From a virus, in IMG/VR virus record IMGVR_UViG_3300021425_000032, positions 1 through 64,000 of that record: a stretch of 64,000 bases of DNA; one strand, 5' to 3'. The stretch's first letter is position 1, and each line of letters starts with the position of its first letter. The translations under genes and the position numbers were made by a program. Shown here one piece after another: positions 1-64,000 of this stretch. Below the pieces are notes generated by a model, which saw only the letters and a program-made list of their open reading frames with translations, did no database searches and had not been told where the DNA came from.

Positions 1-2
1 AT

Positions 3-353
3 ACTGACGAAGAAGATATTTACGAAGCACAATATTGGACAAATAGGCTTGCTAAACAAGCAGCAACTGATATGATTTTCTATGGACGTATTGGTACAGG
101 TAATATGGATGCTATTTTAAGTGTAGGCCCAGAACAGCAAGCAGACATTTTAGCATTAACTATGAACTATAGTACACAATTACAAAGTTATAACTTGCAA
201 TTACAAAATGCTGCAGAAGAAAACTTAAAATTACAAGGCAAAGTTGACAACAAAGATTTGCTTGCACCAACAGATAAATACAGTAAGATAGAAAATCCAA
301 AACCAACAAACGGAGGCTCTGAGGAGACAATAAATGACATATATAATGTTTGA
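3..353 (+). CDS. Partial conserved phage protein, 5' end outside window
   Basis: The reading frame is open from the first bases of the window, so this is the C-terminal part of a longer protein. The first internal ATG is at 72, but codons before it (for example YEAQYW) read as normal protein. The visible part is hydrophilic and rich in Gln and Asn, with a likely helical stretch around the repeated LQxYNLQLQNA. I do not recognise a family. It overlaps the next gene by 20 bases and belongs to the block closed by the terminator at 893-929, so a virion-associated role is plausible but only inferred. Confidence 0.6.
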   Translation, partial: TDEEDIYEAQYWTNRLAKQAATDMIFYGRIGTGNMDAILSVGPEQQADILALTMNYSTQLQSYNLQLQNAAEENLKLQGKVDNKDLLAPTDKYSKIENPKPTNGGSEETINDIYNV

Positions 354-870
354 AACAGTTCCAGGTAATGATCCTAGACTAGTTCCTGAAATTGAAATTA
401 TAGGAAGTGATTGGCACTTTAGTTTTGCTAGAGTTACAGGAACTCCTCAAATTGATTGGCTAAATCCTACGACTATTACTGAAGATATGTTTCATGCACG
501 TATGTTTACTAATGCTCTAAATGGAGAAGTTGGTATTATGCGTAGTACAACTAACCCTGCAGATATTATTGAACCAACTAGTTTTGGTGATAATGATTAC
601 GAAAAGGTTGCATATAGATTAACTTCAATTGACGAAGCAAACACTGTAGCATTACTTAAAGCACAAATGCTTAATTGGGCAGAAAATAATTTTGATCAGG
701 ATGGAGGCTTAGTACAAATCAAAGCTCAAGTTCCAGGATTATCAAGATTAGAAGAAACTCAAACGTATATGTCTACATATTTTGAATGGGAGTGTGCGTT
801 TACAGCAGGTAAAGAAAAAGAACCTCAGTTTGAAACAACGAAGTTCACTCACACAACTTATCCAAATTAA
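334..870 (+). CDS. Conserved hypothetical protein
   Basis: A 178-residue acidic protein with no motif I recognise. The start at 334 has a good ribosome-binding site (GAGGAG at 320-325). A second ATG at 346 overlaps the upstream stop and could be used instead. Its C-terminal half has aromatic-rich segments (YMSTYFEWECAF). It is the last gene before a strong terminator, co-transcribed with the truncated gene upstream. Position at the edge of a structural block suggests a virion or assembly protein, but nothing in the sequence proves it. Confidence 0.7.
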   Translation: MTYIMFETVPGNDPRLVPEIEIIGSDWHFSFARVTGTPQIDWLNPTTITEDMFHARMFTNALNGEVGIMRSTTNPADIIEPTSFGDNDYEKVAYRLTSIDEANTVALLKAQMLNWAENNFDQDGGLVQIKAQVPGLSRLEETQTYMSTYFEWECAFTAGKEKEPQFETTKFTHTTYPN

Positions 871-892
871 TCACTTTACTTTTTAACAAAAA

Positions 893-929
893 GGTGCTAT
901 ACTAAGTATACAGTATAGTGCCTTTTTTT
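893..929 (+). terminator. Rho-independent terminator
   Basis: An 11-bp stem (GGTGCTATACT at 893-903 with AGTATAGTGCC at 912-922, one G-T wobble) closes an 8-base loop and is followed by seven T residues. It separates the upstream block from the tailoring operon that starts at 944. Confidence 0.9.
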
Positions 930-943
930 ATGGAAGAGAATAA

Positions 944-2659
944 ATGAGAAAAATTTTTAGTATTCCTCTAAATCCTAAGTTATCAAACGAACAATATGTA
1001 GAGTTTGTTAATTTTATTAGAGAGTACAAAGATCACATTAAAGATGTATATTTTACATGCAGAATTGCTCCGTTTGCACAAGATGCTATGGGCGATATCT
1101 TTGTACAAGATGAAGACTACAAGTTAGCCATTGAGCAAGCAGTGTTTGTACAACAACAAACAGGCGTCCCAGTGAGTGCTACATTTAATAACATTCAAGT
1201 CCCGCCTAGTCAAAAAAACTTAGATACATTTATAAAAAACTTTAAACCTGTTTACGATGCTGGTGTACGTATTGCAACTATTCCGCATACACATTGGATG
1301 GCAACAGGACAGATACAAAAAGCATTTCCTGAATTATACATAAAAAATACTATACTACGAGATGTTAGAGTAGCATCAGAAATTGTAAGTTTAGCAAAGT
1401 ACGGATTTGATTATATAAACCTTGACAGAGATCTTATGCGTGATAGAGACACGCTAAAAAGATTACTTGAAGCAAAAGTTTGGATTAAGGAAAATTACGG
1501 TAAAGACATACACTATAGTTTGTTAGCAAACGAAGGTTGCAAAGGCAACTGTCCAATGATGGTTGAACACTTTGAATATAATAATACTAGAGCAGGTCAA
1601 GAACCTCAATATTTTAATAACCCTATTAGTAGAGTAAGTTGTCCTAAGTGGGATGTTGATGATCCTAGCATACATTTAAAAACAGCCAATATTACTCCTT
1701 GGAGAGAAGATTGGGAAGAATACTTAGACGAACTAGGTATAGATGTTTTTAAAATGCACGGCCGTGAAGCAGTAAGTAGATTGTATGAAACAATGAATAT
1801 TGTAAAACGTTGGGCATCAGGTGAACCATTACTATACGACAACTTTGAAAAATATTTAGAAAGTACAAATCTTAAAGATAGGCCAATTGATGCTTGGCGT
1901 AAGAAAATTAAAAATTGTAAATTTGATTGTTGGGAATGCCATTTTTGTGATGACATTTACAAAGTAAAATCTAAAATTGAACACACAGACAAAGTTAAGC
2001 ATGTAGCAGAAAGCATATTAATAAGCGGTGTGCCAACTGTAAATACACGTATACCTGGACTTACAAGTCCTAGAGTACAAACTGTATTAAATCATATTGC
2101 AAGCGGATCTACACATTACATGGAAGTGGGCGTAGCACAAGGTGCAACATTTTGTGGAGCAATTAAAGATAATAATTTAAATGCTGTAGCAATTGATGAT
2201 TGGCAAAGTGATATACAACCTGCTGATCCAAATGCTCCAAGATTACCGCATAACGAAAAGGCTAATTTCTTAAAAAACTTAGACAGTTACAAACAAGAAA
2301 ATAATGTAGAAGTAATTGATAAAGATTTATTTGAAGCAGATGTGTCACAGTATAACGGTAAGATAGACATGTGGTTTTATGACGGACCACACGATGCAAC
2401 AAGTACTGAACAGGCTGTACTACATTATAAAAATGTGTTTGCTAAAGAGGCTGTGTTAATCTTTGATGATGCAAATTGGCAAGGTGTAGTTGAAGGTGCA
2501 AGAACCGGTATTAACAAAGCAGGCTTTGAAGTTGCATATGAAAAGATGCTATTGTGTGACGTAGAAGATTTAGAAAGTTGGTGGAATGGTTTGTATGTTG
2601 TTGTACTTGCTAAACCAGAAGAAGAATTAATATCAATAATAGAGGAAGTAGAATGGTAA
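944..2659 (+). CDS. U32-peptidase-like / SAM methyltransferase fusion
   Basis: A 571-residue two-domain protein. Residues 1-340 resemble the peptidase U32 family, TIM-barrel proteins with Fe-S clusters that includes RNA hydroxylases and UbiU/UbiV. The segment around residues 260-275 (LDELGIDVFKMHGRE) matches the family signature, and seven Cys lie in cluster-like spacing (C199-x3-C203, C233, C325-x3-C329-x2-C332-x2-C335). Residues 390-560 look like a class I methyltransferase of the Methyltransf_24 type, with glycine-rich motif EVGVAQGATF near 394 and acidic FYDGPHD and IFDDANW segments. It leads an operon with a halogenase and an oxygenase (8-base overlap with the halogenase). Domain assignment is by eye; the substrate is unknown, RNA or a small molecule being equally possible. 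Confidence 0.65.
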   Translation: MRKIFSIPLNPKLSNEQYVEFVNFIREYKDHIKDVYFTCRIAPFAQDAMGDIFVQDEDYKLAIEQAVFVQQQTGVPVSATFNNIQVPPSQKNLDTFIKNFKPVYDAGVRIATIPHTHWMATGQIQKAFPELYIKNTILRDVRVASEIVSLAKYGFDYINLDRDLMRDRDTLKRLLEAKVWIKENYGKDIHYSLLANEGCKGNCPMMVEHFEYNNTRAGQEPQYFNNPISRVSCPKWDVDDPSIHLKTANITPWREDWEEYLDELGIDVFKMHGREAVSRLYETMNIVKRWASGEPLLYDNFEKYLESTNLKDRPIDAWRKKIKNCKFDCWECHFCDDIYKVKSKIEHTDKVKHVAESILISGVPTVNTRIPGLTSPRVQTVLNHIASGSTHYMEVGVAQGATFCGAIKDNNLNAVAIDDWQSDIQPADPNAPRLPHNEKANFLKNLDSYKQENNVEVIDKDLFEADVSQYNGKIDMWFYDGPHDATSTEQAVLHYKNVFAKEAVLIFDDANWQGVVEGARTGINKAGFEVAYEKMLLCDVEDLESWWNGLYVVVLAKPEEELISIIEEVEW

Positions 2660-4161
2660 GAAAGATAGTTATATTTGGCGGCGGCACAAGCGGATGGCTT
2701 ACAGCTGCTTACTTAACTAATAATTTAGTAGACCCTGTTGAAATACAACTAATTGAAGATGCTTCAAAAGGACCAATTGGTGTGGGAGAAGGAACACAAC
2801 CACTTACGGCATCGTTCTTATACAAGTGTGGTATTAGTGCTAAAGACTGGATGAAGCCTAGTAATGCATCATTTAAATATGGTGTAGAATTAACAGGTTG
2901 GAATGACGAACCTTATTTTGTTGACAATGATGTAGTTGACAATGTTTTACCAGCACCTCATCTTCCTGTAAGTAAATATTTTATTGACAAGCCGTATAGT
3001 GAATTTAAAAAGTGGCATCCTGCATATAGACTAGCAAAGAATAATACTGCTACAAAAATTGATAGTGAAACTGATATTAATTTTAATGTAGGACTAGATA
3101 GTTACGGTGCTGTACATTTTAGTGCATACGATATTATTGATACAATTAAAAAGTTAATATTAGATAGAATTGATTACGTTGATACTAAGATCACACAAGT
3201 TGGTAATGATGCAACTGGTATAACTAAACTTATAGACGAAACTGGCAAAGAGTATACTGGAGACTTGTATATAGACTGTAGCGGATTTCAATCTTTGCTG
3301 TTAGGTAAAACTTTAAAAGAGCCGTATATAAGTTACAACAAATGGCTACTCAACGATAGTGCTGTTGCTATGCCAAAACAGTATACTGATCCGGAAGAAG
3401 AATGTTTTCCTTATACTAAAGCAACTACTATGAATGCTGGATGGAGATGGACTATTCCTACATACCATCGTATTGGTAACGGATATGTTTATAGTTCTAA
3501 ACATATTACTCCTGAAGAAGCCGAGGCAGAATTACGTGAAGCAATTGGCGAATACGATGCTCCTGCAAATCATTTAAAAATGCGTATAGGCTCGCACGAA
3601 AATGTTGCTGTAAAAAATGTTCTTGCTGTAGGCCTTTCAGCTGGATTTATAGAACCCTTAGAAGCAACAGGTATTACATTTACTACAGCACTAGTTACAT
3701 CTTTTGCTGACTTAATGAATCGTACAGGTAACGTGTGGGACGATGGACCAAAGTCGATGATTAATAGAGGCTTTTATGAAATGAGTATAGAAATACTAAC
3801 CTTCATATATGCACACTATTATTTTAGTAATAGAAATGACACACCATATTGGCAAGAAATAAGATCAAAGACATTAGACGAACTTCCGGCAGATGCTAGA
3901 ATGATGATGAGTCAGTATTATCCTAAATTACAAGACTTTATATTCTTTACGCCTGGTAGTATGTTTAGTAGTATTCAATGGTGGTCAATGTTACATGCAG
4001 GCGGTGCATATCCAAATGAAAAATGTGAGCTGTCAGAACAACAAAAGAAATATGTTGAACACTTTATGAAAGTACAAGATGTAAGGGTTGATAGTGCCAA
4101 AGAGTTATTTGGCAATCACTATAAATTTTTAGATAAATGGTACAAAGAATGGCAAGAGTAA
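2653..4161 (+). CDS. Flavin-dependent tryptophan-halogenase family protein
   Basis: A 502-residue FADH2-dependent halogenase. It has the Rossmann motif GGGTSGW (residues 9-15), GVGEGTQP (43-50), the conserved Lys of the NASFK segment (K75), the signature WRWTIP (264-269) that blocks NADPH use in this family, and GLSAGFIEPLEATG (327-340). All hallmark motifs are intact and the length is normal, so activity is likely. A marine cyanophage halogenase of this family (VirX1 of phage Syn10) has been shown to iodinate diverse substrates, so this may be a relative. It overlaps both neighbours and sits in an operon with a methyltransferase fusion and an oxygenase. The substrate cannot be read from sequence; no flavin reductase is seen nearby. 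Confidence 0.92.
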   Translation: MVRKIVIFGGGTSGWLTAAYLTNNLVDPVEIQLIEDASKGPIGVGEGTQPLTASFLYKCGISAKDWMKPSNASFKYGVELTGWNDEPYFVDNDVVDNVLPAPHLPVSKYFIDKPYSEFKKWHPAYRLAKNNTATKIDSETDINFNVGLDSYGAVHFSAYDIIDTIKKLILDRIDYVDTKITQVGNDATGITKLIDETGKEYTGDLYIDCSGFQSLLLGKTLKEPYISYNKWLLNDSAVAMPKQYTDPEEECFPYTKATTMNAGWRWTIPTYHRIGNGYVYSSKHITPEEAEAELREAIGEYDAPANHLKMRIGSHENVAVKNVLAVGLSAGFIEPLEATGITFTTALVTSFADLMNRTGNVWDDGPKSMINRGFYEMSIEILTFIYAHYYFSNRNDTPYWQEIRSKTLDELPADARMMMSQYYPKLQDFIFFTPGSMFSSIQWWSMLHAGGAYPNEKCELSEQQKKYVEHFMKVQDVRVDSAKELFGNHYKFLDKWYKEWQE

Positions 4162-4724
4162 ATTTATTTAGATCAGATTTTTTTGTTAGTAAAGTAGGTA
4201 ATGAGGATCAGGTTACTAAGTTAAAAGAACAAATGCTATTAGCACAACAAAACAATGTTGACGAAATTGCAAACAGTAATGATCGTTGCTGGCGTAGTAC
4301 TGTTAAGTATGAAAATATTGATTGGCTGTTAGACGGCGTCAAAGAGCTTGCAGAAGAAGCAATAGACTATTATAGTAGTTTAGATAGCACATTTAAAAGA
4401 CATATAGTTGAAAGACATATTAGTTTAGATTACTGGTCAAATATTAATAAGCCTGCAAGTAAAAATGTTTTGCATAATCATGTAGCAGATAGTTTTGCCG
4501 CTGTATATTACGTGCAAGGTACAAGAACAGGACCATTAAAATTTATAAATCCAGCAAATGTTTTAAATGATTGTAATACAATTAGTCCGTTTGTGCGTGA
4601 AGTTTTGGTTCACCCTCACGATGGCGAGTTGATATTATGGCCTGCTTGGGTTCCACATGAAGTAGAAGTAAATCAATCAGATAGAGACAGAATGAATATT
4701 GCATTCACACTACAGGTAGGTTAA
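4149..4724 (+). CDS. 2OG-Fe(II) oxygenase-like protein
   Basis: About 191 residues, read from the ATG at 4149, which overlaps the halogenase end. The second half fits the putative 2OG-Fe(II) oxygenase family (TIGR02466-like): LHNHVADSFAAVYYVQG gives the proximal His residues, and LILWPAWVPHEVEVNQSDRDRMNIAFT gives the distal His and the Arg that binds 2-oxoglutarate. It would use a double-stranded beta-helix to hydroxylate an unknown substrate. It lies directly between the halogenase and the first DUF6065-like protein, with its stop overlapping the next start, so it probably acts in the same pathway. Confidence 0.75.
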   Translation: MARVNLFRSDFFVSKVGNEDQVTKLKEQMLLAQQNNVDEIANSNDRCWRSTVKYENIDWLLDGVKELAEEAIDYYSSLDSTFKRHIVERHISLDYWSNINKPASKNVLHNHVADSFAAVYYVQGTRTGPLKFINPANVLNDCNTISPFVREVLVHPHDGELILWPAWVPHEVEVNQSDRDRMNIAFTLQVG

Positions 4725-5461
4725 TGTTTAAGAAAAAAGATAAAATAGAATTTTTTAGTAAGATAGCAGGCGTAGCAGAAGCGTTTCCTATTATTCCTGC
4801 TAAAGATTTTCGTCCTAAATGGATGTCTCGATGTAAACAAAATTACGTAGATAATAAAGATAGAAATTTACCTAGTCACTTATATCAATGTCCTGGTATA
4901 TTTGATTTGTATAATTACGGATTTATATTACCTTTATGGCATGATGTAATTATAAAAACACAAGCAGGACAGCAAGGATTTCAATACATTAATCCTAGCG
5001 AAACACTTTCAAAATTATTAGAAGGCGATCCTGTTGCTAGTCAGCCACCGGATATATCAAAATGGTTACCAAAAAGACCACACAGTATAGAAGCAATAGT
5101 AAAATTTAATACACCGTGGCATGTAGTTGCACCAAAAGGTGTAAAGTTCTTAATTACTCCTGTAGCATACAGCGATAGTTATGAATTTGAGTCTAGTATA
5201 GGTGTATTAGATCCTTCAATTAATACGGAATTAAATATACAAGGTTACTGGAATATACCAAACGGAGAACGAAAACTTACAGCAGGAACTCCAATTGCAC
5301 ATATTATTCCATTGACAGAAGAAAAATATGATCATATAATAAGAGATATGACCGAAGAAGATTGGAAGTTTTTTAGAAAGAGACTTTTTTGGGGGACTCA
5401 CTCTTTTAAACATAACAAAGCTCTAATAAAGAGCATGTACAAAAAGCATTTTGGGAGATAA
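4724..5461 (+). CDS. DUF6065-like protein, paralogue 1
   Basis: A 245-residue protein that shares its whole layout with the gene at 5867-6631: a basic start followed by KIEF, a PIIPAK segment near residue 22, a CPGIxxxxxxGxIL motif, a VKFNTPWHVVAPKG segment, and a late G-T-P-(I/L)-A motif. These features resemble the DUF6065 family, whose function is unknown. It starts inside the stop of the oxygenase gene (TAATG) and is clearly in the halogenase operon. A tailoring or carrier role is inference from neighbourhood only. Confidence 0.7.
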   Translation: MFKKKDKIEFFSKIAGVAEAFPIIPAKDFRPKWMSRCKQNYVDNKDRNLPSHLYQCPGIFDLYNYGFILPLWHDVIIKTQAGQQGFQYINPSETLSKLLEGDPVASQPPDISKWLPKRPHSIEAIVKFNTPWHVVAPKGVKFLITPVAYSDSYEFESSIGVLDPSINTELNIQGYWNIPNGERKLTAGTPIAHIIPLTEEKYDHIIRDMTEEDWKFFRKRLFWGTHSFKHNKALIKSMYKKHFGR

Positions 5462-5463
5462 TA

Positions 5464-5874
5464 ATGCCACTTATAGAACATCATACAGACGAGTTTGTTA
5501 CTTATAAACAAGAACTAAGAGAGGCAAAAGACCAGTACACACATAGAAAAGTGCAAAAAGATAGAATTAAACATGTAGGTTGGTTTAATGCATGTCTTAG
5601 CCAAAAAGATATTATAATTACTTTTAAAGGCGCAAAACAAACACAAGTAGTTGCAAGTAAAAACGGTAGTGGTGTAAGTCCGTTGCCAGAACCACCAATT
5701 ACTATTGAAAATGTTCTTGGCGAAGATGAAGAACAAATTCAACACATTGTATTTTATTCACAACCAGATGGTGAAGTTCATGTAGTGCATATAGACGATG
5801 TAATCTGTTGGACTGTAACTAACTCTATGATGAATCAAATAGATAAAATTTATAAAGGCAAAGTTCGTGTTTAA
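5464..5874 (+). CDS. Conserved hypothetical protein
   Basis: A 136-residue protein lying between the two DUF6065-like paralogues. The N-terminal third is charged and likely helical; the rest suggests beta structure (HVGWFNACLSQKDIIITF, IVFYSQPDGEVHVVHI). I recognise no family. It starts three bases after the upstream stop and its stop overlaps the GTG start of the next gene. Placement between duplicated genes suggests it works with them. Confidence 0.7.
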   Translation: MPLIEHHTDEFVTYKQELREAKDQYTHRKVQKDRIKHVGWFNACLSQKDIIITFKGAKQTQVVASKNGSGVSPLPEPPITIENVLGEDEEQIQHIVFYSQPDGEVHVVHIDDVICWTVTNSMMNQIDKIYKGKVRV

Positions 5875-6631
5875 TTGGTTTAAGAAAAAACCTAAAATAG
5901 AATTTGTATCTTTGTTCCCTGAGGTACAACAAATTATGCCTATTGTACCTGCTAGTAAAGTTAAGTTTGATTGGGTTAAACCAGCAATTGACGATTGGAA
6001 AAAAGTACAAGCAGAAAGTAAAAATACGCCTGTAAAAACAACTCATATTGCACGTTGTCCCGGCATTCATAAAATTATGCGAGAAGGTTGGATATTGCGT
6101 AGCTGGTGTGATTTTACAATCAAAACCGACGGTGACGGCAAACGCTTTCAATGGGGATCACCAGTATCGCAAGCCAGTATGGATGCAGATCATATTTGGA
6201 AGTGGGACTATCTTTCACATCATACAGAATCTATTTTTGGTCAAACAAATAGATCTAATACACTAGATACGATTATTAAAGTACAATCACCGTGGATGGT
6301 TTATATTCCAAAAGGATACAATTTACTTTGTATGCCTATACCATATCCAGACAATCATAGTTTTACAGCGGCTTCAGGATTTCTTGACGGAGATGAAGGA
6401 CCAAATTTCCTAAATGTTCAACTATATTGGCACGAATTAAATGACACAGTTAAAATTCCTGCAGGCACACCGTTGGCAATGTACATGTTAATTAAAAAAG
6501 ATAAAATAGAAGCAAACGTAAGATCTGTAGAAGATAAAGATATTAAAAATTTACGTTTAAGAAGTACTATATTAGACAATAAATTTATTGTGGACTATAA
6601 ACCATTAAAGGAAGTAAAGTGGCATGAGTAG
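5867..6631 (+). CDS. DUF6065-like protein, paralogue 2
   Basis: A 254-residue paralogue of the protein at 4724-5461, with the same order of motifs (KIEF, PIVPASK, ARCPGIHKIMREGWIL, VQSPWMVYIPKG, PAGTPLAMY). It begins with GTG, overlapping the previous gene's stop; the equivalent position in paralogue 1 is ATG, and both begin with Met-Phe followed by basic residues, which supports this start. The two copies have diverged well beyond recent duplication. Function unknown. Confidence 0.7.
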   Translation: MFNWFKKKPKIEFVSLFPEVQQIMPIVPASKVKFDWVKPAIDDWKKVQAESKNTPVKTTHIARCPGIHKIMREGWILRSWCDFTIKTDGDGKRFQWGSPVSQASMDADHIWKWDYLSHHTESIFGQTNRSNTLDTIIKVQSPWMVYIPKGYNLLCMPIPYPDNHSFTAASGFLDGDEGPNFLNVQLYWHELNDTVKIPAGTPLAMYMLIKKDKIEANVRSVEDKDIKNLRLRSTILDNKFIVDYKPLKEVKWHE

Positions 6632-6848
6632 TTTTCATAAGGTAGAAATTAGTTTATATGCAAATAAAGATACTAAGTTTATGAATGATGCACATGCACA
6701 TTGGCTAAACTATTCTGTACAGCATAGACGTATGGCAGGCTTTAGAATAAAAATAAGCCATTGTAAACAGTTTGTAACAATGAATGACGAAGAAGCATTT
6801 AAGTATTTCTTAGATACTTGGAAACATTACAAGCGAGTCATATACTAA
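6624..6848 (+). CDS. Small conserved hypothetical protein
   Basis: A 74-residue basic protein, rich in His and Lys, overlapping the end of the DUF6065-like gene by 8 bases. It has no Cys pair and no membrane segment. It is the last gene of the tailoring operon, just ahead of the late promoter at 6855. No family recognised. Confidence 0.65.
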   Translation: MSSFHKVEISLYANKDTKFMNDAHAHWLNYSVQHRRMAGFRIKISHCKQFVTMNDEEAFKYFLDTWKHYKRVIY

Positions 6849-6854
6849 ACTACA

Positions 6855-6862
6855 GATAAATA
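6855..6862 (+). promoter_or_regulatory. Late promoter GATAAATA
   Basis: GATAAATA, a T4-type late promoter element, lies 23 bases before the start of the fibre gene at 6886. It is flanked by an inverted CTACAG / CTGTAG pair. A normal ribosome-binding site (AGGA) lies between promoter and start, so this transcript has a leader. Confidence 0.7.
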
Positions 6863-6885
6863 CTACTGTAGATTAGGATAATAAT

Positions 6886-8385
6886 ATGGCATCAAATTCA
6901 GCACCAGTAGTAGATAGAATACGCATTATACCAAGGCCTGACGATTTTTTAGATCGTAATGTAGGATCAAGTGGCGAAGTTTTCTTTGACAAGCAAGCAA
7001 ACACACTAAGAGTTTATAGTGGAAAACTAGCCGGCGGCTACACTGTTGTTACTGAAGATAATTTAGCAAGAAATATTGCTAACGCTAAGGTTGCAACTGT
7101 TAACTATGCTGTTACTATTGCATCAGCACAGGGCGACGATGTTGGAAACAAATATGTACTTAATGGAGTTTATAAACCAGACTTAAATCTTGTTATAGGT
7201 TACACATATGTATTTGATCAAACAGACCTAACTAACGTTTATTATCCAAATGCCAATGGCAGTACACTTAACGAACACCAACTTGCATTTTCAACTTCAC
7301 CTAATGGTGAGTTAGATGCAGGGCAAACAGCATACGAAGATAATGTAAGATATTTTATAAACGACGATCCTGTAACAAGAGCTGTATACTACGACAGATT
7401 TAATGAAGCAATAACTCGTCAAGTTCAAATTACAATTACAACAGATACGCCTACCACACTCTATTACTGGTGTAAAAATCATACCGGTATGGGCGGATCA
7501 ATTACTGTTGCTGAACCAGGAACAGGATCTGCAAGTGGAGGAGCAAATGTTGAAGTTTCAGATACTGCACCAGCAGAGCCAACACAAGGTACTATTTGGT
7601 TTGACAGTACTAATGGTAAAATATTTGTATACGTAACAGATGAAGATAGTAGTCAATGGGTACAGCCTACAGTGCCACTACCATCAGTTAATACATTTAA
7701 AAATGTTAGTGTTACTGGTGGGTCAACACTTGTAGCAAGTGGTAATAACGATACTATAAACTTTGCACCAGGTGCAAATGTAACATTAGATGTTGACGGT
7801 GCTACAAATACAATTACAATAAACAGTTCGGGCGGCGGCGGTAGCACTTACGACCAAAGTCTTAACACTACTGATGACGTAACATTTGATGACTTAACAG
7901 CAACAGGTACATTAACAGCAAATAGTGTAAACGCATCATCAATACAAAATACAGGAGTAGGTGCTCCGTCATTTACTAGTGCCAGCACAATCTCATTTAA
8001 TGCCGCAGATGGTGTTAATATAGAAAATATTTTACTAACAAATGAAGTTATTACACGATATGACGACCCAGGTACTACTGTCGCTATTAGTTACGATCAA
8101 GGACCAGTTTACTATCTTACAAATTTAACAGGTTCTACTAGTTTATCTCTTACTAATGTTCCTGAAACAAATGATAGAGCAAATAACATAGCAGTAGTAA
8201 TTCAACAAACAGGTACTCCGCAAACATTACAATTTTTAACCATCAATGGTAATTTAGTAGCAATTGAATGGTTAGACGGAACTATTCCAGCTGGTGTAGC
8301 AAGTAAAAAACAAGTGTTTTCTTTAAGTATGTTAAAAGTCGACGGAACATGGATGGCGTTTGGTAGTGCAGCAACTTATGGATAA
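6886..8385 (+). CDS. Tail-fibre/adhesin-like structural protein with cupredoxin-like domain
   Basis: A 499-residue low-complexity protein rich in Thr, Ser, Asn and Gly, typical of phage fibres. Residues 70-210 look like a cupredoxin fold: a HQLAFSTSPNG segment gives one His and a later CKNHTGMGG gives Cys-x2-His-x2-Met, together the usual type 1 copper ligand set. After a Gly/Ser linker come beta-rich segments and the fibre-like phrase SLNTTDDVTFDDLTATGTLTA. It is the first gene of a late operon with the beta-propeller, protease and second fibre proteins. Copper binding is inference; many phage proteins may keep the fold without metal. Confidence 0.75.
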   Translation: MASNSAPVVDRIRIIPRPDDFLDRNVGSSGEVFFDKQANTLRVYSGKLAGGYTVVTEDNLARNIANAKVATVNYAVTIASAQGDDVGNKYVLNGVYKPDLNLVIGYTYVFDQTDLTNVYYPNANGSTLNEHQLAFSTSPNGELDAGQTAYEDNVRYFINDDPVTRAVYYDRFNEAITRQVQITITTDTPTTLYYWCKNHTGMGGSITVAEPGTGSASGGANVEVSDTAPAEPTQGTIWFDSTNGKIFVYVTDEDSSQWVQPTVPLPSVNTFKNVSVTGGSTLVASGNNDTINFAPGANVTLDVDGATNTITINSSGGGGSTYDQSLNTTDDVTFDDLTATGTLTANSVNASSIQNTGVGAPSFTSASTISFNAADGVNIENILLTNEVITRYDDPGTTVAISYDQGPVYYLTNLTGSTSLSLTNVPETNDRANNIAVVIQQTGTPQTLQFLTINGNLVAIEWLDGTIPAGVASKKQVFSLSMLKVDGTWMAFGSAATYG

Positions 8386-8390
8386 TTGCT

Positions 8391-9713
8391 ATGCCAAGAT
8401 ATAGTTCATTTAGTTCATCATTATATAATAAACCAACAACCAAAGGATTTGCTCTTATTAGGACATTAGACAATCCTAATCCAAGAGGTATTGCTAATTC
8501 AGATGCGTTTGGCACAAGTGTTGCTGTAGGTCCTAATGATATTGCTGTTGGTGCTCCGGGAGAAGATGGTACGCAAGGTGTTCCGTCACAAGGTGCAGTT
8601 TATGTATATGATAAAGCAGGATTCTTAAAATACACAGTTGAGAACCGCAATCTTTTAGCGCCAATAAATGCAGGTGACGGCGATAGATTTGGTACAAGTG
8701 TTGCACTTAATTCAAGGCATCTTTTAGTAGGAGCACCTGGTGAGAACCAAGTAGTAGGTGGTTCTACTGTAGACAATAATGGTATGATTTATATTTACTC
8801 AGTTGCACCAACCACTCCGGGAACACTACTGATGAATTACGGAAGTCCAAATCCTGCTACAACAGGAGTAACAGCCAACGGTGACGCATTTGGACAAACT
8901 GTTGCACTTAGTGAAAATTATATGTCTGCATCTGCTTATAGAGAGGACGCTGTGGGACTAGGCGATGATACAGGATACACATATATCTACGATATAACAG
9001 GGGTAAACACATCTAACTTTCCGGGAAGTGAAGCACACAGTATAGAAAATCCTAACTTAGATAATGAAGACGAATATCCAGGTGACCAAATTGGTGAAAA
9101 GATAAACACGTTGGCAATGACTAATACATACACAATGATAGGCAACTGGAGAGAAAACGAACCAGGAGCGTTAGGACAAGGCGATAGTGGTGCATTCTTT
9201 CTATTTAATAACTCAACAGGCGCAACAGATCAATCAATCTACAATCCAAAAGAAGACGCACTAGACTTAGATGATAGATTTGGCTATGCTGTAGCACTTA
9301 ATGACTCGTATGCTGTAGTTGGCTGTCCAGGCGAAGACAGCGACGGTAATAACAGTGGTAGAGTATATGTATACAATCCTTCAACAGGAGCACTTGTAAC
9401 AACAATAAGTAATCCTAACGAATATGGTACAGTAAATGATGACAGATTTGGTGAGTCTGTAGCAATTAATGATGACTATGTTGCTATTGGAGCATTAGAA
9501 GAAGATGATGCAGATGGAACACAAAGTGGTGTAATATATATTTTTAAGACCGTTGATTGGACTTTGGCAACGACCATTACTAATCCAAATAAATACACTA
9601 CAAGCACTAATGATAGATTTGGTCATACAATTAGAATGGACAATGATGTTTTAGTAGTAGGTGTTCCTGCAGAAGAAGCAGGTAGTGGCGCTGTTTATAT
9701 TTACAAGGTGTAA
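8391..9713 (+). CDS. FG-GAP-like beta-propeller virion protein
   Basis: A 440-residue protein built from about seven repeats of the form DxFGxSVAxxxxxxxVGAPGE...GxVYIY, as in integrin-type FG-GAP repeats that form a beta-propeller and often bind Ca2+ through Asp-rich loops (for example DGDRFG, NDDRFG). Such propellers serve in adhesion. There is no signal peptide. It is co-transcribed between a fibre-like protein and a protease, so it is probably exposed on the tail or fibres and takes part in host recognition (inference). Confidence 0.75.
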   Translation: MPRYSSFSSSLYNKPTTKGFALIRTLDNPNPRGIANSDAFGTSVAVGPNDIAVGAPGEDGTQGVPSQGAVYVYDKAGFLKYTVENRNLLAPINAGDGDRFGTSVALNSRHLLVGAPGENQVVGGSTVDNNGMIYIYSVAPTTPGTLLMNYGSPNPATTGVTANGDAFGQTVALSENYMSASAYREDAVGLGDDTGYTYIYDITGVNTSNFPGSEAHSIENPNLDNEDEYPGDQIGEKINTLAMTNTYTMIGNWRENEPGALGQGDSGAFFLFNNSTGATDQSIYNPKEDALDLDDRFGYAVALNDSYAVVGCPGEDSDGNNSGRVYVYNPSTGALVTTISNPNEYGTVNDDRFGESVAINDDYVAIGALEEDDADGTQSGVIYIFKTVDWTLATTITNPNKYTTSTNDRFGHTIRMDNDVLVVGVPAEEAGSGAVYIYKV

Positions 9714-9715
9714 GA

Positions 9716-11305
9716 ATGGAAAGAGAATATATTGTAGTTGTAAAAAGAGGTGTAGACCTAGACGCATTTGATGCTGAATTAGCGGCAACTACCGGCATGG
9801 GTCCTATACCTAATAGAAACGTTGAAGTAGCAAATCCTAGAATTGGCTCAAAACGTATGACACACTGGATGTTAACTGATGAGGAAGCAGAAGTACTCAA
9901 AGGAGATCTTAGAGTGCTAGATGTTGAGATACCACCCGAACAAAGAGATGACGTTGTAATGGTATCACATGCAACACAAGAAGATACATTTTATAGATCA
10001 ATTGACGGAACAACACCTACTGTAAACAGTTATGTTAATTGGGGGTTAAGGCGTTGTAATGAAACAAGTAATGTATATGGTTCAAATAATACCGTAGCAG
10101 GCAACTATGATTACGCATTAGACGGAACTGGAGTAGATGTTGTAATACAAGACAGTGGCATTGATCCAGATCATCCTGAATGGAATGATGCTAGTGGCAC
10201 ATCAAGACTACAACAAATTGATTGGTATACAGAAAGTGGCTTACCAGGTACGCAAAGTGCAGATCACTACAGAGACCGTGACGGCCACGGTACCCATTGT
10301 GCAGGTATTGTTGCTGGAAAAACATACGGCTGGGCCAAAGGTGCTAACATATATTCACAAAAAGTAGCAGGACTAGAAACACTTAGTGGTCCAGACGGTA
10401 CAGGTATTGCTGTATCAGATGCATTTGATGCTATAAGATTATGGCACAACGCAAAGAAACTGACAAATGGTAGACCTACTGTAGTTAATATGAGTTGGGG
10501 GTATTCTAGTACCTCAACATCAGACCCAACTGAAGGAACTTATAGAGGCACAGCATGGACATATGGAGTAGATTATACAAGTAGAGGTGAGTTGCTAACA
10601 GCAACAGGTGTGCATCCTGCTTACTATCAAGGCGGAACTCAAACAAGACTGCCTGTAAGAATAGCATCAATTGATGCTGAAGTCGAAGATATGATCGATG
10701 CTGGAATACATGTTTGCATTGCAGCAGGAAATCAACTTACAAAAATTGATATTAACGGTGGCTCTGATTTTGACAACGAAGTTACTTTTGATGGTAATTC
10801 AGTTAACTATCATAGAGGGAGTTCGCCATTTAGTAATGAAGCATTTATAGTAGGCAATATAGACTCAGAAGTTAATGCAGGAGGAGTAGACCGCACAGCA
10901 CTGTCAACAAACAGAGGACCTGGAGTTAACATTTTTGCACCTGGTACAAATATTATGAGTACAACAAGTACACAAGCAGATGCATCTTATACAGTTTTAG
11001 ATTATCCAGACGATAATAATTTCCAAATTATGGCAATTGGTGGCACTTCAATGGCTGCTCCGCAAGTAGCAGGTGTGTGTGCTCTATATTTACAAGTACA
11101 ACCAAATCTTAGACCAAATGCTTTACAAAATAAAATGCTTAGTGATGCTAGTGTAGACAACATATGGGATACAGGAAATGACGATGACTATACCAACTTT
11201 ACTACAAGTATGTTAGATGGGCCTAACAAAACATTATACAGTAAATATGGAACACCAACACCTTGGGTACTTGGCGGAACGATAAATATTAGTGGAGGCT
11301 CTTAA
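9716..11305 (+). CDS. Subtilisin-like serine protease (S8 family)
   Basis: A 529-residue protease with the full S8 catalytic set: Asp146 in QDSGID, His191 in GHGTHCAG, the oxyanion Asn339 in AAGNQ, and Ser445 in GGTSMAAPQVAG. Residues 1-95 are a separate N-terminal region, possibly a propeptide or virion-targeting domain; there is no signal peptide. It lies between the beta-propeller and a fibre gene, three bases from the first and overlapping the second start (TAATG), so it is made late and may be carried in the particle. Possible roles are cutting host surface protein or maturing the fibres; neither is shown. Confidence 0.93.
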   Translation: MEREYIVVVKRGVDLDAFDAELAATTGMGPIPNRNVEVANPRIGSKRMTHWMLTDEEAEVLKGDLRVLDVEIPPEQRDDVVMVSHATQEDTFYRSIDGTTPTVNSYVNWGLRRCNETSNVYGSNNTVAGNYDYALDGTGVDVVIQDSGIDPDHPEWNDASGTSRLQQIDWYTESGLPGTQSADHYRDRDGHGTHCAGIVAGKTYGWAKGANIYSQKVAGLETLSGPDGTGIAVSDAFDAIRLWHNAKKLTNGRPTVVNMSWGYSSTSTSDPTEGTYRGTAWTYGVDYTSRGELLTATGVHPAYYQGGTQTRLPVRIASIDAEVEDMIDAGIHVCIAAGNQLTKIDINGGSDFDNEVTFDGNSVNYHRGSSPFSNEAFIVGNIDSEVNAGGVDRTALSTNRGPGVNIFAPGTNIMSTTSTQADASYTVLDYPDDNNFQIMAIGGTSMAAPQVAGVCALYLQVQPNLRPNALQNKMLSDASVDNIWDTGNDDDYTNFTTSMLDGPNKTLYSKYGTPTPWVLGGTINISGGS

Positions 11306-12885
11306 TGGCATTAAATTTTCCAGCAACACCAGATGTAGATGATACGTTTACTGACGGCACAACTACATGGATTTGGGACGGTACTTCTTGGAACGTAGTT
11401 TCAGGTGGAGGAATATCTGCTGAACAGCCAGATGCATTTAAAACATTTACAGCAGACACAGGAACTACTACAGCAGATAACGAAAATGATTCTTTTGCTA
11501 TAACAGGTGGTACTGACATAGTTACAGCAATAACTGGCGATGAAGTAAGTATTAGTTTTAACGGTGCTGTTGGTGATCCTGATCAAAATGTATTTTCTCA
11601 AATTGATGCAGATGTAGGATCTATTTCAGCATCTACACCTACTGATACAGTAACATTTGAAGGCGGAACTAACGTAGCCACACAAATTGTAGGTAATACA
11701 ATAACTATAAATGGTACTACACCTACACTTAGTATAAATGATTTAACTGATGTTGACACAACTAATACAACCCCAGTTGCAGGAAATGTTTTAAAATGGG
11801 ATGGTTCTAAATGGTCACCAGGACTTGATTCTACAACAGGTGGCGGCGGCACAGACGCCGATACACTAGACGGACAAGACAGTGTTTACTTTTTAAATTA
11901 TAATAACTTCATTAACACACCTACAATACCAGCAGATGTAAGCGACTTAACAGATACTACAAGTTTATTGTTTAGTGGCGATTTTGCAGACCTAGCAAAT
12001 AAGCCAACTACAATAGCAGGTTACGGAATAACAGATGCGTTTGACGGATCATTTGCAAACTTATCAAATAGACCAACTACAATAGCAGGTTACGGAATTA
12101 CTGATGCTGTTGAAGATTTTGCAGACTTAGGTACAACACCAACTACACTTTCAGGATATGGTATAACTGATGCATTAAGCACAAGTTCTAATCTTGCAGA
12201 TTTAGCAGATGTTGGTAATGCTGTTCCTAGCACAGGTCAAGCATTGGTATGGTCAGGAACTGAATGGGGACCTGACACAGTAAGTGGTGGCGGAGGAGAT
12301 CCAGACCAAAATTTATGGGAAACATTCAACGGTGATGCAGGATCAGTTACAGCAAGTTCTACTACAGGCACGTTTACTTTTGCAGGCGGTACGAATATTA
12401 ACACCACTGTAACAGGAACTCAAGTTAGAATAGATATGCCAGCAACACTAGGTGTTAGTAAGTATGACGATTTAGAAGAAGTTGTACGAACTGGTAGAAC
12501 CATTGATAAAAGTTTTATGCCTGCTATGGCAATGATTAGAATGAATAACGTAGGTAATACAGCATATTCTGTTGACAGTCATGGGTATTCAGGAAACAAT
12601 CCAACATTATATGCAATAGGTGGTATGACTATTGCGTTTGACTTAGATCAAATCGGAGGACATCCATTTGAAATACAAGATCCTACTGGAGGGGCATACA
12701 ATACTGGATTATTCCATGTAGATATTATTGGTAACGTGACATCGGGATCAAACGCACAAGGCAAAGATGGCGGAACATTATACTGGGAAGTTCCTGAAAC
12801 AATTTCGGGCAACTACAGATATCAATGTACATTGCACCCTGCAATGGTAGGTGCTATAACAATTAAACGTATATCACAAATTTAA
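11305..12885 (+). CDS. Tail-fibre-like protein with GYGITDA repeats and cupredoxin-like C-terminus
   Basis: A 526-residue fibre-like protein. The middle holds three imperfect copies of a roughly 26-residue repeat, each with PTT(I/L)xGYGITDA, a phrase common in phage tail fibres. The C-terminal 110 residues resemble a cupredoxin domain: GGHPFEI supplies a His and YQCTLHPAMVG supplies Cys-x3-His-x3-Met. The N-terminus (MALNFPATPDVDDTFTDG...WIWDGTSW) is a common attachment-like motif of marine phage fibres. It ends convergently with the minus-strand gene at 12874, overlapping by 12 bases. Confidence 0.8.
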   Translation: MALNFPATPDVDDTFTDGTTTWIWDGTSWNVVSGGGISAEQPDAFKTFTADTGTTTADNENDSFAITGGTDIVTAITGDEVSISFNGAVGDPDQNVFSQIDADVGSISASTPTDTVTFEGGTNVATQIVGNTITINGTTPTLSINDLTDVDTTNTTPVAGNVLKWDGSKWSPGLDSTTGGGGTDADTLDGQDSVYFLNYNNFINTPTIPADVSDLTDTTSLLFSGDFADLANKPTTIAGYGITDAFDGSFANLSNRPTTIAGYGITDAVEDFADLGTTPTTLSGYGITDALSTSSNLADLADVGNAVPSTGQALVWSGTEWGPDTVSGGGGDPDQNLWETFNGDAGSVTASSTTGTFTFAGGTNINTTVTGTQVRIDMPATLGVSKYDDLEEVVRTGRTIDKSFMPAMAMIRMNNVGNTAYSVDSHGYSGNNPTLYAIGGMTIAFDLDQIGGHPFEIQDPTGGAYNTGLFHVDIIGNVTSGSNAQGKDGGTLYWEVPETISGNYRYQCTLHPAMVGAITIKRISQI

Positions 12886-13140
12886 TTGCTTAATAATTAT
12901 TTCTATTTTTTCTTTAGTTTTAAACAGATTATGTTTAATATCGATTAGTTGTCGAGGTTTAATATAGCCACCGCTACCACTTTGATGTCCTACATCAATA
13001 TCATTACTTAAACTTTCAAACGTTTTTATGTAAGAACCTAGTTTGTCCTTAGTAGTGCCTTCTTGCAAATTATTATAAACAGACTGATATCTATTCATAT
13101 CTTTAAGCCATTTTTCAGAAGTTGTTAATCTTGGAAACAT
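12874..13140 (-). CDS. Small hypothetical protein
   Basis: An 88-residue, mostly helical, charged protein at the end of the minus-strand block that begins with gp14. The start is three bases from the upstream cupin stop. No motif recognised. Its C-terminus overlaps the end of the plus-strand fibre gene, so the two transcripts converge with no separate terminator seen. Confidence 0.65.
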   Translation of the reverse strand: MFPRLTTSEKWLKDMNRYQSVYNNLQEGTTKDKLGSYIKTFESLSNDIDVGHQSGSGGYIKPRQLIDIKHNLFKTKEKIEIIIKQLNL

Positions 13141-13143
13141 TGT

Positions 13144-13500
13144 TTATCCTACATTCTTAGAAGGCAATACAATAAATGTATCTTTATCATAATCGCCATT
13201 ACTGGATTCAGTAATTGAACTGTCTGCTGACATTGCTTCTAAGCAACACGGCATTAGTGGAGGTACATGATGTGTTTGACCTTCTTGCAATACTGTTTCA
13301 AATAGTTGTCCAGTATCAGTGTCAATCCATCTTAGTTTAAAATGTCCTGTATTAACAAACCAAGTTTTTTCTTTTTTTACATTAAAAGAAAAGTTAGTTT
13401 TACTCCCGGGCCCTGTAAATGCTAATATCTTTGTACTATAATCATTAGTACTAGCAATAGTAAGTTCATGACCCCAATCATGTTTAGTTACGTCATTCAT
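13144..13500 (-). CDS. Cupin-like protein
   Basis: A 118-residue single-domain cupin resembling the small mannose-6-phosphate isomerase-type cupins: WGHELTIASTNDYSTKILAF at the start, then an NVKKEKTWFV strand and EGQTHHVPPLMPCCLEA. The first metal-binding His cluster of active cupins is weak here (SFNVKKE in place of HxHxxxE), so it may bind a ligand rather than catalyse. It overlaps the NUDIX gene by 8 bases. Confidence 0.65.
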   Translation of the reverse strand: MNDVTKHDWGHELTIASTNDYSTKILAFTGPGSKTNFSFNVKKEKTWFVNTGHFKLRWIDTDTGQLFETVLQEGQTHHVPPLMPCCLEAMSADSSITESSNGDYDKDTFIVLPSKNVG

Positions 13501-13933
13501 TAGTATCTATTACCTTTAATACTTCAACTATTGTGGTTAGTTTGTTTTGAATTGTTTTATTTTGCAAAGTGTTACGCAAACCGTGATGTAATGGCTTAGG
13601 CCATTTGCCTGCACTTACCCATGCATACCCGTCATGCTCTTTATTAAGAGTGGGTATAAACTCATTGTCTACTACAATAAGATATGTATGAAAGAAAAAA
13701 TGATTATCGTTACTAACAAAACTTTCTAAAGGAACAACTTTCTTGTAATCTACTTCGCCTATTTCTTCGTGTATTTCTCTCTTTAGGCCTTCCCAAGGTG
13801 TTTCTTTATGTTCGTTAGTACCGCCAACAAGACCCCAAGAAACATTAGACTTGTTTCCTGTCCTATGTAAAAATAAAAATCTTTTAGTGTTTAAGGAGTA
13901 GAATAATGCTCCGCTACAAACAATCTCTTTCAT
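13493..13933 (-). CDS. NUDIX hydrolase
   Basis: A 146-residue NUDIX protein. The NUDIX box is complete: GGTNEHKETPWEGLKREIHEE with the following IG gives G-x5-E-x7-REUxEExGU. Members hydrolyse nucleoside diphosphates linked to another group. It sits in the minus-strand operon after gp15 and overlaps the cupin gene, so a role in clearing or using nucleotide-sugars or mutagenic nucleotides is possible. The exact substrate cannot be read. Confidence 0.9.
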   Translation of the reverse strand: MKEIVCSGALFYSLNTKRFLFLHRTGNKSNVSWGLVGGTNEHKETPWEGLKREIHEEIGEVDYKKVVPLESFVSNDNHFFFHTYLIVVDNEFIPTLNKEHDGYAWVSAGKWPKPLHHGLRNTLQNKTIQNKLTTIVEVLKVIDTNE

Positions 13934-13941
13934 ACTAATAA

Positions 13942-15468
13942 TTATGCATCAAGTAGTATGTTCCAGGTCGCTCCTGAGTATTCTCCTTCGTAGCTCTTAA
14001 TCCAAAATTCACCATTCCATTTGTACTGTACACCAGTATTTAGATTGCTAACATATGTAGCAGGTGATCCGGTACTACCATCGTTAGCACCACTTGCATC
14101 AAACACAATATGCCATTTATTACCATCCCATTCGAGAATGTCGTATTCGCTTGCTACAAAGTCTGAACCATCTGCATTTTTCCACGCATCTGGACCATCA
14201 GTGTTTTCGCTATTACCTATATCACTTAAAATTAATAGACGTACACCTGCCGCTTTAACTTGATCTGGATTAAATCTAAGCGGATCAATAATATAATCAA
14301 TTGTTGTTAAACTGTTACTGCTTCTTGCAGGTCCTGAAATAACTGTATCATCTGGTAACGAATCACTATCAAAATCAATTACAATTTTAGTTTCATCTAA
14401 TGGATTTATTGTAAATGTACCTGTTATATAAGTATCACCGACATCAGATTTTAGTAGTATTCTACTAACACCTGCTTGATATGTGCCCGGGTATGCTTCT
14501 ACTAGTTCTGTCCAAGTAACGTCACCAACTTTATTTTTATATACTAGTTGTGCAACATCATTTTCTACACTTAGTCCATAGTTTTGATACGTGCTACTAA
14601 TACTTGTTTTATCAAATAAACGTTTAGTATCAAAGTCCATAAGTCCTGTACCTTGATTTGGAAATTCACCATCATCTACAGTTACTGAACTACCATCATT
14701 AATACCATCAATTGGACCTGTGTTTACTCTTGTTACAAATGTAGGTTCAGTGCCGTCTATTTGTCCTGCAACAGTAGCACCTAAATTAATATCGCCTTGT
14801 TGTTCATTAAATATATTAGATATAATACTTGTTGTAACGCCTAAACGTTTTACTTTAGCAGGAGGTGTTAAGTATATAGGTGTGCTAAACTGTAGATTAG
14901 CAACATCAATTTCACTATCTACACCAACAGGTATTGATCTAGAACTAAATGTTATGCCTTCCATGTTAACAACGGTTAAACTTGTCCAGTCCAAATAATT
15001 GTCAGTAGTTTGTATTTCAAAACTAGGATTAAACAATACTAATATTTGTTCTAGTATCTGTAATTTTTGTTCTGTATTAGAAGCCCAAATATCAGCACTT
15101 ACTTTTAGAGTATATGGTGCTGGCATATGTCGTTCTACTGTGTAGTTTTTACCTTGTGTATTAAGATACTGTCCTGTAGCACTGTCATATGTGCGTTCAC
15201 GTATATGTCTTTTACTAATTAGACTTGAGTCAGCGGTTCTGTCTCTATCCATTTCTAATCCTGTAACATAAACAGCCATACGTGGCGCTGTAGGAATTTT
15301 GTTTTCTGAATTATCTCTAATTATGCTTGCAACTTGTCTTGTTAAATCACCATACATAACTGGAACTTGTTTTTCGTTACCGTGTGCATCTTGCACATTA
15401 AAGTTACTCAACATTCTAATAAGTTGAGTTATGTATCTTCTTATTTGTGCATCATAGAAAAATTGCAT
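13942..15468 (-). CDS. gp15: Tail sheath stabiliser gp15-like
   Basis: A 508-residue homologue of T4 gp15, which caps the tail and joins it to the neck. The N-terminus (FFYDAQIRRYITQLIRMLSN, then VPVMYGD and MPAPYTLKVSADIWASN, EQILVLFNPSFEIQT) matches the order and spacing of T4 gp15 (FYNSSFRRY, IRVPITYAS, YELSIFTRYEDD, QIVEQILPYFQPHF). T4 gp15 is 272 residues, so roughly 240 residues of beta-rich, probably exposed domain are added at the C-terminus. Its start overlaps the gp14 stop (TAATG). Confidence 0.85.
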   Translation of the reverse strand: MQFFYDAQIRRYITQLIRMLSNFNVQDAHGNEKQVPVMYGDLTRQVASIIRDNSENKIPTAPRMAVYVTGLEMDRDRTADSSLISKRHIRERTYDSATGQYLNTQGKNYTVERHMPAPYTLKVSADIWASNTEQKLQILEQILVLFNPSFEIQTTDNYLDWTSLTVVNMEGITFSSRSIPVGVDSEIDVANLQFSTPIYLTPPAKVKRLGVTTSIISNIFNEQQGDINLGATVAGQIDGTEPTFVTRVNTGPIDGINDGSSVTVDDGEFPNQGTGLMDFDTKRLFDKTSISSTYQNYGLSVENDVAQLVYKNKVGDVTWTELVEAYPGTYQAGVSRILLKSDVGDTYITGTFTINPLDETKIVIDFDSDSLPDDTVISGPARSSNSLTTIDYIIDPLRFNPDQVKAAGVRLLILSDIGNSENTDGPDAWKNADGSDFVASEYDILEWDGNKWHIVFDASGANDGSTGSPATYVSNLNTGVQYKWNGEFWIKSYEGEYSGATWNILLDA

Positions 15469-16691
15469 TATACATCATCCGCTTTTGGTCTTAAGGCTTT
15501 ACTTAGTGCCTGTCTTTCTGTTACAGTTTCGTCACCAATAACATCAGTATTAGTATTATTAATAAACGTACCAATTTGATTTAGTCTTTGATCAGTGTTG
15601 GTCATTGTCATTCTAATATTATCTTGTACCTTAAGCCATCTTGACCCATCAAACTTAAACAACCTATTAGGTAAAAAGTCTGTACGTAAAAAGTAATCAC
15701 CTGCTTCATTAATAGCAGGAAAACTTGTGCCACTACCAAACGCTGCTCCGTTTGGCGGTTGTCCATCTTCAATAAGGTAGCCAGCATAACCACTTCTATT
15801 TGGTTTACCAGCGTCTTTGTCGTCAACAGTATTAATTCTAGTTTTACCAGATTCATCTGAGTCTATTGTATAATAGTGTCCTACATCGTAACCTGACTTA
15901 GGAGCGTCTGCTTCTGCTTCAGCAAGTACAGCATCATTAATTGATTTTTCTTTTTCATATGTGCTTAGTAAATCTCTAAGAGTGTTCTCAGTATACTCTG
16001 CCCAATTAAAAACGTCTGTAGGTGTGTTTCCTACTGTCTGTGCTGTGGCTTGATATAGTTTGCCTTTGTACTTTACAACTTGACCAATTTCGTAAGTTGT
16101 AGTTGTACTATAATCACCCATAAAGATATCTTCGTCTTCTGGTGTTTCTAATATATCTGCAAACTCTTGACTGTCAACAATTTGTTTTAATTTAATTCTG
16201 TACAAGTGTGGATACCACGTTGGTGAAAAGCCTTCAGCGGCTCTGTTTACATCTTCAACTACATAGTATCGTTTTAAACTAGTTGCAAAATCATTCTCTG
16301 CATGCTCGTCTTTTAAGTGAGGAAGTTCTATAACATCACCTGGCATTATTTTTCTACCTAGTGATGACACACTTGATGTAATGTGTATAGTCATAAACAA
16401 TGTATCATTAGATAAGAATAAACCAAATTGGCTTAGATCAAAATCAATATCTTGTACGTTGTATATGCCTCTAATAGTATAGATATCGTCATCATATTTT
16501 CTGTCTCTATTTTCTAAAAACAGAATATCTTGAATCTGAGTATTGTCTTTAACAACTTCTCCATCATCAGTACCTATATATTTGTGTATATTAATATCAG
16601 TACCGCCAATAGTAAACATTTCATAGATCCTTTGATCCATAAATTTGTAGTCGTTGCCCTTTTCTGGTTTATATAATGATAGTCTTGGCAT
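15468..16691 (-). CDS. gp14: Neck protein gp14-like
   Basis: A 407-residue structural protein; the N-terminus (MPRLSLYKPEKG, GGTDINIHKYIG, QDILFLENRDRKYDDDIY) and the segment FSPTWYPHLYRIKLKQIVDSQEF match what I know of the neck/connector protein placed beside gp13 and gp15 in marine T4-like phages. I chose the ATG at 16691, not longer upstream starts, because a minus-strand late promoter GATAAATA (16704-16697) ends five bases before it. Divergent gp13 and downstream gp15 support the neck assignment; the gp14 label itself is less sure than the structural role. Confidence 0.7.
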   Translation of the reverse strand: MPRLSLYKPEKGNDYKFMDQRIYEMFTIGGTDINIHKYIGTDDGEVVKDNTQIQDILFLENRDRKYDDDIYTIRGIYNVQDIDFDLSQFGLFLSNDTLFMTIHITSSVSSLGRKIMPGDVIELPHLKDEHAENDFATSLKRYYVVEDVNRAAEGFSPTWYPHLYRIKLKQIVDSQEFADILETPEDEDIFMGDYSTTTTYEIGQVVKYKGKLYQATAQTVGNTPTDVFNWAEYTENTLRDLLSTYEKEKSINDAVLAEAEADAPKSGYDVGHYYTIDSDESGKTRINTVDDKDAGKPNRSGYAGYLIEDGQPPNGAAFGSGTSFPAINEAGDYFLRTDFLPNRLFKFDGSRWLKVQDNIRMTMTNTDQRLNQIGTFINNTNTDVIGDETVTERQALSKALRPKADDV

Positions 16692-16696
16692 ATACA

Positions 16697-16704
16697 TATT
16701 TATC
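16697..16704 (-). promoter_or_regulatory. Late promoter GATAAATA, minus strand (gp14)
   Basis: GATAAATA on the minus strand, five bases before the gp14 ATG, predicting a leaderless transcript. It forms one arm of a palindrome with the plus-strand promoter at 16710-16717. Confidence 0.75.
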
Positions 16705-16709
16705 GATAC

Positions 16710-16717
16710 GATAAATA
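16710..16717 (+). promoter_or_regulatory. Late promoter GATAAATA (gp13)
   Basis: GATAAATA on the plus strand, 19 bases before the gp13 ATG, with GGAG between them as ribosome-binding site. The arms TATTTATCG and CGATAAATA around ATA make a perfect palindrome with the divergent gp14 promoter. Confidence 0.75.
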
Positions 16718-16736
16718 CTATTGGAGAACAAGACAT

Positions 16737-17501
16737 ATGGCTACAGGTATAACTACACAAAAACAAGAGATATTTGACTATGTTAACGCATTTTTAGGCG
16801 GAGGCATGGTTGATGTTGAGCTTGATCCGATTCATTACGAGTCTGCTTTAACAAAAGCACTTACAAAATATAGACAAAGAACAGATCATGCTGTAGAAGA
16901 GTCATACTTGTTCTTAACACTTACTGAAGATCAAAATGAGTACATATTACCAAATGAGATTATTGAAGTAAGAAAGTTATTCCGTAGATCAATTGGTTCA
17001 CGTAGTGGTAATGCTGGCGGTAGTTCAATGTTTGAACCATTTAACTTAGCATTTACAAATACATACCTACTAAGTGGCTCAACACAAATGGGCGGTTTAG
17101 CAACATATGATATGTTTGCAGGCTACCAAGAACTTGTAGGACGTATGTTTGGATCTTTTATAGAATTTAAATGGAATACAACAACTAAAAAATTAACAAT
17201 ATTACAACGTCCAAGAGGCGAAGAAGAAGTGTTAATTTATGCATACAACTATAGACCAGACGATCAATTGTTTCAAGACTATCTTGCAAAGCAATGGATC
17301 AAAGATTACACACTAGCATCATGTAAGTATATGTTAGGTGAAGCACGTAGTAAATTTGCAACAGTAGCAGGACCACAAGGCGGCACATCATTAAACGGTG
17401 ACAGCCTCAAAGCAGAAGCACAACAAGAAATGGACAAGTTAGAACAAGACTTAGCATTACAAGTTGCAGGTGGTGTAGGCTACGGATTCTTGATTGGCTA
17501 A
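16737..17501 (+). CDS. gp13: Neck protein gp13-like
   Basis: A 254-residue protein whose N-terminal half (VDVELDPIHYESALTKALTKYRQRT, EESYLFLTLTEDQNEYILP, EVRKLFRRSIG) fits the gp13 neck protein of marine T4-like phages, which closes the head after packaging. T4 gp13 is somewhat longer (309 residues). It has a clear GGAG ribosome-binding site, lies divergently from gp14 under a shared palindromic late promoter, and is followed by a terminator at 17516-17533. Confidence 0.75.
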   Translation: MATGITTQKQEIFDYVNAFLGGGMVDVELDPIHYESALTKALTKYRQRTDHAVEESYLFLTLTEDQNEYILPNEIIEVRKLFRRSIGSRSGNAGGSSMFEPFNLAFTNTYLLSGSTQMGGLATYDMFAGYQELVGRMFGSFIEFKWNTTTKKLTILQRPRGEEEVLIYAYNYRPDDQLFQDYLAKQWIKDYTLASCKYMLGEARSKFATVAGPQGGTSLNGDSLKAEAQQEMDKLEQDLALQVAGGVGYGFLIG

Positions 17502-17515
17502 GCCCACACATAGAG

Positions 17516-17533
17516 AAGCCTGTAGGCTTTTTT
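17516..17533 (+). terminator. Short terminator after gp13
   Basis: AAGCC-TGTA-GGCTT stem-loop followed directly by four more T residues, 15 bases after the gp13 stop. The stem is only 5 bp, so termination may be partial. Confidence 0.65.
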
Positions 17534-17535
17534 AT

Positions 17536-17688
17536 ATGGTCAAAGGCCATCTTCCAAATAATATGAACACAATTTACGATTCGTACGATGGCTACTTTAG
17601 ACGTTTGTGGGGTAACCACGAAAATGTATATCACGAAGACGGATTTGAAGAAGAATACCAGAAATTACTTGACAAACAAAATAAATGA
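17536..17688 (+). CDS. Small hypothetical protein (50 aa)
   Basis: A short acidic, Tyr-rich protein with two FRRLWG/YxxY-like segments. A TTG at 17494 would give 64 residues but would run through the terminator hairpin, so I prefer ATG 17536 just after it (ATG 17563 is also possible). No clear ribosome-binding site; it may be translated by read-through from gp13 mRNA. Confidence 0.45.
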   Translation: MVKGHLPNNMNTIYDSYDGYFRRLWGNHENVYHEDGFEEEYQKLLDKQNK

Positions 17689-17723
17689 CTTTATACTGTA
17701 TAGATAATTAAGGAGTCATTATT

Positions 17724-18284
17724 TTGTTACCCAAATTACTAATCGTTGGTCACGGCCGTCACGGTAAAGATACTGTATGCGAAATGTTAGAGCAATACGG
17801 TTATACATTTCAATCATCATCTAAATTTTGTTCAGAACTTTTTATCTTTAATGATCTAAAAGAGCAATATAACTATGCCAATGAGGAAGAGTGTTATGCT
17901 GATAGGCATAATCATCGCACAGAATGGTACAACATGATACATGGTTATTGTAAAGACGATTTGGCAAAGTTAGGGCGTAACTTATTTGCCCAACATGATA
18001 TCTATTGTGGGTTACGTAATAAGAGAGAATTTTTTGCAATGCAAAATGAGGAAATATTTGATTATGCTATTTGGGTAGATAGAGCAGATCATTTACCACT
18101 AGAAGATCCTAGCTCTATGAGCATCGAACAATGGATGTGTGATTATACAATAGATAATAATGGCGACTTAGCACGTTTACAAAAAAATGTTGATGTTTTA
18201 ATTAAAACAATATTTAAAAATCAGGGACTAAGTCACCCTGTTTCCACACAACTCCCTCTTTTTGGAGAGTTCTCTGGCAGTTAG
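17724..18284 (+). CDS. P-loop deoxynucleoside monophosphate kinase-like protein
   Basis: A 186-residue P-loop protein beginning LLIVGHGRHGKDTVCEML, a GxxxxGKD(T) Walker A as in phage dNMP kinases and dephospho-CoA kinase relatives. YAIWVDRADHLP near residue 113 and DYTIDNNGDLARL near 152 fit the lid and C-terminal adenine-side motifs of that group. It starts at TTG (17724) with AAGGAG 8 bases upstream. It probably phosphorylates dNMPs for phage DNA synthesis (inference). Its last 71 bases overlap the HNH gene on the other strand. Confidence 0.75.
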   Translation: MLPKLLIVGHGRHGKDTVCEMLEQYGYTFQSSSKFCSELFIFNDLKEQYNYANEEECYADRHNHRTEWYNMIHGYCKDDLAKLGRNLFAQHDIYCGLRNKREFFAMQNEEIFDYAIWVDRADHLPLEDPSSMSIEQWMCDYTIDNNGDLARLQKNVDVLIKTIFKNQGLSHPVSTQLPLFGEFSGS

Positions 18285-18555
18285 CACAGATAGTTTTTAA
18301 GTTAGTAGGACGGCAATTTTCAAGTCGACCGTCAATATGATATACATCAAACTGTTCACTGTTTTTTGATTTATATCCACACTTTTCACATTCATTCTTT
18401 TTTACATATCCGTATTGTTGCCAGCGAGGTACACCTTTGCCTGGTCCGCTATATCTAGAACAACTTTCGCACTTACTTCTATAGTAAGGCTTATTGTCTT
18501 TATAATAGTTAATAGCACATGGTTTACTTTTGCAATTTTTACACAACGGTCTCAT
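18214..18555 (-). CDS. HNH endonuclease
   Basis: A 113-residue zinc-rich HNH nuclease of the homing type. N-terminal Cys pairs (C5/C8, later CESC) bind zinc, followed by CEKCGYKS, the core VYHIDGRLENCRPTNLKTIC with the HNH His and Asn, and CANC. It sits alone on the minus strand between dNMP kinase and the sheath gene, a typical place for a free-standing homing endonuclease. Its tail overlaps the kinase gene by 71 bases and its head region abuts the gp18 leader. Confidence 0.85.
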   Translation of the reverse strand: MRPLCKNCKSKPCAINYYKDNKPYYRSKCESCSRYSGPGKGVPRWQQYGYVKKNECEKCGYKSKNSEQFDVYHIDGRLENCRPTNLKTICANCQRTLQKEGVVWKQGDLVPDF

Positions 18556-18623
18556 ACTATTATTTACCTGCCCTTTTCGGTCCCTTTTTATAGGTGTTTA
18601 TCACAGCCAATTTGCAAATATCT

Positions 18624-18631
18624 GCTAAATA
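18624..18631 (+). promoter_or_regulatory. Late promoter GCTAAATA (gp18)
   Basis: GCTAAATA 32 bases before the sheath start, with AGGAG in the leader. Same element class as the other late promoters, differing at the second base. Confidence 0.65.
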
Positions 18632-18663
18632 ACTATAACAACTACTCAACAGGAGAAAGAAAA

Positions 18664-21600
18664 ATGGCATTATCATCACCAGGTGTAGAAGTCAAGGTAA
18701 TAGACGAAAGTTTTTATACCCCAGCTGAACCAGGCACCGTACCAATGATTTTTGTTGCTTCCGCAGAAAATAAAACTAACGGAAGTGGCACAGGAACAGC
18801 AGAAGGAACGCTAAAAGCAAACGCTGGCAAACCTTACTTGCTTACTTCACAAAGGGAATTAGCTGAAACATTCGGCGATCCAGTTTTTTATACAGATTCA
18901 AATAACAACCCAGTACACGGCGGAGAGCTAAACGAATATGGTTTACAAGCTGCTTACTCGTTACTAGGTGTTAGCAATAGAGTTTATGTAACTCGTGCAG
19001 ATATTGACTTAGGTGTTTTAACACCAACAGCTGATGAACCAAAAGATAGTCCAGCAGATGGAACAAATTGGTTTGATACTAATGACAGTTCATATGGTAT
19101 TTTTGAGTGGAACAGCTCACCAAAGAACGTAACAGGCGGTCAATCATTTAGCGTAAGAACTCCAATTATTATTACAGATACAACTAAATTAGACGGCAAC
19201 GGTGATCCTAAAGAGTCAGTTGGAAACATAGGTGATTATGCAGTAAAAGCAACAACCGATGTCATAAGAGTATACTACAGAAACTACACAGGTAGTTGGG
19301 TTAAAGTTGGCTCAACAGCGTGGATTAATTCACACTATGTAGCACAAGGTACAGCATCAAACCCAACACTTGGTGCAGGAACAAACTTAACTATTACTGT
19401 AGGGTCTGGTTCGCCAATTACAGTAGCAGAAGGTAGTGACTTAGCAGATACAGTTTCAACAGCAAACGCAGATGCAAGTTTCCAGTCAGCAGGAATTAGT
19501 TTTGCAGCAATAGACGGTAAATTTAGCATATTCAATGATGGGTCAGGCGATGAAAGAATTACTATTGCTGACACAGACGGCTTGCTTGGCAAACTAGGTT
19601 TAACAGCAGGAACATTTGATGCACCTAAATTACAAATTAGTGCTCACACAAGTGTACCTGAATTTAAATCAGGTGACACAACACCGCGCCCAACAGGCAG
19701 TGTTTGGTTAAAAACTACTGAGCCTAATCAGGGTGCAAATTGGAAATACAAGCGTTATAATGCTAACACAGCATTGTTTGATAATATTTCAGCACCAATT
19801 TATCCTTCATCAGCAGCGGCTTTATATTGGTTAGATAGAAGTGGCGGAGGCGTTAACTTACCAGCAGGAACTACTTTTGTAAAATCAAATGCAGAAGATG
19901 CAACATCAGTTGAAGGTGCATTTACAATCTTTAGTCGTGCTAACACAGGTGCAACTACTATTACAGGTAGTGCTATAACAGCAGCCACATTTAGTGCTCA
20001 AGCATATGCATTTAATATTGCAGAAACAGACGCAGGTAGTAATGCATTAGGTTCACCTGTAACAATTAGTTTTACAGCCACAGGCGCTGTAGGCGATGCA
20101 GACTTAATGGCAGGTGCTATTAATAGTTCAGCATTAGAAAATATTCAAGCAGAAGTAACATCAGACAACAAGCTAGTTGTTAAACACACACAAGGTGGTG
20201 ACTTTACTATTGCAGATACAGACGGTGGCTTTGCAGCTGCAGGCTTTGTAGCATTTGTAGTAGGTAATCCAAGTACAACAACTAACTTGTACAACAGAAA
20301 TAGTGTACTAACAGCAAGTAACTGGAAGAAAGCAGTATTCACAGCAAGTGATGATGCTCCAGGTGCATTAGCTGCACAAGGCGCACTTTGGTACAATAGT
20401 GTTGTTGACGAGGTTGACATGATGATTCACGATGGTACAACTTGGGTAGGCTATCAGAACTTTAGTTCAGACTATGCAAACACTAACCCAACTGGTCCAA
20501 TTGTTTCAGCAACAGAGCCAACACAACAGTCAGATGCAACAGCATTAGTTGATGGCGATCTTTGGATTAGCACAGCGGATTTAGAAAACTATCCATTAGT
20601 TTACAGATATGACGGTGTTAACTTAGCATGGGCATTAGTAGACGTTACAGACCAAACAACTGAAAACGGTGTACTATTTGCAGATGCACGTTATAACACA
20701 GCAGGTGCTAACGCAGACGAAGCTGGTAGTATTGTTGACTTGTTAACAAACAACTACTTAGATCCAGATGCTCCAGACCCAGCACTATATCCAAAAGGTA
20801 TGTTGCTATGGAATTTACGTAGAAGCGGATTTAATGTAAAACGTTTTGAGCGTAACTATATAGACATTAATGGCACAAATGGTAGATTTAATAATGACGA
20901 ATCAATGGACAGTTACTATCCACACAGATGGGTAACTGAGTCAGGCAACCAAGCTGATGGTTCAGGTAGCTTTGGACGTAAAGCACAGCGTAAAGTTGTT
21001 ATACAAGCGTTACAGGCTATGGTTAATAGTAATGATGATATTAGAGATGATGAGTCAAGACTATTTAATGTTATGGCAACACCAGCATATCCAGAACTAA
21101 TTGGCGAAATGGTATCACTAAATTATGATAGAGGTCTAAGTGCATTTATCGTAGGTGATAGCCCAATGAGATTAACACCAGATGCTACTTCACTAAATGA
21201 ATGGGCAACTAACGTTCGTAAGGCTGTAGAAGATAACGACGATGGCTTAGTAAGTTTCGACGAATACTTAGGCATTTACTATCCAGCAGGATTTACAAGT
21301 GATAACGCAGGTAACAACATTGTTGTTCCAGCATCACACATGGCGTTAAGAACTATTGCACTAAGTGACCAAGTATCGTTTCCATGGTTTGCACCAGCAG
21401 GTACAAGACGTGGTGGCGTAACTAACGCAACAGCAGCAGGTTATATTAATAGCGAAGGCGAATTTGTAAGTGTAGCACTTAACGAAGGTCAAAGAGATAC
21501 ACTTTACGCACAAGCAATTAACCCAGTTACATTCCTAAGCGGAAGCGGATTGGTTGTATTTGGACAGAAGACAAGAGCAAGAAATGCAAGTGCATTGGAT

Positions 21601-21915
21601 AGAATCAATGTAGCACGTTTAGTTGTATACTTACGTAGTCAACTTAACAAACTTGCAAAACCATACTTGTTTGAACCAAATGATAAAATTACAAGAGATG
21701 AGATCAAAGGTGCAGCAGAAAGTCTAATGTTAGAACTTGTTGGACAAAGAGCACTTTATGACTTCCTAGTTGTATGTGATGAATCAAACAACACACCAAG
21801 TAGAATAGATCGTAATGAACTATATCTTGACATTGCAATTGAACCAGTTAAGGCTGTAGAATTTATTTACATTCCACTTAGACTTAAAAATACAGGAGAA
21901 ATTGCAGGACTTTAA
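18664..21915 (+). CDS. gp18: Tail sheath protein gp18
   Basis: A 1083-residue contractile sheath subunit. The N-terminus (SSPGVEVKVIDES, then VPMIFVASAENKT) and the C-terminal 350 residues (LFNVMATPAYPELI, NEWATNVRKAVEDND, FPWFAPAGTRRG, INPVTFLSGSGLVVFGQKT, RARNASALDRINVARLVVYLR) are characteristic of T4 gp18. T4 gp18 is 659 residues; the additional 400 or so are inserted, beta-rich domains in the middle, including two copies of a module containing TIADTDGG/L. The start at 18664 follows AGGAGAAA; an earlier in-frame start would read through the late promoter. Confidence 0.97.
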   Translation: MALSSPGVEVKVIDESFYTPAEPGTVPMIFVASAENKTNGSGTGTAEGTLKANAGKPYLLTSQRELAETFGDPVFYTDSNNNPVHGGELNEYGLQAAYSLLGVSNRVYVTRADIDLGVLTPTADEPKDSPADGTNWFDTNDSSYGIFEWNSSPKNVTGGQSFSVRTPIIITDTTKLDGNGDPKESVGNIGDYAVKATTDVIRVYYRNYTGSWVKVGSTAWINSHYVAQGTASNPTLGAGTNLTITVGSGSPITVAEGSDLADTVSTANADASFQSAGISFAAIDGKFSIFNDGSGDERITIADTDGLLGKLGLTAGTFDAPKLQISAHTSVPEFKSGDTTPRPTGSVWLKTTEPNQGANWKYKRYNANTALFDNISAPIYPSSAAALYWLDRSGGGVNLPAGTTFVKSNAEDATSVEGAFTIFSRANTGATTITGSAITAATFSAQAYAFNIAETDAGSNALGSPVTISFTATGAVGDADLMAGAINSSALENIQAEVTSDNKLVVKHTQGGDFTIADTDGGFAAAGFVAFVVGNPSTTTNLYNRNSVLTASNWKKAVFTASDDAPGALAAQGALWYNSVVDEVDMMIHDGTTWVGYQNFSSDYANTNPTGPIVSATEPTQQSDATALVDGDLWISTADLENYPLVYRYDGVNLAWALVDVTDQTTENGVLFADARYNTAGANADEAGSIVDLLTNNYLDPDAPDPALYPKGMLLWNLRRSGFNVKRFERNYIDINGTNGRFNNDESMDSYYPHRWVTESGNQADGSGSFGRKAQRKVVIQALQAMVNSNDDIRDDESRLFNVMATPAYPELIGEMVSLNYDRGLSAFIVGDSPMRLTPDATSLNEWATNVRKAVEDNDDGLVSFDEYLGIYYPAGFTSDNAGNNIVVPASHMALRTIALSDQVSFPWFAPAGTRRGGVTNATAAGYINSEGEFVSVALNEGQRDTLYAQAINPVTFLSGSGLVVFGQKTRARNASALDRINVARLVVYLRSQLNKLAKPYLFEPNDKITRDEIKGAAESLMLELVGQRALYDFLVVCDESNNTPSRIDRNELYLDIAIEPVKAVEFIYIPLRLKNTGEIAGL

Positions 21916-21926
21916 TTAGGTGATTA

Positions 21927-21946
21927 GACCCCTGAAATATGGGGTC
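21927..21946 (+). repeat. Stem-loop after gp18
   Basis: GACCCC and GGGGTC pair around an 8-base AT-rich loop, 12 bases after the sheath stop and just before the gp19 promoter. No T-run follows, so it is more likely an mRNA end-stabilising or processing hairpin than a strong terminator. Confidence 0.6.
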
Positions 21947-21954
21947 GACACTTT

Positions 21955-21962
21955 GATAAATA
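21955..21962 (+). promoter_or_regulatory. Late promoter GATAAATA (gp19)
   Basis: GATAAATA 22 bases before the tube gene start, with AGGAG in the leader. Confidence 0.7.
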
Positions 21963-21984
21963 CTAGCAACAGGAGAAAAATAGA

Positions 21985-22611
21985 ATGGCAATCTCAACAT
22001 TATCAAAAATTACAGTTCCTTTAGCGAGCGACACAAGCGCAAGCAACCAGGGACTTTTAATGCCGAAACTACAATATCGCTTTAGAGTGACATTGGAAAA
22101 CTTTGGTGTAACAAACGCAACAACAGAATTAACAAAACAAGTTATTGATGTTACCCGTCCTAACATAACATTTGAAGAAATTACACTAGACGTGTATAAC
22201 TCCAGAAGTTACTTAGCAGGTAAACATACTTGGGAACCAATTACATTGAATGTACGTGATGACGTAAGTAACAATGTACAGAAACAAGTAGGCGAGCAAC
22301 TACAGAAACAGTTTGACTTCTTTGAACAGTCAAGTGCAGCAAGTGGTATTGACTACAAGTTCCTAACACGTATTGAAGTATTAGACGGTGGTAACGGTGC
22401 AAATGAAGTAGGTGTTTTAGAAACATTTGAACTTTATGGCTGTTTCCTAAACAATGCTAACTACAACACATTAAACTATGCAACAAGTGATGCAGCTACT
22501 ATTGCATTATCAATTAGATATGATAACGCAATCCAAACTCCAGTAGGACAAGGAGTTGGTACTACAGTTGGCAGAACAGTCAACTCGCTAGTAACAGGCG
22601 GCGGCGTATAA
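21985..22611 (+). CDS. gp19: Tail tube protein gp19
   Basis: A 208-residue inner tail tube subunit, polymerised inside the sheath. It lies directly after gp18, and the central region (TRPNITFEEITLDVYNSRSYLAGKHTWEPITLNVRDDVSN, KFLTRIEVLDGG, ETFELYGCFLNNANYNTLNYAT) has the tube-protein pattern. T4 gp19 is 163 residues, so this is a modestly longer version. It has its own late promoter and ends at a strong terminator. Confidence 0.93.
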   Translation: MAISTLSKITVPLASDTSASNQGLLMPKLQYRFRVTLENFGVTNATTELTKQVIDVTRPNITFEEITLDVYNSRSYLAGKHTWEPITLNVRDDVSNNVQKQVGEQLQKQFDFFEQSSAASGIDYKFLTRIEVLDGGNGANEVGVLETFELYGCFLNNANYNTLNYATSDAATIALSIRYDNAIQTPVGQGVGTTVGRTVNSLVTGGGV

Positions 22612-22645
22612 TAAACGCTAACTAGATTGCTATTCGAATAAGAAA

Positions 22646-22674
22646 AGGAAGTCGGAAACGGCTTCCTTTTTTTT
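22646..22674 (+). terminator. Rho-independent terminator after gp19
   Basis: A 9-bp stem AGGAAGTCG / CGGCTTCCT with a GAAA tetraloop and eight T residues. It separates gp19 from the next late promoter. Confidence 0.92.
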
Positions 22675-22696
22675 ATGTACGCACTTAATCCTTTAG

Positions 22697-22704
22697 GATA
22701 AATA
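22697..22704 (+). promoter_or_regulatory. Late promoter GATAAATA, leaderless geometry
   Basis: GATAAATA ends five bases before ATG 22710. By T4 spacing the transcript would start at or beside the A of the ATG. Confidence 0.75.
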
Positions 22705-22709
22705 TTAGT

Positions 22710-23870
22710 ATGGCAAATAAGTTAAACGGATTCTTAGACAACTTTTTCGGCGGCGTTTTAAATCCTAAGGGAAACCTAGGAGATTTTCAACATGCCGCTA
22801 GATTATATGTTGACAATGCATTTAGACTTGCTCCTAAAACTAAGTTTCTTTATTTTGTTAATTTTAACTTTTATAAAGATGACAAACATGATGTTTTAGC
22901 AGGTTTTCCAAAAATGCAAAATAGGCATAGAGCAGAACTCAACATGCTTGTTAAAAGTGTTGATCTTCCACAATACAGATCAGCTGTTGATGTAAAAAAT
23001 GCATACAACAGAAAGAAGAATGTACAAACACGTATAGACTATACTCCTGTTAGTCTTACAATGCATGATGATAATCATGGCTTAACTACTATGCTTATGG
23101 AAGCATATTACAGATACTATTATAGAGATAGTAACATATCAGATATCACAGCAAGTTATGATCCACGTTCAACTTACAAAGAAGCAAACGGCAGAACATA
23201 TAGATTTGGTCTTGACAATGACAAAATGGTGCCTTTTTTTAAAAACATAAAACTGTATCAATTTAGTAGACATGAATATACAGAATATACTCTTGTAAAT
23301 CCTTTAATTGAAAGTTGGGGTCACGATACTATGGACCAAACAGATGGTGCCGGCGTAGCAGAAAACAAAATGACAATCAACTACGAGTCAGTATTATATA
23401 GTAGAGGTCGTGTAGGCGAAGATAGTCCTGCAACATTTGCAACAGATCATTATGATACTTCACCAAGCCCATTAAGTGTAGCTGGCGGCGGAGTAGGCAA
23501 TTTATTTGGAGGCGGCGGAATACTAGACGGTGCTTCAAGTGTATTAGGAGATATTACTAGCGGTAACTTTGGTTTAGGTAGTGTACTTACACTTGCTAAC
23601 ACAGTTAAAAACGCACAGAATCTTAGTTCAGACAGTCTTAAAGCAGAAGGTCTAAGTATACTTACAGGGGCTATTGTTAACGCAGGCAAAAAAGGACCAG
23701 GCGGCTTACCGGGTATATCAGTTCCTAAATCAAATGGCAATGGCGGAAGTGCAAATATTACATCTGCCACATCAAATAGTGCAACAAATAATTCTGCACT
23801 TTCAGCGGCTAAAGTTGCTGCAGCACAAGCCGCAAATAACTTACCTATCACAACGGATGGTGGTACATAA
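22710..23870 (+). CDS. Tail tube-like / tube-initiator-like structural protein
   Basis: A 386-residue structural protein. Residues 40-240 have tail-tube-fold features: FLYFVNFNFYKD, LNMLVKSVDLPQYR (the tube motif for the loop facing its neighbour), ADVKNAYNRKKNVQTRIDYTPVSLTMHDD, then KNIKLYQFSRHEYTEYTLVNPLIESWGHD. The last 140 residues are Gly/Ala/Ser-rich and flexible. T4 gp54 and gp48 are tube-like baseplate proteins, so this could be the tube initiator, but I cannot choose between them. There is no ribosome-binding site; the promoter abuts the ATG. Confidence 0.65.
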   Translation: MANKLNGFLDNFFGGVLNPKGNLGDFQHAARLYVDNAFRLAPKTKFLYFVNFNFYKDDKHDVLAGFPKMQNRHRAELNMLVKSVDLPQYRSAVDVKNAYNRKKNVQTRIDYTPVSLTMHDDNHGLTTMLMEAYYRYYYRDSNISDITASYDPRSTYKEANGRTYRFGLDNDKMVPFFKNIKLYQFSRHEYTEYTLVNPLIESWGHDTMDQTDGAGVAENKMTINYESVLYSRGRVGEDSPATFATDHYDTSPSPLSVAGGGVGNLFGGGGILDGASSVLGDITSGNFGLGSVLTLANTVKNAQNLSSDSLKAEGLSILTGAIVNAGKKGPGGLPGISVPKSNGNGGSANITSATSNSATNNSALSAAKVAAAQAANNLPITTDGGT

Positions 23871-24250
23871 TGGCACAAGGAAACTTACCACAAAAAGGTT
23901 ACAACACAAGCGACGAACCTGTTAGAGAATTTTTTGATACTTATTATCAAAACAAATTAGAATTTCCTAGCAATGATGTAGATGCTGTATTAGCATACTT
24001 TGGCAAAAGAGGTTTTGAAGATAGAGCTAGTGCAAGTGTTGCTAGTATACTTTTACAACAAGCAAAATTAGATAAAGTTCCAGTATTTAAATTACTTGAT
24101 ACATTAAAAGGGTTGACTGAAAGTCAACTTAGTGCATTGGTTGCAGAAGTATTAAACTATGCTAGAGGAAAAACAAGCACATTAGGTTTTCAAGTACCAG
24201 TAGAAACTAACATCGTCGAGTCCAGAAACATAGAAACGTTTGAGGACTAA
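23870..24250 (+). CDS. Conserved marine T4-like phage protein, probable structural or assembly factor
   Basis: A 126-residue mostly helical protein overlapping the previous gene's stop (TAATGG). Segments EFFDTYYQNKLEFPSNDVDAVLAYFGKRGFED and VASILLQQAKLDKVPVFKLLDTLKGLT look conserved, and I believe similar proteins recur in marine T4-like phages near tail genes. It has no enzyme motif. Position between a tube-like protein and gp4 suggests a virion assembly role. Confidence 0.65.
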   Translation: MAQGNLPQKGYNTSDEPVREFFDTYYQNKLEFPSNDVDAVLAYFGKRGFEDRASASVASILLQQAKLDKVPVFKLLDTLKGLTESQLSALVAEVLNYARGKTSTLGFQVPVETNIVESRNIETFED

Positions 24251-24252
24251 CA

Positions 24253-24690
24253 ATGGGCAGATTCGCTCAGGGTAAATTCAATCTAAAAAATCCTGACAAA
24301 TACTCGGGCAATAAAACTCCTACATACAGAAGTAGTTGGGAATTTGCGTTTATGCGTTTTTGCGACGAACATCCCAGTGTAGCACAATGGGCTAGTGAAG
24401 CAATAAAAATTCCTTATAGACATCCTTTTACAGGAAAGCATACAATATACGTACCTGACTTCTTTATAGTATATGTAGACAAAAAAGGCAAACAAAAAGT
24501 TGAACTAATAGAAGTTAAACCAGCAAATCAAACAATCAAAGAAAAAGTAGGCAGATCAAAAGTAAATCAAGCGGCATGGGTAGTAAACCAAGCCAAATGG
24601 GGTGCAGCACAAGCATGGTGTAAACAAAAAGGTATCTTTTTTAGAATAGTAAACGAAGATGATATTTTCCACCAGGGCAAAAGAAGATAA
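24253..24690 (+). CDS. gp4: Head completion protein gp4
   Basis: A 145-residue homologue of T4 gp4 (also called gp50/4), needed to finish DNA-filled heads; the family has a TnsA-like nuclease fold. Residues fit: FAQGKFNLKNPDKYSG, SSWEFAFMRFCDEHP (Glu), YVPDFFI (Asp) and VELIEVKP (Glu-x-Lys), giving the PD-(D/E)xK set, then VNQAKWGAAQAWCKQKG. Length matches T4 gp4 (150). It starts two bases after the previous gene. Confidence 0.88.
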   Translation: MGRFAQGKFNLKNPDKYSGNKTPTYRSSWEFAFMRFCDEHPSVAQWASEAIKIPYRHPFTGKHTIYVPDFFIVYVDKKGKQKVELIEVKPANQTIKEKVGRSKVNQAAWVVNQAKWGAAQAWCKQKGIFFRIVNEDDIFHQGKRR

Positions 24691-24693
24691 ATA
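24686..24693 (+). promoter_or_regulatory. Late promoter GATAAATA (gp16)
   Basis: GATAAATA overlapping the gp4 stop codon, 25 bases before the gp16 start; AGGAAG in the leader is the ribosome-binding site. Confidence 0.65.
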
Positions 24694-24718
24694 ATACTAG
24701 TAGTTAATAGGAAGCACT

Positions 24719-25213
24719 ATGACGAAAAAATTAGAAGAAATGTTAGATTTGCCAGAATCTAAAGAAATAATAGAAGAAGCAAAGGCCAAAGAAGAGTCTA
24801 AGCCAATCGCACAACATAAAGAAACGTTGCGTGATATTGCCGAGTTTGATAAAATAAGCTCAGCACTACCTGCGGTAAAAGGTTTAGGCGAAATGGCAGA
24901 TACTGAACTTAACGATATTGCTGATAGAGCATTATCAGCATATGAGGATCTAATGGATCTTGGTATGAACGTTGAGTCACGTTATAGTGGTCGTGTATTT
25001 GAAGTTGCAGGAGGCATGTTAAAAACAGGGCTTGATGCAAAAATAGCAAAACTAGACAAAAAACTAAAAATGGTTGACTTACAACTTAAAAAAGAGAAAA
25101 TGGATAAGGACAATGGCTCCGGCGATGATAGTATGGTCAACGGAGAAGGCTATGTTGTAACGGATCGCAACAGTCTATTAGAGAAACTAAAAAGCGTCCA
25201 ATCAGATAAATAA
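24719..25213 (+). CDS. gp16: Terminase small subunit gp16-like
   Basis: A 164-residue, highly helical acidic/basic protein with a central pair of antiparallel helices (ELNDIADRALSAYEDLMDLGMN and FEVAGGMLKTGLDAKIAKLDKKLKMVDLQLKK), which is the pattern of T4-type small terminases that form rings on DNA. Length equals T4 gp16 (164). Terminase large follows about 1.5 kb later, which supports the call; sequence identity to T4 looks low. Confidence 0.75.
   Translation: MTKKLEEMLDLPESKEIIEEAKAKEESKPIAQHKETLRDIAEFDKISSALPAVKGLGEMADTELNDIADRALSAYEDLMDLGMNVESRYSGRVFEVAGGMLKTGLDAKIAKLDKKLKMVDLQLKKEKMDKDNGSGDDSMVNGEGYVVTDRNSLLEKLKSVQSDK
25205..25212 (+). promoter_or_regulatory. Late promoter GATAAATA
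   Basis: GATAAATA overlapping the end of gp16, 20 bases before the start at 25233, with AGGA in the leader. Confidence 0.65.
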
Positions 25214-25232
25214 TATATATAGGAAAAATACA

Positions 25233-25784
25233 ATGGCGTTTGAAAAATTTTTAGCAGAAGCAAAAAAGGTGTATCCTTTTAAAATTGGTATAGCTGGAGA
25301 ACTTCCAGAAGGCTGTGAAGACATGTTAAAAACATGCTTAGAAAAGTATGGAATTAACAATATATCTTCAGGCAAAAAAACACCTATTCAAGAACGTCCA
25401 TTAGATTTTCCACAACTACAAAATATGGAAGTTACATATTTTGAAACAGAACTTAATTATCCAACAACAACTCAAGTACTCCAAGAGTACTTAGGTCAAT
25501 GCTGTGGTATAGATCAATCTTACATCATTGTTAGAAACCCAATGGAACCACAAGAGCAATATCAAGAAGAAACACAAGACGGTGAATATGTTGCAAAACT
25601 AACTACCGAAGAACTAGAAAGCGTTGACGGCCAGAACGAAGTTGCAGGCAACAGAGTAATGGACTTGTTAAAAGAGTTAGAAACAGCTCGTAAAGAGCGT
25701 AGTTTTGATACTGTCGACGGACCAGTTGGTGAATCAAGTGATATCGACAACAGCGAAAACACTAAAAGCGCAATAGGGAGCTAA
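25233..25784 (+). CDS. Conserved marine T4-like phage protein
   Basis: A 183-residue protein. The first 115 residues look like a compact alpha/beta domain (YPFKIGIAGELPEGCEDMLKTCLEKYG, SSGKKTPIQERPLDFPQL, EVTYFETELNYPTTTQVLQEYLGQCCG, YIIVRNP); the last 65 are acidic and disordered. I have an impression that this family recurs near capsid and terminase genes of marine T4-like phages, but its function is unknown to me. It is co-transcribed with the next gene. Confidence 0.65.
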   Translation: MAFEKFLAEAKKVYPFKIGIAGELPEGCEDMLKTCLEKYGINNISSGKKTPIQERPLDFPQLQNMEVTYFETELNYPTTTQVLQEYLGQCCGIDQSYIIVRNPMEPQEQYQEETQDGEYVAKLTTEELESVDGQNEVAGNRVMDLLKELETARKERSFDTVDGPVGESSDIDNSENTKSAIGS

Positions 25785-25786
25785 TT

Positions 25787-26650
25787 ATGAATATGAAAGA
25801 TATGATTCAGCGTATGACAGATATCGAAGCTGAAAAACAACAATTAAATGAAAACGAAGCAGGTATGCCACCTATGGGTGCGCCAATGAGTGCTCCAGCA
25901 ATGGACCAAGGTAATCCTGTAACAATTAATGTATCAATGAATGCTAGTGGTAAAGAACATGTAGCAGACTTACTAGACATGATGAAAAACGCAGGTCTAA
26001 ATGATGCAGAACCAGTAAGTGCAAAAACACTTTCACCACGTTTAGATATGGAACGTTTAGCAGGTATTATGGATGATCCAAAAATTCCTGGTAAAGATGA
26101 CGTTGAAGGCGACAAAGATTTAAAACAAGCACATTGTAATGATATAGAAAACGACGATGAGCCAGTAGAAGAATTTGCTAACTCACCTGAAGGGTCAGCA
26201 GGCGATCCGGAATACAAAGATCATCACCATATGACAAAAGATTTAAGTGGTGGTATTAACCGTAAGAAGAAACAATACAAGGCTGCACAGCCAGGCGATA
26301 ATGCAATGGCTATGGAAGACATTAAATCACACTTGTATAACTTGCTTGCTGAAAAGAAAGCAAAACCAGACTACATTGATATTGACGGCGATGGCGACAA
26401 AAAAGAGCCAATGAAGAAAGCAGTCAAAGATAAAAAAGCAAAGAAAACAAACGAAGCCAAAAAAGAGTTTGAAAAAACTGGTCAAGATGGCGACGGTTCA
26501 AAAACATTTGACGAAGCAGGTTGCAAATCTGAAATGAAAAAATTAGATGCAAGCGGCTGTGCTAAACACGAAATGTATGAAAAAATGAAGAAAAAATATG
26601 GTTGCGATAAAGGAACTTTTGAAAAACTATATGCTTCATCATGCAGTTAA
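25787..26650 (+). CDS. Conserved acidic virion-associated protein
   Basis: A 287-residue, very charged, probably disordered protein. It begins with a short helix, then a Met/Pro-rich segment, a middle segment with LSPRLDMERLAGIMDDP, and a Lys/Asp-rich C-terminal half containing DYIDIDGDGDKKEPMKKA, which looks like an EF-hand-type Asp loop and recurs in marine phage structural proteins. Four late Cys (CKSE, GCAKHE, GCDKG, SCS) are conserved-looking. Two bases separate it from the gene before, and a terminator follows. Confidence 0.6.
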   Translation: MNMKDMIQRMTDIEAEKQQLNENEAGMPPMGAPMSAPAMDQGNPVTINVSMNASGKEHVADLLDMMKNAGLNDAEPVSAKTLSPRLDMERLAGIMDDPKIPGKDDVEGDKDLKQAHCNDIENDDEPVEEFANSPEGSAGDPEYKDHHHMTKDLSGGINRKKKQYKAAQPGDNAMAMEDIKSHLYNLLAEKKAKPDYIDIDGDGDKKEPMKKAVKDKKAKKTNEAKKEFEKTGQDGDGSKTFDEAGCKSEMKKLDASGCAKHEMYEKMKKKYGCDKGTFEKLYASSCS

Positions 26651-26683
26651 AACTAATAAATTATAAAGCTCTCTAAAAACTCA

Positions 26684-26710
26684 AATAGCGACTTAGGTCG
26701 CTATTTTTTT
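26684..26710 (+). terminator. Rho-independent terminator
   Basis: Perfect 9-bp stem AATAGCGAC / GTCGCTATT with TTAG loop and a run of seven T residues, directly before the gp17 promoter. Confidence 0.92.
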
Positions 26711-26711
26711 C

Positions 26712-26719
26712 ACTAAATA
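26712..26719 (+). promoter_or_regulatory. Late promoter ACTAAATA (gp17), leaderless geometry
   Basis: CTAAATA ends five bases before the gp17 ATG, immediately after the upstream terminator. No Shine-Dalgarno can fit between promoter and start. Confidence 0.75.
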
Positions 26720-26724
26720 TTAAT

Positions 26725-28308
26725 ATGGCAACTAAGAGTTTAGATGGTGTTCTCACCAAGAAAGCAAATCAGAAAGAAACGTTTACCGAGGTTCAAATTG
26801 AAGACCTTGCTAAATGTATGGACCCTGACACAGGATACCTTTACTTTGCAAAAAAGTTTGCGTATATTCAACACCCTGTAAAAGGTAAATTGTTGTTTGA
26901 TCCATACGAATATCAACTTGGTCTTATGGACAGTTATCATAGGTTTAGATTTAACATCAACATGATGCCTAGACAAACAGGCAAAACTACATGTGCTAGT
27001 ATCTATCTTGCTTGGTATGCAATGTTTAATCCAGATCAAACTATTCTTGTAGCGGCACACAAGTACACAGGCGCCCAAGAGATTATGGCACGTATACGTT
27101 ACGTATATGAAATGTGTCCAGATCATATAAGAGCAGGCGTTACATCATACAATAAAGGCTCAATTGAATTTGAGAACGGTAGTAGAATTGTAAGCCAAAC
27201 AACTACTGGAAACACTGGACGTGGTATGTCTATATCATTACTATACTGTGATGAGTTTGCATTTGTGCAACCTAATATTGCAGAAGAATTTTGGACTTCA
27301 ATATCACCTACACTAGCAACAGGTGGTCGTGCTATTATTACTAGTACACCTAACAGTGATGAAGATACATTTGCTATGATTTGGAAACAAGCAGAAGATA
27401 AATTTGACGAGCATGGTAACGAACAAGAATTGGGTATAAACGGATTTCATAGCTTTGTTGCTCAATGGGACGAACATCCTGATCGTGATGAAGAATGGAG
27501 AGAAGCAGAAATTGGTCGTATTGGTGAAGAAAAATTTAGACGCGAATACGGTTGTGAATTCTTAGTATTTGACGAGACATTAATATCAAGTATACATCTT
27601 GCTGCTATGGAAGGTCAAAGTCCTATATTAAATATGGGGCAAACACGTTGGTATAAAAAACCTACATCAGAATATACATATGCTGTTGCACTTGACCCTA
27701 GTATGGGTACAGGTGGAGACTATGCCGCAATACAAGTGTTCGAGTTACCTAGTTATACACAGGTAGCAGAATGGCAACACAATACTACAGCAATACCAGG
27801 ACAAATAAGAGTACTAGCAGATATATGCAAGTACATACAAACTGAAACAAAAAACGAAAACGGTGTTTATTGGTCAGTAGAAAACAACGGTATTGGAGAA
27901 GCGGCACTAATCGTTATAAACGATTTTGGGGAAGAGAATATTCCAGGACTATTTGTGTCTGAACCTATTCGAAAAGGACATGTGCGTAAATTCCGTAAAG
28001 GATTTAATACAACACATGGTACAAAAATAACAGCATGTAGTAGACTTAAAACAATGATTGAAAACGACAAAATGATTGTACATAGTAAACCATTGTTATC
28101 TGAACTAAAGGCCTTTGTTGCCACAGGTTCTAGTTTCCAAGCAAAAGTAGGACATCATGATGATTTAATATCAGCAACGTTACTTGCTATAAGAATGATG
28201 GCTGTACTTAAAGACTGGGATCCTAGAATCTATAATACATTTAATCAGGCAGAAGATTTAGAGGATTATGAACCACCAATGCCAATCTTCGTTAGTAGCA
28301 ACTATTGA
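26725..28308 (+). CDS. gp17: Terminase large subunit gp17
   Basis: A 527-residue DNA-packaging motor. The ATPase domain has Walker A PRQTGKTT (82-89), Walker B LLYCDEF near 173, and coupling motif TSTPN. The C-terminal RNase H-like nuclease domain shows ALDPSMGTGGDYAA (metal Asp), ENNGIGEA and HDDLISATLLA. It uses ATP to drive DNA into the prohead and cuts headful concatemers, docking on the portal. T4 gp17 is 610 residues; this one lacks part of the N- and C-terminal extensions. It has no room for a ribosome-binding site. Confidence 0.97.
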   Translation: MATKSLDGVLTKKANQKETFTEVQIEDLAKCMDPDTGYLYFAKKFAYIQHPVKGKLLFDPYEYQLGLMDSYHRFRFNINMMPRQTGKTTCASIYLAWYAMFNPDQTILVAAHKYTGAQEIMARIRYVYEMCPDHIRAGVTSYNKGSIEFENGSRIVSQTTTGNTGRGMSISLLYCDEFAFVQPNIAEEFWTSISPTLATGGRAIITSTPNSDEDTFAMIWKQAEDKFDEHGNEQELGINGFHSFVAQWDEHPDRDEEWREAEIGRIGEEKFRREYGCEFLVFDETLISSIHLAAMEGQSPILNMGQTRWYKKPTSEYTYAVALDPSMGTGGDYAAIQVFELPSYTQVAEWQHNTTAIPGQIRVLADICKYIQTETKNENGVYWSVENNGIGEAALIVINDFGEENIPGLFVSEPIRKGHVRKFRKGFNTTHGTKITACSRLKTMIENDKMIVHSKPLLSELKAFVATGSSFQAKVGHHDDLISATLLAIRMMAVLKDWDPRIYNTFNQAEDLEDYEPPMPIFVSSNY

Positions 28309-28314
28309 TAAATA
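28307..28314 (+). promoter_or_regulatory. Late promoter GATAAATA, leaderless geometry
   Basis: GATAAATA at the very end of gp17 (its TGA lies within the motif), four bases before ATG 28319. Confidence 0.7.
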
Positions 28315-28318
28315 CAAT

Positions 28319-30376
28319 ATGCAGAATATAGATATCATAGCAGAAGAATTGTTTTCAAAAATCAGAGGTAGATTCCCTGGTGTAACAATTGGTGACGAAG
28401 CAGGTAATGTAACACAAGAACCTAAACAAGCAAGATTCTTTGAATTTCCGTTTAGAGAAGCAGACGCTGATGTAGGTAAAGTAAGCATAACACTATCAGA
28501 AGAAGATGGTGTTGTTGTTATGCACAATAAAGACGTAGCAGAAAACAACGTAAGCAAAAGTACATGGTATGATTTCTTAAAAGAATTAAGACAGTTTAGC
28601 AAAAAACGTTTGTTAAATTTTACAACTAGAGACATAACAAAGTCAAACTTAGAGAAAAGAGACTATAAATATCTTGCACAGCGATCCGGAGATAGCAACA
28701 TGACAGAATCAAAATTATATGGCACATCTAAGATAAGTTATCAAGATGTTGGAGAAGCCAGACTAATAATTAAACATAACGAAAGTATTGACCAAACTTC
28801 ACCCACAGGACGTAATAGAAGCATTGGTAAAATATATGTAGAATCACCACAAGGTGAACGCTTCTTGTATCCATACAAACATTTAAGTGGTGCAAGAGCA
28901 ATGGCTCGTCACGTTGCAGAAGGCGGTAATGCTTATGATGATTTTGGTAAGCATATTACAAGCCTAAGCGAAGAATTAGCAAAACTTAGAAAGTTCAAAA
29001 ATTACATGGGTCGCTCTAGTGTAATGGCAGAAAGTCTAAGTGAATACATGGATGTTGTTAAAAATCGTGTTGCAACAGTAAAGAAAACAATAGAAGGATT
29101 GCAAAAACCTAACTACTACAAAGAAGCATTTGAATCATTTGAAACAACTGTACTAGAAGAAGTTCCAAGTGACGTAGCAGACAATTGGGTAGAGCAACTT
29201 ACTATTAAACAGTTCAATGAAGAATTAAAAGATGTGTTTCCTTACATCTATAAACTAGTAAGTGAAGCAACTAAAGCACAAACTATTTCGCCAGAAGACT
29301 TAGTAAAAGAAGCAAAAGCAGATCCTGAAGTTGTAGCAAAGTTTGCTGATATTGCTGACAGCCAGCGTTCATATTATATTATGAAGTGGGCAGAGAAAAA
29401 AGGTATCGACGGTGACGAAGCAATGGAACTTGCTGGTTACGAGCGTGGTGATTACATGGGAGCAGGATCTTACATGTGGAACTACGTTGGTGAAGAAATG
29501 CAAGAAAAGGGCGCAATCAAAGACAAATATCTAAAGACAAAAGAAGAAGCAGATTTAGAAAATGGCTTTGAAGAGATGATGGGCCAGTTTGCAGATGAAA
29601 GTTTTGATCCAGCAATGGAGCCAAGCAGACAAGCTGAACTAGCAGACGAATTAATGACAGCATATGAAAAAGGTGGCGAAGAAGAATTAGCAAAAGCAAT
29701 GGGTCTAAGCATAGAAGAATTAGACCAAGAAATAAATGAGTACGGCATGGAACACGGCTTACACGCTGACGACGATAGAGATGATATTATCCAAGGCGTT
29801 ATTGAACAAATGATCGATAATATGGACGAAGGTAACACTAACGAAGGCATGGGTATAATGAGTGCATTAGATGCTATTTTGAAGAAAGATCCAGGCGACG
29901 AAGGTATCGGTTATGTGTTTGACAAATTTGCAAGCAGAATGTCTGATGAAGATGCAGATGAACTTGCAAAACAATTAGCAGAATTTTATCCAGAATGGTA
30001 CGAACTCCACTATCAACACGAAGGCAATGCATACGCACACGCTGTAAAGAAAGCCAAAATGAATGGCAAGAAAAAAGGCGATAAGATAGACGGTCCAGAC
30101 GGCGACGAAATAACACTTGAAAAGGACGAAAAGACACCATTAGGCGAATTCATACTTTCATACTACGATAGAGAAACAGGCGAATTTCCAAAAGGCGAAA
30201 CAGCAGTACTAACTATGGTAGAAAAAGATTACGGTGAAGAGTTTATTGAACCAGCAAAAACTTTCATCGAAAAAGTCAATCAAACTTTTGAAGAGTTTCA
30301 AATGAGAGTAAATCCTCAACAAATGGAAACAGACTCAGAGTATGATCGAATGAGAGAATTAGCGGGACTTCGTTAA
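28319..30376 (+). CDS. Large conserved marine phage protein, function unknown
   Basis: A 685-residue acidic protein. I chose ATG 28319 because the late promoter ends four bases before it; a longer in-frame start would overlap gp17. Residues 1-280 are mixed alpha/beta; the segment QTSPTGRNRSIGKIYVESPQGERFLYPYKHLSGARAMARHVAEGGNAYDDFGKHI stands out as conserved-looking. The rest is helical and Glu/Asp-rich, with a Lys-rich NGKKKGDKIDGPDGDEI segment near 600. Placement after terminase suggests a packaged or virion protein, but no family function is known to me. Confidence 0.65.
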   Translation: MQNIDIIAEELFSKIRGRFPGVTIGDEAGNVTQEPKQARFFEFPFREADADVGKVSITLSEEDGVVVMHNKDVAENNVSKSTWYDFLKELRQFSKKRLLNFTTRDITKSNLEKRDYKYLAQRSGDSNMTESKLYGTSKISYQDVGEARLIIKHNESIDQTSPTGRNRSIGKIYVESPQGERFLYPYKHLSGARAMARHVAEGGNAYDDFGKHITSLSEELAKLRKFKNYMGRSSVMAESLSEYMDVVKNRVATVKKTIEGLQKPNYYKEAFESFETTVLEEVPSDVADNWVEQLTIKQFNEELKDVFPYIYKLVSEATKAQTISPEDLVKEAKADPEVVAKFADIADSQRSYYIMKWAEKKGIDGDEAMELAGYERGDYMGAGSYMWNYVGEEMQEKGAIKDKYLKTKEEADLENGFEEMMGQFADESFDPAMEPSRQAELADELMTAYEKGGEEELAKAMGLSIEELDQEINEYGMEHGLHADDDRDDIIQGVIEQMIDNMDEGNTNEGMGIMSALDAILKKDPGDEGIGYVFDKFASRMSDEDADELAKQLAEFYPEWYELHYQHEGNAYAHAVKKAKMNGKKKGDKIDGPDGDEITLEKDEKTPLGEFILSYYDRETGEFPKGETAVLTMVEKDYGEEFIEPAKTFIEKVNQTFEEFQMRVNPQQMETDSEYDRMRELAGLR

Positions 30377-30404
30377 TTTTTTCACTTTAAAGTCAAAAAA
30401 ACAC

Positions 30405-30433
30405 TTGACTTTATAAATATATGAGTGTAACAT
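30405..30433 (+). promoter_or_regulatory. Sigma-70-like promoter (gp32)
   Basis: TTGACT, 17-base spacer, TAACAT. It overlaps a late promoter (30412-30419), so gp32 may be expressed both early and late. Confidence 0.5.
30412..30419 (+). promoter_or_regulatory. Late promoter TATAAATA (exact T4 consensus)
   Basis: TATAAATA, identical to the T4 late consensus, 79 bases before the gp32 start. A second candidate, CATAAATA, lies at 30462-30469. Confidence 0.6.
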
Positions 30434-30451
30434 GTAATACATGTGTTATAC
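30427..30451 (+). repeat. Near-palindrome in gp32 leader
   Basis: ACATGT-AAT-ACATGT at the core (30431-30445), with flanking TA and GTTATA, lies in the leader region of gp32. T4 gp32 mRNA is autoregulated by an upstream RNA structure, so this may be an analogous element; that is inference. Confidence 0.5.
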
Positions 30452-30461
30452 TTTTTAGGCA

Positions 30462-30469
30462 CATAAATA
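30462..30469 (+). promoter_or_regulatory. Late promoter CATAAATA (gp32)
   Basis: CATAAATA 29 bases before the gp32 ATG, leaving room for the AGGAGG ribosome-binding site. Confidence 0.5.
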
Positions 30470-30498
30470 ACCATAAAGGCATATAGGAGGCATAAATT

Positions 30499-31497
30499 AT
30501 GGCATCATTAGCAGAAATCCGAGCAAAGCTCAAACAACAAGAAGCCAATACTGGCGGAAACAGAGGTCCAAGCGGCCCGAACCCAATTTACCCATTTTGG
30601 AATATGAAAGAAGGCGAGAGTTCAACTCTACGTTTCCTTCCTGACGGTAACCCAGATAACACATTTTTCTGGGCAGAACGTTTGATGATCAAACTTCCAT
30701 TTGCTGGTGTAAAAGGCGAAACAGACTCACGTCCTGTACAAGTACAAATTCCATGTATGGAAATGTATGGCGAAACCTGTAACATTCTTAACGAAGTACG
30801 TGGTTGGTTTAAAGATCCAAGTCTAGAAGACATGGGTAGAAAGTATTGGAAAAAGCGTTCATACGTATTCCAAGGCTTTGTAACTGACAATCCAATTGCC
30901 GATGACGAAGCACCTGAAAATCCAATCAGACGTTTTATTATTGGACCACAAATCTTCCAAATCATCAAGCAAGCATTGATGGACCCAGACATGGAAGAAT
31001 TGCCAACAGATTACACAGCAGGTGTAGACTTCCGTCTTAACAAAACTAGCAAAGGTGGTTATGCAGATTATTCCACGTCAACATGGGCTCGTAGAGAGCG
31101 TCCATTAGGCGATGCTGAAATGAATGCTGTAAACACACATGGCTTGTTTAATCTAAGTGACTTTTTACCTAAGAAGCCAGATGAGACGGCTGTCAAAGTT
31201 ATGCAAGAGATGTTTGAAGCATCAGTAGACGGCGAAGCGTATGACGCAGAACGTTGGAGTCAATACTTCCGTCCTGCAGGTATGCAAGCACGTACAGGTG
31301 ATCCGCAAGTAGCGGCAAGCCCAGCGGCAACAGCAACATCTCGTTCACCAGAGCCAGTAGCAGAGGCTGCACCAGCAGCACCAGCGCCGGCACCTGAACC
31401 AGTAGCAGAAGCAGCACCAGCTGCAGAAGCAACTCCTGCACCTGAAGGTAATGCAAGTGACATACTTGCAATGATTCGTAGCAGACAGAATCAGTAA
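30499..31497 (+). CDS. gp32: Single-stranded DNA-binding protein gp32
   Basis: A 332-residue SSB. The basic N-terminus (SLAEIRAKLKQQEAN) matches the T4 gp32 cooperativity region, followed by YPFWNMKEGESSTLRFLPDG and the OB-fold core with PCMEMYGETCNI (Cys residues in the zinc-site region), KKRSYVFQGFV and NPIRRFIIG. The C-terminal 100 residues are Ala/Pro/Glu-rich (EPVAEAAPAAPAPAPE), an acidic tail that recruits replication proteins. It has the strongest ribosome-binding site in the window (AGGAGG), as expected for a stoichiometric protein. uvsX follows after a structured intergenic region. Confidence 0.95.
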   Translation: MASLAEIRAKLKQQEANTGGNRGPSGPNPIYPFWNMKEGESSTLRFLPDGNPDNTFFWAERLMIKLPFAGVKGETDSRPVQVQIPCMEMYGETCNILNEVRGWFKDPSLEDMGRKYWKKRSYVFQGFVTDNPIADDEAPENPIRRFIIGPQIFQIIKQALMDPDMEELPTDYTAGVDFRLNKTSKGGYADYSTSTWARRERPLGDAEMNAVNTHGLFNLSDFLPKKPDETAVKVMQEMFEASVDGEAYDAERWSQYFRPAGMQARTGDPQVAASPAATATSRSPEPVAEAAPAAPAPAPEPVAEAAPAAEATPAPEGNASDILAMIRSRQNQ

Positions 31498-31504
31498 TAA
31501 AATA

Positions 31505-31576
31505 TGCTTCTACTAGTTAACCCGGATACAGAGATTCACGGTTTACCTGTCAACGTACCAAACACTAGTAGAAGCA
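31505..31576 (+). ncRNA. Structured intergenic element between gp32 and uvsX
   Basis: A perfect 13-bp inverted repeat (TGCTTCTACTAGT at 31505-31517 and ACTAGTAGAAGCA at 31564-31576) encloses 46 bases that contain a second possible stem (AACCCG with CGGTTT). No T-run follows, and a normal ribosome-binding site for uvsX lies 16 bases on. It looks like an RNA structure that controls read-through, processing or stability of the gp32-uvsX message. No known riboswitch class recognised. Confidence 0.65.
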
Positions 31577-31598
31577 AAACTTTCATATAGGAGATATA

Positions 31599-32669
31599 AT
31601 GGCTAAATCATTTGACGTAAGTAAATTTAGAAAAGACTTAACAAAGTCTATTCAAGGCATGAGTAGTGGCTTTAACGATCCTACAGATTGGGTAAGCACA
31701 GGCTCTTATGCACTTAACTATCTTATTAGTGGTGACTTTAACAAAGGTGTTCCGCTAGGTAAGGTAACAGTGTTTGCAGGCGAATCTGGTGCAGGTAAAA
31801 GTTATTTTGCAGCAGGTAATATTGTAAGACACGCACAAGAACAAGGCATCTATGTAGTTTTAATTGACTCTGAAAATGCACTTGATCAAGCATGGTTAGA
31901 AGCACTAGGTGTTGACTGTGACGAATCAAAACTACTTAAATTAAGCATGAGTATGATTGACGATGTTGCAAAAACTATTTCAACGTTTATGGCAGACTAC
32001 AAAGCAATGGATGAAGATGATCGTCCTAAAGTATTGTTTGTAATTGATTCGTTGGGTATGTTGTTAACACCAACAGATGTTGATCAGTTTAACAAAGGTG
32101 ATATGAAAGGTGACATGGGTCGTAAGCCCAAGGCACTAACAGCACTTGTTAGAAATACTGTTAACATGATTGGTGCTCACAACGTAGGACTTGTTTGTAC
32201 TAACCACACTTATGCATCGCAGGATATGTTTGATCCAGATGACAAAATAAGTGGCGGACAGGGCTTTATATACGCTTCTAGTATTGTTGTAGCAATGAAG
32301 AAGTTAAAGCTCAAAGAAGATGCAGACGGTAATAAAATCAGCGAAGTTATGGGTATCCGTGCTGGCTGTAAAGTAATGAAAACACGTTACGCAAAACCGT
32401 TTGAAGGTGTACAAGTAAAGATTCCTTACGAGACAGGAATGAATCCTTACAGTGGCATCGTAGAACTTTTTGAAAAGAAAGGTGTCATCGAAAAACAAGG
32501 TAACAGACTAAAGTATGTTACTACTGACGGAGAAGAAATCCTAGAATACCGCAAGAACTGGACCGGTGAACTATTAGACAAAGTAATGTCTGATTACGCT
32601 GTAAAAGAGTCAACTGTGGTAAATACCTCTGAAGCAGACGAACTAGAAGAAGCTGTAACAGAGGAGTAA
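31599..32669 (+). CDS. uvsX: RecA-like recombinase UvsX
   Basis: A 356-residue strand-exchange ATPase. Walker A is GESGAGKS (61-68), Walker B VLFVIDSLG near 150, and the DNA-binding loop L2 region follows CTNHTYASQDMFDPDDKISGGQG. Length is close to T4 UvsX (391). It loads on gp32-coated single strands with help from UvsY to drive recombination-dependent replication. Ribosome-binding site AGGAG precedes the ATG. The C-terminus is acidic. Confidence 0.97.
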   Translation: MAKSFDVSKFRKDLTKSIQGMSSGFNDPTDWVSTGSYALNYLISGDFNKGVPLGKVTVFAGESGAGKSYFAAGNIVRHAQEQGIYVVLIDSENALDQAWLEALGVDCDESKLLKLSMSMIDDVAKTISTFMADYKAMDEDDRPKVLFVIDSLGMLLTPTDVDQFNKGDMKGDMGRKPKALTALVRNTVNMIGAHNVGLVCTNHTYASQDMFDPDDKISGGQGFIYASSIVVAMKKLKLKEDADGNKISEVMGIRAGCKVMKTRYAKPFEGVQVKIPYETGMNPYSGIVELFEKKGVIEKQGNRLKYVTTDGEEILEYRKNWTGELLDKVMSDYAVKESTVVNTSEADELEEAVTEE

Positions 32670-32671
32670 TT

Positions 32672-32905
32672 ATGGATTTGGAACAAGCGATTGACGTTTG
32701 GAATTTATTCAAAGAGTATGTTGACAAGAAACAGGTTGAATTAGTTGCTGAAAAGTTTGTAGATCATCTTGCCGATTATGGTGTTGATGATCAACAAATG
32801 AAAGAATTACTCGGCAACGATACACACCTTGATGAAGCAATCGGCTACTATTTAGAAATAGATAATGTAGACGATTATAATGATGAAGAGGACGAGTGGG
32901 AGTAA
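32672..32905 (+). CDS. Small acidic protein between uvsX and uvsY
   Basis: A 77-residue acidic protein (pI low; ending DDYNDEEDEWE), mostly helical, starting two bases after uvsX. It resembles small acidic regulators or DNA mimics in character only; no family recognised. Position between recombination genes suggests a link with UvsX/UvsY. Confidence 0.7.
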   Translation: MDLEQAIDVWNLFKEYVDKKQVELVAEKFVDHLADYGVDDQQMKELLGNDTHLDEAIGYYLEIDNVDDYNDEEDEWE

Positions 32906-32907
32906 GA

Positions 32908-33363
32908 ATGGGTTGGTATAGCGAAGTATCCAGAGACATTGGTAAGATTCCTGATGCTGTAGCATTCTTTGAAGCAGAATTACTTGATGCTAAAAAAGAA
33001 TGTAAGTTAACAGGTAATGTTGAAAAGGCGGCTGCTGCTATGCCAGGCATTGTTGAACACCGCTTCAATCAACTACAAGAGATTGAAGCAATACTTCATT
33101 ACTTGAACATAGAGCTACGCAGATTGCGTAGCTCTTATTTCAAAAAATATCTTGAAAATTATCAGCGAGCTCTGTCTAGCCGTGACGTTGAAAAATACGT
33201 AGACGGCGAAGCAGACGTTGTTGATTATGAAAAGATTATTAACGAATTTGCATTAATGCGTAATAAATGGTTAGGTGTTCTTAAAGCACTTGATCAGAAG
33301 CAATGGCAAATTACAAACGTAGTTAAACTACGTGTGGCTGGAATGGAAGATGCCAGCCTTTAA
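32908..33363 (+). CDS. uvsY: UvsY-like recombination mediator
   Basis: A 151-residue, helical protein (T4 UvsY is 137). The N-terminal segment (WYSEVSRDIGKIPDAVAFFEAELLDAKKECKLTG) and C-terminal RNKWLGVLKALDQKQWQITNVVKLRVAGME match the UvsY pattern, where UvsY ends with a helix that packs the heptamer. Position two genes after uvsX agrees. I start at ATG 32908 rather than the GTG-like start upstream, three bases after the previous stop. A perfect 10-bp hairpin lies inside it at 33111-33135. Confidence 0.65.
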   Translation: MGWYSEVSRDIGKIPDAVAFFEAELLDAKKECKLTGNVEKAAAAMPGIVEHRFNQLQEIEAILHYLNIELRRLRSSYFKKYLENYQRALSSRDVEKYVDGEADVVDYEKIINEFALMRNKWLGVLKALDQKQWQITNVVKLRVAGMEDASL

Positions 33364-34015
33364 AAAAGACGACGATAAACTAATTTACGAATACATTTGC
33401 GACACAGCACCAGATAACATGACAATGTTAGATGTTGGCTCACGTACAGGCAAATGGTGTAAATCGTTTGTCACAGAATTTCCTAATGCTACCTTTCATT
33501 GTTTTGAAGCATTACCAGAGCAATATGAAAGATGTGTAAATAGATTTAGAAAACATAGTAATGTTACAGTACACAACTTTGTTATAAGCAATAATTGTAA
33601 CGAAACAACTTTTTACAAAGATACAGATAGACTAGGTTGGAGTGGCTTAAGAAAACATTCCTATATGGAAAATTTTGAAACTTTAAAGTTACCTAGTAAG
33701 ACATTAGATAGTTTTTATTTAGAACCATACTTTATTAAACTTGATGTAGAAGGTGCAGAATTATTAGCATTACAAGGTGCATCGTTTACAGTTAAAACAG
33801 CAAAAGTAATTTACTTTGAATGTAACGAAATACATACAAAGGATTACTTATACGGTACTGATCAAGTGTACAATCAACTACGTAACTACGGTTTTACAGT
33901 ACATGACAAACATTTAAATGAATTAACAAAAGACGAATTTGTACATCGTACAGCAGATGCTAGACGTTATGAAGACCCAAAAGGATATGAATCTAATTTT
34001 GTAGCATTGCGTTAA
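33350..34015 (+). CDS. FkbM-family methyltransferase
   Basis: A 221-residue SAM methyltransferase. Motif I is MLDVGSRTGKW, then ATFHCFEALPEQYERC (acidic end of beta 2), and the FkbM hallmark FIKLDVEGAELLALQGA. FkbM enzymes O-methylate sugars and polyketides. Start at ATG 33350 overlaps uvsY by 14 bases; this is the first gene of the glycan island. It lies ahead of a nucleotidyltransferase and glycosyltransferase, so a glycan target is likely. Confidence 0.88.
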   Translation: MPAFKKDDDKLIYEYICDTAPDNMTMLDVGSRTGKWCKSFVTEFPNATFHCFEALPEQYERCVNRFRKHSNVTVHNFVISNNCNETTFYKDTDRLGWSGLRKHSYMENFETLKLPSKTLDSFYLEPYFIKLDVEGAELLALQGASFTVKTAKVIYFECNEIHTKDYLYGTDQVYNQLRNYGFTVHDKHLNELTKDEFVHRTADARRYEDPKGYESNFVALR

Positions 34016-34022
34016 GTGCGTA

Positions 34023-34030
34023 CATAAATA
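34023..34030 (+). promoter_or_regulatory. Late promoter CATAAATA, leaderless geometry
   Basis: CATAAATA ends five bases before ATG 34036. Confidence 0.65.
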
Positions 34031-34035
34031 TCTAT

Positions 34036-34812
34036 ATGGAACGCATTGTATTAGTCACTGGTGGCTTCGACCCACTACACTCCGGGCATATAGCCTATTT
34101 TAAAGAAGCAAAAAAACTTGGCACTAAACTAATTGTTGGTGTTAATTCAGACGACTGGCTTACACGTAAAAAAGGTAGACCATTTATGCCTTGGGAAGAA
34201 CGTGCAACAATAATTCAAGAACTATCTATTGTAGATGAAGTTATAAGTTTTGACGACACTGACAATTCTGCTAATAATGCAATATACAAGTGTCTTGCAA
34301 AATATAAAGATACAAAAATATGTTTTGCTAACGGCGGAGACAGGACAGATTTCACAACGCCTGAATACAAAATTTACGGAAAAACTCCGTGGGTAGATTT
34401 TGAATTTGGAGTTGGTGGCAAAGACAAAAAAAATTCTAGTAGTTGGATACTTGATGAATGGAAGAATCCAAAGACTATTAGAGAATGGGGTTGGTATAGA
34501 GTCTTAGACGATCAACCTGAAAAAGGATACAAGGTTAAAGAACTTGTAATACTTCCAGGCAAAAGTTTAAGTGATCAAAGACACAAATATAGATCAGAAA
34601 TGTGGTATGTGACACAAGGACAAGTTACTATGGCTATTCAAATAGAAGGTGATCCTCTTACTGGATTTGAATTGCCTGCATTAGTTAATGGTTATAATAT
34701 AGGATCAAATATATGGCACAAAGCAATAAACAATCAAGATGTGCCAGCACATGTCATTGAAGTACAATTTGGTGAAAAGTGTGTTGAAGAAGATATAGAA
34801 AGAAGAGATTAA
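34036..34812 (+). CDS. Cytidylyltransferase-like / mannose-isomerase-type cupin fusion
   Basis: A 258-residue fusion. Residues 1-135 are a nucleotidyltransferase of the RfaE/TagD type: GGFDPLHSGHIAYFKEAKKLG (HxGH), KLIVGVNSDDWL, WEERATIIQEL and NGGDRTD. Residues 155-258 match the C-terminal cupin of GDP-mannose pyrophosphorylase/phosphomannose isomerase: WGWYRVLDDQPEKGYKVKEL, GKSLSDQRHKYRSEMWYVTQG, HVIEVQFGEKCVEEDIERRD. It would activate a sugar or sugar-alcohol phosphate with a nucleotide and possibly isomerise or bind its partner sugar. The combination is unusual; the exact product is unknown. Confidence 0.8.
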   Translation: MERIVLVTGGFDPLHSGHIAYFKEAKKLGTKLIVGVNSDDWLTRKKGRPFMPWEERATIIQELSIVDEVISFDDTDNSANNAIYKCLAKYKDTKICFANGGDRTDFTTPEYKIYGKTPWVDFEFGVGGKDKKNSSSWILDEWKNPKTIREWGWYRVLDDQPEKGYKVKELVILPGKSLSDQRHKYRSEMWYVTQGQVTMAIQIEGDPLTGFELPALVNGYNIGSNIWHKAINNQDVPAHVIEVQFGEKCVEEDIERRD

Positions 34813-35483
34813 TGAAAGTTTTTATAGGTTATGAACCAAGAGAAGATATTGCATATCAAGTATGTAAGCACAGTATACTAAAACGTCAACCAAATGCTCA
34901 AGTAGCACCCTTAATACAAAAAGAACTTAGACAAACAGGATGGTACAAGCGTCCTGCTGATGCACTTGCTAGTACTGAATTTACATTTACACGTTTTCTA
35001 GTACCAGAGCTAGCCAACTTTAAAGGCTGGGCTGTGTTTATGGATTGTGACATGATACTTACAACAGACATTAAAGAATTATTTGATCAAGCAGACGACC
35101 AGTATGCTGTAATGTGTGTAAAACACGACTACACACCTAGAGAAGGTATTAAGATGGACGGCCAAAAGCAAACTATCTATCCTCGCAAGAACTGGTCAAG
35201 TGTTGTATTATGGAACTGTGGACATCCTAGTAATAGGAAAGTTACAACTGACTTAGTAAACGAAACAGAATTAAATGGTGCATATTTTCATAGATTTAGT
35301 TGGCTCGAAGACAAAGAGATTGGTGAATTAAATCATACATGGAACTATCTAGTTGGTGTATATGACGATATAGAAACACCCAAACTTATTCATTACACAG
35401 AAGGTGGACCGTGGTTTGAAAACTATAGAAACTGTGAGTTTAATGAATTATGGAAACAAGAACTTTATGATATGTTTAAGTAA
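34812..35483 (+). CDS. Glycosyltransferase (GT8-like)
   Basis: A 223-residue GT-A-fold enzyme. It opens with KVFIGYEPREDIAYQVCKHSI, has a metal-binding DxD in VFMDCDMILTTDIKEL, an NCGHPSNRKV acceptor-side segment and a late KLIHYTEGGPWFENY, the His-Gly-type motif of GT8. It starts within the previous stop (TAATG) and overlaps the next gene by 17 bases. Donor and acceptor unknown. Confidence 0.85.
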   Translation: MKVFIGYEPREDIAYQVCKHSILKRQPNAQVAPLIQKELRQTGWYKRPADALASTEFTFTRFLVPELANFKGWAVFMDCDMILTTDIKELFDQADDQYAVMCVKHDYTPREGIKMDGQKQTIYPRKNWSSVVLWNCGHPSNRKVTTDLVNETELNGAYFHRFSWLEDKEIGELNHTWNYLVGVYDDIETPKLIHYTEGGPWFENYRNCEFNELWKQELYDMFK

Positions 35484-36258
35484 AAATAAAACAGACGAAT
35501 ATGTAAACATGTACGCTAAAGGTGCAGGTTTGCCTATACATGATTACGATTACGAACATGAAGATAAAAAGGCACCAATACTAATACGTAGTCTAGCAAA
35601 GCGTAAACTTATCTGGAAATGCTTAGAAAACAAAAGAGACTTTTACTATATGGACAGCGGATACGTTGGCAATTACAAAAGTCCTATAAATCCTATGGGG
35701 TGGAAACTTTTTCACCGTATAGTAAAAAACGATCTACAACATAACGAAATAATTGAACGTCCTAGTGATAGATGGGAACAACTAGGAATAAAAATTGCAA
35801 AAAGAAAAAAGACAGGCAGGAACATTTTACTTGTTATGCCTAGTGAAAAGCCTTGTAAGTATTATGGTATAGATGCAGAAACATGGAAACGTGATACAAT
35901 AGACCAAATTAAAATGCACACAGATCGTCCTATTGTTATTAGAGAAAAACAACCAAGGCATGTGCGTTTACAAAAAACTATATACCAAGATTTAGATGAT
36001 GCTTATGCGTTAGTAACGTATCAGAGCATTGCGGCTGTAGAGAGTGTATTGTATGGCGTTCCAGCATTTACCCTTGCTCCTACAGCCGCAGACCCTGTTG
36101 CAAATAAGTATTTGTACAATTTAGAAAAACCAGAGCGATACGACAAAGAGTATATATACAGTTGGGCATGCCACCTAGCGTATGGTCAGTTTCATATCAA
36201 CGAAATGAAAAATGGAACAGCTCATAACATGATAATGGAGGAACTTTATGGCAATTAA
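35467..36258 (+). CDS. Phage glycan enzyme family, paralogue 1
   Basis: A 263-residue protein read from ATG 35467. It belongs with three other genes here (37162, 38073, 42837): all share a central HTDRPIVIRxKxPR-like motif, then D-L-x-x-A-Y-A-x-V-T-Y-Q/N-S-x-x-x-V-E-S/A-V-x-x-G-V/I-P. This layout resembles GT-B-type capsule polysaccharide transferases, with the second motif as the donor-binding C-terminal Rossmann part. Biochemical role unknown; glycan assembly is inferred from neighbours. Confidence 0.65.
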   Translation: MICLSKNKTDEYVNMYAKGAGLPIHDYDYEHEDKKAPILIRSLAKRKLIWKCLENKRDFYYMDSGYVGNYKSPINPMGWKLFHRIVKNDLQHNEIIERPSDRWEQLGIKIAKRKKTGRNILLVMPSEKPCKYYGIDAETWKRDTIDQIKMHTDRPIVIREKQPRHVRLQKTIYQDLDDAYALVTYQSIAAVESVLYGVPAFTLAPTAADPVANKYLYNLEKPERYDKEYIYSWACHLAYGQFHINEMKNGTAHNMIMEELYGN

Positions 36259-37165
36259 GTACGTAGTAGTTCATAGAGCTGATAAAAATAATATCGGTGA
36301 TATGTCGAGTAATCCGCTAAAGTATTACTTACCAGAACACGAATACCAAGTAGTAGATATATTAGATCTTGCAACAGCGAGCTATCCAAGTGATGTTCCA
36401 TTAATTGCAGGAGGCGGTGGCCTTATTGCAAATGAATTCTTAGGAAACGATTTACAGTATGCTCTTAATAACAGTGATCAAAACGCACTAATGACTCTAT
36501 GGAAAGAATCTTGGGACGTAGTAAACCACAACAATATACAAGCACGTGATGAATTTTTACGTAAATTACAGCCACTTATAAAAGAATATTTAGATAAATT
36601 AGACAACACTACAGCACCTCGTATTGTATGGGGAGCAGGACACAACCAAGATACTACCAAAAGAGTTAAACGTCCTGAGTGGCCAGACTGGTTAAGTAAT
36701 TTTGATTTAGTTGGTGTAAGAGATTATGGCCAACCTTTTGAATGGGTGCCTTGTGCAAGTTGTTTAGACACGGCATTTGATAAAACATATAGAATAAAAA
36801 ATGATATTATTTGGTATGAACACAAAAAACAATTAATAAAGTCTACACATTTTGGAAGCAAACCGATACCAAGATATGTTAATAGTGGTGCCAATATGGA
36901 GCAAACTATTGAACTACTAGGTAGTGCAAATACTATTATAACTAACAGTTACCACGGTGCATATTGGGGAACATTGCTAGGCAAAAAAGTAATTGTAGCA
37001 GGTCCTTGGAGTAGTAAATTCCATACGCTCAAACATAGAGTTACATTTATTAATCCTCAAGATAATTATGAATACTTGTTAGACAGTGTCCAAACATATC
37101 CTGAATCATTGCAAGAATGTAGAGACGCAAACAATAACCATTGGCAGAAGATACAGCAATTATGA
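36248..37165 (+). CDS. Polysaccharide pyruvyltransferase-like protein
   Basis: A 305-residue protein with features of the PS_pyruv_trans family: IAGGGGLIANEF near the start, VWGAGHN, LVGVRDYGQP followed by VPCASCLDT, and the C-terminal TNSYHGAYWGTLLGKKVIV. Members add ketal pyruvate to surface sugars or act as related GT-B glycosyltransferases. GGAGG lies before the ATG. It overlaps both neighbours in the glycan operon. Confidence 0.8.
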   Translation: MAIKYVVVHRADKNNIGDMSSNPLKYYLPEHEYQVVDILDLATASYPSDVPLIAGGGGLIANEFLGNDLQYALNNSDQNALMTLWKESWDVVNHNNIQARDEFLRKLQPLIKEYLDKLDNTTAPRIVWGAGHNQDTTKRVKRPEWPDWLSNFDLVGVRDYGQPFEWVPCASCLDTAFDKTYRIKNDIIWYEHKKQLIKSTHFGSKPIPRYVNSGANMEQTIELLGSANTIITNSYHGAYWGTLLGKKVIVAGPWSSKFHTLKHRVTFINPQDNYEYLLDSVQTYPESLQECRDANNNHWQKIQQL

Positions 37166-38076
37166 AGACAGTAGTAGGATATGCATTGGGTATACCAAAC
37201 CCACACAAGAACCCACATAAGGTAGATATACTAAAACGATATATCGACGGTGTACAAAAGCACGGTGACAAAGGTATATTACACTATGGTAATAATATAA
37301 TTGACAGTGATGTTAATCTAATACAAGGTTGGGTACATGCAGGTAGTCCTTCTAGCCCACATTTAGTTATACGTAAACGTGCTCATGAGCAAAACATAAA
37401 CAAAGGCAAACACAGTTTTATTGCTGACAGTAATCTTTTTAACTATGCTGTAGGCAAGATGCACAAAATGCAATACTTAAGATATAGCATGGATGGTGTA
37501 TTTCCTACAACAGGCAATTACTTTCATGATACTGTTAATCCAAAACGTTGGACACAAATACGCAAAGATTTGGGTATTAAAATGAAAGATTGGCGTCAAT
37601 CAGGAGTACATGTACTAATATGTACACAACGTAATGGCGGTTGGAGTATGGGCGGACTTGACGTTGTTAGTTGGTTAAAAGAAACGATCAAGGAAGTTAA
37701 AAAGCACACAGACCGTCCTATTGTTGTTAGAGGACATCCTGGTGACAAGCATGCACCTAAGTACCTTAAAAGCAAAGATTGGCAAGTAAGTACAGCACCT
37801 AGTTTAACACAAGACTTACTTAATGCACACTGTACTATAACGTATAACAGTAGTCCTAGTGTTGCAAGTGCTATTGAAGGTATACCTACATATGTTACAG
37901 ACCCTAATCCTAAAATTAGTCAAGCATATGCTGTTGCAAACACAGACTTGTCTACAATAGAAACTCCGCAAACCTTTGAGAGGCAAGAATGGATAGAAAA
38001 ACTTGCTATGTGTCATTGGAACTTTGATGAGCTAAGTTCAGGAGAAGCATGGGCTCACATGAGAGATTACGTATGA
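37162..38076 (+). CDS. Phage glycan enzyme family, paralogue 2
   Basis: A 304-residue protein from ATG 37162, which overlaps the previous stop (ATGA). Contains KKHTDRPIVVRGHPGDKHAP and LLNAHCTITYNSSPSVASAIEGIPTYV, the family motifs shared with 35467, 38073 and 42837. VHVLICTQRNGGW is the beta strand ahead of the second Rossmann domain. The order fits a GT-B or capsule-transferase fold. Function unknown beyond probable glycan work. Confidence 0.65.
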   Translation: MKTVVGYALGIPNPHKNPHKVDILKRYIDGVQKHGDKGILHYGNNIIDSDVNLIQGWVHAGSPSSPHLVIRKRAHEQNINKGKHSFIADSNLFNYAVGKMHKMQYLRYSMDGVFPTTGNYFHDTVNPKRWTQIRKDLGIKMKDWRQSGVHVLICTQRNGGWSMGGLDVVSWLKETIKEVKKHTDRPIVVRGHPGDKHAPKYLKSKDWQVSTAPSLTQDLLNAHCTITYNSSPSVASAIEGIPTYVTDPNPKISQAYAVANTDLSTIETPQTFERQEWIEKLAMCHWNFDELSSGEAWAHMRDYV

Positions 38077-39023
38077 TAACAATGGTAGGGTTTCCTCCTC
38101 CTGCATCAAAGCCTTATTTTCATTGGGCAAAAGGTATGGAAAGAGTTGGTGACAAATATATCGTAAGTGATGATTTAGAAAGCAATATTGTACGTGATGC
38201 TGATGCTTTTTATCAAACAAATGAGCTAAAACCAAAATTCTTACACGGCGGCAGAGCTGATTGGCATGGCAAGTATCTGCTACATATACAGCAAGCAAAC
38301 AAGCCTTACATAGTTAGTGAAAGCGAACCGTTTCGCGAATGTCCTGGCTGGTTACGGTTTGGTTGGAATAGTTATCGTTGGTGCGATGCTAACTGGAATA
38401 ACGAGAATGTAGGACCAGAAAGATGGAATAGGTTTGAAAGTCTAACAGGATTAAAATTTACCGATTGGCACAGTCCGGGCAACAACATATTAATAATGGG
38501 ACAAAAAGAAGGCGACAGTAGTTTAGTAAATATATACAAAGCAGGGTATACAAGTGTATATGACTACATTGCAGATCAGTGCAGAGTTATTAGACGCTTT
38601 ACAGATCGTCCTATAGTTATTAGACCACATCCTCGTAACTTAGACAGAGGTGCAAAACTTGTCACCAAGTTACTTAAAGAATTGGATCTTAAAGATGTAT
38701 CAATGAGTCCTAACTTAACAAGAGGTGGATCACAGGGCGGCGAAGGATTAGATAAAGATTTAAAAAACGCTTATTGTGTTGTTACATATAACAGTCTAAG
38801 TGGTGTAGAAGCTGTAGTAAGAGGCATTCCAGTATTTGCATTAGATGGCGGAAGTATGGCATGGCCTGTAGCACACAAAGAATTATCTGAAATAGAAAAT
38901 TTAAATTACGACATAGATTTGCAAGATTGGAAAAATAAAATTGCATATTCAATGTGGAATAAACAAGACGTACAAACAGGTGAGTGTTGGTCTCATTTGA
39001 AGCAAGTATACTTTAAGGATTAA
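38073..39023 (+). CDS. Phage glycan enzyme family, paralogue 3
   Basis: A 316-residue protein from ATG 38073 (ATGA overlap with the previous stop). Family motifs are RRFTDRPIVIRPHPRN and LKNAYCVVTYNSLSGVEAVVRGIPVFALD. It is the closest of the four to 37162 in layout (both keep NPxRW/GPERW before the central NNILIMGQK strand), suggesting tandem duplication. Function unknown beyond probable glycan work. Confidence 0.65.
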   Translation: MITMVGFPPPASKPYFHWAKGMERVGDKYIVSDDLESNIVRDADAFYQTNELKPKFLHGGRADWHGKYLLHIQQANKPYIVSESEPFRECPGWLRFGWNSYRWCDANWNNENVGPERWNRFESLTGLKFTDWHSPGNNILIMGQKEGDSSLVNIYKAGYTSVYDYIADQCRVIRRFTDRPIVIRPHPRNLDRGAKLVTKLLKELDLKDVSMSPNLTRGGSQGGEGLDKDLKNAYCVVTYNSLSGVEAVVRGIPVFALDGGSMAWPVAHKELSEIENLNYDIDLQDWKNKIAYSMWNKQDVQTGECWSHLKQVYFKD

Positions 39024-39025
39024 GA

Positions 39026-39709
39026 ATGTTAAGAGAAATTTTTACTAGACTAACTAAAAGATGTGATAAGTTTGAACACTACTTTCCGTTATATGAAAAA
39101 CATTTTAACAAGTACATAGGTAAAAGTCCACGCATACTAGAGATAGGTGTACGCGGCGGCGGAAGTTTACAGATGTGGCAAAAATACTTTGGTGAAGGTA
39201 CATATGTACACGGTATTGACATAGATGCAAAATGCAAAGCACACGAAGACATAGACAATAATATACATGTTACAATAGGTGATGCTACTGATCCTGTGTT
39301 TGTTGAAAGAGAAATTAGAGCGCAGGACATTAGAAACTTTGATATTATTATTGACGACGGAAGTCACGAAAACCCAGATCAAATAACAACATTAAAATTA
39401 TTTTACGGATTATTAAAGTCTGAAGGTGTATATTGGTGCGAAGATACTCACACTAGTTATTATCCAAACAGAGAAGATGGCGGCTATGGCAATCCAAAAA
39501 GTTTTACAAGTTATGTTAAAAATGTAGTAGACGTACTAAGTCATCATCATACAAGTCATGCTATAGGACATGGACCTATAGATGGACCACATGTACCAAA
39601 AAAGTTTGTAAAACCATTTAACGATATACAAGGCGTAAGTTTTTATGACAGTGTAATTGTAATTGACAAAGGACCAAGATTGAATTTTAAACGGATTGTT
39701 AAAAAATGA
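39026..39709 (+). CDS. Class I SAM methyltransferase
   Basis: A 227-residue methyltransferase: motif I ILEIGVRGGGSLQMW, YVHGIDIDAKC (motif II), FDIIIDDGSHENPDQ (motif IV with metal-type acidic residues) and EGVYWCEDTHTSY. The pattern resembles macrocin or rhamnosyl O-methyltransferases (MycE/MycF-like) that need Mg2+ and act on sugar hydroxyls, fitting the glycan island. Starts two bases after the previous stop and overlaps the next ATG. Confidence 0.85.
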   Translation: MLREIFTRLTKRCDKFEHYFPLYEKHFNKYIGKSPRILEIGVRGGGSLQMWQKYFGEGTYVHGIDIDAKCKAHEDIDNNIHVTIGDATDPVFVEREIRAQDIRNFDIIIDDGSHENPDQITTLKLFYGLLKSEGVYWCEDTHTSYYPNREDGGYGNPKSFTSYVKNVVDVLSHHHTSHAIGHGPIDGPHVPKKFVKPFNDIQGVSFYDSVIVIDKGPRLNFKRIVKK

Positions 39710-40932
39710 ATTCATGGGATGTCTTTGATACATTGATTGGAAGATTACATTTCCATCCACACTCTATTTTTGACGAAGTAGGTAGTCGAATAGGTGATGC
39801 AAGTTTTAAAGACAAACGTATATCTGCATGGAAACAAGTTAAGAAAACATGCATCGATAAAACGTATAATGAAATATATGATATACTATCTGAGTACGAT
39901 CCGCAAGTAGAACTAGACGTAGAATTTGAACATAATTTTCCTATATATGAAAATATTATGAAGGTTAAAGACGGAGATCTATTGATAAGTGATATGTACT
40001 TGCCAGCAGACTTCATAATGAAAATGTTACGTAATGCTGGATTAACAGCAGATGTAAAGATAGTTGTTACAGCAGACGGCAAGAAAAAAGGTTGGATTTG
40101 GGATAGTATAAATGAAAACTATAATATAGATAATCACTACGGAGACAATGAAAAAAGTGATGTTAAGTCTGCACAAGAACACGGCATAAATGGTGTACTG
40201 TATACAGGTTACAAACTTAACGATATAGAAAACTTTGTTTACAAGTACGATAGACAACTTGCATGTTGGATGCGTAGTACAAGATTAATGTGTCCTTATA
40301 ACGAAGAAAAACATATTAAATTTTGGAATGATCAAGCAAATATTAACTTACCTGTACTAGCATTAGCAACATTAAAATTACCTGATACGCCTATTGCTTT
40401 TACATATAGAGATTGTTACAACTGGCAAAAGATATATGAAGCAATGACTGGTAAGCAAGGTTACAGACTAGATGTATCACGTAAAATGTATCTTACACCA
40501 AACGAACACTTTGCAAAGTATATGGAGTTTGTTAAAGACATAGGTGCAACTATTGTAGACATGCAAGGCAAAGGTCGTAGCATACAAAGTTTTTATAATG
40601 GTAATCCTCCAAACACAATGTACATAGGAGGAAGACCTCCGCCATATGTAACACGTTTAGTAGACTATCAAACAAAAAGTATGGAAAAGCATAACTGTTT
40701 TGAAGAAGGTCCTATAATTGATTGGGATGAAAACGGTCCTATAAGAGGCAATAACGATCATCCTGCTGACGTAGCAGATATACATAAAAAAGCAGGACAA
40801 GCTGCAATCCGTTATATAAAACATTTTAATTTTAAAAATAGTACACACTTATTAACTGAATTAGTTAAGTTATATGATACACATAATTTTACTAATAAGA
40901 ATGTTAAATGGGAAAAATATAACGGTGCATAA
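39706..40932 (+). CDS. HAD-like hydrolase with C-terminal extension
   Basis: A 408-residue protein. Residues 1-200 fit a haloacid dehalogenase-like fold: SWDVFDTLIGR (motif I, first Asp as nucleophile), LLISDMYLPADF (motif II region) and HYGDNEKSDVKSAQEHGI (motif IV). Residues 200-400 lack a family I know but contain FAKYMEFVKDIGATIVDMQGKGRS and GGRPPPYVTR. HAD proteins of this type sit in capsule loci with similar long C-termini. It probably dephosphorylates a sugar phosphate or nucleotide-sugar intermediate (inference). Confidence 0.75.
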   Translation: MNSWDVFDTLIGRLHFHPHSIFDEVGSRIGDASFKDKRISAWKQVKKTCIDKTYNEIYDILSEYDPQVELDVEFEHNFPIYENIMKVKDGDLLISDMYLPADFIMKMLRNAGLTADVKIVVTADGKKKGWIWDSINENYNIDNHYGDNEKSDVKSAQEHGINGVLYTGYKLNDIENFVYKYDRQLACWMRSTRLMCPYNEEKHIKFWNDQANINLPVLALATLKLPDTPIAFTYRDCYNWQKIYEAMTGKQGYRLDVSRKMYLTPNEHFAKYMEFVKDIGATIVDMQGKGRSIQSFYNGNPPNTMYIGGRPPPYVTRLVDYQTKSMEKHNCFEEGPIIDWDENGPIRGNNDHPADVADIHKKAGQAAIRYIKHFNFKNSTHLLTELVKLYDTHNFTNKNVKWEKYNGA

Positions 40933-41443
40933 TGTTACAAAGTATAGATTGAATAAAGACTTCTGGGCAGATGAAGTAGAATGTTATCGTAGATTAAAGT
41001 CATGCGATAATGTTCCTAACCTTGTAAGTGCTGACGAAAAAAATTTATCTATAACAACAACATATGCAGGCACAAGTTTGTTTATACTTACAGCGGTGCA
41101 AAAAAGACAAGGTCGTAAACTAAGGATACAAAACCCATTAGAACAAATAATAAACTTTATCGACGAATGTAAGGAACAAAATATTGTACATTTAGATTGC
41201 CATCCGGGTAATATATTACTAGACAAAGGTAAATTATCAATAATAGATTTTGAAAAAGTTGCATTAGACGGCAAAGTAAAAACAAAAAAGATGCAAAAGA
41301 AATATGATAAATTTATGTCCAAAGGCGGATGGGACTGGATAATAAATAGATATACAAAGTATTTTGAAACCTTTGACAACTACATTTGGTTTAACGAAGA
41401 AATACTTCAAAAAGGAATTAGGAAATATGGCCAAACATTATAG
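40901..41443 (+). CDS. Small-molecule or LPS-type kinase-like protein
   Basis: About 180 residues. The C-terminal lobe has IVHLDCHPGNILL (HxDxxxxN catalytic loop) and LSIIDFEK (metal-binding DFE), as in aminoglycoside, choline and lipopolysaccharide core kinases. The N-lobe is short: the Gly-rich loop and Lys are unclear, so activity is uncertain. The start may be ATG 40901, overlapping the HAD gene, or GTG 40925. A sugar or lipid A-core substrate is inferred. Confidence 0.7.
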   Translation: MLNGKNITVHNVTKYRLNKDFWADEVECYRRLKSCDNVPNLVSADEKNLSITTTYAGTSLFILTAVQKRQGRKLRIQNPLEQIINFIDECKEQNIVHLDCHPGNILLDKGKLSIIDFEKVALDGKVKTKKMQKKYDKFMSKGGWDWIINRYTKYFETFDNYIWFNEEILQKGIRKYGQTL

Positions 41444-41969
41444 TAAGTTTACAAACAATTACACTAAGATTTATTACAAAGGCAATTTAATATCAGACGG
41501 CTCGCGTGATCCTTTAGAACGTATTCAAGCAATGCCGATTGACTTTGAAGGTAAGACTGTATTAGATTTAGGTTGTAATTGCGGTGGCACATTATTTGCT
41601 GTAGCAGACAAAATTGCAAGAGGGTGGGGTAATGATATTAATCCTCATGCTACAGAATTTGCAAACAAATTAGCAAAAGAAAATAATATTGACAATGTTA
41701 GTTTTAGTGTTGCTGATTTAAATAATTGGCAAGAATATAATTTACCTAAAACAGATATATTATTTGCACTAGCAATAGCAAAATGGGTTCCTACATGGAA
41801 AGATATTATAGAGTTTCTTGATCCAAAAACTTGTGTGTTTGAAGCACACGGCAAAGGTAGTATGGTACCAGATCAAATTGCATGGCTTAACAATCATTTT
41901 AAAAATGTAGAATTAATTCTTGATGGTTACGAAGCAGGCAAACGTAAACTTTATCTTTGTACCCAATAA
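41427..41969 (+). CDS. Class I SAM methyltransferase
   Basis: A 180-residue methyltransferase. VLDLGCNCGGTLFAVA is motif I, GWGNDINPHATEFAN motif II, VSFSVADL motif III, and TDILFALAIAKWVP motif IV. Start ATG 41427 has AGGAA upstream and overlaps the kinase-like gene by 17 bases. The substrate is unknown. It converges with the minus-strand glycosyltransferase, overlapping by 19 bases. Confidence 0.82.
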   Translation: MAKHYSKFTNNYTKIYYKGNLISDGSRDPLERIQAMPIDFEGKTVLDLGCNCGGTLFAVADKIARGWGNDINPHATEFANKLAKENNIDNVSFSVADLNNWQEYNLPKTDILFALAIAKWVPTWKDIIEFLDPKTCVFEAHGKGSMVPDQIAWLNNHFKNVELILDGYEAGKRKLYLCTQ

Positions 41970-42796
41970 TCTTCTTTACGATTAACCATTATATCTGAAC
42001 GTAAACTTTTACCAGCATTCTTACGATTGCCCTTCATATGGTCCATCCATTTACCTAACTCTGTATTAATTAATGGATGTCCGCCACCGCCACTTTTTGC
42101 TTCACGTAAATACATTTCTGCACTGTAGTCGTGACTAGGAAAGTCTCTGTATTTCTTAAGCACTTCGCCAAATATATAACTGTCGTGCCACTCTGCTAGT
42201 GTAAACATACCATTATCTGCATCTTCATACATACGTTCAAATTCTTTTAAGAATTCATGACACACAGGATGGTTAAGATTTAATCCATAAAAGCCGCACT
42301 CTGGCCAAGTTTGTGATCCTTTACCTCTACCAACATATGTTATGTAATTGTTTTCTGGCAACAAGCGTTTAAAGTCTTTGTGTTTCCACGGACTATGTAT
42401 AAAGGTGTCTGCGTCCATCCATACAACCCATTTACCTAATCTACGCTCGCATGCATCAAATACAGCATATACTTTATTAGCAAAACGTACGGCGTCCCAC
42501 TTAAATGCTTTCTGCCAATCCTTGCGGCCATTACGTGCTAAGTGATTTGAAATGTCTCCGTTAGCATGTGGTACGTCTTTATATTTTTCTTTAAATGCAT
42601 TTAGTTTAGGTAACATTTCTTTTGCATCTAGTATTGTAATTTGTTCTGGATTTGGATTAGTAGGACTACAATTTTCTGCATACACAACTAACTTAACTTT
42701 GTGTTCAACATTTTCAGCAAAACTATCTATAAATCTTTGTCCATACAAACTTAGCCCAGGTTGATGAAAAGTTGTAACCACAGTTATATCATTCAT
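41951..42796 (-). CDS. Glycosyltransferase (GT-A type), minus strand
   Basis: A 281-residue enzyme with WMDADTFIHS, a clear DxD, a VTTFHQPGLSLYGQRFIDSF N-terminus, NLNHPVCHEFLKEFERM and a WHDSYIF base-type motif. It is the only minus-strand gene in the glycan island. A GTTAAATA element at 42834-42827 with AAAAGGAA before the ATG gives it its own late promoter. Orientation suggests separate capture. Donor unknown. Confidence 0.82.
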   Translation of the reverse strand: MNDITVVTTFHQPGLSLYGQRFIDSFAENVEHKVKLVVYAENCSPTNPNPEQITILDAKEMLPKLNAFKEKYKDVPHANGDISNHLARNGRKDWQKAFKWDAVRFANKVYAVFDACERRLGKWVVWMDADTFIHSPWKHKDFKRLLPENNYITYVGRGKGSQTWPECGFYGLNLNHPVCHEFLKEFERMYEDADNGMFTLAEWHDSYIFGEVLKKYRDFPSHDYSAEMYLREAKSGGGGHPLINTELGKWMDHMKGNRKNAGKSLRSDIMVNRKEDYWVQR

Positions 42797-42826
42797 GTAC
42801 GATTCCTTTTAAATACTTATATAGGA

Positions 42827-42834
42827 TATTTAAC
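42827..42834 (-). promoter_or_regulatory. Late promoter GTTAAATA, minus strand
   Basis: GTTAAATA on the minus strand with a 30-base leader containing AAGGAA before the glycosyltransferase ATG at 42796. Less close to consensus than the others. Confidence 0.4.
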
Positions 42835-42836
42835 CA

Positions 42837-43709
42837 ATGATTTTCTGTTTATACACTGATTATGGCGCACTAAACAGCCAACCTGTATTCCACGCATTTG
42901 CTAAGAGTGTTGTTGATGCAGGACACACTGTCATTTACAACGAGCCTTATAAGGTAATGTCTCACTATGATAACTATGATGTTGCTGTTATATGGAGTGT
43001 GTTGTGGAATGGTCGCATGGCTAAGAACAAAATAGTTTGGGAACAAAATCGAAAGTTAGGCAAGCCAGTAATTGTTTTAGAAGTAGGAGCATTGAACAGA
43101 GGCACTATGTGGAAAGTAGGGCTTAACGGCATTAACAGAGATGCGTATTTTGCTCCTAGTAATAACACAGACGAACGTGCAAAAATGTTAGGTTTAAAAT
43201 TACAACCATGGACACATAACGAAGACGGTCCTATTGTAATTTGCTTACAGCATAACAAAAGTCAACAGTGGGCAAACATGCCGCCACAAGATAGATGGCT
43301 TGATAAAACATTATCTAGTATACGCAAACGTACTGACAAACAAATTATTATAAGGCCACATCCAAGATGTTTAATACCGCCTTTTTCAGATGCATATAAA
43401 AATATAAAAGTACAAAATCCAATACGCAACAATGCAACATATGACGACTATGACTTTGATATGTCCGAAGCATATGCTGTTGTTAGTTGGAGTAGTAATC
43501 CTGCTGTACACGCAATACTACAAGGTGTACCGGCGTTTGTAGGGCCTAGTAGTTTAGCATACGATGTTGCACAACATAATGTAAAACAAATAAACAATCC
43601 TATAAGACCAGATAGAACACAATGGTTAAACGACCTTGCTCATACAGAGTATAGCACACACGAAATAGCAGCCGGCATACCATTAAAACACTTGACATCA
43701 AAACTATAA
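42837..43709 (+). CDS. Phage glycan enzyme family, paralogue 4
   Basis: A 290-residue protein with the family motifs RKRTDKQIIIRPHPRC and MSEAYAVVSWSSNPAVHAILQGVPAFVGP. It differs from the other three by an N-terminal CLYTDYGALNSQPVFHAFAKS domain and VIWSVLWNGRMAKN. It is separated from them by five other genes, so duplication is not purely tandem. Function unknown. Confidence 0.65.
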   Translation: MIFCLYTDYGALNSQPVFHAFAKSVVDAGHTVIYNEPYKVMSHYDNYDVAVIWSVLWNGRMAKNKIVWEQNRKLGKPVIVLEVGALNRGTMWKVGLNGINRDAYFAPSNNTDERAKMLGLKLQPWTHNEDGPIVICLQHNKSQQWANMPPQDRWLDKTLSSIRKRTDKQIIIRPHPRCLIPPFSDAYKNIKVQNPIRNNATYDDYDFDMSEAYAVVSWSSNPAVHAILQGVPAFVGPSSLAYDVAQHNVKQINNPIRPDRTQWLNDLAHTEYSTHEIAAGIPLKHLTSKL

Positions 43710-43720
43710 TACGCTATAAT
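43692..43720 (+). promoter_or_regulatory. Perfect sigma-70-type promoter
   Basis: TTGACA, 17-base spacer, TATAAT: both hexamers are exact consensus. It drives the gene at 43748 and probably uvsW. Confidence 0.9.
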
Positions 43721-43747
43721 GTAGTATATACATAGGAGAACAACCCC

Positions 43748-44983
43748 TTGAAGCATACTATCGAAGATTGCCTTGAGTTAGTGGCAGGCCTGCGAGAAGG
43801 CGCTGGACCTGACCCTATTATTATTAGGAAAGAAGATGCAACTATTATGTTTAGCATCGCAAAACAAGTTCTTAGAGGCTTAGGTCTTAGTGACAAACAA
43901 CATGCACTTATGAAAACTAAGTTGTTGAATTATAGTGATCAATTGTTAGCACATGAGATTGTTGTTGAGGAAACATTTAATAACTTAAGATATCCTTTAC
44001 GTAAGATTGACAGATCAAAATATATAAAAATTGTTTCTAAAGAAGATATCTTTACAGAACCAAAAGGCGAGCGTTGGAAAAATCAACTGTTAAATTTACC
44101 TTGGATCAAAGTACGTTTTCCTTTTAGTAAAAAATTGATTGTAAGATTACAACAAATACCTATGTCAGCAAGTACATATGTTCATCCAAAAGGTTCACAT
44201 ACACATTTTTTTGCACTTACTGAAGACGTAGTTTATAATCTTATAGAAGCATTTAAAGATAATCATTTTGAAATTGATCAAGAAATTCTTGACATGTACA
44301 ACGAAATAATTACTTGGAATAGAGAAGATTATGTACCGGGTGTTTTCAATGGGCAACTAAAAAACTTGCCTAAAAATATTATACAAGAGGTTACTAATAA
44401 ATTAGGACAACCTTCAGCTGATAATATTCATTTATACTATGATAAAAGATTTGAATACGGCATTGTTGATATAGACGAACCTATGAATGATCGAGGAGCA
44501 CTTGTTAACGATATTGCTACTAGAAAAACCATATACAAATACATTAACAATAAAAAATTCCCTTTGCAAGAATTATTTAAAGCATTTCATGAGCTAGACA
44601 GTTACCCAATTAATATACTTGTAAGTGACGAAACAGCGTTTGATATAGTAACTCAAACACATCAATTAGTGCGTAACTATATTCCTAACGACCAAATTAC
44701 TGTATTGTATAGAATGGATACACATGATGATGTTAATGGTTATAACAAGTATATCAAAGAAAACAATCTAAATACTCCGGTTGACAAAGACACAAAAATA
44801 GTGTATACTCTAATGAGTAAGGTAAACAAGCCACTTGCTAAAAGTGACTGTTCGCCTAACACAGCATTATCTTTTACTACAGATCGTCAATCGGTTTCAG
44901 GTGATATATCACAAGGTGTTACCCTGTATGTTGAGTATAGTGAAAAAGAACCAATATGGAGAGATTGGAGAATGAGTAGTTAA
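43748..44983 (+). CDS. Conserved hypothetical protein upstream of uvsW
   Basis: A 411-residue protein starting at TTG with AGGAG 9 bases before. It has mixed alpha/beta composition and no motif I recognise; the segments FPFSKKLIVRLQQIPMS, HPKGSHTHFFALTEDVVYN, VSDETAFDIVTQTHQLVRNYIPNDQITVLYR are the most regular. It shares a strong early promoter with UvsW and overlaps its ATG (TAATG), so it may act with UvsW in repair or recombination. Confidence 0.7.
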   Translation: MKHTIEDCLELVAGLREGAGPDPIIIRKEDATIMFSIAKQVLRGLGLSDKQHALMKTKLLNYSDQLLAHEIVVEETFNNLRYPLRKIDRSKYIKIVSKEDIFTEPKGERWKNQLLNLPWIKVRFPFSKKLIVRLQQIPMSASTYVHPKGSHTHFFALTEDVVYNLIEAFKDNHFEIDQEILDMYNEIITWNREDYVPGVFNGQLKNLPKNIIQEVTNKLGQPSADNIHLYYDKRFEYGIVDIDEPMNDRGALVNDIATRKTIYKYINNKKFPLQELFKAFHELDSYPINILVSDETAFDIVTQTHQLVRNYIPNDQITVLYRMDTHDDVNGYNKYIKENNLNTPVDKDTKIVYTLMSKVNKPLAKSDCSPNTALSFTTDRQSVSGDISQGVTLYVEYSEKEPIWRDWRMSS

Positions 44984-46446
44984 TGGCAACATGTAGATTA
45001 ATAATTGAAGATGAAGTAAACATCAAACTGGAAGGACTTGAAGTAGATGTACGTAGGAAGTTGGCGAACGCTCTCAAGTTTGAAGTGCCATATGCAAGAT
45101 ACATGCCACAATATAAACTTGGACGTTGGGACGGTAAAGTTGCTTTCTTTGGTATTGGCGGTACTGGTTATGTTAATCATCTCGATACAGTTGTCAGTGT
45201 ACTTGAAAACAACAATGTCCAAATAGTAGACATTGAAGATAGACGTATACCTATACAATTAGATTTCCCACAAATTACAGAACGCTACTGGGCCGACCAA
45301 GGTGTACATTGGCCAAAGGGACATCCAGCAGAAGGCGAAGAAATTATTCTGCGTGATTACCAAGTAGAAGCAATTAACAATTTTCTTAAACATCCGCAGA
45401 GCTTGCAAGAAATTGCAACAGGTGCAGGTAAAACTATTACAACAGCAACACTGTCACACATAAGCGAACCATATGGGCGTAGTCTTATTATTGTGCCTAA
45501 CAAAAGTCTTGTTACGCAAACAGAAGAAGATTACATTAACTGTGGTTTGGATGTAGGGGTGTACTTTGGCGACAGGAAAGAACTAGGTAAGACTCACACC
45601 ATATGCACTTGGCAAAGTTTGAATATACTTGATAAGAAGCATAAGGATGGATCGGCAGTGTTATCACTAGCAGAATTCTTAGATGGTGTAAGCACTGTTA
45701 TTGTTGACGAAGTACACCAAGCAAAGGCAGAAGTTTTAAAAACATTACTAACACGTAATTTAAAAAATGCTCCAATACGTTGGGGACTAACAGGCACAGT
45801 ACCTAAAGAAAAGTTTGAGTTTGAATCAATTCATGCAAGTTTAGGTCCTGTTATTGGTAATATAACTGCAAAAGAGTTGCAAGACAAAGGCGTATTATCG
45901 TCGTGCCATGTTAACGTTTGTCAATTAATTGACACTGTTGCACATAGAGATTATCAATCAGAATTAAAGTATTTGACAACAGATACATTACGTTTAGCGT
46001 ACATAGGCAAATTATTAAACACAATAAAAGACTCAGGCAACACACTTATATTAGTAGATAGAATTAGTGCAGGTGAAGCACTAGCAGAATTGATTCCAGG
46101 ATCAGTTTTTGTAAAGGGCGATGTTAAATTAAAAGATCGCAAGGAGGCATATGATGAAATCAATGAAGGTACTAACCACGTGGTTATCGCAACATACGGG
46201 GTCGCGGCTGTGGGTATTAATATACCGCGCATTTTTAATCTTGTTCTCATTGAGCCTGGCAAAAGTTTTGTCAGGGTAATACAAAGTATAGGCAGAGGCG
46301 TAAGAAAGGCAAAAGACAAAGACTTCGTACAAATATGGGACATTACGTCAACATGTAAGTTTGCGAAGAGACACTTAACACAACGAAAAAAATTCTATAA
46401 GGAAGCCCAATACCCTTTCACAATAGAAAAAATTGATTGGAACTAA
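44983..46446 (+). CDS. uvsW: UvsW-type RNA-DNA helicase
   Basis: A 487-residue superfamily 2 helicase: Walker A ATGAGKTIT (145-153), VIVDEVHQAK (DEVH box), GLTGTVPKEK (motif III), and motif VI QSIGRGVRKAKD. Before the helicase core lies the small N-terminal domain of UvsW (KLGRWDGKVAFFGIGGTGYV). T4 UvsW is 503 residues. It unwinds R-loops and branched DNA, helping the switch from origin- to recombination-dependent replication. A nested ORF lies inside at 46151-46279. Confidence 0.95.
   Translation: MATCRLIIEDEVNIKLEGLEVDVRRKLANALKFEVPYARYMPQYKLGRWDGKVAFFGIGGTGYVNHLDTVVSVLENNNVQIVDIEDRRIPIQLDFPQITERYWADQGVHWPKGHPAEGEEIILRDYQVEAINNFLKHPQSLQEIATGAGKTITTATLSHISEPYGRSLIIVPNKSLVTQTEEDYINCGLDVGVYFGDRKELGKTHTICTWQSLNILDKKHKDGSAVLSLAEFLDGVSTVIVDEVHQAKAEVLKTLLTRNLKNAPIRWGLTGTVPKEKFEFESIHASLGPVIGNITAKELQDKGVLSSCHVNVCQLIDTVAHRDYQSELKYLTTDTLRLAYIGKLLNTIKDSGNTLILVDRISAGEALAELIPGSVFVKGDVKLKDRKEAYDEINEGTNHVVIATYGVAAVGINIPRIFNLVLIEPGKSFVRVIQSIGRGVRKAKDKDFVQIWDITSTCKFAKRHLTQRKKFYKEAQYPFTIEKIDWN
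46151..46279 (+). CDS. Nested small ORF inside uvsW (candidate)
   Basis: An out-of-frame ORF of 42 residues wholly inside uvsW. It starts MMKSMKV with a very strong AAGGAGG 4 bases before ATG 46151. Residues 20-39 are hydrophobic (LWVLIYRAFLILFSLSLAKV), so it would be a single-pass membrane peptide. It could be chance: the SD is in the coding sequence for KDRKEAYDE. I include it because SD strength and membrane character agree; confidence is low. Confidence 0.25.
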   Translation: MMKSMKVLTTWLSQHTGSRLWVLIYRAFLILFSLSLAKVLSG

Positions 46447-46448
46447 AA

Positions 46449-46955
46449 ATGAGAATACTAACACTTGAAAATCAATGCTTTCATCTAGACAAACTGCCTG
46501 ATGAAATCGATGAAGATATACGTTTTAGTGTGCTTGATAATTCAGATCCAAAGGAACCAGATTTCTTTTTTATTCCTTTGATATTCTTAGAATCATTTAG
46601 CGCACCAGCTATGGTCCTTAACATTGGAGGACACGAAGTTACATTGCCTGTAGATTGGCACATTGCTGTAGGAGATCATGAGTCCGGAATGGACTTAGAA
46701 GTACTACCGCTAACTAGTTTAAATGATAGAGGTTTTGAAGCATGGCTGTTTAATCCACTATCAGGATTTAAATCAGACTATGGCCATATAGAAATAGTAA
46801 ACTTTTACAACGATGTAAAATGGTACTTTCCAAAAATGAAGAATGGACAACTATTAAGTATGCCGCTTACTGACAAATCAGAGCCAGAATGCATCTTTAT
46901 TGCTAAAGATATTACACGTCAAAGCGAAGTAATAGAATACGCTTCATTAATATAA
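46449..46955 (+). CDS. Conserved phage protein after uvsW
   Basis: A 168-residue protein. It begins MRILTLENQ and holds VTLPVDWHIAVGDHESGMDLEVLPLTSLNDRGFEAW and VKWYFPKMKNGQLLSMPL, which look strongly conserved (a run of short strands, with Trp and Pro). I recall similar proteins beside replication genes in marine T4-like phages but cannot name a function. It starts two bases after uvsW. Confidence 0.65.
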   Translation: MRILTLENQCFHLDKLPDEIDEDIRFSVLDNSDPKEPDFFFIPLIFLESFSAPAMVLNIGGHEVTLPVDWHIAVGDHESGMDLEVLPLTSLNDRGFEAWLFNPLSGFKSDYGHIEIVNFYNDVKWYFPKMKNGQLLSMPLTDKSEPECIFIAKDITRQSEVIEYASLI

Positions 46956-46966
46956 AGGAGAATATT

Positions 46967-47317
46967 ATGGGAATAAAAGCAGGAAAAATATGGGGCAACA
47001 CAGAGTTGATACATGCAAACGGTGTACTAGAGTTTCACCGTATTGAATTCAACAAAGGTTACAAATGTTCGGAGCACGAACATAGATTTAAATGGAATGG
47101 CTTTTATGTAGAGTCAGGACAGATGTTGGTACGTGTGTGGCAAGAAGACCAAGGACTAGTTGATGAAACTATTCTAAACGCAGGCGACTTTACACAAGTT
47201 AAACCAGGTAAAGTACACCAGTTTGAAGGACTAGAAGATGGTGTAGCATTTGAATTATACTGGGCAGAATTTAACCACGATGATATCGTAAGGCGTACAG
47301 TAGGTTCAGAAGTATAG
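46967..47317 (+). CDS. Cupin-like protein
   Basis: A 116-residue single cupin. The first motif is CSEHEHRFKWNGFYVESGQM (metal-type His-x-His with downstream Glu/Gly), the second is PGKVHQFEG. Two His plus another His form a plausible metal site. It has AAAGGAG upstream. Function unknown; often a sugar isomerase, dioxygenase or binding protein. Confidence 0.78.
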   Translation: MGIKAGKIWGNTELIHANGVLEFHRIEFNKGYKCSEHEHRFKWNGFYVESGQMLVRVWQEDQGLVDETILNAGDFTQVKPGKVHQFEGLEDGVAFELYWAEFNHDDIVRRTVGSEV

Positions 47318-47318
47318 A

Positions 47319-47879
47319 ATGTATTCACAGAAGTATATAGAAGAACTTCGTGTAGTGCATGCTGATAAAAGTCGAACAAAAGGCTTTGGCGGCAAGACTA
47401 AAAACCTTGGCAAGTTTCACAAGTATGTTGAAATGTGGCAGCCTAGATCATTATTAGATTATGGGTGCGGCAAAGGCGGCATATTGTCTGACTTACAATC
47501 TAGATATAGACATATAAATTGTGTAGGGTATGATCCTGCTGTTGATATGTTTAATAACACACCTACTCCAGTAGAGTGTGTTTTCTCTAATGACGTACTA
47601 GAACACATAGAGCCCGAATATCTAAATCAAGTGTTGTGTCATATAAATGAATTAAGTACATTGTGTGTTTGGTTACGTATTGATACAGTTCCTGCACGTA
47701 AACGTTTACGTGATGGAAGAAATGCACATCTAATATTAGAAAATCAAACATGGTGGACAAAACAAATTAGTAGATATATAGACGGCATAATAATTTATAA
47801 TAATCTAAACAATAAAGGAAAACTAGATATTGCAATCCAAAAGCGACAAAATGATACCGGGAGAAGCACTGATATATGA
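47319..47879 (+). CDS. Class I SAM methyltransferase
   Basis: A 186-residue methyltransferase with LLDYGCGKGGIL (motif I), VGYDPAVDMF (II) and SNDVLEHIEPE (IV), the latter typical of small-molecule or sugar methyltransferases. Begins one base after the cupin stop; overlaps the next gene by 29 bases. Substrate unknown. Confidence 0.85.
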   Translation: MYSQKYIEELRVVHADKSRTKGFGGKTKNLGKFHKYVEMWQPRSLLDYGCGKGGILSDLQSRYRHINCVGYDPAVDMFNNTPTPVECVFSNDVLEHIEPEYLNQVLCHINELSTLCVWLRIDTVPARKRLRDGRNAHLILENQTWWTKQISRYIDGIIIYNNLNNKGKLDIAIQKRQNDTGRSTDI

Positions 47880-48105
47880 ACGTGCTGATGGCGTAATATA
47901 TGCACGTTATAGAGATCCGCCACACAATAAAAAGCCTCGTTGGATAATAGGTGGTGATCCTGGTGCTGTAGCAAGAGCCCAAGGACGATTGCTAGACTAC
48001 GGTGAATGGCAAAAATTGTGTGACATGTGTGAAACAAACTCTACTCTTAATAAATTAATGGATAGGCTTGTTAACACATATTATGTAATGAAGGAAAGAG
48101 AATGA
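47851..48105 (+). CDS. Small conserved hypothetical protein
   Basis: An 84-residue protein from ATG 47851 with basic/aromatic surface (VIYARYRDPPHNKKPRWIIGG), no Cys cluster and no membrane helix. It overlaps both neighbours (29 and 4 bases), so it is translated in a coupled operon. Confidence 0.65.
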   Translation: MIPGEALIYERADGVIYARYRDPPHNKKPRWIIGGDPGAVARAQGRLLDYGEWQKLCDMCETNSTLNKLMDRLVNTYYVMKERE

Positions 48106-48695
48106 TACACCATGAACCTTGTGTGTCTAAAATGACACTAATACAATTAGAACGTAGTAGTAAAATACTAGCAGAAGAAGTGTCACAAAGATTTGATGAG
48201 TTTTATAAAACATTCCCTAAAGGATATATGAAGTTTGCAGAGGGAAGTCGTAGTACAGAATTGTATGAAGCCTATAATGTTTTCTTATGTCATTACCCGG
48301 GCTTTACTGAACTATATAGACAAATTGTAACTACAATTAAATCCAAAATACCAAACTACCAAGAGTATGCACTTGCTGGCTGGGTAAACGTATACAACAA
48401 AGGTGGCTACCTAAACTGGCACAAACATGGTCCAGAGAATGTAGTACACGACGGCAGATGGCACGGATATGTTGCTGTTAATGCTGAGCCTAGTCAAACA
48501 ATGTATCGAGATAAAGACGAAATTGTTAAAACAATTGATAACAAAAACGGATACATTACTCTAAGTCCTGCAGGACTTTATCATCGTGTTAGCGAATGGG
48601 AAAAGGATCAACCTCGCATAACAATAGCGTTTGACGTTATCAAACGTGACCAAATTGATCCTTTATTAATGAACAGATGGATACCAATAATATGA
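48102..48695 (+). CDS. 2OG-Fe(II) oxygenase-like protein
   Basis: A 197-residue protein whose second half fits the double-stranded beta-helix oxygenases: LNWHKHGPEN, GYVAVNAEPSQTMY, GYITLSPAGLYHRVSEWEKDQPRITIAFDV. The distal His (YHR) and the Arg (PRI) are placed correctly; the proximal iron ligands are read as His/His or His/Glu in HKHGPE, not the classic HxD. One of three such enzymes here (also 4149 and 52460). Confidence 0.68.
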   Translation: MIHHEPCVSKMTLIQLERSSKILAEEVSQRFDEFYKTFPKGYMKFAEGSRSTELYEAYNVFLCHYPGFTELYRQIVTTIKSKIPNYQEYALAGWVNVYNKGGYLNWHKHGPENVVHDGRWHGYVAVNAEPSQTMYRDKDEIVKTIDNKNGYITLSPAGLYHRVSEWEKDQPRITIAFDVIKRDQIDPLLMNRWIPII

Positions 48696-48874
48696 GACAT
48701 AAAATAGCAGGAGTAATTTTTTTACTGTTAGGTATATACTTTTTGTACCAAGACACAATGCCAATGCACGGCAATACACTTTTAGGCATAGGAGAAATGA
48801 CTTGGATGTGGTTTACAATGGCCGTAGTACATTTCTTTATACGTGATTGTAATTGCAAGGAGTGTTGCAAATGA
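48692..48874 (+). CDS. Small membrane protein
   Basis: A 60-residue protein with two hydrophobic segments (IAGVIFLLLGIYFLYQ and MTWMWFTMAVVHFFI) and a Cys-rich tail (CNCKECC). It overlaps both neighbours by four bases (ATGA). Likely inner membrane. The Cys tail may bind metal. Confidence 0.75.
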   Translation: MRHKIAGVIFLLLGIYFLYQDTMPMHGNTLLGIGEMTWMWFTMAVVHFFIRDCNCKECCK

Positions 48875-49647
48875 GAATAATTGCAGGGCCATGCCAACAC
48901 GAATCACTAGATAAAAGTTATGAAATTGCTAAAGAATGTAAACGTGTGTGCGATAAACTTGGCATTGAGTATTATTTCAAAGCAAGTTATGATAAAGCAA
49001 ATCGCACAAGTGCATCTGGTATCCGCGGACAAGGATTGCCTGCAACGATGGCAGACTTTCGCACATTAAAAGAAAAGTTAAATATTAAAACACTAACAGA
49101 TGTACACAATCAAAATGAAATATTAAAGATTGGTGCATATTATGATGACGCTGTTGATGTTATACAGATACCTGCATTTCTTTGTAGACAAACAGACTTA
49201 ATAAAAGCTGCATGTAAAACAGGTAAAATAGTAAATATAAAAAAGGGTCAGTTCTTAGCACCTTGGGATATGAAAGGTGTACTAAGTAAAACTGAAGGTG
49301 CAAAAGAAGTTTGGATAACTGAACGAGGAACTAGTTTTGGATATAACACTCTTGTCGTGGATTTCACTGGTCTACAGTATATGCTTGATAATTATGATGT
49401 GCCTATCGTGTTGGATGGCACTCACGCAGTACAGAAGCCGGGAGGACAGGGTGACTCTAGTGGCGGTAATCGTAATTATGTCCCTGGGCTCGTTCGTGCT
49501 GGGTCTGCTCTTGGGATCGACTCCTTCTTTATGGAAGTCCATGCTGACCCTGATGTAGCACCTAGTGATGGTCCTAACATGCTATACTTAAAAGACTTTG
49601 AGGAGGTGGTACGTGACATCGTCAGCTATTCATATGAGAAACTGTAG
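48871..49647 (+). CDS. kdsA: Kdo-8-phosphate synthase KdsA
   Basis: A 258-residue enzyme that condenses PEP with arabinose-5-phosphate to make Kdo-8-P, the core sugar of Gram-negative lipopolysaccharide and some capsules. Family motifs: AGPCQHES, FKASYDKANRT, VIQIPAFLCRQTDL, NIKKGQFLAPWDM, TERGTSFGYNTLVVD, LDGTHAVQKPGG and FFMEVHADPDVAPSDG. The Cys in GPC marks the metal-dependent class. About 20 residues shorter than typical bacterial KdsA. The second half has C-ending codons unlike its neighbours. No CMP-Kdo synthetase was seen. Confidence 0.95.
   Translation: MRIIAGPCQHESLDKSYEIAKECKRVCDKLGIEYYFKASYDKANRTSASGIRGQGLPATMADFRTLKEKLNIKTLTDVHNQNEILKIGAYYDDAVDVIQIPAFLCRQTDLIKAACKTGKIVNIKKGQFLAPWDMKGVLSKTEGAKEVWITERGTSFGYNTLVVDFTGLQYMLDNYDVPIVLDGTHAVQKPGGQGDSSGGNRNYVPGLVRAGSALGIDSFFMEVHADPDVAPSDGPNMLYLKDFEEVVRDIVSYSYEKL
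49337..49558 (+). CDS. Nested membrane-protein ORF inside kdsA (candidate)
   Basis: An out-of-frame ORF of 73 residues inside kdsA, from TTG 49337 with GAGGAA 6 bases upstream. It has two hydrophobic segments (LLSWISLVYSICLIIMMCL near residue 5 and VTLVAVIVIMSLGSFVLGLLLG near 38) with RSREDR between, a holin- or hairpin-like layout. The kdsA codons in just this stretch switch to C- and G-ending choices, as if fitting two frames. It could still be chance, so confidence is low. Confidence 0.3.
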   Translation: MDITLLSWISLVYSICLIIMMCLSCWMALTQYRSREDRVTLVAVIVIMSLGSFVLGLLLGSTPSLWKSMLTLM

Positions 49648-49771
49648 CACATGTAAAAAGCCTGTCAACTTATATGACATCAAATATCATACGGCTGACA
49701 AAAAGCATATATTTTGTAATGCTTATTGTTCCTTTGAGTTCTACAAACAAAAGGATAAGCCAATAATATGA
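49613..49771 (+). CDS. Small zinc-finger protein (52 aa)
   Basis: Starts at GTG 49613, 6 bases after AGGAGG, overlapping the end of kdsA. It holds CSTCKKPV and CNAYCSFEFY, a Cys-x2-Cys ... Cys-x3-Cys zinc ribbon. An ATG at 49634 would give 45 residues with the same fingers but poorer spacing. It is too short for most gene finders. Possible regulator or nucleic-acid binder. Confidence 0.65.
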   Translation: MTSSAIHMRNCSTCKKPVNLYDIKYHTADKKHIFCNAYCSFEFYKQKDKPII

Positions 49772-49773
49772 GG

Positions 49774-49802
49774 TTGCTTTTTAAACTTAACGAGTGTATA
49801 TT
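49774..49802 (+). promoter_or_regulatory. Sigma-70-like promoter, leaderless geometry
   Basis: TTGCTT, 17-base spacer, TATATT; six bases later is the ATG at 49809, so the predicted transcript starts at or near it. Confidence 0.5.
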
Positions 49803-49808
49803 AATAGT

Positions 49809-50258
49809 ATGAACAAACTTCCAATTAAAGATATATTAGCCGCAATAGACATGGGTGCAAAGTCTGTGTGGGATGAATTAAATGAAGAAGAGCGTAAGTC
49901 AGTTGGCTTCTGGTTACTAAACAGATATGCAAGTAGTGTTACGGGTAATAGAGAAAAACAAGAACTTGCTATTTTTAAAACAAATGAATTCTACAACAAG
50001 AACTGGAACGAACTAGGAATGAGACATCCTAAGTTGCAATGGCAACTTATATGTCAATCAGGCAACACAGGAAAAATAGAATTTCATCCTTGGATTGGTT
50101 TTAAAAAGAAAAACGGCGACAACAGTAAAGGTATTAAATTACTAAAACAAATTCACCCTAACATGAAGGAAGACGAGATTGAGCTCCTTGCAAACATATC
50201 TACCAAAAAAGAACTCAAGCAATTGGCTGAAGAATATGACATCGAAATCAAACTCTAA
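49809..50258 (+). CDS. Possible gp62-like clamp-loader small subunit
   Basis: A 149-residue helical protein. Segments VGFWLLNRYASS, FKTNEFYNK and HPKLQWQLICQ parallel the NRxLS, NExN and KxQYDYL motifs I recall from marine T4-like gp62, and the C-terminus (MKEDEIELLANISTKKELKQLAEEYDI) fits its final helices. T4 gp62 is 187. No gp44 is in the window, so the call is tentative; it could be another replication accessory. Overlaps the next gene by 23 bases. Confidence 0.35.
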   Translation: MNKLPIKDILAAIDMGAKSVWDELNEEERKSVGFWLLNRYASSVTGNREKQELAIFKTNEFYNKNWNELGMRHPKLQWQLICQSGNTGKIEFHPWIGFKKKNGDNSKGIKLLKQIHPNMKEDEIELLANISTKKELKQLAEEYDIEIKL

Positions 50259-50934
50259 TAAACCTTACGTATGTGAATACTGTGGCACAGGTTATTCAAG
50301 AGAAAAGACTCTTGCTGTACATATGTGTGAACAGAAACGTAGGCATTTACAAAAAAATGAAAAGAGAGTTACATTAGGTTTCTATGCCTTTAATCAGTTT
50401 TACAAATTAAGTGCAGGCGCAAGAAAAGATAAAACATATCAAGAGTTTTGTAAAAGTCCTTACTACAATGCGTTTGTAAAGTTTGGTAGTTTTGTCAACA
50501 ATGTAAAACCGTTATATCCTGAGAAGTATGTCGACCATGTAGTAACATCAGGTGTTAAACTTGACCATTGGTGTCGAGAAGAAATGTATGAAAAATATGC
50601 TATTGAACTTATTCGTAAAGAAGGTGTTGAAACAGCACTAGAACGTAGTGTTATGACTATGATGGAATGGGCAGAAGAAAATAATAGTGTATGGAATCAT
50701 TATTTCTTTTATTGTAGTTTAAATCGTGCAGCATGGCATATTAAAGATGGTAAGATAAGTCCTTGGCTTGTATTAAATTGTAAGAGCGGAAAAGAGATGC
50801 TAAGTAAGTTTAGTGATGAACAACTAAACATAATCTTTCATATTATGGATCCTCAGCACTGGGCTATGCGTTTTAAACGTAACCCTGCTGATGTATTACT
50901 AGTAAAAGAAGTTGCAAAAGAATCGAATCTATGA
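50236..50934 (+). CDS. C2H2-like zinc-finger protein
   Basis: A 232-residue protein from ATG 50236. The N-terminus has YVCEYCGTGYSREKTLAVHMCEQKRRH, a C2H2-type finger (Cys-x2-Cys then two His/Cys). The rest (residues 45-230) is helical with conserved-looking FYKLSAGARKDKTYQEFCKSPYYNAFVKFG and IDPQHW-like segment; unknown. The finger suggests DNA binding or an RNA polymerase or replication partner. It overlaps both neighbours. Confidence 0.72.
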   Translation: MTSKSNSNKPYVCEYCGTGYSREKTLAVHMCEQKRRHLQKNEKRVTLGFYAFNQFYKLSAGARKDKTYQEFCKSPYYNAFVKFGSFVNNVKPLYPEKYVDHVVTSGVKLDHWCREEMYEKYAIELIRKEGVETALERSVMTMMEWAEENNSVWNHYFFYCSLNRAAWHIKDGKISPWLVLNCKSGKEMLSKFSDEQLNIIFHIMDPQHWAMRFKRNPADVLLVKEVAKESNL

Positions 50935-51635
50935 AGCTAGACAAGCATCAATATACGCGAGAAGAATGGCGTAGAGTACGTCACTTCCGCCGTCTAGAAA
51001 AAGAACAAAATAAAATAAAAGAAGAAAAGCAAAAAAAATTAGAACGTAATTGTGCATTTATAATAAGTCAACCTAAAGCAGGAACATACTTACTTGCAAA
51101 TTTACTCGCAAACTTTGGCATGTATTCAACAGGGTGGCATGTAAAAAATGGCAAGTATAGAGTATACGATATAAGAAAACCCCTTCCAAAATTCGAAAAG
51201 AAACGTGATCTAAAAAAATATATACAAAGTGTAACATTTCAAATAGGTGGCTTTAGTGAAATAATAGACTCTATACCACACAACGGATTTGCACAAGGAC
51301 ATTTAGAATATCAAGGCAAGTATATTAAACCTCTGAGGGGAGTAAAAAAGATTTTATTAACACGACCGCATGATCAGCATAAGCAATCTATAAAAAGATT
51401 TCAAGATGAAATGCACGGTGACACAGCGGTAACAGAAGAAGCATATCATAATATAGCAGGTTGGGCAGAACATGAAGATGTTTTTCATTTAACATTTAAT
51501 GATCTTATCAAACCTAGATATGCAAAACTAAGAAAACTTCAAACGTTTTTGTTTGGAGAAGTAATTTGTGATGAAGTACAAGCAATACAAAAAGCACTTG
51601 CAAGTCCATCACCAACCAAAAGCAGTATAAGATGA
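50931..51635 (+). CDS. Sulfotransferase-like protein
   Basis: A 234-residue protein with a charged N-terminal helix (LEKEQNKIKEEKQKK). AFIISQPKAGTYLLANLLANFGM is placed and spaced like the 5'-phosphosulfate-binding loop (SYPKSGTTWL) of PAPS sulfotransferases, and KKILLTRPHDQHKQS fits the 3'-phosphate loop with its Arg. Directly followed by an APS kinase (4-base overlap), which supports PAPS use. Acceptor unknown; a surface glycan is plausible. Confidence 0.7.
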   Translation: MKLDKHQYTREEWRRVRHFRRLEKEQNKIKEEKQKKLERNCAFIISQPKAGTYLLANLLANFGMYSTGWHVKNGKYRVYDIRKPLPKFEKKRDLKKYIQSVTFQIGGFSEIIDSIPHNGFAQGHLEYQGKYIKPLRGVKKILLTRPHDQHKQSIKRFQDEMHGDTAVTEEAYHNIAGWAEHEDVFHLTFNDLIKPRYAKLRKLQTFLFGEVICDEVQAIQKALASPSPTKSSIR

Positions 51636-52057
51636 AAATATTAATTTTTGGTCTGCCAGGTAGCGGTAAGAGTACACTAGCAAAACCATTTGCAGACTTA
51701 ATAGGCGGCGTACATATAAACGCAGACGAAGTGCGTACTAAGTATAATGATTGGGACTTTACACCCGAAGGACGTATTAGACAAGCACAACGTATGAGAT
51801 ATCTAGCAGACGGTGTAGTAATGGCAGGTAAAGTTGCTGTAGCAGACTTTGTATGTCCTACTGAAAAAGCACGTTTAGAGTTTGGCCCAGATTATACAGT
51901 TTGGATGGATACTATTAAAGAAGGTAGATTTGAAGATACAAACGCTATGTTTGAAAAACCTAACAAGGTTGATTATCATGTAGCAAATTGGTTTGCTGAT
52001 ACACATACACAACTTATGCCTGTTGTAAAAAGATGGATGGAGAAAAATAATGTTTGA
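51632..52057 (+). CDS. Adenylylsulfate (APS) kinase-like CysC
   Basis: A 141-residue P-loop kinase: GLPGSGKSTLAKPFADL (Walker A), HINADEVRTKYNDWDFTPEGRIRQAQRMRYLADGVV, and AVADFVCPTEKARLEF match the APS-kinase pattern, including the IxADxxR and switch-like FVCPTEKxR motif. CysC is normally about 200 residues, so it is short at the C-terminus, where WMDTIKEGRFEDTNAMFEKP still parallels the family. It would turn APS into PAPS, the donor for the neighbouring sulfotransferase. Confidence 0.8.
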   Translation: MKILIFGLPGSGKSTLAKPFADLIGGVHINADEVRTKYNDWDFTPEGRIRQAQRMRYLADGVVMAGKVAVADFVCPTEKARLEFGPDYTVWMDTIKEGRFEDTNAMFEKPNKVDYHVANWFADTHTQLMPVVKRWMEKNNV

Positions 52058-52460
52058 TCCAAGTAAACCAACAACACAGATGTTAGGTAGATGGCAACCT
52101 TGGCATGATGGTCATACAGAACTATTTAAACGTGCATATGCAGAAACAGGACAAGTTGTAATAATGGTACGTACAGTATTTGGTTACATAGGACAAGACG
52201 CAGGCGCAGGACGTACAGTAGTTCAAGATGATAATCCATTTAACTTCCAAGATGTTGTAGACGGTATTAAATCTGGATTGTCAAAAGCAGGATTTGTTAT
52301 TAACAAAGACTACATGATTATGCAAGTGCCTAACATTGTAGATATAAGTTATGGTAGAGGTGTAGGATATACATTCACAGAACATGACTTAGGAAAAGAA
52401 GTACACGACATTAGTGCTACAAAGATAAGGGCACAAATGCGTAAGGAAGGAAAACTATAA
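52050..52460 (+). CDS. Minimal adenylyltransferase, candidate ATP-sulfurylase-like
   Basis: A 136-residue nucleotidyltransferase: LGRWQPWHDGHTELFKRA is the HxGH-type motif and DISATKIRAQMRKEGKL the ISxTxxR motif. Both occur in ATP sulfurylase, but the whole enzyme is about a third of the usual length, and other adenylyltransferases (NMN, PPAT) share them. Genomic context (APS kinase overlapping by 8 bases, sulfotransferase) makes ATP sulfurylase the most attractive reading, which remains inference. Confidence 0.6.
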   Translation: MFDPSKPTTQMLGRWQPWHDGHTELFKRAYAETGQVVIMVRTVFGYIGQDAGAGRTVVQDDNPFNFQDVVDGIKSGLSKAGFVINKDYMIMQVPNIVDISYGRGVGYTFTEHDLGKEVHDISATKIRAQMRKEGKL

Positions 52461-52969
52461 TGCAGATTATTGATAACTTCTTACCACATGCTGAATGGCA
52501 ACAATTACACGATACGTTAACAAGTGACACCTTTCCATGGATGATGGGTGACGCTGTTAGACAGGGAACAGAAACAGTTCCTGATAAGTACAATTGGCAG
52601 ATGTATCATTTGTTTTATTACAATCCAAATATTATATCAGAGGCAATGCCAATATTAAATGATCTCTACACTAAACTTAGAGTAGGAACATTTATGAAAG
52701 CAAAAGCAAATGTAAATTTTGTTACTAGTGAAATAATAGAACACGGATTACATATAGACATTGAACCGCACAGCCTAGGTGAAGCAATGACTACAGCAAT
52801 TTATTATGTAAACTCTAATGATGGTTATACACTTTTTGAGGACGGTACAAAAGTAGAAAGTGTAGCAAACAGGTTAGTAAAATTTCCGTGTAATACAAAA
52901 CACACAGGTACATCATGTACCGACCAAAGATATAGAATGGTTATAAATTTAAATTATATAGAGGTATAA
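52460..52969 (+). CDS. 2OG-Fe(II) oxygenase-like protein
   Basis: A 169-residue protein: GLHIDIEPHSLGEAMTTAIYYVN provides His-x-Asp, NDGYTLFEDG a strand with the usual Gly, and NTKHTGTSCTDQRYRMVINLNY the distal His and Arg for iron and 2-oxoglutarate. This is the typical order for phytanoyl/prolyl hydroxylase-type folds. Substrate unknown. Starts in the previous stop (TAATG). Confidence 0.78.
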   Translation: MQIIDNFLPHAEWQQLHDTLTSDTFPWMMGDAVRQGTETVPDKYNWQMYHLFYYNPNIISEAMPILNDLYTKLRVGTFMKAKANVNFVTSEIIEHGLHIDIEPHSLGEAMTTAIYYVNSNDGYTLFEDGTKVESVANRLVKFPCNTKHTGTSCTDQRYRMVINLNYIEV

Positions 52970-52970
52970 A

Positions 52971-54110
52971 ATGGATACTCGTATACACGAGATTTTAGAT
53001 AAAGAAGTAGATAGACAGGCTACTACAGTCGAATTAATAGCAAGTGAAAACTTTGCTAGTGCCAGCGTTATGAAACTAAGTGGCAGTGTGTTTACAAACA
53101 AATACGCTGAGGGTTATCCAGGCAAGCGTTACTATAATGGTTGCGAGCATATGGACGAGATAGAAGCACTTGCTGTAGACGAACTATGTAAGTTGTTTAA
53201 GTGTAACTATGCCAATGTACAACCACACTGTGGTGCAAATGCTAACACAGCAGTGTACCAAGCATTCCTAAATCCAGGTGATAGTATACTAGGAATGGAT
53301 CTAGCAAGTGGAGGACACCTAAGCCACGGAAGCCCACCAAACATTTCAGGCAAGGTGTATAGTGCATGTAGTTACGGCGTAAAAGAAGACGGTTATTTAG
53401 ACTACGATAAAATAGAATGGATGACCAAAGAATATCGTCCTAAAATGATTATTGCAGGTGCAAGTGCATATCCTAGACAGATCAATTGGGAAGTATTTAG
53501 AAAGATAGCAGACAAGTATGGTGCATTACTGTTAGTTGACATGGCGCACTACAGCGGTCTTATAGCAGGCGGAGCATACCAGTCGCCACTAGCATATGCG
53601 GACGTAGTTACAAGTACAACACACAAGACCTTACGCGGTCCTAGAGGTGGTATTATACTATGGAACAACCCAGAGTACACACGTAAAATCAATAGTGCAA
53701 TTTTTCCTGGCACACAAGGCGGACCATTGATGAATCAAATTGCAGCCAAAGCACAATGTTTCATAGAAGCAAATACACCCGAGTTTAAAGACTATGCAAA
53801 GCAAGTTGTTAAAAATGCAAAAGCCATGTGTGTTGTGTTTAAGGACAAAGGATTTAAATGCTTGACAAATGGAACAGATTCGCATATAATATTATTAGAT
53901 TTAAGTAATAGCAAATATAGCGGAAGAGAGGCTGCTGACTTGTTGGAAGAAAACGGTATTACTGTAAACAAGAACGGTGTACCAAATGACCCAAGAAGTT
54001 TTGTAGAAACAAGTGGTATTAGAATTGGAACAGCAGCAGAAACAACTCGCGGTCATGATGAAAAATGGTTTAAGGAATTAGCGGAAAAAATATGCCAGAT
54101 ATTGACATAG
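52971..54110 (+). CDS. glyA: Serine hydroxymethyltransferase GlyA
   Basis: A 379-residue PLP enzyme converting serine and tetrahydrofolate to glycine and 5,10-methylene-THF, feeding thymidylate synthesis. Motifs: ELIASENFAS, TNKYAEGYPGKRYYNGCE, QPHCGANANTAVY, VDMAHYSGLIAGG and the PLP-Lys site TSTTHKTLRGPRGG are all intact. Bacterial GlyA is about 415, so roughly 35-40 C-terminal residues are missing, ending at KELAEKICQILT; the active-site part is complete. It overlaps the mini-DnaE gene by 19 bases. Confidence 0.95.
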   Translation: MDTRIHEILDKEVDRQATTVELIASENFASASVMKLSGSVFTNKYAEGYPGKRYYNGCEHMDEIEALAVDELCKLFKCNYANVQPHCGANANTAVYQAFLNPGDSILGMDLASGGHLSHGSPPNISGKVYSACSYGVKEDGYLDYDKIEWMTKEYRPKMIIAGASAYPRQINWEVFRKIADKYGALLLVDMAHYSGLIAGGAYQSPLAYADVVTSTTHKTLRGPRGGIILWNNPEYTRKINSAIFPGTQGGPLMNQIAAKAQCFIEANTPEFKDYAKQVVKNAKAMCVVFKDKGFKCLTNGTDSHIILLDLSNSKYSGREAADLLEENGITVNKNGVPNDPRSFVETSGIRIGTAAETTRGHDEKWFKELAEKICQILT

Positions 54111-54661
54111 ACTTTGCAGACAGAGATGTTATATTAAACAAGATACAACATCGTATTGCAAAGTTAGATACAGGTAAAAAACACAATACAGGAGTCTACG
54201 TAACAGAGGCTCCTCACAATCCTGTTGATAATATATGTACAATAGATCATAAAACCGCAGAAGATCGTGGTTACTTTAAACTAGATTTTTTAAATGTGTC
54301 TATATACAAAGACGTTAGAGACGAGGCACATTTACAAGAACTTATGGAAAGGAAACCAATATGGCAACTACTGGAGCACAAAGACTTCGTCGACAAAGTA
54401 TTTCATCTAGGCGGGCACGACACTCTCTTAAAGCAATTGAAGCCTACCTCGGTCGAGCAATTGGCCGCAACACTAGCAATAATACGTCCAGCAAAGAGAC
54501 ACTTAGCAGAAAAGAGCTGGAACGAAATATTCAACGAAGTTTGGGTAAAGCCGACAAACGGTGAATACTATTTTAAAAAAGCACATGCTGTAAGTTATGC
54601 AATGGCCGTTGTTGTGCATATGAATTTACTATGTGAGCAACTCGATGCTTCACAAGATTAA
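54092..54661 (+). CDS. Miniature DnaE-like (PolIII alpha, C-family) palm protein
   Basis: A 189-residue protein colinear with parts of bacterial DNA polymerase III alpha. MPDIDIDFADRDVIL matches the PDFDVDFxxxRDxVI palm motif (D5, D7 as D401, D403 of E. coli); KKHNTGVYVTEAP matches KHAGGVVIAP; FKLDFLN matches VKFDFLG (D65 as D555); VFHLGGHDTLLKQLKPTSVEQLAATLAIIRP matches the fingers segment; KKAHAVSYAM matches NKSHSAAYAL. So all three catalytic Asp remain in a sixth of the usual length, without PHP or tail domains. It starts inside glyA. Could be active, a regulator or a remnant. Confidence 0.8.
   Translation: MPDIDIDFADRDVILNKIQHRIAKLDTGKKHNTGVYVTEAPHNPVDNICTIDHKTAEDRGYFKLDFLNVSIYKDVRDEAHLQELMERKPIWQLLEHKDFVDKVFHLGGHDTLLKQLKPTSVEQLAATLAIIRPAKRHLAEKSWNEIFNEVWVKPTNGEYYFKKAHAVSYAMAVVVHMNLLCEQLDASQD
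54361..54564 (+). CDS. Nested basic ORF inside mini-DnaE gene (candidate)
   Basis: An out-of-frame ORF of 67 residues, very basic (QRLRRQSISSRRARH), starting at ATG 54361 with GGAAAGGA about 7 bases upstream. In this stretch the mini-DnaE frame switches to less common codons (TCG, GTC, GAG, AGC). Could be a small DNA-binding protein or chance. Confidence 0.3.
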   Translation: MATTGAQRLRRQSISSRRARHSLKAIEAYLGRAIGRNTSNNTSSKETLSRKELERNIQRSLGKADKR

Positions 54662-55133
54662 TGTTCCACGCACCATAGAGTGGAATAAAAAACCTAATAG
54701 AAAATATTTCCTTGAACATTTAATAAATGATAATGGATATATGTCAATGGCTGAAATAGGAGTGCGTGACGGCCGCACAACTTTTTACTTACTAGATAAA
54801 ATACCTTACTTAAAAATATATGCTGTAGATACAGACATACGTTTATTTTATAATGACGAAGTTAAAGTAAAGTACGGTGATAGATTAATACCTATTAACG
54901 GTGACAGTGCTGTTGTAGCAGAACGTGTACCAAAAGTTGATATAGTTTTTATTGATGCTGACCATTCTTATGATGCATGTAGAAAAGATATATTATTATA
55001 CAGCAAAAGAATAAACGGCGGCGGATGTCTTAGCGGACATGATATCGACTTTCCTGGAGTAAACAAAGCGGTAAATGAACTTGTTCGAACATATGAAGTT
55101 GGTCCAAACAATGTATGGTTTCAGTTTATTTGA
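54645..55133 (+). CDS. Class I SAM methyltransferase
   Basis: A 162-residue methyltransferase of the Methyltransf_24 type: MAEIGVRDGRTTFYLL (motif I), IYAVDTDIRL (II), VDIVFIDADHSYDACRKDI (IV, with acidic metal-type residues) and GGCLSGHDIDFPGV. It begins within the mini-DnaE end. ATG 54645 preferred. Substrate unknown; sixth methyltransferase domain in the window. Confidence 0.82.
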   Translation: MLHKINVPRTIEWNKKPNRKYFLEHLINDNGYMSMAEIGVRDGRTTFYLLDKIPYLKIYAVDTDIRLFYNDEVKVKYGDRLIPINGDSAVVAERVPKVDIVFIDADHSYDACRKDILLYSKRINGGGCLSGHDIDFPGVNKAVNELVRTYEVGPNNVWFQFI

Positions 55134-55494
55134 CTTTTCTTACTAGTTGAACGTTCTTACGTTTAACTCTCTTAACACTTAGATTACCTAAGTTTACACA
55201 AGGCCCTGATACTATACGAACATCTTTTGAGTTCATTGTAATAATTGCGTGTTTAAAAACTTCCATTTCTTGTTTTAAGAAAATATTGATAGGTATGAGT
55301 CTGTTTGATTCCCACCACCATGCTTCGCCTAATTCTAAAAAGTGTTTCTTAGCTTCTTCTGTTCGTAAGTTATTAAAGACGTACATACTGGTAACAGCCT
55401 GGTCTTGGTTAATAACAATTCCCACGTACTCGAGGCCGCCGTAGCTCACAATGCTTATGAACGGAAATTTTTCTTGTATGTCTTTTGTTAGCAT
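55126..55494 (-). CDS. Conserved phage protein, minus strand
   Basis: A 122-residue protein, with FPFISIVSYGGLEYVGIVIN, MYVFNNLRTEEAKKHFLELGEAWWWESNRLIPINIFLK, ISIVSGPCVNL-like core and basic C-terminus (VKRVKRKNVQLVRKVK). I recall similar conserved proteins in marine T4-like phages but no function. It ends in an 8-base overlap with the plus-strand methyltransferase. Confidence 0.65.
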   Translation of the reverse strand: MLTKDIQEKFPFISIVSYGGLEYVGIVINQDQAVTSMYVFNNLRTEEAKKHFLELGEAWWWESNRLIPINIFLKQEMEVFKHAIITMNSKDVRIVSGPCVNLGNLSVKRVKRKNVQLVRKVK

Positions 55495-55513
55495 GCGTTA
55501 GTTGTAATTCCTA

Positions 55514-55521
55514 TATAAATA
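55514..55521 (+). promoter_or_regulatory. Late promoter TATAAATA, leaderless geometry
   Basis: Exact T4 consensus, four bases before ATG 55526. Confidence 0.75.
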
Positions 55522-55525
55522 CAGT

Positions 55526-56302
55526 ATGTCACTTATACCTAGATATTTAGTCAATAACAGAACCAGTCTCGTTACCAATGTGACAGGATTCGCAACGGAG
55601 TATAGACCAGTGTACCAAAGAAACATACCAATATATAGTGGAATCGATAATAAATTAGAATTCCAATTATTCAATCCAGACCAAAAGCCAATTAATCCAA
55701 CTGGCTCAACAATACATTTTGTAGCGTTTGATGAGATGAATAATCAAGTAATTAAACATACAGGAACAGTAACGATTGCTAACAAAGGTTTGTTTACAGT
55801 TACAATTACAGATCAAGACACTCTTAATTTAAAGCAACAGTATTTGTCTTATGCAATTTACTTAACAGACGACACAACTAATGCTGACACTATTACATAT
55901 GCAGACGAGCAACTAAATGCATCAGGTACAATCTATGTTAGTAAAGAAGCATTCCCTGGTCCACGTGCAACTTCTGAAGTAACAAACTTTACACAAGACA
56001 GTGGTGATGTTGATGTATACAACAGCGATGCTATATCAGCAGAGCCGGGTATAAATGGTAACGAAGCACTACACACTATTGCAATATACAGTGACAACTA
56101 TGTAGGCGATGTAAAAATACAAGTAACACTTGATAATCAAATTACAAATCAATCTAATTGGGCAACAATTACTACACTTACATTAGACGGTACTGAAACA
56201 GAACCTACAGTAAGTAGTTTTAATGGTGTTTACAACTACATTAGATTCACAACTACAGCAAATCCATCAGAGAAAATTTCTAAAATTTTAGTAAGAAACT
56301 GA
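55526..56302 (+). CDS. Virion structural protein, beta-rich
   Basis: A 258-residue protein rich in Thr, Asn and short strands: RNIPIYSGIDNKLEFQLFNPDQKPINPTGSTIHFVAFDEMNN (Ig-like), KHTGTVTIANKGLFTVTIT and a C-terminal INGNEALHTIAIYSDNY...YIRFTTTANPSEKI domain. Typical of baseplate or whisker proteins of marine phages. It has its own late promoter, isolated among replication genes. No clear family. Confidence 0.7.
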   Translation: MSLIPRYLVNNRTSLVTNVTGFATEYRPVYQRNIPIYSGIDNKLEFQLFNPDQKPINPTGSTIHFVAFDEMNNQVIKHTGTVTIANKGLFTVTITDQDTLNLKQQYLSYAIYLTDDTTNADTITYADEQLNASGTIYVSKEAFPGPRATSEVTNFTQDSGDVDVYNSDAISAEPGINGNEALHTIAIYSDNYVGDVKIQVTLDNQITNQSNWATITTLTLDGTETEPTVSSFNGVYNYIRFTTTANPSEKISKILVRN

Positions 56303-56331
56303 TTGACTTTACACTAAACTGATACTATAAT
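56303..56331 (+). promoter_or_regulatory. Sigma-70-like promoter (primase), leaderless geometry
   Basis: TTGACT, 17-base spacer, TATAAT. The ATG of the primase follows 7 bases after the -10 box, so the transcript would start at or beside it. Confidence 0.8.
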
Positions 56332-56338
56332 ATTAACT

Positions 56339-57343
56339 ATGAGTGTAGTCATCGAAACAGTTCTGACATATCTGCCCGCTAAGAGAAAAACAACTCCTAG
56401 CGGTTGGACTTCATTCAATGCACCTTGCTGTATTCATAACGGTGAAACCCGTGATCAGAAACAGCGTGGAGGTGTAATTCAAGAAGGTAATGGCATAAGT
56501 TATCATTGTTTTAACTGTGGCTTTAAGGCTTCTTGGCAACCAGGTAGACCCTTCTCCCATAAGATGCGTAAACTCCTACAATGGTTAGGAAGTCCTGATG
56601 ACGTAGTCAATAAGGTCGCACTTGACGTTATGCGTGAGAATGAAGGTGTCGAAGTAAAGCAAAGGCTTGCTGAACTTCCTACATTTAACACAGTGCCTTT
56701 ACCCGAGACAACACGTAAGTTGCAGGAGTGGGCAGACTACTGTGCAATGGAGCCCGGTGGTGTAGACAAGCATCTTATGAAAGTGTTTGAATACATGAAA
56801 CAACGTAACCTGTTTTTAGATGATACAGATTACTATTGGACACCCGAACTAGGATACCGCGACAGGTTGATCATACCGTTCTTCTATGAAGGTAGAATTG
56901 TAGGATGGACTGGTCGTAGTGTACTTCCGGACAAGAAGCCTAAATACTTGACGGAAGTACAACCTGGGTTTGTTTATGGATTAGATGAACAACGATACAA
57001 CAAAGTATTTTGTATTGTTGTAGAAGGTCAGATAGATGCTATACACATAGAAGGTTGTGCGTTGGGTGGCAGTGAGATAAGCGATCAACAAGCAATGCTG
57101 TTGGGCAAACTACAAAAAGATATTATTGTAGTGCCAGACAGAGACAAAGCAGGTAGCAAGTTAGTAGAACGTTCTATAGAATTAGGGTATAGTGTTAGCA
57201 TGCCCGATTGGAAACAAAGCATCACCGATGTAAGCGATGCTGTAAATGAATATGGTAGACTGTATGCACTACATAGTATAGCGGCTAGTGCAGAAGAGTC
57301 ACCTTTAAAAATAAGATTGAGAGCAAAGAAATGGTTCAATTAA
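56339..57343 (+). CDS. gp61: DNA primase gp61
   Basis: A 334-residue T4-type primase that makes RNA primers for lagging strands. The zinc domain reads APCCIHNGETRDQ...YHCFNCGFKASW (CxH ... CxxC). The TOPRIM part shows CIVVEGQIDAIH and VVPDRDKAG (acidic metal ligands), after a GRIVGWTGRS basic segment. T4 gp61 is 342 residues. It is expressed with the membrane peptide and gp41 from an early promoter. Confidence 0.95.
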   Translation: MSVVIETVLTYLPAKRKTTPSGWTSFNAPCCIHNGETRDQKQRGGVIQEGNGISYHCFNCGFKASWQPGRPFSHKMRKLLQWLGSPDDVVNKVALDVMRENEGVEVKQRLAELPTFNTVPLPETTRKLQEWADYCAMEPGGVDKHLMKVFEYMKQRNLFLDDTDYYWTPELGYRDRLIIPFFYEGRIVGWTGRSVLPDKKPKYLTEVQPGFVYGLDEQRYNKVFCIVVEGQIDAIHIEGCALGGSEISDQQAMLLGKLQKDIIVVPDRDKAGSKLVERSIELGYSVSMPDWKQSITDVSDAVNEYGRLYALHSIAASAEESPLKIRLRAKKWFN

Positions 57344-57498
57344 GAATAGGTGCATTACTGTTGTTTTGCGGATTATTTGCATACTCCTTAATGGTACTAT
57401 ACCAACATGAGTCACAGCCAAAAGACGTATACATTATACATGAGCCGAGCATAATTACAGTAGAAGAACTATCACCAATGAGGGCAGAGAACGAATGA
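57331..57498 (+). CDS. Small membrane protein between primase and helicase
   Basis: A 55-residue protein: MVQLRIGALLLFCGLFAYSLMVLY is one membrane segment with a basic start, followed by an acidic tail. It overlaps the primase 3' end by 13 bases and the helicase start by 4 (ATGA). Most likely a membrane-anchored replisome or unrelated early function. Confidence 0.7.
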   Translation: MVQLRIGALLLFCGLFAYSLMVLYQHESQPKDVYIIHEPSIITVEELSPMRAENE

Positions 57499-58925
57499 GT
57501 ACACGACAGAATACAGACTATGGATTTGATATACAAAAAGTATATCTAGAAATGATGATGACAGACGCTGAAACGTTTGTAAGGTGTCAGGCTGTGTTCA
57601 ACCCAGAAGCATTTGACAGACGTTTACAAGAGCCTGCAAAGTTTCTTAACAACTATGTTACAGAACACAATGCTATGCCTACGTTTGATATGATAAATGC
57701 CGCATGCCCAGATGTAAAATTAAAGCACCCTGGCGAACTAATGGAGAATCATTATGATTGGCTACTATTAGAATTCGAAACGTTCTCTAGACACAAAGCA
57801 CTTGAAGCGGCAATTCTTAAGGGGGCTGACTTATTAGAACAAGGTGAGTATGGACCCGTTGAAGATTTAGTAAAGAAGGCAGTACAAATTGGATTGCAAA
57901 AAGACTTGGGTACAGATTATTTTGCTGACCCTAGAACAAGACTAGAAGGTATTAAAGATAAAAACGGACAGATAAGCACAGGGTGGGCTAACTTAGATAA
58001 GAAATTATTTGGTGGGTTCAACAGAGGAGAGCTGAATATCTTTGCAGGTGGCTCAGGGTCTGGTAAGAGTTTGTTCTTGGCCAACTTGGGTGTTAACTTT
58101 GCACTAACAGGGTTGAACGTTGTATACTTAACGTTCGAACTTTCAGAAGCACTTGTTAGTATGCGTGTTGATAGTATGACTACAGACATTCCAAGCAGAG
58201 ACATTTTTAAAAGCATTGATGATGTTGAAATGAAAGTCAAGATGATTGGTAAGAAGTCAGGTGCATTCCAAGTCAAGTATATGCCCACAGGTAAGAACGC
58301 AAATGACATACGTTCGTATTTGAAAGAGTATGAGATTAAAACAGGCAAGAAGGTAGACGTATTGCTAGTAGACTATTTGGACTTGATGCATCCTATAGCG
58401 GCTAAGATTAGTGCAGAAAACTTGTTTGTAAAAGACAAGTATGTATCGGAAGAGCTACGTAACTTGGCTATGGAACTTAATACTATCTTTGTTACAGCAT
58501 CACAGTTAAACAGAAGTTCAGTAGAAGAAATTGAATTTGATCACTCGCACATATCGGGTGGTATATCTAAGATCAATACAGCAGATAACTTGATTGGTAT
58601 CTTTACAAGTAGAGCTATGCGTGAGCGTGGACGTTATCAGATACAGTTGATGAAGACACGTTCAAGTTCAGGTGTAGGACAAAAGATTGATCTAGAGTTT
58701 GATGTAGACAGTTTGCGTATTAGAGATCTAGACGAAGACGATGATAACACAAACAACTTTGGTACAAACAAGTCAACTATCTATGATAATTTGAAGCGTA
58801 GCTCTACTAGTCCTGATGTAAACGAAAATGCAGATCCTGGAGAAGGTGATACTGTAGGTAAAATACGTGCAGAAGCAGATTCAACAAAACTAAAACAATT
58901 TCTCAATAATCTAAGTGATGACTAA
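57495..58925 (+). CDS. gp41: Replicative helicase gp41
   Basis: A 476-residue DnaB-type hexameric helicase. Walker A GGSGSGKS (185-192), Walker B VDVLLVDYLDLMHP, the arginine finger region IQLMKTRSSSG and HISGG loop all fit. T4 gp41 is 475. It unwinds ahead of the fork and recruits gp61 (encoded just upstream). The C-terminus has an acidic disordered tail. Confidence 0.96.
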   Translation: MSTRQNTDYGFDIQKVYLEMMMTDAETFVRCQAVFNPEAFDRRLQEPAKFLNNYVTEHNAMPTFDMINAACPDVKLKHPGELMENHYDWLLLEFETFSRHKALEAAILKGADLLEQGEYGPVEDLVKKAVQIGLQKDLGTDYFADPRTRLEGIKDKNGQISTGWANLDKKLFGGFNRGELNIFAGGSGSGKSLFLANLGVNFALTGLNVVYLTFELSEALVSMRVDSMTTDIPSRDIFKSIDDVEMKVKMIGKKSGAFQVKYMPTGKNANDIRSYLKEYEIKTGKKVDVLLVDYLDLMHPIAAKISAENLFVKDKYVSEELRNLAMELNTIFVTASQLNRSSVEEIEFDHSHISGGISKINTADNLIGIFTSRAMRERGRYQIQLMKTRSSSGVGQKIDLEFDVDSLRIRDLDEDDDNTNNFGTNKSTIYDNLKRSSTSPDVNENADPGEGDTVGKIRAEADSTKLKQFLNNLSDD

Positions 58926-58963
58926 GTGTTTATTCTTTTTCGTCTTGGAACGAAAGAGCCACG

Positions 58964-58971
58964 GTTAAATA
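58964..58971 (+). promoter_or_regulatory. Late promoter-like GTTAAATA
   Basis: GTTAAATA 36 bases before ATG 59008, with GGAAGGA between. Weaker match than the others. Confidence 0.4.
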
Positions 58972-59007
58972 TTAAAAAAGTAAACAACGGAAGGACTATG
59001 CCACGTA

Positions 59008-59454
59008 ATGTTAACACTACTGAACCAAGAACACTACAGTTTTCTAGATGACGATCCAGTGCGTCCGCACATAGATCATGCGTGGAGATTAGAATACCCA
59101 CGTGAAGTATATGCACTATACGAAGACAAGTATGCACAGTATGATGAAGTACTCACTGACACACCATTGGCTATCATATGTGTGGCCTACTGTGATCGTA
59201 TACCAACCTGTGAAGAAGATCTAAAACACACAGGCACAGAGGTAGCGGTATTCTACACAGTATGGAGTTATTCAAAGGGTGCAGGCAGGACCATAGTAAA
59301 TCAAACAGCAGATAGGATCAAACAAACACACAATCCTCAACAGTTTGTAACACTAAGTCCCAACACTGAAATGGCTGAACGCTTTCATTTGAGCAATGGA
59401 GCAGAGTTTTTAGCACGATACGACAACTGTCAAAACTTTGAATATCATCTATGA
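59008..59454 (+). CDS. GNAT-like or hypothetical protein
   Basis: A 148-residue protein. The region FVTLSPNTEMAERFHLSNGAEFLARYDN resembles the C-terminal motif of GNAT acetyltransferases (xxLSxxTxMAxRFHLxNGA), as does LAIICVAYCD. A competing 17-codon ORF starts at 58998 with the same ribosome-binding site (AAGGA) and may be a leader peptide. Substrate unknown. Confidence 0.55.
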   Translation: MLTLLNQEHYSFLDDDPVRPHIDHAWRLEYPREVYALYEDKYAQYDEVLTDTPLAIICVAYCDRIPTCEEDLKHTGTEVAVFYTVWSYSKGAGRTIVNQTADRIKQTHNPQQFVTLSPNTEMAERFHLSNGAEFLARYDNCQNFEYHL

Positions 59455-59720
59455 AGATCTATTTGGGTCATATAGAATGCAAGTGGACACACAACGACCG
59501 ACTAGAGTTGATATACTATCGTCAGAAGTACGGAGATGAACTCTATCGTGCTATTAATGTTGCAGGTGACATCACTCAAAGACGCTACAACTCACTAACA
59601 CTGCCTGCGGACATGTACAAGCGTGTGGACTTTTATCTAACACCTGACTCAAGCAAAGCCGCAACACTGTTTATGCTGCGTTGGGCAGAACAATTGGATA
59701 AAGAACATGGGCCCATTTGA
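59451..59720 (+). CDS. Small hypothetical protein (89 aa)
   Basis: An 89-residue protein, basic, with KIYLGHIECKWTHNDRLELIYYRQKYGDELYR. Starts four bases before the stop of the GNAT-like gene (ATGA), and overlaps the next by 14 bases. No family recognised. Confidence 0.65.
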   Translation: MKIYLGHIECKWTHNDRLELIYYRQKYGDELYRAINVAGDITQRRYNSLTLPADMYKRVDFYLTPDSSKAATLFMLRWAEQLDKEHGPI

Positions 59721-59901
59721 ACTAGAACGACAGCGAGTTCGCAAACAACGACTAGAACGTATAGCACGTGATCCTAGTCTTGATCCTCAAGTTGCTAGAA
59801 TATGGCAACGTCTAGCTGACGAAGTGACCTTTGATGAAGCAGAATACAATCGAAGATGTGTGCAAATATTTCAGGGAAAGACTAGGGACAGGTTTTTCTA
59901 G
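59707..59901 (+). CDS. Small basic hypothetical protein (64 aa)
   Basis: A 64-residue, very basic, helical protein (LERQRVRKQRLERIARDPSL). Last of the plus-strand string, converging with the minus-strand gene (20-base overlap). No function known. Confidence 0.6.
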   Translation: MGPFELERQRVRKQRLERIARDPSLDPQVARIWQRLADEVTFDEAEYNRRCVQIFQGKTRDRFF

Positions 59902-60469
59902 CACTGCGTATAACTTCATAGTTGTTGGCCACAACAATTCCCATTACACCCGTTGCCTGTGCTAGTTCTTGATCACTAACAGTATTGATGTCTGAGTGTA
60001 GAGCATACAAAGGCAACAGTTTCAACAACAGCATTTGTTCTATACTGGGTTTTGCGGGCAACAGAGGATTTTGTTCTTCTACACACTCGAAACGAGTGGT
60101 GGCATAGATAGTGCTGTAAACATCAAGAGCCTGTAGTAGATAGTATATGGTGATGTGACCCTTTGATGCAGGTTCTTTAAATTCAAATTCCGGCAGTATG
60201 GGCTTGCCAGTGTTGTACCAATCAACACCTATGTAGAGTTCATCACTCAATGGCGTACGATCCTGCTGTATTGTGTAGAGGGGATCAAGCGTGTTGAATG
60301 TGTGTCTTACATCTGGTGGAGGTATATATATGTCATCTTCCGGTTGAGGTGCTGGTTCAAACATCTGTTGAGGTTGTAGTTTGATGCCTGCTATGTAGAG
60401 TTCATTAGTTGATGAGTGTGCCACTGAGCTTAACAGTGTTAAGAATAGAATGATAGTCCCTCGTGCCAC
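59882..60469 (-). CDS. Secreted or membrane-anchored protein (DUF5658-like C-terminus)
   Basis: 195 residues from GTG 60469: MARGTIILFLTLLSSVAHSS is a clean signal peptide. A disordered Pro-rich middle (APQPEDDIYIPPPDVR) is followed by a hydrophobic segment ITIYYLLQALDVYSTIYAT and IEQMLLLKLLPLYALHS, then GVMGIVVANNYEV; the order of these fits the DUF5658 membrane family. I chose GTG because a minus-strand CTAAATA promoter ends five bases before it; a longer frame runs through GC-rich repeats. Likely periplasmic or inner membrane. Confidence 0.7.
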   Translation of the reverse strand: MARGTIILFLTLLSSVAHSSTNELYIAGIKLQPQQMFEPAPQPEDDIYIPPPDVRHTFNTLDPLYTIQQDRTPLSDELYIGVDWYNTGKPILPEFEFKEPASKGHITIYYLLQALDVYSTIYATTRFECVEEQNPLLPAKPSIEQMLLLKLLPLYALHSDINTVSDQELAQATGVMGIVVANNYEVIRSARKTCP

Positions 60470-60474
60470 ACTAA

Positions 60475-60482
60475 TATTTAGC
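60475..60482 (-). promoter_or_regulatory. Late promoter GCTAAATA, minus strand, leaderless geometry
   Basis: GCTAAATA on the minus strand, five bases before the GTG start at 60469, the same spacing as for gp14, gp17 and 22710. Confidence 0.7.
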
Positions 60483-60779
60483 AACGAAGCCCGCAAGGCC
60501 GCCGGCCAAAGCCGCGAAGCGGTTAACGCAAAAAGCGCGAAGCGCAAGCGATAGCGCAGCGGTTAAGCAGATTTTAGTATCAACATACACATGAACCTAT
60601 AACGAACGTGTTTTGAACTAACCATAGCGACAGACGTCTATCAACGTGTTGCTTTCAGTCTAAAACAAAGGTTTGTAAAAAGATGACGTTTTAAAACTAT
60701 ATGTAGAGCGTGTATAACGTGTTTGTCACGCATACTAGCTCAAACGTAGCTATTAGTTCGTATTCACGCTGTATGACGC
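60483..60779. other. Noncoding region with GC-rich repeats and AACGTGTT octamers
   Basis: No convincing gene. Positions 60483-60566 are much more GC-rich than the rest, with recurring GCGAAGC and AGCGGTTAA units. Then AT-rich sequence holds AACGTGTT three times in the same direction (60605-60612, 60643-60650, 60716-60723). These might be iterons of an origin or protein-binding sites. Confidence 0.5.
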
Positions 60780-60983
60780 TTATATGCACTCTAAGACGCC
60801 ACTTCCTGTGTATGCTAGTGTAGCGTATGTACGTTCCTGTGCTGAGTCAAACACTAGTGTACACGAGTCTGACTGTTCTGTGTATATACCACGTAGTAAT
60901 AAGTCTGTAGCAAATGAAAATGTATTGATGTCTGCTATGTAATCTGTAACTGAGTCATCATATAGTATGTTGAGTAAATACAT
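60780..60983 (-). CDS. Small hypothetical protein (67 aa)
   Basis: A 67-residue acidic protein from ATG 60983 (a GTG at 60998 is also in frame). No ribosome-binding site or motif stands out. It lies between a noncoding region and the plus-strand small gene at 61013, divergent from it. Confidence 0.45.
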   Translation of the reverse strand: MYLLNILYDDSVTDYIADINTFSFATDLLLRGIYTEQSDSCTLVFDSAQERTYATLAYTGSGVLECI

Positions 60984-61012
60984 ATAATTACTTAGCACAA
61001 AGGAACACTACT

Positions 61013-61180
61013 ATGTACACACTAGAACAACTGCATGCTTATCAACAGTGGATACAACATCAACAGGGTCATCCTACTGAGCCACAACACTTCCTTACCA
61101 TTCTTATGAGAGACTTTGCTCTTACACACGGACAAGCACAAGCAGTGTACGATAGTCTAAGAGACTGGGAACTAAAGTAA
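61013..61180 (+). CDS. Small hypothetical protein (55 aa)
   Basis: A 55-residue Gln/His-rich helical protein with AAGGA 8 bases before ATG 61013. No family. Because of the good ribosome-binding site and normal codon use it is likely real. Confidence 0.6.
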   Translation: MYTLEQLHAYQQWIQHQQGHPTEPQHFLTILMRDFALTHGQAQAVYDSLRDWELK

Positions 61181-61290
61181 TACTACTACCCAAGAGCTAA
61201 AGCTCTACACACTCGCTAGTCGCTTGTGTGTGCTTGCTTACGCTAGTAGTTGCCCGAAATGGGTTCTACAACCAAAAAAATTGGTCGCGC
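61181..61290 (+). ncRNA. Candidate multi-stem structured RNA
   Basis: Several inverted repeats fall in a nested order: ACTACT and AGTAGT at the ends (about 61182 and 61244), enclosing AGAGCT-AA-AGCTCT (61193-61206) and ACACAC...GTGTGT (about 61207-61231), then CCC-GAAAT-GGG and CCAA...TTGG. That gives a three-way-junction-like shape with more hairpins behind. No coding frame was seen. Direction is arbitrary. Confidence 0.4.
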
Positions 61291-61519
61291 AAAAAATTGT
61301 GGTGAAGTACTTACAGAAGTGAGGTGGTGATTGCTACTGCACCGTTTTTTAAAAGTGTCCATTAACGCTAAGTGCTTGTTTTTGTTAGATATTTTTTATA
61401 AGCCCCGACCCCCCTCGAGAAATAAAATTCAAAAAAAATCTCCCCGGAGGAAGATTTTTCTTTCTGTGTGTCCCCACAGTAGGTGCGGTCTTGCATACAG
61501 TGCCGCGTACTGTTGCAGA
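61291..61519. other. Noncoding region
   Basis: No convincing gene in either strand. It includes the terminator at 61431-61461. An open plus-strand frame at 61331-61528 runs through the terminator and is basic and low in complexity; I judge it spurious. Confidence 0.5.
61431..61461 (-). terminator. Terminator for the minus-strand early operon
   Basis: An 8-bp AT stem (AAAAATCT with AGATTTTT) with a GC-rich inner part, and on the minus strand an eight-base T-run, lies 60-90 bases after the last minus-strand gene. It may act in both directions. Confidence 0.7.
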
Positions 61520-61870
61520 CTAGTCTAGTCGACTGCCTGCATAAGCTGTAAAGCCGTAGCCTTCTAGCACTCTAGCATAGGCTCTAGCACCAGCTTCTTT
61601 AATGCTAATGCTCTGCCCACCGTACCAGTTGCACCATTGGCTAAACACTCTGTTCCAGTTCTGGTCTATGCCAGCCTGCTTAAGAGCCTTGCCCATTTTG
61701 GTATTGCCCTTGAGCTTCTTACCATCATGTGCGTAGATGTCTACCCACGCAAAGCCACACGCATCCCAGTCCGAGTTACCGTTCTGTTGATATGCTTGCT
61801 CGCTTGCATTTACAGCCGCTTGCTGTGCTTTGTTTAGGATTACAGTTAGATCGTTTACAGTGTAGTTCAT
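61520..61870 (-). CDS. Conserved hypothetical protein (116 aa)
   Basis: A 116-residue protein with WDACGFAWVDIYAHDGKKLKGNTKMGKALKQAG and WNRVFSQWCNWYGGQSISIKEAGARAYA, a striking run of Trp, Gly and Lys that looks conserved. It resembles small phage proteins I have seen in several marine phages, function unknown. It has its own sigma-70-type promoter (61906-61933) and a GAGGGCA leader motif. Confidence 0.7.
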   Translation of the reverse strand: MNYTVNDLTVILNKAQQAAVNASEQAYQQNGNSDWDACGFAWVDIYAHDGKKLKGNTKMGKALKQAGIDQNWNRVFSQWCNWYGGQSISIKEAGARAYARVLEGYGFTAYAGSRLD

Positions 61871-61895
61871 ATTGTTTGCCCTCGCTATGTTTAAC

Positions 61896-62219
61896 TTACT
61901 CTACTAGTATAGCACCTTCGTGTGCATTGTCAACCCCTAATTCGCTGATTGACTCTATCTTTTTGTCTACAGTGTATGCACTATCAGTGTCTAGATATGC
62001 ATCGTGTGCCAGTGCTTCTGCTTGTGCTTCTGAAGTTGCTGTGACTGTGACCACATGATGTTCTGTGATTGTTACCTGAACTTCATACTCTTGTCCTGGA
62101 ATAGTGCCGTCTCCACCACATGCCCAACAGTCTTCTTCTAAGCCGTCTTGTTCATAGTACGTGTCGAGGTCGTAGCCTTCACCACAACACTCAACACACT
62201 CAACCTTTGGTGTAGCCAT
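61896..62219 (-). CDS. DnaJ-type zinc-finger protein with DpnD/PcfM-like domain
   Basis: A 107-residue protein. The N-terminal part has CVECCGEGYDLD and CWACGGDGTIPG, two CxxCxGxG zinc motifs as in the DnaJ cysteine-rich domain. The rest (EYEVQVTITEHHVVTVTATSEAQAEALA) resembles the DpnD/PcfM family by pattern. It overlaps the next minus gene by one base. Its promoter region for the next gene lies inside its 3' end. Confidence 0.68.
   Translation of the reverse strand: MATPKVECVECCGEGYDLDTYYEQDGLEEDCWACGGDGTIPGQEYEVQVTITEHHVVTVTATSEAQAEALAHDAYLDTDSAYTVDKKIESISELGVDNAHEGAILVE
61906..61933 (-). promoter_or_regulatory. Sigma-70-type promoter, minus strand
   Basis: TTGACA, 16-base spacer, TATACT on the minus strand, lying within the end of the DnaJ-like gene and serving 61520-61870. 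Confidence 0.75.
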
Positions 62220-62611
62220 TAAGCCATCACCGATGTTGTTGAAAAAGTCTGTGCATCAACTATGTCATAGCTGATTGGCTCACAAGGTTCAAAGCCAAAG
62301 CCTGCTACCTCGAACCAGTCTTGGAAGCCTTCACCGTCGTCTACGATCATCACATCGCCAACGCTTGTGCTTCTTAGGCCATAAGCCTTGCCGTTGTGTT
62401 GGATAAGGGGAGCAATGACTTCTACATCATCGTTCGCATCAGCACCGATCTTCATGCTCCAGCTACCATCAACATTGTTGGTGTATCTGTAGGCATACTC
62501 AGTGGCTTCAAAAAGATCCATGCCTGAGGTTGTTACCTTTGCAACAGCCTTAGGAGTTTCGCCCTCTTCTAAGAAACTTGCATGGATTACGGTTATAGTA
62601 AAGTTTTTCAT
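62219..62611 (-). CDS. Conserved hypothetical protein (130 aa)
   Basis: A 130-residue acidic beta-rich protein. AYGLRSTSVGDVMIVDDGEGFQDWFEVAGFGFEPC stands out as a likely conserved patch. Starts with a strong sigma-70-type promoter upstream and a GTGAGGGC leader element; the DnaJ-like gene follows immediately (stop/start overlap). No family known. Confidence 0.7.
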   Translation of the reverse strand: MKNFTITVIHASFLEEGETPKAVAKVTTSGMDLFEATEYAYRYTNNVDGSWSMKIGADANDDVEVIAPLIQHNGKAYGLRSTSVGDVMIVDDGEGFQDWFEVAGFGFEPCEPISYDIVDAQTFSTTSVMA

Positions 62612-62645
62612 ATTGTGCCCTCACACTTTAATTTAATATACTGCT

Positions 62646-62674
62646 AGTATAGCCTCAAACTCTCTCGTTGTCAA
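62646..62674 (-). promoter_or_regulatory. Sigma-70-type promoter, minus strand
   Basis: TTGACA, 17-base spacer, TATACT, 35 bases ahead of ATG 62611 on the minus strand. The -35 is preceded by GGGG, as in the promoter at 61906-61933. Confidence 0.85.
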
Positions 62675-62682
62675 CCCCTAAT

Positions 62683-62716
62683 TTTAAAAAAGAAAAACCC
62701 CGCACGAGGCGAGGTT
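62683..62716 (-). terminator. Rho-independent terminator, minus strand
   Basis: On the minus strand AACCTCGC and GCGGGGTT pair (one mismatch) around CTCGT, followed by TTTCTTTTTT. It ends transcripts from the ATPase gene. Confidence 0.8.
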
Positions 62717-62880
62717 CTTCCCGGTGACATGCAGAGCGTGAGGGCTACGCTTGATCTGCTCCACCTAGGCTCGTGGATGAGGGCGGTCCACTTGCCTTAA
62801 CGACCACTTGGGGAGGGCACCCGTTAGTGGTCATGTGCTGTGAGAGGAGCATTAGGATGCTCTACTCATCACAGTATTCT
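62717..62880 (-). ncRNA. Highly structured segment between ATPase gene and terminator
   Basis: A GC-rich stretch with several stems: AGCGT...ACGCT near 62735-62751, GACCACT...AGTGGTC near 62801-62833 with an inner GGGCACCC, and AGCAT...ATGCT near 62848-62863. It may be a 3' structured RNA or mRNA stability element. It overlaps a short candidate ORF. Confidence 0.45.
62745..62852 (-). CDS. Candidate micro-ORF (35 aa) after the ATPase
   Basis: ATG at 62852 overlaps the ATPase stop (TAATG), and the frame codes for 35 residues, Pro/Ser/Gly-rich, before TAG. No ribosome-binding site other than coupling. It may be only part of a structured untranslated region. Confidence 0.25.
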   Translation of the reverse strand: MLLSQHMTTNGCPPQVVVKASGPPSSTSLGGADQA

Positions 62881-63862
62881 CTGCCATTGCTTCCCACTTG
62901 GTAGGAAATGCTTTGGCCAAGTCGGCTATCTTAAGTACTGAACGCAAGCTCAGCTCCCTCAGCTTAGACTTGTTGATATCGATGTAGTCGATGATGTCTT
63001 GTACAGTTTCTTCTGGCAAGCCATACTCGTCTAGCATTCCGTCAGTAACGATCTGCTTGATACGCAGCATCTTCTCACGGTCTGTGTCAATAGTCAAGTC
63101 AATGTAGTGACATCTACTTTCTAGTGCTTCTAGGTGATCACGCATCTTCTTGCTCTTAACGTTTTCAAACTTGATGTTGGTGATAAAGATTGCACCACCT
63201 TTGAACTCGAATGAATCCGGCACACCTTCGTTTCTCAACTTGAATGAATCAGTGTTCCAATGGATACGTCTAGTCTTCTTAGAGTCTAGCGCAGCTTTTA
63301 GGATGTTCAGTGATAGTTCATCTGAGAACACTGAGTCACAGTCATCGAACACCAGTACATTGTCTTTGTCTGCGTAGTTGAACAGTTTACAGTAGAGTCC
63401 AATAGCACTCATAGCACCTTTGACCACCTGATACTTCGCAGGACGATCTCCTAAGGTTGCAATTAATTCATGTGCGCCTAGTACTTTTTCGACACCATGT
63501 GACTTACCTACACCCGGAGGACCTGAAACAATCATTGCACGTACATCACCTCGCTTGCAGGCTTTGGTCATGTCTTCGAGCATGTCGAATCGTTCGCGCA
63601 ATCTTTCGATTGTCTCTTCGTCGGTCTCCTCACGGGTGGTGGTGGCCACGGAGCTATCAACCAGCTCGTAGCTTGACGGGCTATCACACTTGATCTTAAT
63701 ATTTCGATCAGGGAAGCCTGCTACCGCAGTACCATCGACTGTGACGTAGCCACCACCGGCGCCAACCTTAAATTCAGATACCATAGGAAATACCATTCCT
63801 GTCATATCAACGTCTTTGCCTCTAATTTTGTAGAAGCCCTCTTTCATCTTTACTTTTTGCAT
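62852..63862 (-). CDS. AAA-type ATPase
   Basis: A 336-residue protein from ATG 63862. Residues 110-250 form an AAA core: MIVSGPPGVGKSHGVEKVL (Walker A), VLVFDDCDSVF (Walker B), GGAIFITNIKFEN (sensor 1), ESRCHYIDL (arginine finger region). The N-terminal 80 residues are beta-rich. Such stand-alone ATPases occur in diverse phages near early or replication genes. It may remodel DNA or protein complexes (inference). It is driven by the promoter at 63899-63927. Confidence 0.83.
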   Translation of the reverse strand: MQKVKMKEGFYKIRGKDVDMTGMVFPMVSEFKVGAGGGYVTVDGTAVAGFPDRNIKIKCDSPSSYELVDSSVATTTREETDEETIERLRERFDMLEDMTKACKRGDVRAMIVSGPPGVGKSHGVEKVLGAHELIATLGDRPAKYQVVKGAMSAIGLYCKLFNYADKDNVLVFDDCDSVFSDELSLNILKAALDSKKTRRIHWNTDSFKLRNEGVPDSFEFKGGAIFITNIKFENVKSKKMRDHLEALESRCHYIDLTIDTDREKMLRIKQIVTDGMLDEYGLPEETVQDIIDYIDINKSKLRELSLRSVLKIADLAKAFPTKWEAMAENTVMSRAS

Positions 63863-63898
63863 AGTTTTGCCCTCTCGCAATGTTTAATTTATATACAC

Positions 63899-63927
63899 AG
63901 TATATGATATATCTGTGCGCCTGTCAA
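63899..63927 (-). promoter_or_regulatory. Sigma-70-type promoter, minus strand (ATPase)
   Basis: TTGACA, 17-base spacer, TATACT on the minus strand. The stop codon of the gene upstream lies within the -35 box. Confidence 0.85.
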
Positions 63928-64000
63928 CCAAAAATCTTACCAAATAACCAAAAAAATCCTATGAAGCCTCCAAGTGCTATTGCGCCATACATGAAACTGT
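63924..64000 (-). CDS. Partial membrane protein, minus strand
   Basis: The C-terminal 25 or so codons of a minus-strand gene whose start lies beyond the window. It reads MYGAIALGGFIGFFWLFGKI, a membrane segment, then stop. Its TGA overlaps the ATPase promoter. Confidence 0.45.
   Translation of the reverse strand, partial: SFMYGAIALGGFIGFFWLFGKIFG

Follow-up and report, generated by a model that had tools for sequence, protein, structure and literature searches.

The window, a stretch of 64,000 nt of marine phage DNA (positions 1 to 64,000 of IMG/VR record IMGVR_UViG_3300021425_000032), carries at 944-6848 seven same-strand ORFs whose ends overlap or almost abut in the ORF listing. Successive junctions are three overlaps (7, 13 and 1 bp), a gap of 2 bp and two overlaps of 8 bp, which bears out the compact gene set described in an earlier note on this DNA. 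The genes and the elements that bound them are as follows:

875..903, + strand: sigma70-type promoter, TTTACT-N17-TATACT with a TG ahead of the -10, 40 bp upstream of the U32MT start
about 888..927, + strand: hairpin with a T tract, by its fold the terminator of the gene upstream, overlapping the promoter -10
944..2659, + strand: U32MT, fusion of a U32-like and an O-methyltransferase-like domain (phrog_1458, E 1e-167; PF13578, E 1.4e-10)
2653..4161, + strand: FAD-dependent halogenase related to VirX1, motifs intact (PF04820, E 4.5e-92)
4149..4724, + strand: 2OG-Fe(II) oxygenase (PF13759, E 2.3e-14; phrog_81, E 1.2e-24)
4724..5461, + strand: DUFa, DUF6065-like (phrog_7084, E 4e-39)
5464..5874, + strand: p136, 136 aa, function unassigned (no Pfam match, no significant PHROG match)
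5867..6631, + strand: DUFb, DUF6065-like, GTG start (phrog_7084, E 2.9e-46)
6624..6848, + strand: p74, 74 aa, function unassigned, kept in the nearest relatives
6855..6862, + strand: T4-type late promoter NATAAATA of the next gene, marking the operon end by its position

The upstream terminator seen earlier is a strong hairpin (-18.7 kcal/mol, z -4.95 versus shuffles) that is absent from the list of a mechanical scan, and it changes or disappears in relatives that retain the promoter -10. Rfam and tRNA scans returned no matches. The gene after the operon, at 6886, encodes a tail-fibre-like protein, and in most contigs the operon is flanked by tail-fibre or unknown tail-region genes on one side and by more tail-fibre genes on the other. 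The search for the same gene order in phage contigs, proposed earlier, found it in dozens of them, far above chance expectation; p136 is kept solely in the window-like clade. A 73-aa gene that follows the DUF gene in Syn10 was considered as a homologue of p74 and rejected, since the two have no alignable similarity and equal length is not homology.

Transcription of the operon appears to be set apart from that of its surroundings. The U32MT promoter scores 9/12 matches with the TG present, and among distinct window-like relatives the sigma70 pattern lies upstream of U32MT in 17 of 25 and the TGn extended -10 in 21 of 25, whereas the pattern occurs in none of 262 regions upstream of other mapped genes of the same contigs. 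Conversely, the late motif precedes the post-operon tail gene in all 23 distinct window-like relatives and U32MT in 0 of 25. The count of NATAAATA is uninformative by itself (16 and 1 per strand, against about 18 expected per strand); position relative to genes is the only informative measure. The same sigma70 promoter class also precedes a primase-like gene in the window. From the operon's own promoter in the window's lineage, we infer that it is probably transcribed early by host RNA polymerase, separately from the surrounding late tail genes, and this promoter contrast predicts early expression. In cyanophage isolates, no comparable sigma70 promoter was found before the halogenase cluster, and late motifs lie one gene upstream of it in Syn10 and S-CREM1, so that early expression would be lineage-specific at best.

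The halogenase is intact by family profile (PF04820, 309.7 bits against a cut-off of 21) and by motifs, GGGTSG, GWRWTIP, Lys75 and Glu337 being invariant or conserved in 40 halogenase sequences aligned with VirX1, as the earlier note had held; its activity is predicted. Kinship to VirX1 is likewise upheld, this protein (PDB 6qgm) being the best profile match (E 3.3e-171), with 33% identity over 420 columns. The 40 viral halogenases tested form a cluster that takes in just one of 77 bacterial sequences (support 0.76), and neither a DUF nor a U32MT gene was found near the halogenase at 80 bacterial loci. The 65-kb record gave no match to the flavin reductase family PF01613. The halogenating activity of VirX1 on many free aromatics has been shown, and its active site is unusually open and accepts large substrates (PMC8407142).

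The oxygenase was also correctly recognized as a 2OG-Fe(II)-type enzyme: it scores 54 bits against PF13759 (cut-off 27), and His110, His112, His171 and Arg182 (numbering of the 192-residue reading) are invariant in 62 sequences. Its metal motif is HxH instead of HxD, the textbook motif of 2OG-Fe(II) oxygenases.

Of the Cys-rich U32-like domain and methyltransferase proposed for the first gene, the methyltransferase and the cysteines stand, and U32 is found in the fold and not in the sequence profile. The C-terminal half belongs to Methyltransf_24 (PF13578), and its best PDB profile match is YrrM (TrmR), a weak one (E 0.0011); class-I O-methyltransferases act on diverse substrates. The model of the fusion (pLDDT 87) matches the U32 structure 5d88 and O-methyltransferases. 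Its N-terminal part, the U32-like domain at about residues 1-345, aligns with 5d88 over 284 columns (Foldseek E 5e-6, prob 1.00, TM 0.67 on target length), and it matches further TIM barrels at a lower target TM. PF01136 has no match at E<=10 in this domain or in the whole record, nor in any of the N-terminal domains of 30 U32MT relatives, and hhalign found no match between the domain and E. coli UbiU/UbiV. Seven cysteines (199, 203, 233, 325, 329, 332 and 335), candidates for the four that hold an iron-sulphur cluster in the RlhA-TrhP-UbiU family, are invariant or nearly so, with a spacing unlike that of the UbiU cysteines. The U32 assignment is therefore a fold-based one, made on a predicted model and without sequence support.

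DUFa and DUFb are indeed paralogues (31% identical, E 3e-34). Their DUF6065 label, in contrast, is reached through relatives only: PF19541 has no match at E<=10 in the record, DUFa and DUFb included, while homologues in HRTV-11 and Rhizobium, which a tblastn search with DUFb retrieves (E 1e-8 and 1e-5), exceed its cut-off (E 6.8e-7 and 9.7e-9, respectively). All 50 listed PDB fold matches of the DUFb model (pLDDT 89.4) are dUTPases or dCTP deaminases, of which just one lies below E 0.001; TM on target ranges from 0.38 to 0.63. Profile comparison with the PDB gave 11 matches, all dUTPase or dUTPase-like and all weak (E 0.05-1.3), which cover the motif-3/4 region. D174 aligns with the motif-3 Asp, the sole dUTPase motif residue to do so; motifs 1, 2 and 5 were not recognised in DUFb by eye, and the DUF6065-like proteins fall below the cut-off of PF00692 (dUTPase). 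A dUTPase/dCTP-deaminase-like fold is thus predicted for DUFb from its model, and DUFa is predicted to share it through homology.

DUF6065-like genes also occur without a halogenase, in haloviruses, S-RIM4 and L130, often with nucleotide genes nearby: thyX overlaps the DUF gene in L130, thyA adjoins it in HRTV-11 and HRTV-7, and ribonucleotide reductase (RNR) genes neighbour it in HF1, HJTV-1 and S-RIM4, on the opposite strand in HF1 and HJTV-1. Halovirus neighbours include tail genes as well, and no nucleotide gene lies beside the DUF gene of Sf-CH8. A single-DUF-protein query of bacterial genomes found no relative, the DUF alignment being too diverse to serve as query. Together, the predicted fold and the nucleotide-gene neighbours give the DUF6065 family a first testable role.

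The genes for the halogenase, the 2OG oxygenase and the DUF6065-like protein make up a linked, apparently co-inherited module, from which U32MT is separable. Among 57 non-redundant U32MT contigs, 40 have both halogenase and DUF, 15 neither and 2 only one of them, in statistics that ignore shared ancestry; a 2OG gene is present at 41 of 41 halogenase loci of these contigs, and the Hal-2OG-DUF order is fixed, although 2OG genes vary in number and identity between loci. Pairwise protein distances among gp93, U32MT, halogenase and DUF correlate at 0.81-0.87, against 0.26-0.41 with genes beyond the tail fibres; the operon is co-inherited also with bp178 and TF499. In 14 of 15 cyanophage DUF records, the DUF gene lies beside a halogenase. 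The earlier note regarded partners unlinked to the halogenase in relatives as counting against its reading, and this was found for one of them: U32MT occurs without a halogenase in 16 of the 57 metagenomic contigs. It also occurs in 123 isolate cyanophage records, of which those listed have no adjoining halogenase: either none was detected or, in S-ShM2, S-RIM14 and S-SSM2, a partial one lies about 20 kb away. Elsewhere, the halogenase lies between terminase genes in HTVC008M and a few genes after nrdB in P-SSM2.

The mini biosynthetic pathway first suggested is partly supported: it is in keeping with linked, conserved, tailoring-type enzymes, but U32MT is separable and no scaffold-building enzyme was found among the seven operon genes. 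With no PF01613 match either, such a pathway would need a host-made scaffold and a host reductase. We favour a phage-specific tailoring cassette with its own promoter, acting on a host-supplied aromatic, possibly of pyrimidine type, and put its probability at a little under 40%. A core of halogenase, 2OG oxygenase and dUTPase-fold DUF6065 protein would be inherited jointly behind the separable U32MT gene, and the acceptor would come from the host, not from a phage-made scaffold. U32MT would hydroxylate and O-methylate the ring, like TrhP plus TrmR on tRNA U34, a hydroxyl would come from the oxygenase and a halogen from the halogenase, and binding or hydrolysis of the nucleotide would fall to the DUF6065 protein. 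Here we infer activities, step order, acceptor class and timing; gene content, linkage, promoter pattern, fold similarity and the intact halogenase motifs are computed. Judged by predicted fold and gene context, the likeliest acceptor is of pyrimidine type (a nucleotide, nucleoside or RNA base), and for U32MT and DUF6065 the same evidence suggests nucleotide- or RNA-like chemistry no less than a secondary metabolite. Set against a pyrimidine are the substrates tested with VirX1, which were non-nucleotide aromatics (PMC8407142), the weakness of the YrrM match and the lack of sequence support for U32. A bolder version, in which halogenated (or also methoxylated) pyrimidines enter phage or host nucleic acid while DUF6065 manages the matching nucleotide pool, is very improbable; if true, it would mean an enzymatically made halogenated nucleobase.

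Somewhat unlikely is the alternative of a mini secondary-metabolite pathway, in which the enzymes would halogenate, hydroxylate and methylate a host aromatic such as tryptophan or tyrosine to give a diffusible product or a decoration of surface glycans. Every enzyme is of a tailoring type, VirX1 takes many free aromatics (PMC8407142), a halogenated amino acid or sugar has been proposed as product of a related cluster (Iyer et al. 2021, PMC7824862) and sugar/surface-glycan genes occupy a region of the phage at about 33-55 kb; however, the seven genes include none for scaffold building, export or resistance, dUTPase-fold proteins are unusual in such clusters and U32MT is conserved without the halogenase. 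A role in protein modification, where the operon would lie among tail genes because its enzymes halogenate, hydroxylate or methylate aromatic residues of tail-fibre or other virion or host proteins, is more doubtful. Its position between tail-region genes in most contigs, the co-inheritance with gp93, bp178 and TF499, the large substrates admitted by the open VirX1 site (PMC8407142) and the late motifs of Syn10 and S-CREM1 would fit, but linkage by itself would produce such co-inheritance, the late promoter class is one that the operon avoids in the window's lineage and the halogenase is away from tail fibres in HTVC008M and P-SSM2. There is, finally, only a slim chance that unrelated auxiliary genes gathered at a recombination-prone site near the tail fibres, with no single pathway: variable 2OG genes, a separable U32MT and solitary DUF genes speak for it, whereas the near-perfect Hal-2OG-DUF co-occurrence, the fixed order in U32MT contigs and the DUF partner beside VirX1 in cyanophages argue otherwise.

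Compared with known systems, the tailoring cassette recalls several in part. YrrM/TrmR O-methylates ho5U34, a nucleoside whose formation involves U32 proteins (PMC6599085); like this TrhP (U32) and TrmR/YrrM mo5U34 pathway, U32MT combines, in one polypeptide, a U32-type fold and an O-methyltransferase nearest to YrrM, but it has no sequence-level U32 match, another Cys spacing and a link to a halogenase. The DUF6065-like proteins share their predicted fold with the dUTPase/dCTP deaminase family and differ by an extra N-terminal part with an invariant Cys64. In the jumbo cyanophage S-SSM6a, a cluster that combines a halogenase with 2OGFeDO, cupin-like and methylase genes has been read as tailoring or biosynthetic (Iyer et al. 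2021, PMC7824862); the partner set, thought earlier to be possibly undescribed, thus has a relative, which differs in its carbamoyltransferases, cupin-like proteins and phosphatases and in whose description, in the part of the paper available, U32MT and DUF6065 are unmentioned. As to a cyanobacterial host, psbA is absent from the record and nine relatives, which leaves such a host unsupported, though the fragments are compatible with one. Another close parallel is the VirX1 locus. In Syn10, the VirX1 gene (6qgm) overlaps a DUF6065-like gene, and S-CREM1 has a matching halogenase-DUF pair with a series of annotated 2OG oxygenases behind it. These loci, with those of P-TIM40 and S-RIM44, resemble the window's in their gene set: a halogenase with a DUF6065-like gene directly after it, next a short gene and then a series of 2OG-type oxygenases, all after structural genes. 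They differ in having no U32MT in the block, often two halogenases, a single DUF copy, a halogenase 33% identical and no dedicated sigma70 promoter that could be found. The partner set common to the window's phage group and the VirX1 locus nonetheless provides concrete proteins to test with VirX1.

The earlier note's description of an operon at 944-6848 holds, with seven ORFs whose ends overlap or nearly abut:

944-2659, U32MT, a U32-like domain fused to an O-methyltransferase-like domain
2653-4161, halogenase
4149-4724, 2OG oxygenase
4724-5461, DUFa, DUF6065-like
5464-5874, p136, function not assigned
5867-6631, DUFb, DUF6065-like
6624-6848, p74, function not assigned

The operon, preceded by a strong T-tract hairpin, stops just short of a tail-fibre-like gene at 6886 with its own NATAAATA motif at 6855. 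Tail-region genes flank it on both sides: large tail-fibre proteins are encoded upstream in a relative (L030), while genes further downstream encode a tail-sheath stabiliser (PF16724) and a member of a head-tail adaptor family. The source virus record is 65,561 bases long. Among the tail-fibre-like genes are also found an FG-GAP repeat protein with an integrin-like beta-propeller (8391-9713; PF14312, E 2.3e-47), which adjoins them, and a Subtilase-family protease (9716-11305; PF00082, E 3.4e-31), whose position is kept in many relatives; a plastocyanin-like motif was seen by eye in the tail proteins at 6886-8385 and 11305-12885 (YYWCKNHTGMGG; YRYQCTLHPAMVG). A recombination boundary is suggested at the border that separates the tail-fibre genes from the nudix/tail-sheath-stabiliser genes in the compared loci L029-L108, where the protein-distance correlation falls from about 0.8 to 0.3-0.4. 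Elsewhere in the window, an extended series of genes of sugar or surface-glycan type spans 33332-55133; it includes a DAHP/KDO8P-synthase family member (48853-49647; PF00793, E 1.1e-53), and inspection by eye adds a glycine hydroxymethyltransferase-like gene at 52971 as well as glycosyltransferases and methyltransferases.

Mapping of the window's gene families onto 132 loci revealed which of the partners are tied to the halogenase. In 57 non-redundant contigs carrying U32MT, the halogenase and DUF6065-like genes are both present in 40, both missing from 15 and split in 2, and the 2OG gene is found at every halogenase locus. Because shared ancestry inflates the Fisher value for the halogenase-DUF co-occurrence, the linkage argument is not rested on it. 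The same pairing is seen in cyanophage Syn10, a line independent of the U32MT contigs, where the gene of the viral halogenase VirX1 (its product matches PDB 6qgm across the whole length) overlaps a DUF6065-like gene; a VirX1-type halogenase/DUF pair is present in 14/15 cyanophage DUF records. U32MT occurs in 123 isolate records, none of those listed having an adjacent halogenase, and the partner genes are absent from the bacterial halogenase loci. Given this co-occurrence, the VirX1-DUF pair, the U32MT records with no adjacent halogenase and the partner-free bacterial loci, halogenase-2OG-DUF is the core module, joined to U32MT in the window's phage group.

The halogenase and the 2OG oxygenase are clear members of the families first claimed for them. 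VirX1 is the best solved relative of the halogenase profile, with 33% pairwise identity, and viral halogenases form nearly one group relative to 77 bacterial ones (support 0.76). On a 278-kb viral contig (L132:10001-17179), three tandem halogenase genes have a DUF6065-like gene and several 2OG oxygenases in their vicinity.

Transcription of the operon is predicted to follow a different program from that of the tail genes. Of 25 distinct sequences from the window-like clade of closest relatives, 17 contain, upstream of U32MT, a TTGACA/TTTACA-like element separated by 17 bases from a TATAAT-like element, and 21 of the 25 have an extended -10. This pattern was found in 0/262 upstream regions of other mapped genes, a specificity that is descriptive only, since the pattern was defined after the sequences had been inspected. 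A generic sigma70 score of at least 10 is reached by 44% of U32MT upstream regions, as against 2% of shuffled ones and 0-19% for other genes, and in the window promoters of this class are also found ahead of a primase-like gene and of other non-tail genes. The late NATAAATA motif, conversely, is found upstream of U32MT in 0/25 cases and upstream of the tail gene in 23/23. In T4-like cyanophages, this motif is the late promoter (PMC2984593) and sigma70 promoters make up the early class (PMC3037559); from this contrast we infer that the operon would be expressed early or by the host polymerase. Timing may differ between phage groups, as the U32MT-type sigma70 promoter was not found at the cluster in cyanophage isolates, and in both Syn10 and S-CREM1 late motifs are present one gene upstream.

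DUFa and DUFb are paralogues (31% identical) that do not match PF19541 directly, but the label "DUF6065-like" is fair because their haloviral and rhizobial homologues do. For an AlphaFold model of a DUF6065-like protein (pLDDT 89), 50/50 matches listed are dUTPases or dCTP deaminases; the sequence profile, which is independent of the model, matches dUTPases only, and weakly. Several halogenase-free DUF6065-like genes have nucleotide-metabolism neighbours: the gene overlaps thyX in the viral contig L130, follows thyA in HRTV-11 and HRTV-7, and lies near ribonucleotide reductase in HF1, HJTV-1 and S-RIM4. However, it has no such neighbour in Sf-CH8 and also adjoins tail genes in haloviruses, so that the gene-context argument for a nucleotide role is moderate. 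In L130 (9286-10774), the thyX/DUF6065-like pair is followed by phoH on the opposite strand.

Both halves of the fusion protein are already spanned by phrog_1458, the phage family in which it falls. The N-terminal half resembles U32 proteins in fold only. The C-terminal half is a methyltransferase of class I; among solved structures, a profile search places YrrM nearest (E 0.0011), followed by the MW1564 protein 3ntv (E 0.016).

As for the substrate, the reading we favour, at a probability of about 0.38, is that the acceptor would be a host-supplied aromatic, most likely of pyrimidine type; a small-molecule pathway and the modification of a protein are both live alternatives to this pyrimidine-type acceptor.

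Cyanophage halogenases have long been known (PMC3037559, PMC2984593), and the suggestion that the partner set might be undescribed holds only in part, given the phage halogenase/oxygenase clusters proposed previously (PMC7824862). Relative to the literature consulted, what appears to be new is the fixed DUF6065 partner, also at the VirX1 locus, together with the predicted dUTPase-like fold of DUF6065, the contrast between a sigma70-type operon promoter and a late tail-gene promoter, and a TrhP-TrmR-like reading of the U32MT fusion. In Bacillus, the U32 proteins TrhP1 and TrhP2 help make 5-hydroxyuridine, which is methylated by YrrM/TrmR (PMC6599085). By analogy, the phage fusion looks like TrhP-type and TrmR-type steps united in a single chain, a lead rather than a claim of family membership.

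Follow-up and report, generated by a model that had tools for sequence, protein, structure and literature searches.

A putative PAPS-making gene pair of marine phages and the candidate minimal sulfate adenylyltransferase that it shares with SAR11 bacteria

Three overlapping genes in a tailed phage

The window, i.e., the whole 64,000-nucleotide stretch of DNA that was analyzed, accounts for the greater part of an IMG/VR virus record of 65.6 kb. The virus is a tailed phage with genes for a tail sheath, a terminase, and a DnaB-like helicase. At 50931–52460, three plus-strand genes encode a sulfotransferase-like protein (ST), an APS-kinase-like protein (KIN), and a small nucleotidyltransferase (NT) (Table 1). 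The ORFs confirm that these genes overlap, as the first-pass annotation had stated, ST and KIN by 4 nt and KIN and NT by 8 nt. They lie within a longer run of overlapping genes, in which the preceding gene ends at 50934 and the following gene starts at 52460. Pairwise dN/dS values against close relatives range from 0.06 to 0.36 for ST, KIN, and NT, which indicates purifying selection on all three and, hence, that they are genuine genes. Relatives of NT are encoded on at least 598 IMG/VR stretches.

The window also contains glycosyltransferase-like, cytidylyltransferase-like, pyruvyltransferase-like, and KDO-8-phosphate synthase genes, with glycan-related genes located at 33–49 kb. The KDO-8-phosphate synthase gene scores over its curated cut-off (TIGR01362) and occupies the same place in close relatives. 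Elsewhere, a cytidylyltransferase-like domain is fused to a cupin of the mannose-6-phosphate isomerase type, one gene resembles flavin-dependent tryptophan halogenases (PF04820, E 4.5e-92), and a short piece of 189 residues resembles the fingers domain of DNA polymerase III alpha (phrog_11778), which suggests a split polymerase.

Table 1. Features of the window. Conservation refers to alignments A1 (NT, 52 homologs), A2 (KIN, 44 relatives), and A4 (ST, 19 members, relatives from viral contigs)
Feature	Position	Strand	Remarks
ST	50931–51635	+	Sulfotransferase-like; 234-aa ORF
ST PKAGTY (residues 48–53)	51072–51089	+	5'-Phosphosulfate-binding-like motif; invariant in A4
KIN	51632–52057	+	APS-kinase-like; 141-aa ORF
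KIN P-loop GLPGSGKS (residues 7–14)	51650–51673	+	G7-L8-P9-G10, G12, and K13 invariant in A2
NT	52050–52460	+	Nucleotidyltransferase; 136-aa ORF; candidate minimal sulfate adenylyltransferase
NT HxGH (H19-D-G-H22, within LGRWQPWHDGH)	52104–52115	+	H19, G21, and H22 invariant in A1
NT GR(G/D)VGY (residues 102–107)	52353–52370	+	Family signature; conserved in 23 diverse phage, SAR11, and SAR86 members; third position G or D
NT ISATKIR (residues 121–127)	52410–52430	+	S122, A123, T124, and R127 invariant in A1
KDO-8-phosphate synthase gene	48853–49647		TIGR01362
Cytidylyltransferase-like/cupin fusion	34036–34812		
Tryptophan-halogenase-like gene	2653–4161		PF04820
DNA polymerase III alpha fingers-like piece	54092–54661		phrog_11778

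Sequence and predicted fold of ST, KIN, and NT

The Pfam model Sulfotransfer_3 (PF13469) matches ST with an E value of 0.061 and 14 bits, which is under the gathering cut-off of 27. P48-K49-A50-G51-T52, R145, and S153 are invariant in all 19 sequences of A4, the arginine and the serine being eight residues apart. In cytosolic sulfotransferases, an R–S spacing of eight is that of the residues that bind the 3'-phosphate. The AlphaFold2 model of ST (pLDDT 88.6) gave PAP-bound sulfotransferases as best matches in Foldseek (E 2.6e-6), and sulfotransferases occupied the top rows in VIA-align (Z 12.3, rmsd 3.2, 167 residues aligned). ST thus combines the predicted fold of the P-loop PAPS-dependent sulfotransferase superfamily with its PKxGT/Arg/Ser motif. 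Because of the motifs and of the model matches to PAP-bound sulfotransferases, ST is predicted to be a divergent member of this P-loop PAPS-type superfamily and not of Pfam Sulfotransfer_3, in agreement with its first description as sulfotransferase-like. Compared with cytosolic sulfotransferases (SULT) and Pfam Sulfotransfer_1/_3, ST is alike in predicted fold, PKxGT loop, and R/S spacing at the 3'-phosphate site, but it is shorter, scores under the Pfam cut-offs, and belongs to a separate phage subfamily whose members end near an S-x-T-K motif. Since glycan-related genes and the KDO-8-phosphate synthase gene lie in the same phage region, a surface glycan is at most a plausible acceptor.

KIN, likewise described earlier as APS-kinase-like, matches Pfam APS_kinase (PF01583) over residues 3–82 with E 1.2e-6 and 29 bits, over the gathering score of 21.1. 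When the PDB was searched with the A2 profile, the best match was the APS kinase 2yvu (E 2.4e-11), numerous further APS kinases also ranked high, and the APS kinase domain of PAPSS1 was matched with E 5.8e-8. The score with the CysC equivalog TIGR00455 (21.2 bits) is far under the cut-off of 138.7, and the phage form of 141 residues does not have the lid segment found in normal APS kinases. For these two reasons, KIN is, judged by its sequence, APS-kinase-like and not a proven CysC. The KIN found beside aprABM in SAR11 (L164, L228, and L229) has 164 residues, including an inserted segment absent from the phage form that is perhaps a regained or ancestral lid.

The two motifs reported for NT in the first-pass annotation, HxGH and ISxTxxR, are H19-D-G-H22 and I121-S-A-T-K-I-R127, and their core is invariant in the 52 homologs of A1. 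Its remarks on the short lengths of KIN and NT also stand, given the missing lid in KIN and the 344–354 residues of the canonical ATP sulfurylases compared here, versus 136 in NT. NT scores 13.1 bits with the ATP sulfurylase model PF01747, and a SAR11 homolog 16.7 bits, under the cut-off of 24.3. NT contains neither QxRNPxHxxH nor GRDHAG, the ATP sulfurylase motifs whose RNP and GRD parts have been described previously (PMC3779200); it has GRWQPWHxGH and GR(G/D)VGY instead. As to the SGTxxR-type C-terminal motif of Sat, NT has ISATKIR, with A replacing G; similar motifs are common to many HIGH nucleotidyltransferases.

The closest curated model is that of the NMN adenylyltransferase PRK01153 (E 4.5e-6), with 26.3 bits versus a cut-off of 127, and another NMN adenylyltransferase model, TIGR01527, gave 19.9 bits versus 181.2. 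In the PDB, NT matched the NMN adenylyltransferase 1f9a (E 0.0053), and the NT motif fits the archaeal NMN adenylyltransferase motif GRxQPxHxGH well. A comparison of the NT profile with four canonical ATP sulfurylases and Escherichia coli NadR, uncalibrated because the templates were single sequences, gave nothing usable. The structure model of NT has a pLDDT of 75 and is weakest at residues 99–112, the site of the GR(G/D)VGY signature. It matches NMN and phosphopantetheine adenylyltransferases with Z ~9, and HldC is also among the matches. ATP sulfurylase is absent from this match list, which excludes nothing.

Taken together, NT shares with archaeal-type NMN adenylyltransferases (PRK01153 and TIGR01527) and phosphopantetheine adenylyltransferase the Rossmann nucleotidyltransferase fold and the GRxQPxHxGH and ISxTxxR-type motifs, but it is far under the curated cut-offs, has its own GR(G/D)VGY signature, and occurs in a context of sulfur genes. 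A specific match to either of these enzymes had been named as the check on the sulfate reading; the affinity to both is weak, none reaching a cut-off. NT is thus classified here, by its motifs and model scores, as a compact HIGH-superfamily nucleotidyltransferase outside the ATP-sulfurylase family. Sequence alone leaves the substrate open, because NT is not of the Sat family, its nearest NMN and phosphopantetheine adenylyltransferase matches are weak, and the model is of moderate quality; genome context, described later, suggests a role with sulfate and APS.

Action of NT on another acceptor is the main risk to the sulfate reading, and the leading rival is NAD salvage. KIN and NT would then be a split NadR-like system in which KIN phosphorylates nicotinamide riboside to give NMN and NT adenylylates NMN to give NAD, a pathway that could, for instance, replenish NAD in infected cells or counter an NAD-depleting defense. 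NAD-salvage genes are known in phages, and the KIN of SAR11 matches a NadR model over residues 2–126 (E 1.3e-4). The NT matches to NMN adenylyltransferases, by sequence and by fold, also favor this idea; however, their scores lie far under the curated cut-offs, the matched part is mainly the HxGH half of the protein, and KIN matches APS kinases far better. With the SAR11 data described in the next section, we regard NAD salvage as unlikely.

The KIN–NT pair in phages and NT in SAR11 genomes

KIN is present in approximately 71 of the 82 NT-bearing loci of the first set fetched, usually adjacent to or overlapping NT. KIN–NT is a single fused protein in phages of Stenotrophomonas, Xanthomonas, and Clavibacter, as well as in one SAR11 genome. 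PHROG 10255, which matches KIN with E 7.6e-36 and is annotated only as “kinase,” represents the same fused pair, since KIN matches positions 2–115 and NT positions 124–229 of its 230 positions, whereas in this phage the pair is split into two overlapping genes. Two of the phages with fused KIN–NT (L248, 1114–1809; L249, 1121–1831) have an annotated cysteine dioxygenase gene, a further gene of sulfur metabolism, ~3 kb upstream.

ST is distributed differently. The ST family was found in three of 25 KIN–NT phage contigs, some of which are fragments, and ST occurs without KIN–NT in L082–L087. Most KIN–NT phage contigs have no recognized sulfotransferase: across 17 phage contigs, Sulfotransfer_3 gave just two weak matches, both in G255, ~3 kb from KIN–NT, and in a Pfam scan of 139 neighbor proteins, the 25 families with the largest numbers of matching members included no sulfotransferase family. 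A search with ST of the annotated phage collection gave zero matches. In L037, a different sulfotransferase-like gene, with a PRCGST motif and no Pfam match, directly precedes KIN. The idea of the first-pass annotation that the three genes act as one compact sulfation cassette therefore has to be given up as far as a conserved unit is concerned; ST occurs in few KIN–NT phages and also elsewhere without KIN–NT, so the three-gene arrangement is one local combination. KIN–NT is a widespread marine-phage module, and ST is an occasional, not fixed, part.

A bacterial genome collection yielded 80 loci with an NT of 59–68% identity. Five of these seem to be phage contigs that ended up in bacterial bins, and the other 75 are chromosomal, mostly from SAR11 and related Alphaproteobacteria. 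In 72 of the 75 chromosomal loci, which include many close relatives and are not independent, AprA, AprB, AprM, CysQ, or Xsc is encoded within ~6 kb of NT; the three exceptions include loci from SAR86 (L187 and L192) and a gammaproteobacterial locus (L189). Representative neighbors score over the curated cut-offs for Xsc (TIGR03457), CysQ (TIGR01331), AprA (TIGR02061), and AprB (TIGR02060). More informative than this count is that the genes are arranged in several ways. The arrangement in L122 is Xsc...CysQ-KIN-NT, and CysQ and aprABM lie beside KIN–NT in L152, L228, and L229. Based on coordinates, NT and aprA are at most ~2.5 kb apart in at least 21 genomes. In the NT tree, the root of which is uncertain, one branch of SAR11 forms falls together with forms from phages, a grouping which suggests that NT may have been exchanged between SAR11 and phages. 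Two further patterns were seen in SAR11: KIN–NT beside an enoyl-CoA-hydratase-like gene and far from apr in many genomes (L218, L219, L224, and also L220), and a conserved 116-residue protein of unknown function encoded directly beside aprA (L217, 9200–9550; L164, 5520–5870; L228, 3066–3416).

In a second NT branch (L217 and L221), NT without KIN immediately precedes aprM-aprB-aprA, after which comes a gene for a TauE-type exporter. KIN was absent from ten SAR11 genomes chosen from this branch, which gave weak P-loop matches only. NT here stands where Allochromatium vinosum has sat, directly upstream of aprMBA in its sat-aprMBA operon (PMC3779200); the SAR11 operon differs in that NT is not of the Sat family and in the exporter gene that follows. 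The same position would fit equally well if NT were an ADP sulfurylase, converting APS and phosphate to ADP and sulfate and thereby ending sulfite oxidation in SAR11, with a different role beside KIN in phages. A nucleotidyltransferase bearing HxGH and ISxTxxR motifs normally works with ATP and pyrophosphate. This, and the fact that an ADP sulfurylase would not readily feed APS to the tightly linked phage KIN, makes us consider such an activity very improbable.

The glycan-related genes of the window bring to mind yet another role for KIN–NT, namely activation of another small acceptor, such as a sugar phosphate, a polyol, or a phosphoramidate, which would become an ADP- or CDP-linked donor in the synthesis of a phage glycan. 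Parallels exist in HldE and in the O-methyl phosphoramidate pathway of Campylobacter, where a CysC homolog phosphorylates a CDP-linked compound; CysC homologs with nonsulfate substrates are known. The HldC match of the NT model is in keeping with such a role, whereas the phage neighbor scan did not reveal one dominant sugar family, the SAR11 neighborhood is one of sulfur metabolism, and NT stands alone with aprMBA. We give a glycan-donor role a small chance, ranking it just after NAD salvage.

Presence and absence were scored in 198 Pelagibacterales genomes that passed a completeness filter of 85%. NT was found in 161, aprA in 164, and canonical PF01747 over the cut-off in ten. Both NT and aprA occur in 148 genomes, NT only in 13, aprA only in 16, and neither in 21, i.e., an odds ratio of 14.9 (Fisher p = 3e-10, uncorrected for shared ancestry). 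Among aprA-positive genomes without PF01747, 141/156 have NT. In a second order (n = 45), NT was found in 12 genomes, aprA in five, four of which have NT, and PF01747 in one. A few SAR11-order genomes (L208, L214, L215, and L216) encode a canonical but short ATP sulfurylase (344–354 residues) in a patchy pattern. NadD is encoded in 183 of the 198 genomes. A role for NT as the sole NMN adenylyltransferase of a SAR11 genome was thereby ruled out, and because NadD is so common, NT is not needed for this function. Together with the ties of NT to apr, cysQ, and xsc, and its position beside aprMBA in genomes that lack KIN, these numbers argue against NAD salvage.

A putative PAPS-making module

The reading that we favor, and consider fairly probable as a whole, is that NT is a minimal, nonorthologous sulfate adenylyltransferase, that KIN makes PAPS, and that ST is an optional PAPS user. 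NT (~125–136 residues, HIGH superfamily) would catalyze the reversible conversion of ATP and sulfate to APS and pyrophosphate, and KIN, given its similarity to APS kinases, would phosphorylate APS at the 3' position to yield PAPS. ST, by its predicted fold, may then pass the sulfuryl group of PAPS on to an acceptor, possibly a surface glycan. KIN–NT would be the core of the phage module and ST an optional downstream user. In animal PAPS synthase, an APS kinase domain is followed by an ATP sulfurylase domain. The KIN–NT fusions have the same kinase-then-nucleotidyltransferase order as this enzyme (PAPSS), but NT, with ~130 residues, has no room for the additional domains that ATP sulfurylases possess, and KIN has no lid.

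In SAR11, NT beside AprMBA probably works in the opposite direction, converting APS and pyrophosphate to ATP and sulfate after sulfite oxidation, and NT accompanied by KIN and CysQ probably also supports PAPS turnover. By function, NT thus most likely works like an ATP sulfurylase, though it is not a member of that family. That it defines a new minimal sulfate adenylyltransferase family, unrelated to Sat/CysDN at the family level, we hold to be only slightly better than an even bet.

A sulfate role is favored by the KIN–NT linkage and fusions, the apr/cysQ/xsc context, the co-occurrence of NT with aprA, the scarcity of PF01747, and the published gap in SAR11. Counted against it are the missing Sat motifs, a sequence and fold that point first to NMN and pantetheine adenylyltransferases, the many SAR11 KIN–NT pairs far from apr, the SAR86 loci with no such sulfur genes nearby, and the lack of a recognized sulfotransferase in most KIN–NT phage contigs. 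As for the earlier assignment of NT as the adenylyltransferase of a sulfation pathway, membership of the Sat family does not hold, whereas the SAR11 context (aprMBA, cysQ, xsc, scarce Sat, and NadD present) favors the proposed role with sulfate and APS. The pathway idea is therefore largely plausible, for a better reason, i.e., the SAR11 context, and with a different unit, KIN–NT.

According to a 2023 paper, ATP sulfurylase is missing from most SAR11 (PMC10356861), and Pelagibacter ubique is reported to be without sat and cysDNCHIJ, yet to have AprBA (PMC5069961). With APS reductase present and ATP sulfurylase mostly missing, it is unclear what becomes in SAR11 of the sulfite released from taurine and other organosulfur compounds. 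In the literature searched, we found no proposal of a phage KIN–NT, of an unusual SAR11 ATP sulfurylase, or of a substitute for it. If the favored reading is true, an NT of ~130 residues beside apr, roughly a third as large as the ATP sulfurylases compared here, would close this gap and give sulfite oxidation in SAR11 an ATP-yielding end. A compact module for making PAPS would then be widespread in marine viruses, some of which would add a sulfotransferase of their own.

What the first reader, a model, noticed from the sequence alone, without database searches (positions are those of the whole stretch)
54092..54661. A 189-residue DnaE-like palm protein with all three catalytic aspartates
The protein lines up in order with five separated motifs of bacterial PolIII alpha (PDxDxDF, the KHxxGV segment, KxDFL, the QLxP..LA.. 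IRP fingers segment, and KxHxxxYA) while missing the PHP domain, most of the fingers and all C-terminal domains. D5, D7 and D65 correspond to E. coli D401, D403 and D555. It is in an operon with serine hydroxymethyltransferase. A C-family polymerase this small would be new; it might instead regulate or inhibit host PolIII.
Basis: partly seen in the sequence, partly recalled or inferred. Interest (0 to 1): 0.82.

Follow-up and report, generated by a model that had tools for sequence, protein, structure and literature searches.

The report
Half of a split mini DNA polymerase
In a family of giant bacterial viruses, the heart of a bacterial-type DNA polymerase appears to have been shrunk and cut into two separate genes, and this window carries one of the two halves beside the virus's primase and helicase genes.

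Summary
The 189-aa ORF is real and DnaE-like, but it is not a whole polymerase. It is phrog_11778, matched in 63 phage records (RaK2/121Q/GAP32/CBB, PA5oct, Atu_ph07, Phosso, XacN1, SCTP-2) and 550 IMG/VR stretches. It starts at DnaE's PDxDxD motif and lacks the upstream palm part with the GS motif. That part is a second, unlinked phage gene (phrog_11127, about 170 aa) ending where this one begins: E. coli DnaE 278-393 versus 400-784, Taq 295-455 versus 461-841. Both models are confident (pLDDT 88.1 and 90.5). The two co-occur in 59 of 60 listed named records and 11 of 14 contigs of at least 190 kb. No phage ORF examined fuses them, and little room is left for an intein. Asp and GS residues are invariant; dN/dS is about 0.1. 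Primase and DnaB helicase follow in nearly all relatives; SHMT is incidental. All 20 records checked with both halves carry a family-B polymerase. Best reading: a two-subunit, split-palm, miniature C-family nucleotidyltransferase at the phage fork. Assembly and activity are inferred. The window's own 65.6-kb record lacks the partner.

The parts
54092..54661 (+). Asp half of a split mini-DnaE (phrog_11778): palm from PDxDxD onward plus part of the fingers
54095..54115 (+). PDIDIDF motif; D3 and D5 = E. coli D401 and D403
54179..54196 (+). KHNTGV motif (E. coli K510-H511 region)
54278..54292 (+). KLDFL motif; D65 = E. coli D555
54482..54496 (+). IRPAK fingers motif
54575..54601 (+). KKAHAVSYA motif (E. 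coli NKSHSAAYA)
55126..55494 (-). convergent 122-aa ORF, phrog_11637, unknown function, conserved neighbour
   Evidence: 135 of 136 loci with enough flank, window included
55526..56302 (+). virion-structural-type protein, conserved neighbour
   Evidence: 120 of 122 loci
56339..57343 (+). DNA primase
   Evidence: 105 of 105 loci
57495..58925 (+). DnaB-like replicative helicase
   Evidence: 79 of 80 loci

Best explanation
The ORF encodes the Asp-bearing half of a naturally split, miniaturised C-family (DnaE) polymerase core of jumbo myophages. The other half, carrying the GS motif, is a separate unlinked gene (phrog_11127) next to GroES and clamp-loader genes. The two proteins most likely bind each other to rebuild one palm active site, with metal-binding Asp from this half and the triphosphate-binding GS loop from the other. 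The dimer would act as a small accessory nucleotidyltransferase or polymerase at the phage fork, for example extending or maturing primers for the family-B replicase, as its position beside primase and helicase suggests. Shown: homology, complementary coverage of DnaE, a sharp and conserved break point, co-occurrence, purifying selection, synteny. Inferred: heterodimer, catalysis, role at the fork.
For: Complementary coverage of one polymerase: in VIA-align the GS-half model matches E. coli 278-393, Taq 295-455, PolC 825-965, and this half matches 400-784, 461-841, 971-1296. On Pfam PF07733 the GS halves lie within positions 16-101 in 21 of 26 records, and this half at 96-196 in one contig, below the cut-off. 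The profile of the GS half matches E. coli DnaE up to residue 393 (E 1.6e-4). Break: GS proteins end 1 residue after EFx in 88 of 116 ORFs, plus 5 ending DYLK; this family starts 1-2 residues before DxDxD in 152 of 171, and 102 of 161 have under 10 in-frame codons upstream (duplicate loci included). Only one ORF among all held loci is hit by both profiles, and it is a long, cut-off DnaE (916 aa held) of a bacterial MAG, L306, which serves as a positive control; no phage ORF is. Co-occurrence: 59 of 60 listed named records; 11 of 14 contigs of at least 190 kb. D3, D5, D7, H31, K63, D65, H165, Y169 in 102 of 102; GRGS in 70 of 70. dN 0.045-0.178 with dS from 0.39 to saturated in 35 comparisons. 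Primase 105/105 and helicase 79/80 downstream; GS half with GroES 73/73 and clamp loader 45/48. Family B polymerase in all 20 records with both halves. Distances of the two halves correlate (r=0.70, 0 of 10,000 permutations, n=18).
Against: No binding or activity data; no complex could be modelled here. The fingers element ADxxRRAxxKK of DnaE is found in 0 of 102. E. coli R390 is Glu/Asp in 70 of 70 GS halves, so nucleotide binding must differ. No thumb, clamp-binding or OB part. Co-occurrence and correlated distances can come from common descent alone. Three contigs of at least 190 kb hold only one half (G035, G003, G025), possibly because they are fragments. The window's own record has no GS half. 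Pattern-based scans favour sequences that keep the motifs; the 9 diverse rows (the window and 8 named phages found by whole-protein search) also keep them. VIA Z of 8-9 for this half is called middling by the tool, and Foldseek E-values are weak.
Confidence: 0.62

Rival explanations
1. A catalytically idle replisome scaffold: the two DnaE pieces are kept as structural or regulatory subunits for primase, helicase or clamp loader.
For: Loss of the fingers RRAxxKK element and R390-to-acid change; tight linkage with primase/helicase and clamp loader; a separate family B polymerase exists.
Against: All catalytic Asp plus K63 and the GS motif are invariant, which a scaffold would not need.
Confidence: 0.2
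2. A mimic that inhibits or redirects host DNA polymerase III by occupying tau, clamp or template sites.
For: Phages often shut off host replication (general knowledge); the fold resembles host alpha.
Against: Catalytic residues are invariant; a complementary half is kept; the gene sits in a conserved replication cluster; the clamp- and tau-binding regions of PolIII alpha, which lie C-terminal of residue 784 (recalled), are not included.
Confidence: 0.1
3. The halves join into one chain (split intein or RNA trans-splicing) to give an ordinary small DnaE.
For: The break point is sharp.
Against: The ORFs end or begin within a few residues of the break in most cases, leaving little room for intein parts; even joined, thumb, full fingers and C-terminal domains are missing.
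Confidence: 0.03
4. Decaying remnants of a lost DnaE gene.
For: Small size and loss of domains.
Against: dN/dS about 0.04-0.17 in pairs with defined dS, invariant active-site residues, 550 IMG/VR stretches encoding relatives, fixed synteny.
Confidence: 0.03

Closest known systems
PHROGs phrog_11778 'DNA polymerase' (RaK2 ORF124, GAP32_282, CBB_287)
   Same: Same family, full length, same synteny.
   Different: Named only by similarity; CBB_287 and the GenBank version of the GAP32 gene are called membrane proteins. Phosso's record names both halves 'DnaE-like DNA polymerase III alpha', but no record or paper seen here says that the two are complementary halves.
PHROGs phrog_11127 (CBB_328, called truncated DNA polymerase III alpha in PMC5259590)
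   Same: The complementary GS-motif part of the same palm, in the same phages.
   Different: Different gene, 15-324 kb away on 20 records; other part of DnaE.
Bacterial PolIII alpha (E. coli DnaE, Taq PolIII alpha, PolC)
   Same: Catalytic Asp, KH, KxD, IRP and HxxxYA motifs in order; model aligns over 170-188 residues.
   Different: Split in two chains; no PHP, no full fingers, no thumb, clamp-binding, OB or tau-binding parts; R390 is acidic.
Compact PHP-less phage DnaE (548 aa in L018; DnaE-like proteins of Streptomyces phages)
   Same: Small C-family polymerase of phages; in some relatives of the window it starts about 6-9 kb downstream of this gene.
   Different: One chain with GS, all Asp and an RRAFAKK fingers element.
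Cyanobacterial split-intein DnaE (recalled)
   Same: DnaE from two genes.
   Different: Joined by protein splicing into a full enzyme; break elsewhere; little room for an intein here.
Split family B polymerase (Atu_ph07 gp276/gp277, PMC6102473 passages)
   Same: Polymerase encoded by two ORFs in a phage of this group.
   Different: Other polymerase family, adjacent ORFs.

Membership tests
C-family DNA polymerase (PolIII alpha) | PDxDxD and KxD catalytic aspartates | tested here: met
   same in 102 of 102 rows; numbering from 2hnh
C-family DNA polymerase (PolIII alpha) | GS motif of the palm in the same chain | tested here: not met
   ORF starts at PDxDxD; the GS motif is in a separate gene in relatives; partner not in own record
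C-family DNA polymerase (PolIII alpha) | Palm/fingers fold | tested here: met
   VIA-align Z 9.3, rmsd 3.6, 185 aligned to 3e0d; first 16 rows polymerases of this family, three of them so assigned by residue range. Foldseek E only 1e-3 to 0.5
C-family DNA polymerase (PolIII alpha) | PHP domain | tested here: not met
   189 aa, aligned from E. coli residue 400 on; no PHP match in Pfam
C-family DNA polymerase (PolIII alpha) | Fingers ADxxRRAxxKK element | tested here: not met
   0 of 102 rows
C-family DNA polymerase (PolIII alpha) | Clamp-binding, OB and tau-binding C-terminal parts | tested here: not met
   the protein ends at the equivalent of E. coli 784; that these parts lie beyond is recalled
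C-family DNA polymerase (PolIII alpha) | Template-directed DNA synthesis | not testable with these tools
   needs purified proteins
phrog_11778 | Profile match over full length | tested here: met
   7e-60, residues 3-183 on profile 8-194 of 197
Two-gene split palm (this report) | Both halves in the same genome | tested here: inconclusive
   met in 59 of 60 listed named records and 11 of 14 contigs of at least 190 kb; not seen in the window's own 65.6-kb record

The most novel reading that the evidence does not exclude
A natural two-subunit polymerase or nucleotidyltransferase whose single palm active site is assembled in trans from two unlinked genes, with metal-binding Asp on one protein and the triphosphate loop on the other. 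It would be the smallest active C-family core I know of (recalled, not searched), working with phage primase as a primer-extension step before a family-B replicase takes over.
Probability: 0.35. Interest if true: 0.85.

Novelty: new variant of a known kind. Interest (0 to 1): 0.64.

Why it matters
C-family polymerases are large one-chain enzymes or intein-joined ones (recalled). A lineage that keeps only the palm core, cut through the active site and dispersed in the genome, would define the minimum that this fold needs for catalysis and give a natural split-polymerase tool. It would also explain why giant phages with a family B replicase keep a bacterial-type polymerase core beside primase and helicase. 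The pairing makes the question directly testable with two small proteins.

Tried and rejected
Stand-alone mini polymerase: rejected because the GS part of the palm is missing and is found as its own gene in relatives. SHMT link: rejected; directly upstream in the window, L013 and L014 only, downstream in L201 (144 loci). Split intein: little or no room at either end. Fused form: of all ORFs in the held loci only L306, a long cut-off DnaE of a bacterial MAG, is hit by both profiles; the 9 loci from bacterial and archaeal genome contigs carry this half as stop-to-stop frames of 187-210 aa and are probably binned phage contigs. GS half in the window's own record: not found, and that record is a fragment. 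Compact 548-aa DnaE as partner: it has its own Asp and GS motifs and was seen in 7 of 143 IMG/VR loci (L018, L041, L046, L053, L092; L188, L206); 100 of the 143 hold under 8 kb downstream, so its true frequency is not known. PF07733 found no full-length DnaE in 26 large records; besides the GS halves it gave weak matches below the cut-off, some to stretches broken by stops, which I took as chance.

Results against pairing. G035, G003, G009, G001 and G012 have this half without a GS half, and G025 and G028-G031 have the GS half alone. In one search, 2 of 20 records with this half had a GS half, 3 more matched only the compact DnaE and 15 nothing. In one search (6 of the 9 MAG loci given), 4 of 6 had a short GS half, one matched only a full-length DnaE and one nothing. 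PP728206, a 109-kb record, lists this half only.

Weak tests. Foldseek alone gives best E 1e-3 for this half and 4.5e-3 for the GS half, so the fold claim rests on VIA-align, profiles and motifs. A sequence profile of this half against PDB is not significant (best E 0.023). Residues 1-75 of the GS half had no structural match and were not searched apart. GS-half neighbour counts include the 5 named loci that supplied the queries.

Literature, what I saw. PMC5259590 (CBB): passages; CBB_328 called truncated alpha; CBB_287 is not named there as DnaE. PMC6102473 (Atu_ph07): passages; gp316 alpha, gp671 epsilon. PMC7824862 (224 jumbo phages): passages; DnaE with PHP in subgroup 3.2. PMC3622015 (RaK2): passages; PolB. 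PMC12926913 (bacterial polymerases): passages; fragments under 200 residues discarded. Other papers: search listings only. Searches listed no paper that I saw to describe a split DnaE in jumbo phages; only open-licence PMC papers are covered and most listed papers were not opened.

Full report
What is there. ORF 54092-54661 (+, 189 aa) exists as described. It belongs to phrog_11778 'DNA polymerase' (7e-60) and resembles the long phage DnaE family phrog_405 (5e-10). The window is part of a 65,561-base virus record. It carries tail sheath, tail tube, terminase, DNA helicase, primase and DnaB helicase genes, so I take it as a fragment of a myophage related to the RaK2/PA5oct/Atu_ph07 jumbo phages.

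Residues. Reading E. coli numbering from the 2hnh alignment, PDFDVDF is 400-406 and KFD is 553-555. These, with H31, G34, K63, R132, P133, H165 and Y169, are the same in 102 of 102 dereplicated sequences and in the 9 diverse rows. Some relatives were found with patterns containing such motifs, so part of that invariance is by selection; eight of the nine rows are named phages found by whole-protein tblastn. dN is 0.045-0.178 against dS of 0.39 upward in 35 comparisons, two of them with undefined dS and a few between near-duplicate loci.

The missing half. The ORF starts at the catalytic Asp strand, so the GS-motif segment that precedes it in DnaE is absent. A paper on phage CBB mentions a truncated PolIII alpha, CBB_328 (passages). 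Translated, CBB_328 and Atu_ph07 gp316 end in the GRGS...EFL segment and belong to phrog_11127. A profile of seven such proteins matches E. coli DnaE 218-393 with E 1.6e-4. In PF07733 the GS halves match within positions 16-101 in the 21 of 26 records over the cut-off, while this half matches 96-196 in one contig, below the cut-off. So two separate genes cover adjoining parts of one palm.

Structure. Predicted models are confident: this half pLDDT 88.1, pTM 0.72; GS half from L179, a relative of the GS halves in contigs that carry window-like genes, pLDDT 90.5, pTM 0.67. VIA-align puts this half on Taq 461-841 (3e0d, Z 9.3, rmsd 3.6, 185 aligned), E. coli 400-784 (2hnh, Z 8.8) and PolC 971-1296 (3f2c, Z 9.2); the 16 best rows are polymerases of this family, three of them assigned by residue range only, and the next row is Z 3.4. 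The GS half, residues 76-171, lies on 5lew 307-413 (Z 12.7), E. coli 278-393 (2hnh, Z 10.5) and Taq 295-455 (4iqj, Z 10.4); all 15 rows listed are of the same kind. The gap between the halves is about six residues in each enzyme. Foldseek alone ranks C-family first for both but with weak E-values; among predicted viral structures its named leading matches for this half are phage DNA polymerases and DnaE proteins. Z of 8-9 is called middling by the tool, so the weight comes from full-length coverage, clean ranking and motif agreement together.

Break point and pairing. GS proteins end one residue after EFx in 88 of 116 ORFs, and five more end in DYLK; this family begins one or two residues before DxDxD in 152 of 171, and 102 of 161 have fewer than ten in-frame codons between the preceding stop and the motif (duplicates of the same locus included, start codon chosen as the nearest ATG). 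The 155 ORFs of this family are 175-249 aa. Over all held loci one ORF is hit by both profiles: L306, a long cut-off DnaE of a bacterial MAG, a useful positive control. Of 60 listed named records with this half, 59 also list the GS half; the exception PP728206 is a 109-kb record. Three further records were not listed and not checked. Of 21 large IMG/VR records, chosen because they held one half, 16 hold this half, 16 hold the GS half and 11 hold both; of the 14 records of at least 190 kb, 11 hold both, two only this half and one only the GS half. In one search, on 20 records with this half, many short, two had a GS half. Four of six MAGs tested also hold a short GS half. The genes lie 15-324 kb apart on the 20 records compared. 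Distance matrices of the two halves agree (r=0.70, 0 of 10,000 permutations, n=18), as expected for joint descent.

Neighbourhood. Downstream of this half lie a convergent phrog_11637 ORF (135 of 136), a structural-type protein (120 of 122), primase (105 of 105) and DnaB helicase (79 of 80), counted in the window and IMG/VR loci with enough flank. Primase and helicase follow in the same order in 8 of 9 named phage loci; XacN1 is the exception. SHMT is directly upstream in the window and its two closest relatives only. The GS half is followed by a small ORF (80 of 80), GroES (73 of 73) and a clamp-loader protein (45 of 48). PF00136 family B polymerase is present in 21 of 25 records, including the 9 named phages and the 11 contigs with both halves. 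No full-length DnaE was found in the 26 records. RaK2 is reported to lack gp45 and gp62 homologues (PMC3622015, passages).

How it may work. Conserved Asp and GS elements on two proteins that adjoin in the parent fold point to a heterodimer rebuilding one nucleotidyltransferase site. Against ordinary DNA synthesis, the fingers ADxxRRAxxKK element is absent in 102 of 102, and the position of E. coli R390 is Glu or Asp in 70 of 70 GS halves. So substrate handling must differ from DnaE, and a short-patch or primer-related reaction, or even a non-polymerase transfer, is more likely than processive replication. Since a family B polymerase is present, an accessory role next to primase and helicase is the best guess. 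A scaffold without catalysis is the main rival.

Known versus new. Each half is already a PHROG family and is sometimes called DnaE-like or DNA polymerase. In the searches made (12, 62, 63, 64, 66, 97-99; open-licence papers only, mostly listings) I saw no statement that the two are complementary halves of one palm. Compact one-chain DnaE proteins are known in other phages. I therefore rate this a new variant of a known kind: a split, miniature C-family core.

Noticed in passing
L018:18551-20194 (+), also L041, L046, L053, L092, L188, L206: A compact one-chain PHP-less DnaE of about 548 aa starts some 6-9 kb downstream of the mini-DnaE in some relatives; the window shows other genes at the matching place.
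   Followed up: partly
window 59880-64000: G+C rises to 0.43-0.46, genes turn to the minus strand and a phrog_1250 AAA protein appears (62852-63880); this differs from L053, so it may be another module or an assembly junction.
   Followed up: no
window 55126-55494 (-): A convergent 122-aa ORF (phrog_11637, unknown function) accompanies the mini-DnaE in 135 of 136 loci, closely enough to suggest a related role.
   Followed up: partly
L011:6878-9847 (-) and record NC_071039.1: Family B polymerase is split into two ORFs in Atu_ph07 and apparently in PA5oct, so these phages split more than one polymerase.
   Followed up: no
L093-L097, L103-L182: The GS half is followed by a small ORF, GroES and a clamp-loader gene in almost all loci with enough flank.
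   Followed up: partly
L293-L301: Mini-DnaE genes occur in contigs binned into bacterial and archaeal MAGs (one of 335 kb), probably misbinned jumbo phage sequence.
   Followed up: partly
window 52971-54110: Serine hydroxymethyltransferase gene carried by this phage and by its close relatives L013 and L014; a further copy lies downstream of the mini-DnaE in L201.
   Followed up: partly
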